Of a stretch of DNA of 10,699 bases, positions 1 to 10,699 are shown piece by piece. How positions within the stretch are numbered: position 1 is the first letter of the stretch; every line of letters starts with the position of its first letter. The notes under the pieces are model-generated. The model was given only the letters and a program-made list of their open reading frames with translations, made no database searches and was not told the DNA's origin. A program made the translations under genes and the position numbers. Source of the stretch: Nocardia sp. (GTDB taxonomy: Bacteria; Actinomycetota; Actinomycetes; Mycobacteriales; Mycobacteriaceae); assembly GCA_013361595.1 (NCBI GenBank), contig JABFXT010000177.1, forward strand, positions 1-10,699. Direction: 5' to 3'.

Positions 1-1152
1 TTTGCCCTTGGCGGCCCCGGCCGCCTTCCGGAACAGATCGATGGTGCCGCCCGCCGGGTAGAGGCCGGTGAAGGCGACCGGCCCCTCGGCGCTGGAATAG
101 TTGTTCTGCGCCGCCGCGACGACCGCGCCGGTGGAGGGCTGGGTGACGACGATGGAGGCGGGCGAACCGACGCTCACCACCGCGTCCTCGGCGGCACGCT
201 GCAACCGCTGGTCCATCGTCCCCGCGATATCGGGTCCGGCCGGGCCCTGGTTGCCGGCCAGCTGTTTGACGAACCGCCCGTTCTCGAACAGTTGTACGGC
301 CCAGCCGGAGTGCTGGTCCTGGCTCTGTTCCCAGACCTTCTTCATGGCGTCGAGCATCGGCGAGAAGATCCGCCGATCGGAGACGATGAGCCGCGGCTCC
401 TGTTTCAAGACCACGCCCGGGATCGGCGCCATCCGCGGGTCCAGGATCGCGAAATCGCCCTCGCGCAGGCTGACCGCGGTGATGGGCTTACCGCCGGCCG
501 CGGCGAGGTCCTCGCGCAGCGAGGCGCCGGTGATCAGGGGGGCCACCGGTTCGATGGCTCGGGCCAGCGCGTCGGTGGAGGCCACCTGATCGGGCATCCG
601 GGTGGGGTCGAGGTCGACGACGTTGATGACCTGCTGAGTCATCAACGGTTTACCGACGTTGTCGACCACCTTGGGCGCCGGGTCCGGGGTGGTGCGCACC
701 AGCTGTACGGTGCGGTTCTGGCTGAGCTCGGGCATGACCACGGCCGGGTCCCAGGAGATCCGCCAGCCGTTGGCGAGTTTGCGGACGTTGCCCTGAAGAC
801 CGTACTTCCAGTTCTTCTGCTCGCCGAAGCTCCATTCGACGTCGAGGTTGAAGATCCCGGATTCGGCGTCGAGCCCGATGAATTGCGCCTTCTCGTAGTC
901 GACGGTCCCCGATTCGAGACCCTCGAACATTTGCCGGAGGGTTGCCGAAGCCGCCGAGGGGTACGAGGTCAACTCGGCCGCCCCGGCGTAGTCGTGTTCG
1001 TCGAGTCGTTGGGTGAATCGGTCGACGACCGTTTCGGGTCCGGCCGATTCGGTCCCGGTCCCGCACGATCCCATCGCGATTGCCAGCGCCGCCACCCCCG
1101 TAAGGGCCATAGCGCCCCGGAAGCGAAAGCGGCGGGATCCCCTCACGTCCAT
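1..1152 (-). CDS. Penicillin-binding lipoprotein (Rv2864c/PbpA-like, NTF2-like N-domain), 3' end outside window
   Basis: The first 384 residues are visible and the frame runs off the left edge. Residues 1-30 form a lipoprotein signal: basic n-region, hydrophobic stretch and Cys30 in MGSC, so the protein should be anchored outside the membrane. Residues about 37-150 look like the NTF2-like (MecA_N) domain of actinobacterial class B PBPs. A dimerisation-type region follows, and the transpeptidase domain opens around residue 312 (TMDQRLQRAAEDAV). Such proteins cross-link peptidoglycan using a Ser in S-x-x-K. Here the matching segment reads GLYPAGGTID (363-372), so Gly369 stands where the Ser is expected and Asp372 where the Lys is expected. 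No stop or frameshift interrupts the frame. The ATG at 1152 is chosen; an in-frame GTG at 1161 is the only alternative before a stop codon. The lipoprotein/PBP family call is firm, but activity is doubtful. Confidence 0.88.
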   Translation of the reverse strand, partial: MDVRGSRRFRFRGAMALTGVAALAIAMGSCGTGTESAGPETVVDRFTQRLDEHDYAGAAELTSYPSAASATLRQMFEGLESGTVDYEKAQFIGLDAESGIFNLDVEWSFGEQKNWKYGLQGNVRKLANGWRISWDPAVVMPELSQNRTVQLVRTTPDPAPKVVDNVGKPLMTQQVINVVDLDPTRMPDQVASTDALARAIEPVAPLITGASLREDLAAAGGKPITAVSLREGDFAILDPRMAPIPGVVLKQEPRLIVSDRRIFSPMLDAMKKVWEQSQDQHSGWAVQLFENGRFVKQLAGNQGPAGPDIAGTMDQRLQRAAEDAVVSVGSPASIVVTQPSTGAVVAAAQNNYSSAEGPVAFTGLYPAGGTIDLFRKAAGAAKGK

Positions 1153-1462
1153 GTCGCCCACTCTTCACTCTTGTCACACCGGTAACAAGACAACCGTACC
1201 TGAAAAATGCCTGCTTGCGAGTCATCGCAAACCCGAAAACGTACCCGTGACCACCGTGTGCAGTTGGGGCCGAGCCCAACTCGCCGCACAGCGGACCATG
1301 ATCAATTATCGGGGCGCCCGAGAACACCCGGCGACGCTACGCTACCGATCGACCAGAAGCGGTGCGTCGTTACCCCGCAAGTCCGCATTCATCGAAGAGA
1401 TACCCGCTCACGGTAGCTCAGAATCATCCCCACGCGGGTGAGGTGTCGGTAGGGTTGCTGCC
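1153..1462. promoter_or_regulatory. Divergent spacer between the PBP and aroQ, with three dyads
   Basis: This 310 bp spacer has no convincing gene. It holds three inverted repeats. At 1170-1189 the arms are CTTGT and ACAAG, with 7 of 10 positions pairing. At 1215-1230 the arms TTGCGA and TCGCAA are perfect around a 4-base centre. At 1262-1281 the arms AGTTGGG and CCCAACT are perfect around 6 bases. The first two lie close to the PBP start and are well placed as operators. The third could be an operator or an RNA hairpin. It is AT-richer than its surroundings, as expected for promoters. No consensus -35/-10 pair for the PBP could be fixed. Confidence 0.4.
1450..1455 (+). promoter_or_regulatory. 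Possible -10 element of a leaderless aroQ transcript
   Basis: TAGGGT fits the actinobacterial TANNNT -10 pattern and ends 7 bases before the aroQ ATG at 1463, so transcription would begin at or next to the start codon. No good Shine-Dalgarno sequence precedes this ATG, which agrees with a leaderless message. No clear -35 was found, so the call is weak. Confidence 0.3.
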
Positions 1463-1927
1463 ATGTCCGACGGCACCCTCCCGCAAACCTCGAGCAGCCC
1501 GATCCTGGTCCTCAACGGCCCGAATCTGAATATGCTCGGCACCCGGCAACCCGAGGTGTACGGGTCGGAAACCCTCGACGATGTAATCGAATTGTGTCGT
1601 CGGGCCGCGGCTGCGCACGGCCGGGAGATCGCCCATTTCCAGTCGAATTCCGAGGGCGAACTGATCGACCGCATCCACGGGGCATACGGGACCGTGTCGG
1701 GGATCGTGATAAACCCCGGCGGGCTCACCCACACCTCGGTGGCACTGCGCGACGCACTGGTCATTCCCGAGGTGCCGATCGTCGAAGTCCACATCAGCAA
1801 TGTGCACGCCCGCGAAGAGTTCCGCCGACACTCCTATGTGTCACCCGTCGCCGACGCGGTGGTCGCCGGGATGGGCATTCAGGGCTATGCCGCGGCGATC
1901 GAATACCTGCTGACCCGCCGGGCGTGA
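1463..1927 (+). CDS. aroQ: Type II 3-dehydroquinate dehydratase
   Basis: This 154-residue protein catalyses 3-dehydroquinate to 3-dehydroshikimate in the shikimate pathway (or the same step in quinate use), as a cytosolic dodecamer in this family. Signatures are complete: [11 protein letters not shown] at 18-28, with Asn21, Arg28 and Tyr33 matching the active-site lid and proton-relay residues; NPGGLTHTS at 84-92 with His90; and [16 protein letters not shown] at 109-124 with the conserved His110. The first 12 residues are a short nonconserved tail. Length is normal for the family. No aroB, aroC or aroK lies beside it, so it is either a dispersed biosynthetic gene or a second copy. The start at 1463 lacks a good ribosome binding site and may be leaderless. 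It converges on the nitroreductase gene 24 bp downstream. Confidence 0.95.
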
Positions 1928-1951
1928 TCCGCCCGGCCCGCGGTTCGGCGT

Positions 1952-2410
1952 TCAGTTCGCGGCTTCGATCCGGAAAACGGGGAAGCCCGGAGCGATCGCC
2001 GCGAGTTCGGCGTCGGTGGAATCCTTCGTGATGCCCTCGAAGAACCGGCCGACCTCCCAGCCCCAGCGCTCGAGGTAGAGCCGCAGCAGCGGGACCTTGT
2101 CCGCGTCGCGGACCTCGATCGCGGTGAATTCCTCGGTCCTCCTGCCCAGCCGCAATTCGCCGCTGCCGGCGACGCGCAGGTTGCGCACCCACTGGGTGTG
2201 CCCGCGCGGCGCGACGAGGTAGCGCTGCCCGTCCGCGGCGGTCATGAGGTTGACCATGGTCGTCCGCCATTCACCGGACTTACGGCCGCGCACTGCCAGC
2301 AACCGGGATCCGGCGATGCTGATCCCGAGCTTGGGCAGCAGGTTGGCGAATCGGTTGAAGATCGGGTCGAAACCGGTGGGGCCGAGGTAGCGGGTCGTCA
2401 GATCGGTCAT
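1952..2410 (-). CDS. Nitroreductase/quinone reductase family protein (Ddn-like, deazaflavin F420-dependent)
   Basis: This 152-residue protein belongs to the small split-beta-barrel family that includes mycobacterial Ddn (PF04075 type). Members use reduced F420 to reduce quinones or nitro compounds and are cytosolic or membrane-associated. The signature block is present: GSRLLAVRGRKSGEWRTTMV near residues 34-53, then YLVAPRGHTQWVRNLRVAG, where the W-x-x-N-L-R turn is typical of F420-binding members. The start is the ATG at 2410 because AAAGGAG lies 6-9 bases upstream; an in-frame ATG 21 bases further out would sit on that ribosome binding site. It is transcribed alone, divergently from the alcohol dehydrogenase, from a promoter flanked by twin operators. 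The actual substrate cannot be read from sequence. Confidence 0.87.
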   Translation of the reverse strand: MTDLTTRYLGPTGFDPIFNRFANLLPKLGISIAGSRLLAVRGRKSGEWRTTMVNLMTAADGQRYLVAPRGHTQWVRNLRVAGSGELRLGRRTEEFTAIEVRDADKVPLLRLYLERWGWEVGRFFEGITKDSTDAELAAIAPGFPVFRIEAAN

Positions 2411-2423
2411 CGCCTTCTCCTTT

Positions 2424-2438
2424 GTGAGCACTGCTCTC
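2424..2438. promoter_or_regulatory. Operator copy 1 (GAGCACTGCTC palindrome)
   Basis: GAGCACTGCTC (2426-2436) is a perfect palindrome around one central base; the flanking 2424/2438 pair also matches. It lies just downstream of the predicted start of the Ddn-like transcript and upstream of its ribosome binding site, where a bound repressor would block transcription. It is a near-copy of the site at 2478-2490. Confidence 0.65.
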
Positions 2439-2449
2439 TGTTGTGAACA

Positions 2450-2478
2450 ACAATCGCACTTTCGCGCGACAAAGTCAA
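2450..2478 (-). promoter_or_regulatory. Promoter of the Ddn-like gene
   Basis: On the minus strand, TTGACT (2478-2473) and GATTGT (2455-2450) are separated by exactly 17 bases, a good SigA-type -35/-10 pair. The predicted transcription start is near 2443, leaving a leader of about 33 bases that contains the AAAGGAG ribosome binding site. A GTTGT/ACAAC palindrome (2440-2451) overlaps the -10 and start region. Confidence 0.6.
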
Positions 2479-2490
2479 GAGCAGTGCTCT
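2478..2490. promoter_or_regulatory. Operator copy 2 (AGAGCAGTGCTCT palindrome)
   Basis: A perfect 13-base palindrome with one central base. It abuts the -35 TTGACT of the Ddn-like gene and shares one base with it. Its centre (2484) is 53 bp from that of copy 1 (2431), about five helical turns, so both sites face the same side of the DNA. Size and symmetry suggest a TetR-family dimer. The TetR encoded in this window appears to use a different operator, so the cognate regulator is probably elsewhere. Confidence 0.65.
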
Positions 2491-2674
2491 CATTTCGCTT
2501 CAGCGCAGGTCAGGCCCGACCTCCAGCCGTACACGGAACCGGACATCGAACCCGATTTCCGCGCGGCCCGCCGAACCCGCTACCGGCCACCCGTTTTTCT
2601 GACACGGTGGTCGGGAGCCCGGATCCGGCGTGGATATCGGGCGCGCGCTGGAGCGAATGGCGGAGGAGAGTGGC

Positions 2675-3838
2675 ATGCGAGCCGCGGTTTTCCACGGAAC
2701 CGAACCCCGACTGGTCATCGAGGAGATCCCGGTCCCGGTCCCCCGGCGGGGCGAGGTCCTGCTGAAGGTCACCGCCTGCGGGGTCTGCCACACCGATCTG
2801 CACGTACTGCGATCCGAGGTGAAGTTCCCGGCGCCCGCCGTACTCGGTCACGAAGTCTCCGGCGTGGTCGAACAGCTCGGCGACGGCGTCGACGATATCG
2901 CCGTCGGCGACAACGTCGTGTGCAGTTTCATCATGCCCTGCGGCGACTGCCGCCACTGCGTCCGCGGCGCCGAGGATCTGTGCGAGAAATTCTTCGCGTA
3001 CAACCGCCTCGGCGGCACCCTCTACGACGGCACGACCCGGCTCGCCCGCGCCGACGGCACGCCACTGGCCATGTACTCGATGGGCGGACTCGCCGAATAC
3101 TGCGTGGTACCCGCGTCCGACGTCTTCACAGTGCCCGACGATGTCGGCCTGGAAGCCGTATCGATCCTGGGATGCAGCTCGTTCACCGCACTCGGCGCCG
3201 TACACACCGCCGAACTCGGCCTCGGCGACCGGATCGCCGTCGTCGCAGCCGGCGGGGTGGGATCCTCGATCGTCCAATTCGCCGCGGCGGCCGGGGTCGC
3301 CCAGATCATCGCCGTCGACATCAGCGACGAAAAGCTCTCGGCGGTGGCGAAGCTCGGCGCCACCCATACGGTCAACTCCCGGACCGAAGACGCCGCCGCC
3401 CGGGTCCGGGAACTCACCGGGGGGCACGGTGTCGATATCGCCTTCGAGGCGCTCGGCAGTGCCGCGACCTTCACCACCGCACTGGACGTGCTCGACGACG
3501 GCGGCCGGGCCGTCGTGGTCGGGATCGCACCGGCCGGGTCCACGGGAGCGATAGACCTGGCCCGCCTCGTCCGCCGCAAACTCCAGATCCGCGGCTCCTA
3601 CGGTGCCAAGGCCCGCACCGATATGCCGACGCTGCTCCGGATGGTCGCGGCGAACACGGTGCGGCCGCAGGAGGTCATCACCCGCCGCTACTCCCTGGCC
3701 GAGGCCGACACGGCATACGGCGCGCTGGCCCGCGGTGAGATCGTCGGCCGGGCGATCATCGAAATGGCTCGCGGCGCCACACCACCGGCCACCGCGCGCC
3801 GCGCGGATCAATGCGAAAATTCACGGCCGACCGAGTAA
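2675..3838 (+). CDS. Zinc-dependent alcohol dehydrogenase (MDR family)
   Basis: A 387-residue medium-chain dehydrogenase, expected to oxidise an alcohol or reduce an aldehyde with NAD(H) in the cytosol. The catalytic zinc ligands are Cys38 (in CGVCHTD), His59-Glu60 (GHE) and Cys167. The structural-zinc lobe is intact: Cys89, Cys92, Cys95 and Cys103, spaced C-x2-C-x2-C-x7-C. The Rossmann motif is AAGGVGSS (191-198), followed by Asp215 at the end of beta-2, which favours NAD over NADP. The start at 2675 is preceded by GGAGGAGAG at good spacing; an in-frame ATG at 2630 lacks such a site. The last 20 or so residues are a nonconserved tail. A GNAT gene follows after 9 bp and is probably cotranscribed. 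The substrate is not predictable. Confidence 0.93.
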   Translation: MRAAVFHGTEPRLVIEEIPVPVPRRGEVLLKVTACGVCHTDLHVLRSEVKFPAPAVLGHEVSGVVEQLGDGVDDIAVGDNVVCSFIMPCGDCRHCVRGAEDLCEKFFAYNRLGGTLYDGTTRLARADGTPLAMYSMGGLAEYCVVPASDVFTVPDDVGLEAVSILGCSSFTALGAVHTAELGLGDRIAVVAAGGVGSSIVQFAAAAGVAQIIAVDISDEKLSAVAKLGATHTVNSRTEDAAARVRELTGGHGVDIAFEALGSAATFTTALDVLDDGGRAVVVGIAPAGSTGAIDLARLVRRKLQIRGSYGAKARTDMPTLLRMVAANTVRPQEVITRRYSLAEADTAYGALARGEIVGRAIIEMARGATPPATARRADQCENSRPTE

Positions 3839-3847
3839 CGTCGAGCC

Positions 3848-4159
3848 ATGCCGACGGAGGTCCGCAACAACACCGCACTGGAACGCTTCGAGATCACGGT
3901 CGACGGCGCAGTCGCGGGATACACCGAATATCAGGACACCGGCGGCGAGCGCGCGTTCGTGCACACCGAGGTGGACCCACGTTTCGACGGCCGAGGCTAC
4001 GCCCGGGTCCTGGTAGAGGGCGCGCTGAACGCCACCCATCGGGAAGGGCTGGGCGCGCTGCCGATGTGCCGGCAGGTCCAGCAATTCATCGAAACCCACC
4101 CGCCGTACCTCTCGATGGTGCCGCACTGGGCTCGTGACCGGCTCGGCATGCCGCAGTGA
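3848..4159 (+). CDS. Small GNAT-family N-acetyltransferase (YjdJ/Acetyltransf_CG type)
   Basis: A 103-residue protein of the minimal GNAT group (PF14542-like), which carries little more than the acetyl-CoA binding core. VHTEVDPRFDGRGYARVLVE (38-57) contains the beta4 strand and the pyrophosphate-binding loop (R-F-D-G-R-G-Y-A). The C-terminal LPMCRQVQQFIETHPPY (71-87) is the other family signature, with Cys74 in the position where relatives carry a conserved Cys. The substrate is unknown for nearly all members. It begins 9 bp after the alcohol dehydrogenase stop with no strong ribosome binding site, so translational coupling to that gene is likely. Tandem repeats begin immediately after its stop codon. 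Confidence 0.85.
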   Translation: MPTEVRNNTALERFEITVDGAVAGYTEYQDTGGERAFVHTEVDPRFDGRGYARVLVEGALNATHREGLGALPMCRQVQQFIETHPPYLSMVPHWARDRLGMPQ

Positions 4160-4386
4160 GCCGCGCAGTTGCCCTGCGGCGTTGCGACAATCCAGCGCCA
4201 TAGAAACAACCCCACCCACGGGTAGGTAACAAGCCAGGGGGCCGCGCAGTTGCCCCGCGGCGTCGCGACAATCCAGCGCCATAGAAACCCCACCCACCGG
4301 TAGGCAACAAGCCAGGGGCCGCGCGGCTGTCCACTGATCGATGGACGGTCCAGCGCCTTGGAGGCAACTCCACCCACGAGCAGGTC
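4160..4386. repeat. Three tandem imperfect ~80 bp repeats
   Basis: Unit 1 is 4160-4240 (81 bp) and unit 2 is 4241-4317 (77 bp). They differ by only four substitutions and one 4-base indel. Unit 3 (4318 to about 4386) keeps the start GCCGCGC, the central TCCAGCGCC and the CCACCCAC block, but its internal segment around 4328-4350 is replaced. The array starts on the base after the GNAT stop codon and lies between convergent genes. No terminal inverted repeats, transposase or spacers are seen. Short stems such as 4238-4242 with 4252-4256 could form in RNA. Possible roles include transcription termination, a boundary element, or a dispersed genus-specific repeat; the sequence alone does not decide. 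Confidence 0.8.
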
Positions 4387-4490
4387 ACCCGACAGCTTCG
4401 ACAGCGGACGCGCCGCCCGTCGGTCATGCGGCCCGGCGGTCGGAAACAACCGTGCGAACAGGTGCACCGACGGGGGCTGCGCGGACGTGG
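4387..4490. other. Spacer after the repeat array
   Basis: No gene, strong hairpin or promoter is recognised here. It separates the repeat array from the 3' end of the minus-strand acyltransferase. Confidence 0.5.
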
Positions 4491-5252
4491 TCAGTAGGCG
4501 GCTACGGCAGCGTCCAGGGCCTGCTGTAGGTCGGCGCGGACCAGCCGGGCGATCTCCGCGGGTCGTGCCGGGAGGTCGGTGCGGGGCATCCCGAAGTGGA
4601 AGCTCGCGGATTTCACGTCCTCCTTCGTCGGCGGCACCGCCGGATCGACCCGTTCGCCGTAGCTCAGACCGAGGCTGACCAGGGCGGGCCGGGTATCGAG
4701 TTTGGCTGTCCGGAAAGCGATGTGCCCGATACCGGTGCCGACCGGCTGCACCTGCGCCGGATCGACTTCGTTGCAGGTGCCCTCCGGGAAGATCGCCAGG
4801 CTGTCACCGGCGGCCAGGCGTTCGGCGCAGATATCCATCATCCGCTGACCGGCCGCGTTCACCGCCCGCAGGCCGTGATCACGACCGCGGAACACCGGGA
4901 TCCCGCCCATCATGTCGATCCGGCGGCGCAGCGTGACCTCCTCGAACAACTCGTCCTTGGCCAGCACGCGGGTACGTCCGATGATCGGCCGTAGTTCGCT
5001 GCGCCAGGCCGCGGCCGCGAGCGTGTAGGGGTCCAGCTGGGACAGGTGGTTGACCGCGATCAGCAGCGGGGTCCGGGAGCGGATCAGCCTGTGGATCGCT
5101 TCCCTGGCCCCGGTCGCGTAGCCGACCCGCGGCCGGTAGCGCCGGCCCAGCAACGCGTATGCGCCCATCGCCTGCAGCCGGTTCTGCCGATGCCGGCGAT
5201 AGAAGTCGTATACGTCGTCACTGTTGTCCAGGAGCACCTCGGGGGGTCGCAT
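4491..5252 (-). CDS. PlsC-type lysophospholipid/1-acylglycerol-3-phosphate acyltransferase
   Basis: A 253-residue protein of the glycerolipid acyltransferase family, expected at the cytoplasmic membrane face, transferring an acyl chain to a lysophospholipid or similar acceptor. Motif I NHLSQLD carries the catalytic pair His69 and Asp74. Motif II GGIPVFRGR (116-124) has the acceptor-binding Arg, and motif III FPEGT (155-159) is intact. A weak hydrophobic segment, PLLIAV, precedes motif I, and no true transmembrane helix is evident. The frame stays open further upstream to about 5546, but that part is basic/Pro/Ser-rich, lacks family similarity and overlaps the divergent yqgE gene, so the ATG at 5252 is used. 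Its ribosome binding site is weak. It stands alone; the exact substrate is unknown. Confidence 0.9.
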   Translation of the reverse strand: MRPPEVLLDNSDDVYDFYRRHRQNRLQAMGAYALLGRRYRPRVGYATGAREAIHRLIRSRTPLLIAVNHLSQLDPYTLAAAAWRSELRPIIGRTRVLAKDELFEEVTLRRRIDMMGGIPVFRGRDHGLRAVNAAGQRMMDICAERLAAGDSLAIFPEGTCNEVDPAQVQPVGTGIGHIAFRTAKLDTRPALVSLGLSYGERVDPAVPPTKEDVKSASFHFGMPRTDLPARPAEIARLVRADLQQALDAAVAAY

Positions 5253-5379
5253 ACGGCTGACTCTACGAGCCCGCGGCGGTATGTCCAGACGGCCCGGAAA
5301 CGGCCGCAGAGTGAACTCTGTACGAAGTGAACCGTTGATCAGAGCGGCACAGTCGGGCAATAACTGCGATGATGGCCAG
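5253..5379. promoter_or_regulatory. Divergent spacer between plsC-like gene and yqgE, with palindrome
   Basis: CAGAGTGAACTCTG at 5307-5320 is a perfect palindrome with two unpaired central bases. AGTGAAC occurs inside it (5310-5316) and again at 5326-5332, a 16-base period. GATGAT at 5368-5373 could act as a -10 placing transcription at the yqgE GTG. These support a regulatory role but do not identify a regulator. Confidence 0.4.
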
Positions 5380-6039
5380 GTGGCGCAGGCAGATGACCCC
5401 GATGATCGCAAGACCCGGGGCGGCCGCGGTGACGGGCACGAGCCCGAACCTGGTCGTCGCGGTAACCGACAGGGTGAGCAGACGGTGCGGGCCGGTACGC
5501 TGCTCGTTTCCTCGACCGAACTGGCCGAGCCCACTTTCCGCCGCACGGTGGTCTACATCATCGAGCACAACGACGCCGGAACGCTCGGGGTGGTCCTGAA
5601 CCGGCCCAGCGATACCCCCGTGCACGATGTGCTTCCGCTGTGGGCGGAGTTGTCCGCGCAACCGCACACGTTGTTCGTGGGCGGACCCGTCAAACGGGAC
5701 GCGGCGCTGTGCCTGGGCACGCTCCGGGTGGGCGCGTCGATCGACGGGATTCCGGGCCTGCGGCGGGTGGACGGCCGGGTGGTGCTGGTCGATCTGGATG
5801 CCGACCCGGACCGGATCGGCCCGCTGGTCGAGGGCGTCCGGGTTTTCGCCGGATACGCGGGCTGGACCTTCGGTCAGCTGGACAGCGAGCTGGCCAACGA
5901 CGACTGGATCGTAGTGTCGGCGCTGCCCAGCGATCCGATCGCCGGTCGGCGCACCGATATGTGGGCCCAGGTCCTGCGCCGGCAACCGTTGCCGCTGTCG
6001 CTGCTGGCCACCCACCCGATCGAGGTCGAACGCAACTGA
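5380..6039 (+). CDS. YqgE/AlgH family protein (Rv0038-like)
   Basis: A 219-residue cytosolic protein of the DUF179/YqgE family, whose biochemical function is unsettled. Diagnostic blocks are complete: RAGTLLVSSTELAEPTFRRT near the N-terminus, then YIIEHNDAGTLGVVLNRPS, LFVGGPVKRDAALCLG, VDLDADPDRI, FAGYAGWTFGQLDSELANDD and, near the end, VLRRQPLPLSLLATHPI. This pattern matches mycobacterial Rv0038 as I recall it. The GTG at 5380 is preferred: it gives an N-terminal tail rich in Asp, Arg and Gly (about 35 residues) before the conserved core, and the region upstream reads as spacer. No Shine-Dalgarno precedes it, so it may be leaderless; an in-frame ATG at 5224 would overlap the divergent plsC-like gene. 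Confidence 0.92.
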   Translation: MAQADDPDDRKTRGGRGDGHEPEPGRRGNRQGEQTVRAGTLLVSSTELAEPTFRRTVVYIIEHNDAGTLGVVLNRPSDTPVHDVLPLWAELSAQPHTLFVGGPVKRDAALCLGTLRVGASIDGIPGLRRVDGRVVLVDLDADPDRIGPLVEGVRVFAGYAGWTFGQLDSELANDDWIVVSALPSDPIAGRRTDMWAQVLRRQPLPLSLLATHPIEVERN

Positions 6040-6043
6040 CGGC

Positions 6044-6077
6044 GCGTGATCCCCGCCGGTTTCCGCGGGGATCACGC
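6044..6077. terminator. Strong hairpin between convergent genes, bidirectional terminator
   Basis: The 13-base arms 6044-6056 and 6065-6077 are perfectly complementary (GCGTGATCCCCGC and its reverse complement) around an 8-base loop. The hairpin starts 5 bases after the yqgE stop and ends 10 bases before the stop of the EXLDI gene on the other strand, so it can end both transcripts. No U-run follows, as is common in high-GC actinomycetes. Confidence 0.8.
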
Positions 6078-6087
6078 CGTCGGCGGG

Positions 6088-6600
6088 TCAGATATCGAGT
6101 TCTTCGACGGGGGCGTGTTCGGCGATATCGGCGACCCGCCGGTACAGCGGATCGCCGATCTTGTCCTTCAGCTCCTCGACGGTGTCGACAATGGTGAGCA
6201 TGTAGTCGCCCCAGTCGTGTTCGATCCCGAGCATGCGGCGCCAATTCTTCAGGTCGCGCAGCCAGTTCTCGGATTCGGGATAGTCCGACCAGTTCGCGTA
6301 CTGCTCGTGCAGTACGAATTTGCCTTTGCGGCTTCGGAACACGCGTAGATGCTCCATCCGCTCCTCGCCGGCGTCCCGGTGCTCGACGAGCAGAGCCCCC
6401 TGGAATCGCACCTGGCGGGCGCCGTTGTGACCGACCCGCAGCACGATCTCCTCGAACCCCTCGATTTTGCCCTCCTCCAGTTCGATGAAGCGCCTGAGCG
6501 CGGTGACCACCGCACCGGACAGATTCCCGCCGACCAATTCCTGCGCCCGCCGGAACAGTGGCAGATCGTCATCGGCGACGTAGATCGTCTTGTTCGGCAT
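6088..6600 (-). CDS. EXLDI family protein with ribbon-helix-helix-like N-terminus
   Basis: A 170-residue protein ending in EELDI, the C-terminal signature (E-x-L-D-I) that names this actinobacterial family of unknown function. The N-terminus reads like a ribbon-helix-helix fold: strand NKTIYVADDD (3-12), helix LPLFRRAQELVG (13-24), turn GGN, helix LSGAVVTALRRFIELEEG (27-44). A beta-rich middle (EEIVLRVG, QVRFQGALLVEHR, KGKFVLHEQ) and an aromatic/charged C-terminal half follow. DNA binding is therefore an inference from the N-terminus, and the role of the rest is unknown. The ATG at 6600 is chosen because the promoter's predicted start falls on it and the family begins M-x-N-K-x-I-Y-V; the open frame to 6681 crosses the promoter. 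It converges on yqgE. Confidence 0.82.
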   Translation of the reverse strand: MPNKTIYVADDDLPLFRRAQELVGGNLSGAVVTALRRFIELEEGKIEGFEEIVLRVGHNGARQVRFQGALLVEHRDAGEERMEHLRVFRSRKGKFVLHEQYANWSDYPESENWLRDLKNWRRMLGIEHDWGDYMLTIVDTVEELKDKIGDPLYRRVADIAEHAPVEELDI

Positions 6601-6606
6601 GAGCCA

Positions 6607-6635
6607 ACTATACGTAGACATATACGTATAGACAA
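6607..6635 (-). promoter_or_regulatory. Leaderless promoter of the EXLDI gene
   Basis: On the minus strand, TTGTCT (6635-6630) and TATAGT (6612-6607) are separated by exactly 17 bases. Counting 7 bases from the -10 puts the first transcribed base at 6600, the A of the ATG. No Shine-Dalgarno sequence is present, consistent with a leaderless message. Confidence 0.7.
6608..6631. promoter_or_regulatory. TACGTA operator over the EXLDI promoter
   Basis: CTATACGTA (6608-6616) and TACGTATAG (6623-6631) are perfect inverted repeats around 6 bases. Within them the self-complementary TACGTA occurs twice with centres exactly 12 bp apart, and TATACGTA (6609-6616 and 6621-6628) is an 8-base direct repeat. 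The site covers the -10 and the entire spacer of the promoter, so binding would repress. Tandem short sites near 12 bp spacing suit cooperative ribbon-helix-helix dimers. Confidence 0.7.
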
Positions 6636-6700
6636 GATCATGGGCGGGTCGTTTCGCGCAATCGCAAGTCATGCCGATCACCCCCCTTGAGATCTACCTA

Positions 6701-6729
6701 TTGAACGTGCCGTTGAATAGCGGTACGGT
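6701..6729 (+). promoter_or_regulatory. Promoter of the secreted low-complexity protein gene
   Basis: TTGAAC (6701-6706) and TACGGT (6724-6729) are 17 bases apart, a fair SigA-type pair. The expected start near 6736 gives a leader of about 77 bases, ending in a GAGGAC ribosome binding site ahead of the ATG at 6813. Confidence 0.5.
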
Positions 6730-6812
6730 AGGTGATGTTCCGATAAAGCATTCCGGGCTATGCGGCTCATCACAGCAGCCGCACCGGGGCGCGAACGAGT
6801 GAGGACCCACCG

Positions 6813-7316
6813 ATGAACCCGAATCCCGCACAGCGCACCCGCCGTCTCGCCGCGCGAATCGCCGCGATCGCGGTCCTCGCCCTCGTACCACTGGCCGCGG
6901 CCGGCACCGCCCTGGCCGACCCCGCACAGGCCACACAGATCAGCGATTCCCACGATTCCGGCGATAGCTTCGGCGATAGCTCCAGCTGGAACGGCGACGG
7001 TGATTTCGGCTGGGACGACAACGGCAATTACGGCTACACCGACCACAATCAGCAGAACTACGACGGGTACGAAGACCACCTCAACAGCGGCGGCAACCAG
7101 TACCCCGATCGCGACTCGCACAGCAATTTCGACAGCGACCGCGGTTACGACCAGCCGGCCGACTGGGACCGCGAGAACCACGGCGGCGGCTCGCAGAGTC
7201 CGGTCGTCTGGAACGTTCCCAACCCCTACATCCCGCCGGCCGCCCCGAGCCTGCTGCCGCAGATCCAGCTGCCGCAACTGCCGTTCGCGCTGCCGGGACT
7301 GCCGCGCCTCCCCTGA
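6813..7316 (+). CDS. Secreted Asp/Asn/Gly/Tyr-rich low-complexity protein of unknown function
   Basis: I do not recognise this 167-residue protein. Residues 1-35 are a clear export signal: basic n-region (RTRR), hydrophobic core IAAIAVLALVPLAAAG and an A-L-A cleavage site before Asp36. Residues 36-129 are low complexity, with about 19 Asp and many Asn, Gly and Ser, interspersed with Tyr, Trp and Phe, as in DGDFGWDDNGNYGYTD. There is no Lys or Cys in the whole protein. The final 32 residues change character to Pro/Leu-rich (PSLLPQIQLPQLPFALPGLP), a possible hydrophobic anchor or wall contact. The mature part is strongly acidic, so cation binding or a disordered surface/matrix role is possible, but this is inference. 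The ATG is supported by GAGG 9 bases upstream. It is transcribed alone. Confidence 0.8.
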   Translation: MNPNPAQRTRRLAARIAAIAVLALVPLAAAGTALADPAQATQISDSHDSGDSFGDSSSWNGDGDFGWDDNGNYGYTDHNQQNYDGYEDHLNSGGNQYPDRDSHSNFDSDRGYDQPADWDRENHGGGSQSPVVWNVPNPYIPPAAPSLLPQIQLPQLPFALPGLPRLP

Positions 7317-7346
7317 GTTGGACGGCAACTCGCGCCACTCTTTCAA

Positions 7347-7366
7347 GTGCCGCTGATCAGCGGTAC
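7347..7366. terminator. Palindrome downstream of the secreted protein gene
   Basis: CCGCTGATCAGCGG (7350-7363) is a perfect 14-base palindrome, extended by two more pairs outside one G-T wobble to 7347-7366. It lies 31 bases after the stop codon and would form an RNA hairpin with a GATC loop, so a terminator is the simplest reading; no U-run follows. Confidence 0.5.
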
Positions 7367-7587
7367 ATAAGACAGCGAGTCGCTATCGGATTCTACTGAC
7401 GCGGGACAGGCGGCGCAGATCCGGCCTGCCCGGCGGCCACCGAATTTCGTGGAGACCCGGCCGAACAGACCGACGAGCCCGGCCGGGGTCCAGGGTTCGG
7501 CGACCGGGGCGATAGCCCGCCGGGGGAATGGAACCCCGTGGCCGAGGGATCACGCCGACCACCGCCTGCTCGACCGGCCGCGCGGCG
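7367..7587. other. Spacer between convergent genes
   Basis: No convincing gene is seen. It contains a short CCCGGCCGGG palindrome (7478-7487) and a GGGG/CCCC mini-stem near 7524-7538, either of which might contribute to ending the esterase transcript. Confidence 0.4.
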
Positions 7588-9150
7588 TCAGTACAGGTCG
7601 ACACCCTCCCACAGGCGCCGGGTCGGATACGGATCGTCCACAACGGCGGGCTCGAGGTCCAGCCGCATGGTGGCCCGGCGCTCTGGTTCGTATCGTGGCC
7701 AGTCCACCCGGCCGGTGCCAGCGAACCGGACCCAGGTGCGATGCATCAGGTCGGCCAGCCCCTGGGGTGGATTCGGTCCGGTGAGCCATTGCATCCGCCG
7801 GTCCCGTAACTGGTCGAAGACGAACGGGACTTCGAGAAAGTGACAGGCGCCGAGCTGTCCATCGAACTGCGGCGAGCGCCAGGCGAATTCGTACATATAC
7901 GTGGCCGCCGGCGCACCGGCGCGCGCATCGCCCAGCCGCAGGCCCGGGATCGTATAGAACCAGTCCGCCTGCAGAATCGCCAGCAACGCCCCCGGGCCGG
8001 CGTCCGGGTGGGCGGCACGATAGGCGGACAGTGCCCGGTCGACCGGGAGCCGGTACAGGCGCATCGCGGTGACCAGTTCTTCTTCGGTGACCGTATCGAG
8101 GCTCCGGAACGGCACCAGCGACAGCCGTCCCTCCTCGCTGTTGTGGCCGAGCAGCACATCCACATCGCCGCCCGCGCCCGCGGTGACGGCATCGATCGGG
8201 GTGGTGGGCAGCGTGCTGCCGTCGAGCGTGGGCCGCCACATATTGACGCGACATCCCGGCTCGCCACCCCAGCGTTGCGGATCCGGCTGCCGCGCCAGAT
8301 CGTTCATGACCGCAACCTGGGCAGCGAGCACACGTTCGACACCGGCGGCCGCGAGTGCCGCGCGGGTCGGGGCCACGCCCACCTTCGCGACGAGCCGCTG
8401 CCCGATCAGGTGCGCGGTGTCGCCGGAGTAACAGAGATTTCCCGCACCGCTCTCCATGATCGCGCGCCGGAACAGGCCTCTGGCCCGCGGCATCGCCAGC
8501 AAGGTGCCGACAGCCATCGCACCGGCGGATTGGCCGGCGATGGTGACATTGCCGGGATCGCCGCCGAAGGACGAGATGTTGTCGCGTACCCATTCCAGCG
8601 CCGCGATCTGGTCGAGCAGTGCGATATTCGCCACGCCGTCGTCGAGGAACAGGAATCCCTCGGCGCCGAGCCGGTAGTTGATCGAAACGAACACCACGCC
8701 GTCGCGGGCGAAGGCACGGCCGTCGTAGAGGCCGCTGCTGCCTGTATCGAATCCACCACCGAATATCCACACCAGCACCGGCAGCCGCGCCGAACCCGGC
8801 TCGCGGGTCCAGATGTTCAGAGCGAGGTACTCCGCACCGGGGACCGGTGGCGCGAAGAAATCCAGTGGTGGCGGGGTGGGCGGCTGCGGCGGAGTGGGGC
8901 CGAGGGTGAGCGCATCGCGCACCCCGGCCCACGACCGGACCGGTTGCGGCGGCAGATAGCGGTCCACCCCCTGCGGCGGTGCGGCATAGGGCACGCCCGC
9001 GAAGGCGTGAACCCCCGCTGTCACCGTGCCACGCACCCGCCCGGCCCTGGTCGCGACGATTGATTCGGCGTTGGCATCGGCACCGCATCCGGCCATTGCC
9101 CCGACAGTGATGGCCGCGGCTGCACCACGAAGAAATATCCGGCGCTTCAA
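7588..9150 (-). CDS. Type B carboxylesterase, Tat-exported lipoprotein
   Basis: A 520-residue carboxylesterase/lipase (COesterase, PF00135 type) that hydrolyses carboxylic esters outside the membrane. The N-terminus KRRIFLRGAAAAITVGAMAGC combines a twin-arginine motif (RRIFL, residues 3-7) with a lipobox, Cys22, so export folded and lipid anchoring are expected. The catalytic set is complete: nucleophile Ser208 in GQSAG (GESAG in many relatives), acid Glu340 in NSEEG, base His437 in ACHFLEVPFVF, and the oxyanion loop GGGF (131-134). A Pro-rich loop lies at 85-104. The start is uncertain: TTG at 9150 has AAAGGG 9 bases upstream, while an in-frame GTG at 9171 adds seven residues. It follows a decayed hydrolase on the same strand and may share the TetR-controlled promoter near 9610-9640. 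Confidence 0.9.
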   Translation of the reverse strand: MKRRIFLRGAAAAITVGAMAGCGADANAESIVATRAGRVRGTVTAGVHAFAGVPYAAPPQGVDRYLPPQPVRSWAGVRDALTLGPTPPQPPTPPPLDFFAPPVPGAEYLALNIWTREPGSARLPVLVWIFGGGFDTGSSGLYDGRAFARDGVVFVSINYRLGAEGFLFLDDGVANIALLDQIAALEWVRDNISSFGGDPGNVTIAGQSAGAMAVGTLLAMPRARGLFRRAIMESGAGNLCYSGDTAHLIGQRLVAKVGVAPTRAALAAAGVERVLAAQVAVMNDLARQPDPQRWGGEPGCRVNMWRPTLDGSTLPTTPIDAVTAGAGGDVDVLLGHNSEEGRLSLVPFRSLDTVTEEELVTAMRLYRLPVDRALSAYRAAHPDAGPGALLAILQADWFYTIPGLRLGDARAGAPAATYMYEFAWRSPQFDGQLGACHFLEVPFVFDQLRDRRMQWLTGPNPPQGLADLMHRTWVRFAGTGRVDWPRYEPERRATMRLDLEPAVVDDPYPTRRLWEGVDLY

Positions 9151-9187
9151 GACAACTCGCCCTTTCCGCACAGAATTCCGGCAGCGG

Positions 9188-9556
9188 TCATTCGGCGAGG
9201 GCTGCCCGGAGGAACCCGCGGATCTCGGTTCGCGCCGCCTCGGCCTGCGGGACGGCCCCGGGCAGCGTAAGGAACGCGTGTGGCGCACCGGGGTATTCGG
9301 TCATCCGCGTCGCGACGCCGGACGCTTGCAGCCGTTCGGCGTAGCGACGCCCGTGGTCGGCCACCGCGTCGTGCGTCGGGACCACCACAAGTGCGGGTGC
9401 CGTCGCGTCGAGGTCGTCGGCGTACAGGGGCGACAGCGCATATGCGTCGACCCCCGGCGGCACAGCCAACCGCTGGAAGAGCCGGAGTTGTGCGCGGACC
9501 TGCGCAGTCTCGACGGTCTTCCGGTGGCCGGGGCCGTTCGATACCGGCGACTTCGC
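9188..9556 (-). pseudogene. Remnant of an alpha/beta hydrolase (hormone-sensitive lipase type), N-terminal part lost
   Basis: About 123 codons remain open between a TGA at 9559-9557 and the stop at 9188. They read like the C-terminal third of an HSL-type esterase: a helical segment VRAQLRLFQRL, then ALSPLYADDLDATAPALVVV, the catalytic-acid loop THDAVAD and the catalytic-His loop YPGAPHAFL, ending in an amphipathic helix. Relatives have about 300 residues. The HGGG oxyanion loop and GDSAG nucleophile are absent, and no ATG or GTG start exists in the conserved-looking upstream part. An ATG with a GGAG site lies at 9560 but opens a different frame. This is best explained by an internal deletion with frameshift. 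A short product from the TTG at 9469 is possible but would be inactive. Confidence 0.75.
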
Positions 9557-9585
9557 TCATCTCTGCTCCCGAGTGGATCGCTGCC

Positions 9586-9604
9586 AAACCTACGTCGTAG
9601 GTTT
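9586..9604. promoter_or_regulatory. TetR operator O1
   Basis: AAACCTACGTCGTAGGTTT is a perfect 19-base palindrome around one central base. It lies in the divergent spacer between the hydrolase/esterase unit and the tetR gene, 51 bases before the tetR GTG. Confidence 0.8.
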
Positions 9605-9610
9605 AAATGG

Positions 9611-9640
9611 ACGCTATATCCTACGACGTAGGTTTGACAA
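9611..9640 (-). promoter_or_regulatory. Candidate promoter toward the hydrolase/esterase unit
   Basis: On the minus strand TTGTCA (9640-9635) could be a -35, paired with TAGCGT (9616-9611) at 18 bases or TATAGC (9618-9613) at 16 bases. O2 lies wholly inside its spacer and O1 just downstream, so both operators would block it. The -10 choice is unsure. Confidence 0.4.
9620..9632. promoter_or_regulatory. TetR operator O2
   Basis: CCTACGACGTAGG is a 13-base perfect palindrome sharing the core of O1 with A instead of T at the centre. The centres are 31 bp apart (9595 and 9626), close to three helical turns. O2 ends 22 bases before the tetR start, so binding would repress tetR itself. Confidence 0.8.
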
Positions 9641-9654
9641 GAGGAGGAGTGACA

Positions 9655-10290
9655 GTGGCCAGGCGCGCCCAGGGCATATCGGCGGGTCTCACCCGCGACC
9701 GCATCGCGGCCGCCGCCGTCGCCCTCATCGACCGCGACGGCCTGGAACGCTTCGGTGTACGGCGCCTCGCCGACGAACTCGGGGTGGATCCGATGTCGAT
9801 CTACAACCACATCAAGGGCAAATCAGCACTGCTGGATGCGGCCTCCGAAGCCGTCCTCGCCGAGCTGCCGACCCGCACCGGCGACGCCTCCGACACCTGG
9901 GACGAGATCGCGCGCCGGACAGCGCACAGCTACCGCGCGGCCGCCTACCGGCACCCCCACCTCGTTCCGGTGCTGGCCACCCGCCCACAGATCTCACCGA
10001 CCGCGCTCGCGCCGCTGGAGCGGCTGGTCACCGTGATGCGCACGGCCGGTCTGCCCGACGATGTCATCGCGGATACCCCGCTGACCCTTTTCGCCTTCCT
10101 CAACGGATACCTGCTGGCGGTCCTGCGCCGCGGCCCCGACAGCGCCGCGGCCGTGCCCACCTTCGATCCGGAGCTTTACCCGACGATGGCCGCGCTCGCG
10201 CCCCGGATGGCCGATTTCGGGTCCGCAGCGGAATTCGATCGGTTACTCGACGCCGTACTCGCCGGGATCCGCGACCGCGCCGACCGCTGA
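9655..10290 (+). CDS. TetR/AcrR family transcriptional repressor (TetR_C-type ligand domain)
   Basis: A 211-residue regulator. The N-terminal DNA-binding domain is clear: helix 1 LTRDRIAAAAVALIDRDGLE (12-31) and the helix-turn-helix VRRLADELGVDPMSIYNHIK (35-54), with the family's characteristic Y-N-H-x-x-x-K recognition region. The remaining all-helical portion, including LNGYLLAVLRRG, resembles the ligand-binding domain of tetracycline-repressor-like proteins (PF02909 type). The GTG at 9655 is used because GAGGAGGA sits 6 bases upstream; the frame is open further back to an ATG at 9607, but that would lie within the operator region. The gene diverges from a hydrolase remnant and an esterase, and two matching palindromes lie between them, so autoregulation and control of that unit are likely. 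The ligand is unknown, perhaps an ester or its product. Confidence 0.92.
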   Translation: MARRAQGISAGLTRDRIAAAAVALIDRDGLERFGVRRLADELGVDPMSIYNHIKGKSALLDAASEAVLAELPTRTGDASDTWDEIARRTAHSYRAAAYRHPHLVPVLATRPQISPTALAPLERLVTVMRTAGLPDDVIADTPLTLFAFLNGYLLAVLRRGPDSAAAVPTFDPELYPTMAALAPRMADFGSAAEFDRLLDAVLAGIRDRADR

Positions 10291-10346
10291 ACACGGACGC
10301 CTCGAAACCGCGCCGATTCGTCGAGCAGCGGAGGGCGCGACCTCGA

Positions 10347-10699
10347 TCAATGCCGACGGAGTCGCCGGAGGAGCCGGTCGGCGACGGCGCGGAGCCCGGG
10401 ACGGGACGGAGGCCATGGGATTCCGCTTTCGCGGGCGAATCGCCGGGCATCGGCCACTGTTCCGCTTTTCGGCCGGTCCCGCGCCCAGTCGACGAAGCGG
10501 GCGGTGAAATCCGGGCCCGCCGCGTACACCAGTTCCGGACAGCGGGCCGCGACTTCCCGAGCACGTTTGTGCAGAAGTGCGTGGGCGGCCGCGCGCACCG
10601 CGATCGGGTCGAAACCCGGTGGTACGGCTGCCCCCGCCACCAACGCGCGCACCAGGGCCGCCTGCCGGTCCGCCAGTCCGGCGGCCCGCGTGTCCGTCA
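10347..10699 (-). CDS. Small hypothetical protein, 5' end at window edge
   Basis: 116 complete codons are visible; the next codon ends in TG at the window edge, so an ATG starting at position 10700, just outside, is probable and would give a protein beginning M-T-D-T-R. It is helical and Ala/Arg-rich, with the segment AALVRALVAGAAVPPGFDP, then AAHALLHKRAREVAARCPEL, FTARFVDWARDRP and a basic C-terminus (RLLRRLRRH). The layout (A-L-V-x-x-L-V followed by P-x-G-F-D-P and H-A-L-L-x-K-R-A-x-E-V-A) resembles small Streptomyces-type SCO6045-like hypotheticals, from memory only. No enzyme motif is visible. It converges on tetR with a 56-base gap that shows no strong hairpin. Confidence 0.7.
   Translation of the reverse strand, partial: TDTRAAGLADRQAALVRALVAGAAVPPGFDPIAVRAAAHALLHKRAREVAARCPELVYAAGPDFTARFVDWARDRPKSGTVADARRFARESGIPWPPSRPGLRAVADRLLRRLRRH

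Follow-up and report, generated by a model that had tools for sequence, protein, structure and literature searches.

S. aureus PBP2a and E. faecium PBP5 are active transpeptidases, and the allosteric lobe of PBP2a binds nascent cell wall. In BlaR1 and MecR1, the penicillin-binding fold is put to a non-synthetic use, in proteins which possess an acylated serine, a protease and several membrane segments. PBP-lipo (Rv2864c, MAB_3167c, MSMEG_2584), the mycobacterial class B penicillin-binding protein (PBP) of the MecA_N type, contains the PF05223 domain according to an excerpt of PMC3987819; in M. abscessus, an allele of PBP-lipo predicted to be catalytically dead (S364A) did not complement (excerpt of PMC9170245). 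For B. subtilis, an excerpt of PMC5656894 indicates that a dead PBP 2B (S309A) holds the division complex while the MecA_N-type PBP 3, an active transpeptidase, performs the crosslinking.

The window examined here is a whole stretch of 10,699 nucleotides of Nocardia sp. DNA, and it carries a member of a family whose architecture is the same as that of PBP-lipo. The MecA_N domain and the fold are also common to this family and to B. subtilis PBP3 (PbpC), S. aureus PBP2a and E. faecium PBP5, as judged from sequence and structure. As far as the excerpt goes, PBP-lipo needs its predicted catalytic serine, whereas the window family is devoid of the Ser/Lys pair, of the S-x-N segment and of K-T-G. 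BlaR1 and MecR1 keep the acylated serine and the protease, whereas in the window protein the serine is missing from this position and a search revealed no protease domain or series of membrane segments. The S309A form of PBP 2B, from what the excerpt reports, plays a structural role without catalysis, but it is a laboratory mutant and not a natural, fixed pseudoenzyme. Searches of the open-licence PMC literature brought up no description of the family as inactive: the word Nocardia is absent from the excerpt of PMC9170245, neither Nocardia nor Rhodococcus is mentioned in that of PMC3987819, and PMC6273383 is, from its excerpt, a review on Streptomyces.

The PBP gene of the window

The window is the entire contig C373 of a draft assembly (78% complete, 908 contigs). 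The minus strand carries an open frame that begins at GTG 1161 (or ATG 1152) and reaches base 1 with zero stops; the gene is interrupted after 387 codons, where the contig ends. Its missing 3' part was sought in the draft genome of the same organism and was not found; it is known from relatives only. Among these, the full-length orthologue at locus L011 (560 residues) is 92% identical to the window protein over 387 residues. The gene and its parts are listed below.

1..1161, minus strand: PBP gene for the pseudo-transpeptidase, truncated on its 3' side where the contig stops; 387 codons if started at GTG 1161, with ATG 1152 as the other possible start
1066..1113, minus strand: hydrophobic membrane/signal segment, residues 17-32, read from the sequence (in relatives, hydrophobic segments were picked by script)
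1063..1065, minus strand: lipobox-like cysteine, residue 33, in M-G-S-C (loose lipobox pattern, by script)
715..1038, minus strand: MecA_N (NTF2-like) domain, residues 42-149 (Pfam PF05223, E 1.1e-8)
250..714, minus strand: residues 150-304, the middle (pedestal) region of a class B PBP, with a degree of conservation like that in active paralogues
241..255, minus strand: G-x-Q-G-P motif (residues 303-307), specific to the family and situated where the pedestal meets the transpeptidase-like domain (from the comparison of conservation)
1..240, minus strand: first stretch of the transpeptidase-like domain (residues 308-387), which runs on past the contig
37..48, minus strand: degenerate motif 1, G372-T-I-D375 replacing S-T-F-K (codons read, and alignment)

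A MecA_N match was obtained for 44 of the 45 aligned family members. On the other side of the pedestal, no Pfam transpeptidase domain matched the window frame at E up to 10, and PF00905 was matched at E <= 0.01 by 7 of the 45 members, the window being without a match. A script recognized the loose lipobox pattern in 27 of 38 tree members and in 59 of 80 named loci, and missed some through a wrong choice of segment; as the cysteine is clearly absent from several members, lipidation is probably not universal in the family.

The first-pass annotation had described an intact gene in which both the serine and the lysine of motif 1 are changed. The frame is indeed open over 387 codons, and it is for these codons that intactness is shown, the window being the whole contig. 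Both substitutions are borne out, with ggc at 48-46 coding for Gly and gat at 39-37 for Asp within GLYPAGGTIDLFRK. The residue-by-residue alignment on which they were based is correct, since LTGLYPPGSTFKTVTAA stands at the identical columns in the genome's own competent paralogue. The two residues are Gly372 and Asp375 when counted from the GTG; the earlier numbering, Gly369 and Asp372, was counted from the ATG.

The window has further features of note. The PBP gene has as its divergent neighbour a class II dehydroquinase gene (1463-1927), and a 394-codon open frame on the plus strand (1-1185), antisense to the PBP gene, was taken as a shadow frame of high-GC DNA. A protein of 197 residues (6088-6681, minus strand) has no Pfam match; a lookalike, recognized by eye, occurs at positions 15-596 of the Nocardia locus L069, near the PBP locus. 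A 20-nucleotide inverted repeat (9582-9601/9620-9639, 95% complementary, 18 nucleotides apart) spans the start of a TetR-family gene (9607-10290) and is predicted to be the likely operator of that repressor. A frame of 93 residues (9188-9469, minus strand), adjoining the TetR and carboxylesterase genes, matches the C-terminal third of Abhydrolase_3 only (profile 149-209 of 210) and is probably the remnant of an esterase.

Loss of the catalytic motifs and selection on the gene

An orthologue in an uninterrupted frame was found in 35 of the 35 same-genus genomes searched, the best matches being 56-92% identical, in frames of 561-567 residues. Of these orthologues, 29 were read and aligned, and S-x-x-K and K-T-G were gone in every one of them. 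Examination of the relatives also gave access to the motifs which lie beyond the window, S-x-N and K-T-G, and both were lost: compared with the active paralogue, the S-x-N-bearing block is deleted in the aligned Nocardia orthologues (48 residues in L011), and the K-T-G-T-A-E position is occupied by forms such as S-A-Q-A-G-D.

The same holds in the wider family. S-x-x-K was retained in none of the 40 tree members, the window among them. At the serine position we observed Ser in 13 members, Gly in 10, Thr in 4, Pro in 4 and other residues in the rest; at the lysine position, Asp in 20, Glu in 10, Gly in 3 and others, the lone Lys being paired with Asp. Thus the acylatable Ser plus Lys of the BlaR1/MecR1 type, of which the first is Gly in the window, is never found in combination in these members, even in those with a serine. 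In a set of 121 proteins, including the query and the window's own protein, motif 1 was readable by pattern in 119; S-x-x-K occurred in none of these, and Asp or Glu stood at the lysine position in 115. The two proteins outside the pattern read G-N-I-E and G-T-Q-E at that place. No K/H-T/S-G-T/S/E string was present after residue 430 in any of the 121 proteins, the window's own ending earlier. Furthermore, the spacing from motif 1 to motif 3 was 46-72 residues shorter than in the own active paralogue for the 36 members measured. In the protein of locus L060, an unrelated insert falls on the S-x-N columns; it belongs to the pseudo-PBP clade by its place in the tree and by its motifs.

A shifted S-x-x-K was considered and rejected. 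The motif is in register in none of the 80 named loci, and in 4 of the 80 frames a chance string occurs 10 or 12 residues past the serine position, out of register.

In order to measure selection, dN/dS was computed by simple pairwise counts (NG86) on these GC-rich genes. For the whole gene, 16 Nocardia pairs gave values of 0.02-0.19; the window compared with three near relatives over 387 codons gave 0.08, 0.09 and 0.11. For the stretch that begins at motif 1, 13 pairs of complete genes gave 0.02-0.20, so that the ratio is far below 1 in the transpeptidase remnant as well; the 25 codons of this stretch present in the window (0.03, 0.08 and 0.25) are too few to weigh. The gene is under purifying selection.

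The reading as a decaying gene, an isolated mutation or a sequencing error is already refuted, and we give it a negligible probability. The truncation of the window copy by the contig end would fit decay, but the frames are open in 80 of 80 named loci (546-688 codons, stop to stop), the motifs are lost in 21 genera and the dN/dS values are those given above. Sequencing error and isolated mutation are ruled out by the orthologues, all of them open-framed and, in the 29 aligned, with the motifs likewise lost and no normal S-T-F-K. The sequence checks that could be run therefore support the proposal, made in the first-pass annotation, of a maintained pseudo-transpeptidase.

Distribution, genomic setting and origin

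The protein search returned 230 proteins, and the organism names among the best 120, which were listed, were all Nocardia. A sample of the taxonomic family (151 genomes, 31 genera) was then considered with a full-length orthologue as query and a cut-off of E <= 1e-60. Matches were obtained in 107 of the 151 genomes and 22 of the 31 genera, some of which are active paralogues; the sole matching genome of genus g50 matches via one of these. PE-family proteins proved a poor marker for separating mycobacteria from the rest, 25 of 32 genomes having a match; g50 is presumed to be Mycobacterium. When translations of at least one representative of each genus were read, a true pseudo-member was recognized in 21 of the 31 genera. 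In the 10 other genera there was no pseudo-PBP at E <= 1e-60, and divergent copies may be missed there, since absence rests on this cut-off only. The single-contig genome G167 also has none at this cut-off, while other genomes of its genus, g44, possess it. At the cut-off used, these absences indicate that the pseudo-PBP is dispensable in some lineages. The named records, which are the best 80 of 215 and are thus biased to the query's kin, belong to Rhodococcus, Prescottella equi, Aldersonia, Antrihabitans, Rhodococcoides and Nocardia (43 non-Nocardia and 37 Nocardia loci). One genome of genus g36, G073, carries two different window-type pseudo-PBPs (L198 305-2080 and L199 1482-3176).

In 41 of the 43 named non-Nocardia loci, the pseudo-PBP is preceded by another PBP of like orientation, paralogue A, and S-x-x-K, S-x-N and K-T-G are present in all 41 copies of the latter. 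The gap between the two ranges from -276 to 861 bases and is mostly around 100, these distances being taken between stop-to-stop frames and not between mapped starts. The tandem was also seen in 14 of 32 further non-Nocardia loci. In the 37 named Nocardia loci, paralogue A was absent from flanks of up to 6 kb on each side. The genome of the window keeps two competent paralogues, A (C848) and B (C813), as the first-pass annotation had proposed to look for; we infer that paralogue B is of the Rv2864c type.

This arrangement raises the possibility that the pseudo-PBP is a dedicated regulator of its neighbour, either as the inactive half of a heterodimer or as an allosteric brake or activator of paralogue A. 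The recurrence of the tandem with a fully equipped partner speaks for it, and a strict dependence on paralogue A was initially favoured for this reason. However, the Nocardia loci are without the neighbour, and 12 genomes with no paralogue A at E <= 1e-25, two of them single-contig (G067 and G089), contain the pseudo-PBP in 12 cases out of 12 and competent paralogue B in 11. As these genomes were selected for lacking a strong paralogue-A match, they prove that such a state exists and not how frequent it is; they weaken strict dependence all the same. Conversely, paralogue A is present without a pseudo-PBP match at the cut-off in G109, G156 and G167. We thus regard a dedicated regulator as unlikely. 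In several genera the pseudo-PBP is still found where paralogue A has gone, which argues that it does more than regulate that one neighbour.

Further along, the genes that come next at the Rhodococcus locus L054 encode a TauE/SafE protein, a POT transporter and a DUF3054 protein. A DUF3054 protein also follows at the Nocardia locus L069, which suggests a common ancestral site. At L069, a dehydroquinase was not called at the corresponding place by a simple gene caller, and an overlapping frame may hide the gene.

Trees were built from 331-332 N-terminal columns, everything from eight residues before the serine being left out. L040 and L042 were dropped ahead of the first alignment, the near-duplicates L040-L045 and L048 from the first tree (40 pseudo-members), and L047, L078, L080 and both L085 rows in addition from the second tree (38 pseudo-members). 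In both trees, the window-type members form a single clade with a support of 100/100. With the catalytic columns thus removed, the family is nested among active MecA_N-type PBPs of the PBP-lipo kind, in a clade with the paralogue-A enzymes (96/87 in the second tree) whose inner branch order is not settled. The family is therefore shown to be one clade from which the Ser/Lys pair of motif 1 has disappeared, together with K-T-G and the segment bearing S-x-N.

The pseudo-PBP descends from an active PBP, as the competent paralogue just upstream in nearly all named non-Nocardia loci indicates. From its position and from the tree, it would have arisen by tandem duplication of active paralogue A, and catalysis would have been lost once, before the genera split.

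Genera g42 and g45 have no window-type match at E <= 1e-60, but they contain another extra MecA_N-type PBP. Six of the seven copies are without the motif 1 lysine and the K of K-T-G, and four of these are also without the serine. In the six inactivated copies (L174, L189-L193) the S-x-N segment is not lost as a whole, and one of them keeps S-x-N. The seventh copy, L194, is intact (S-A-F-K, S-C-N, K-T-G). The seven form their own 100/100 clade, with L194 inside, which indicates that catalysis was lost independently in this lineage. By parsimony, two losses took place there, if catalysis was never regained. These inactivated PBPs are possibly earlier stages of the same process.

Conserved regions and possible role

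Conservation was expressed as the mean frequency of the majority residue in 37 pseudo-members and in 32 active paralogues. Values for pseudo-members and active paralogues were 0.55 and 0.50 in MecA_N, 0.60 and 0.57 in the middle region and 0.66 and 0.64 in the first strands of the transpeptidase fold; around and past the former active site they were 0.43 and 0.75, 0.48 and 0.71, and 0.48 and 0.71. The pseudo-PBP is thus as conserved as the enzyme except at the site of the enzyme's chemistry. In the G-x-Q-G-P motif, Q305, G306 and P307 occur in 95-100% of the 37 pseudo-members, whereas the 32 active paralogues have other majority residues. AlphaFold gave a confident class B PBP fold, and the best Foldseek matches of the pseudo-PBP were PBP2a, E. 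faecium PBP5 and B. subtilis PBP3. With the fold taken from the predicted model, it is shown that the pedestal and the central fold are retained and under purifying selection.

The frequent acid in place of the lysine (30 of the 40 tree members, and nearly all of the pattern-readable proteins) could be taken to mean that it serves another activity, which does not proceed through an acyl-serine. We consider such an alternative chemistry very improbable: the former cleft, without the S-x-N segment and K-T-G, is the least conserved region (0.43-0.48), and the family-specific conserved residues are located elsewhere.

A peptidoglycan or muropeptide sensor, or a decoy, was also envisaged, in which MecA_N and the pedestal would bind nascent wall and the remnant domain would report or buffer it. 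The Foldseek matches include PBP2a entries whose allosteric site is occupied, according to their titles, by muramic acid or by an analogue of peptidoglycan, and the N-terminal parts are the best conserved. However, no signalling domain was found in the window frame or in 45 aligned relatives, a second membrane segment was not seen by eye, no fixed regulator recurs among the neighbours of the few annotated loci, and the conservation of the pedestal is barely above that of the active enzymes. A sensor or decoy hence appears distinctly improbable.

A catalytic site that is wholly lost in a protein preserved by selection suggests a structural or regulatory part rather than an enzyme. It is probable, though far from certain, that the pseudo-PBP is an exported, membrane-anchored class B PBP whose catalysis is permanently lost and which persists in the wall-synthesis machinery as a non-catalytic subunit with a structural or regulatory role. 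This role is suggested by a build with a membrane anchor, by the conservation of the pedestal, by the active PBPs that accompany the protein and by the precedent of B. subtilis PBP 2B. As such a subunit, the protein would be located on the outer side of the membrane and form a complex with further proteins of wall synthesis, candidate partners being competent paralogue B, the division or elongation PBPs, or the glycosyltransferase partners of the latter. The pedestal and the G-x-Q-G-P hinge may offer binding surfaces, and the pseudo-PBP may recruit, space or allosterically tune the active enzymes. The dead copy cannot be assumed to replace its parent, given the failure of PBP-lipo S364A to complement in M. 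abscessus, as reported in the excerpt mentioned above.

In its full extent, we lean cautiously towards a natural, family-wide pseudo-PBP: its three motifs were lost in one ancient lineage, it has been kept by selection in some twenty genera altogether, Nocardia and Rhodococcus among them, it has outlived its source enzyme and was re-invented independently in two further genera, and its fold would serve wall synthesis as nothing but a scaffold or an allosteric subunit, one that cannot be acylated by beta-lactams. We infer that a known fold has here taken on a non-catalytic use.

The public names of these proteins include 'penicillin-binding protein', 'penicillin-binding protein 2', 'cell division protein FtsI/penicillin-binding protein 2', transpeptidase-domain protein and others. 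As they are called penicillin-binding proteins, the number of beta-lactam targets in Nocardia and Rhodococcus may be overestimated by one protein, which is expected not to bind these drugs. If the family is truly a natural dead PBP under purifying selection, the question of a structural role would become testable in the tractable Rhodococcus, where the dead copy adjoins its living sister.
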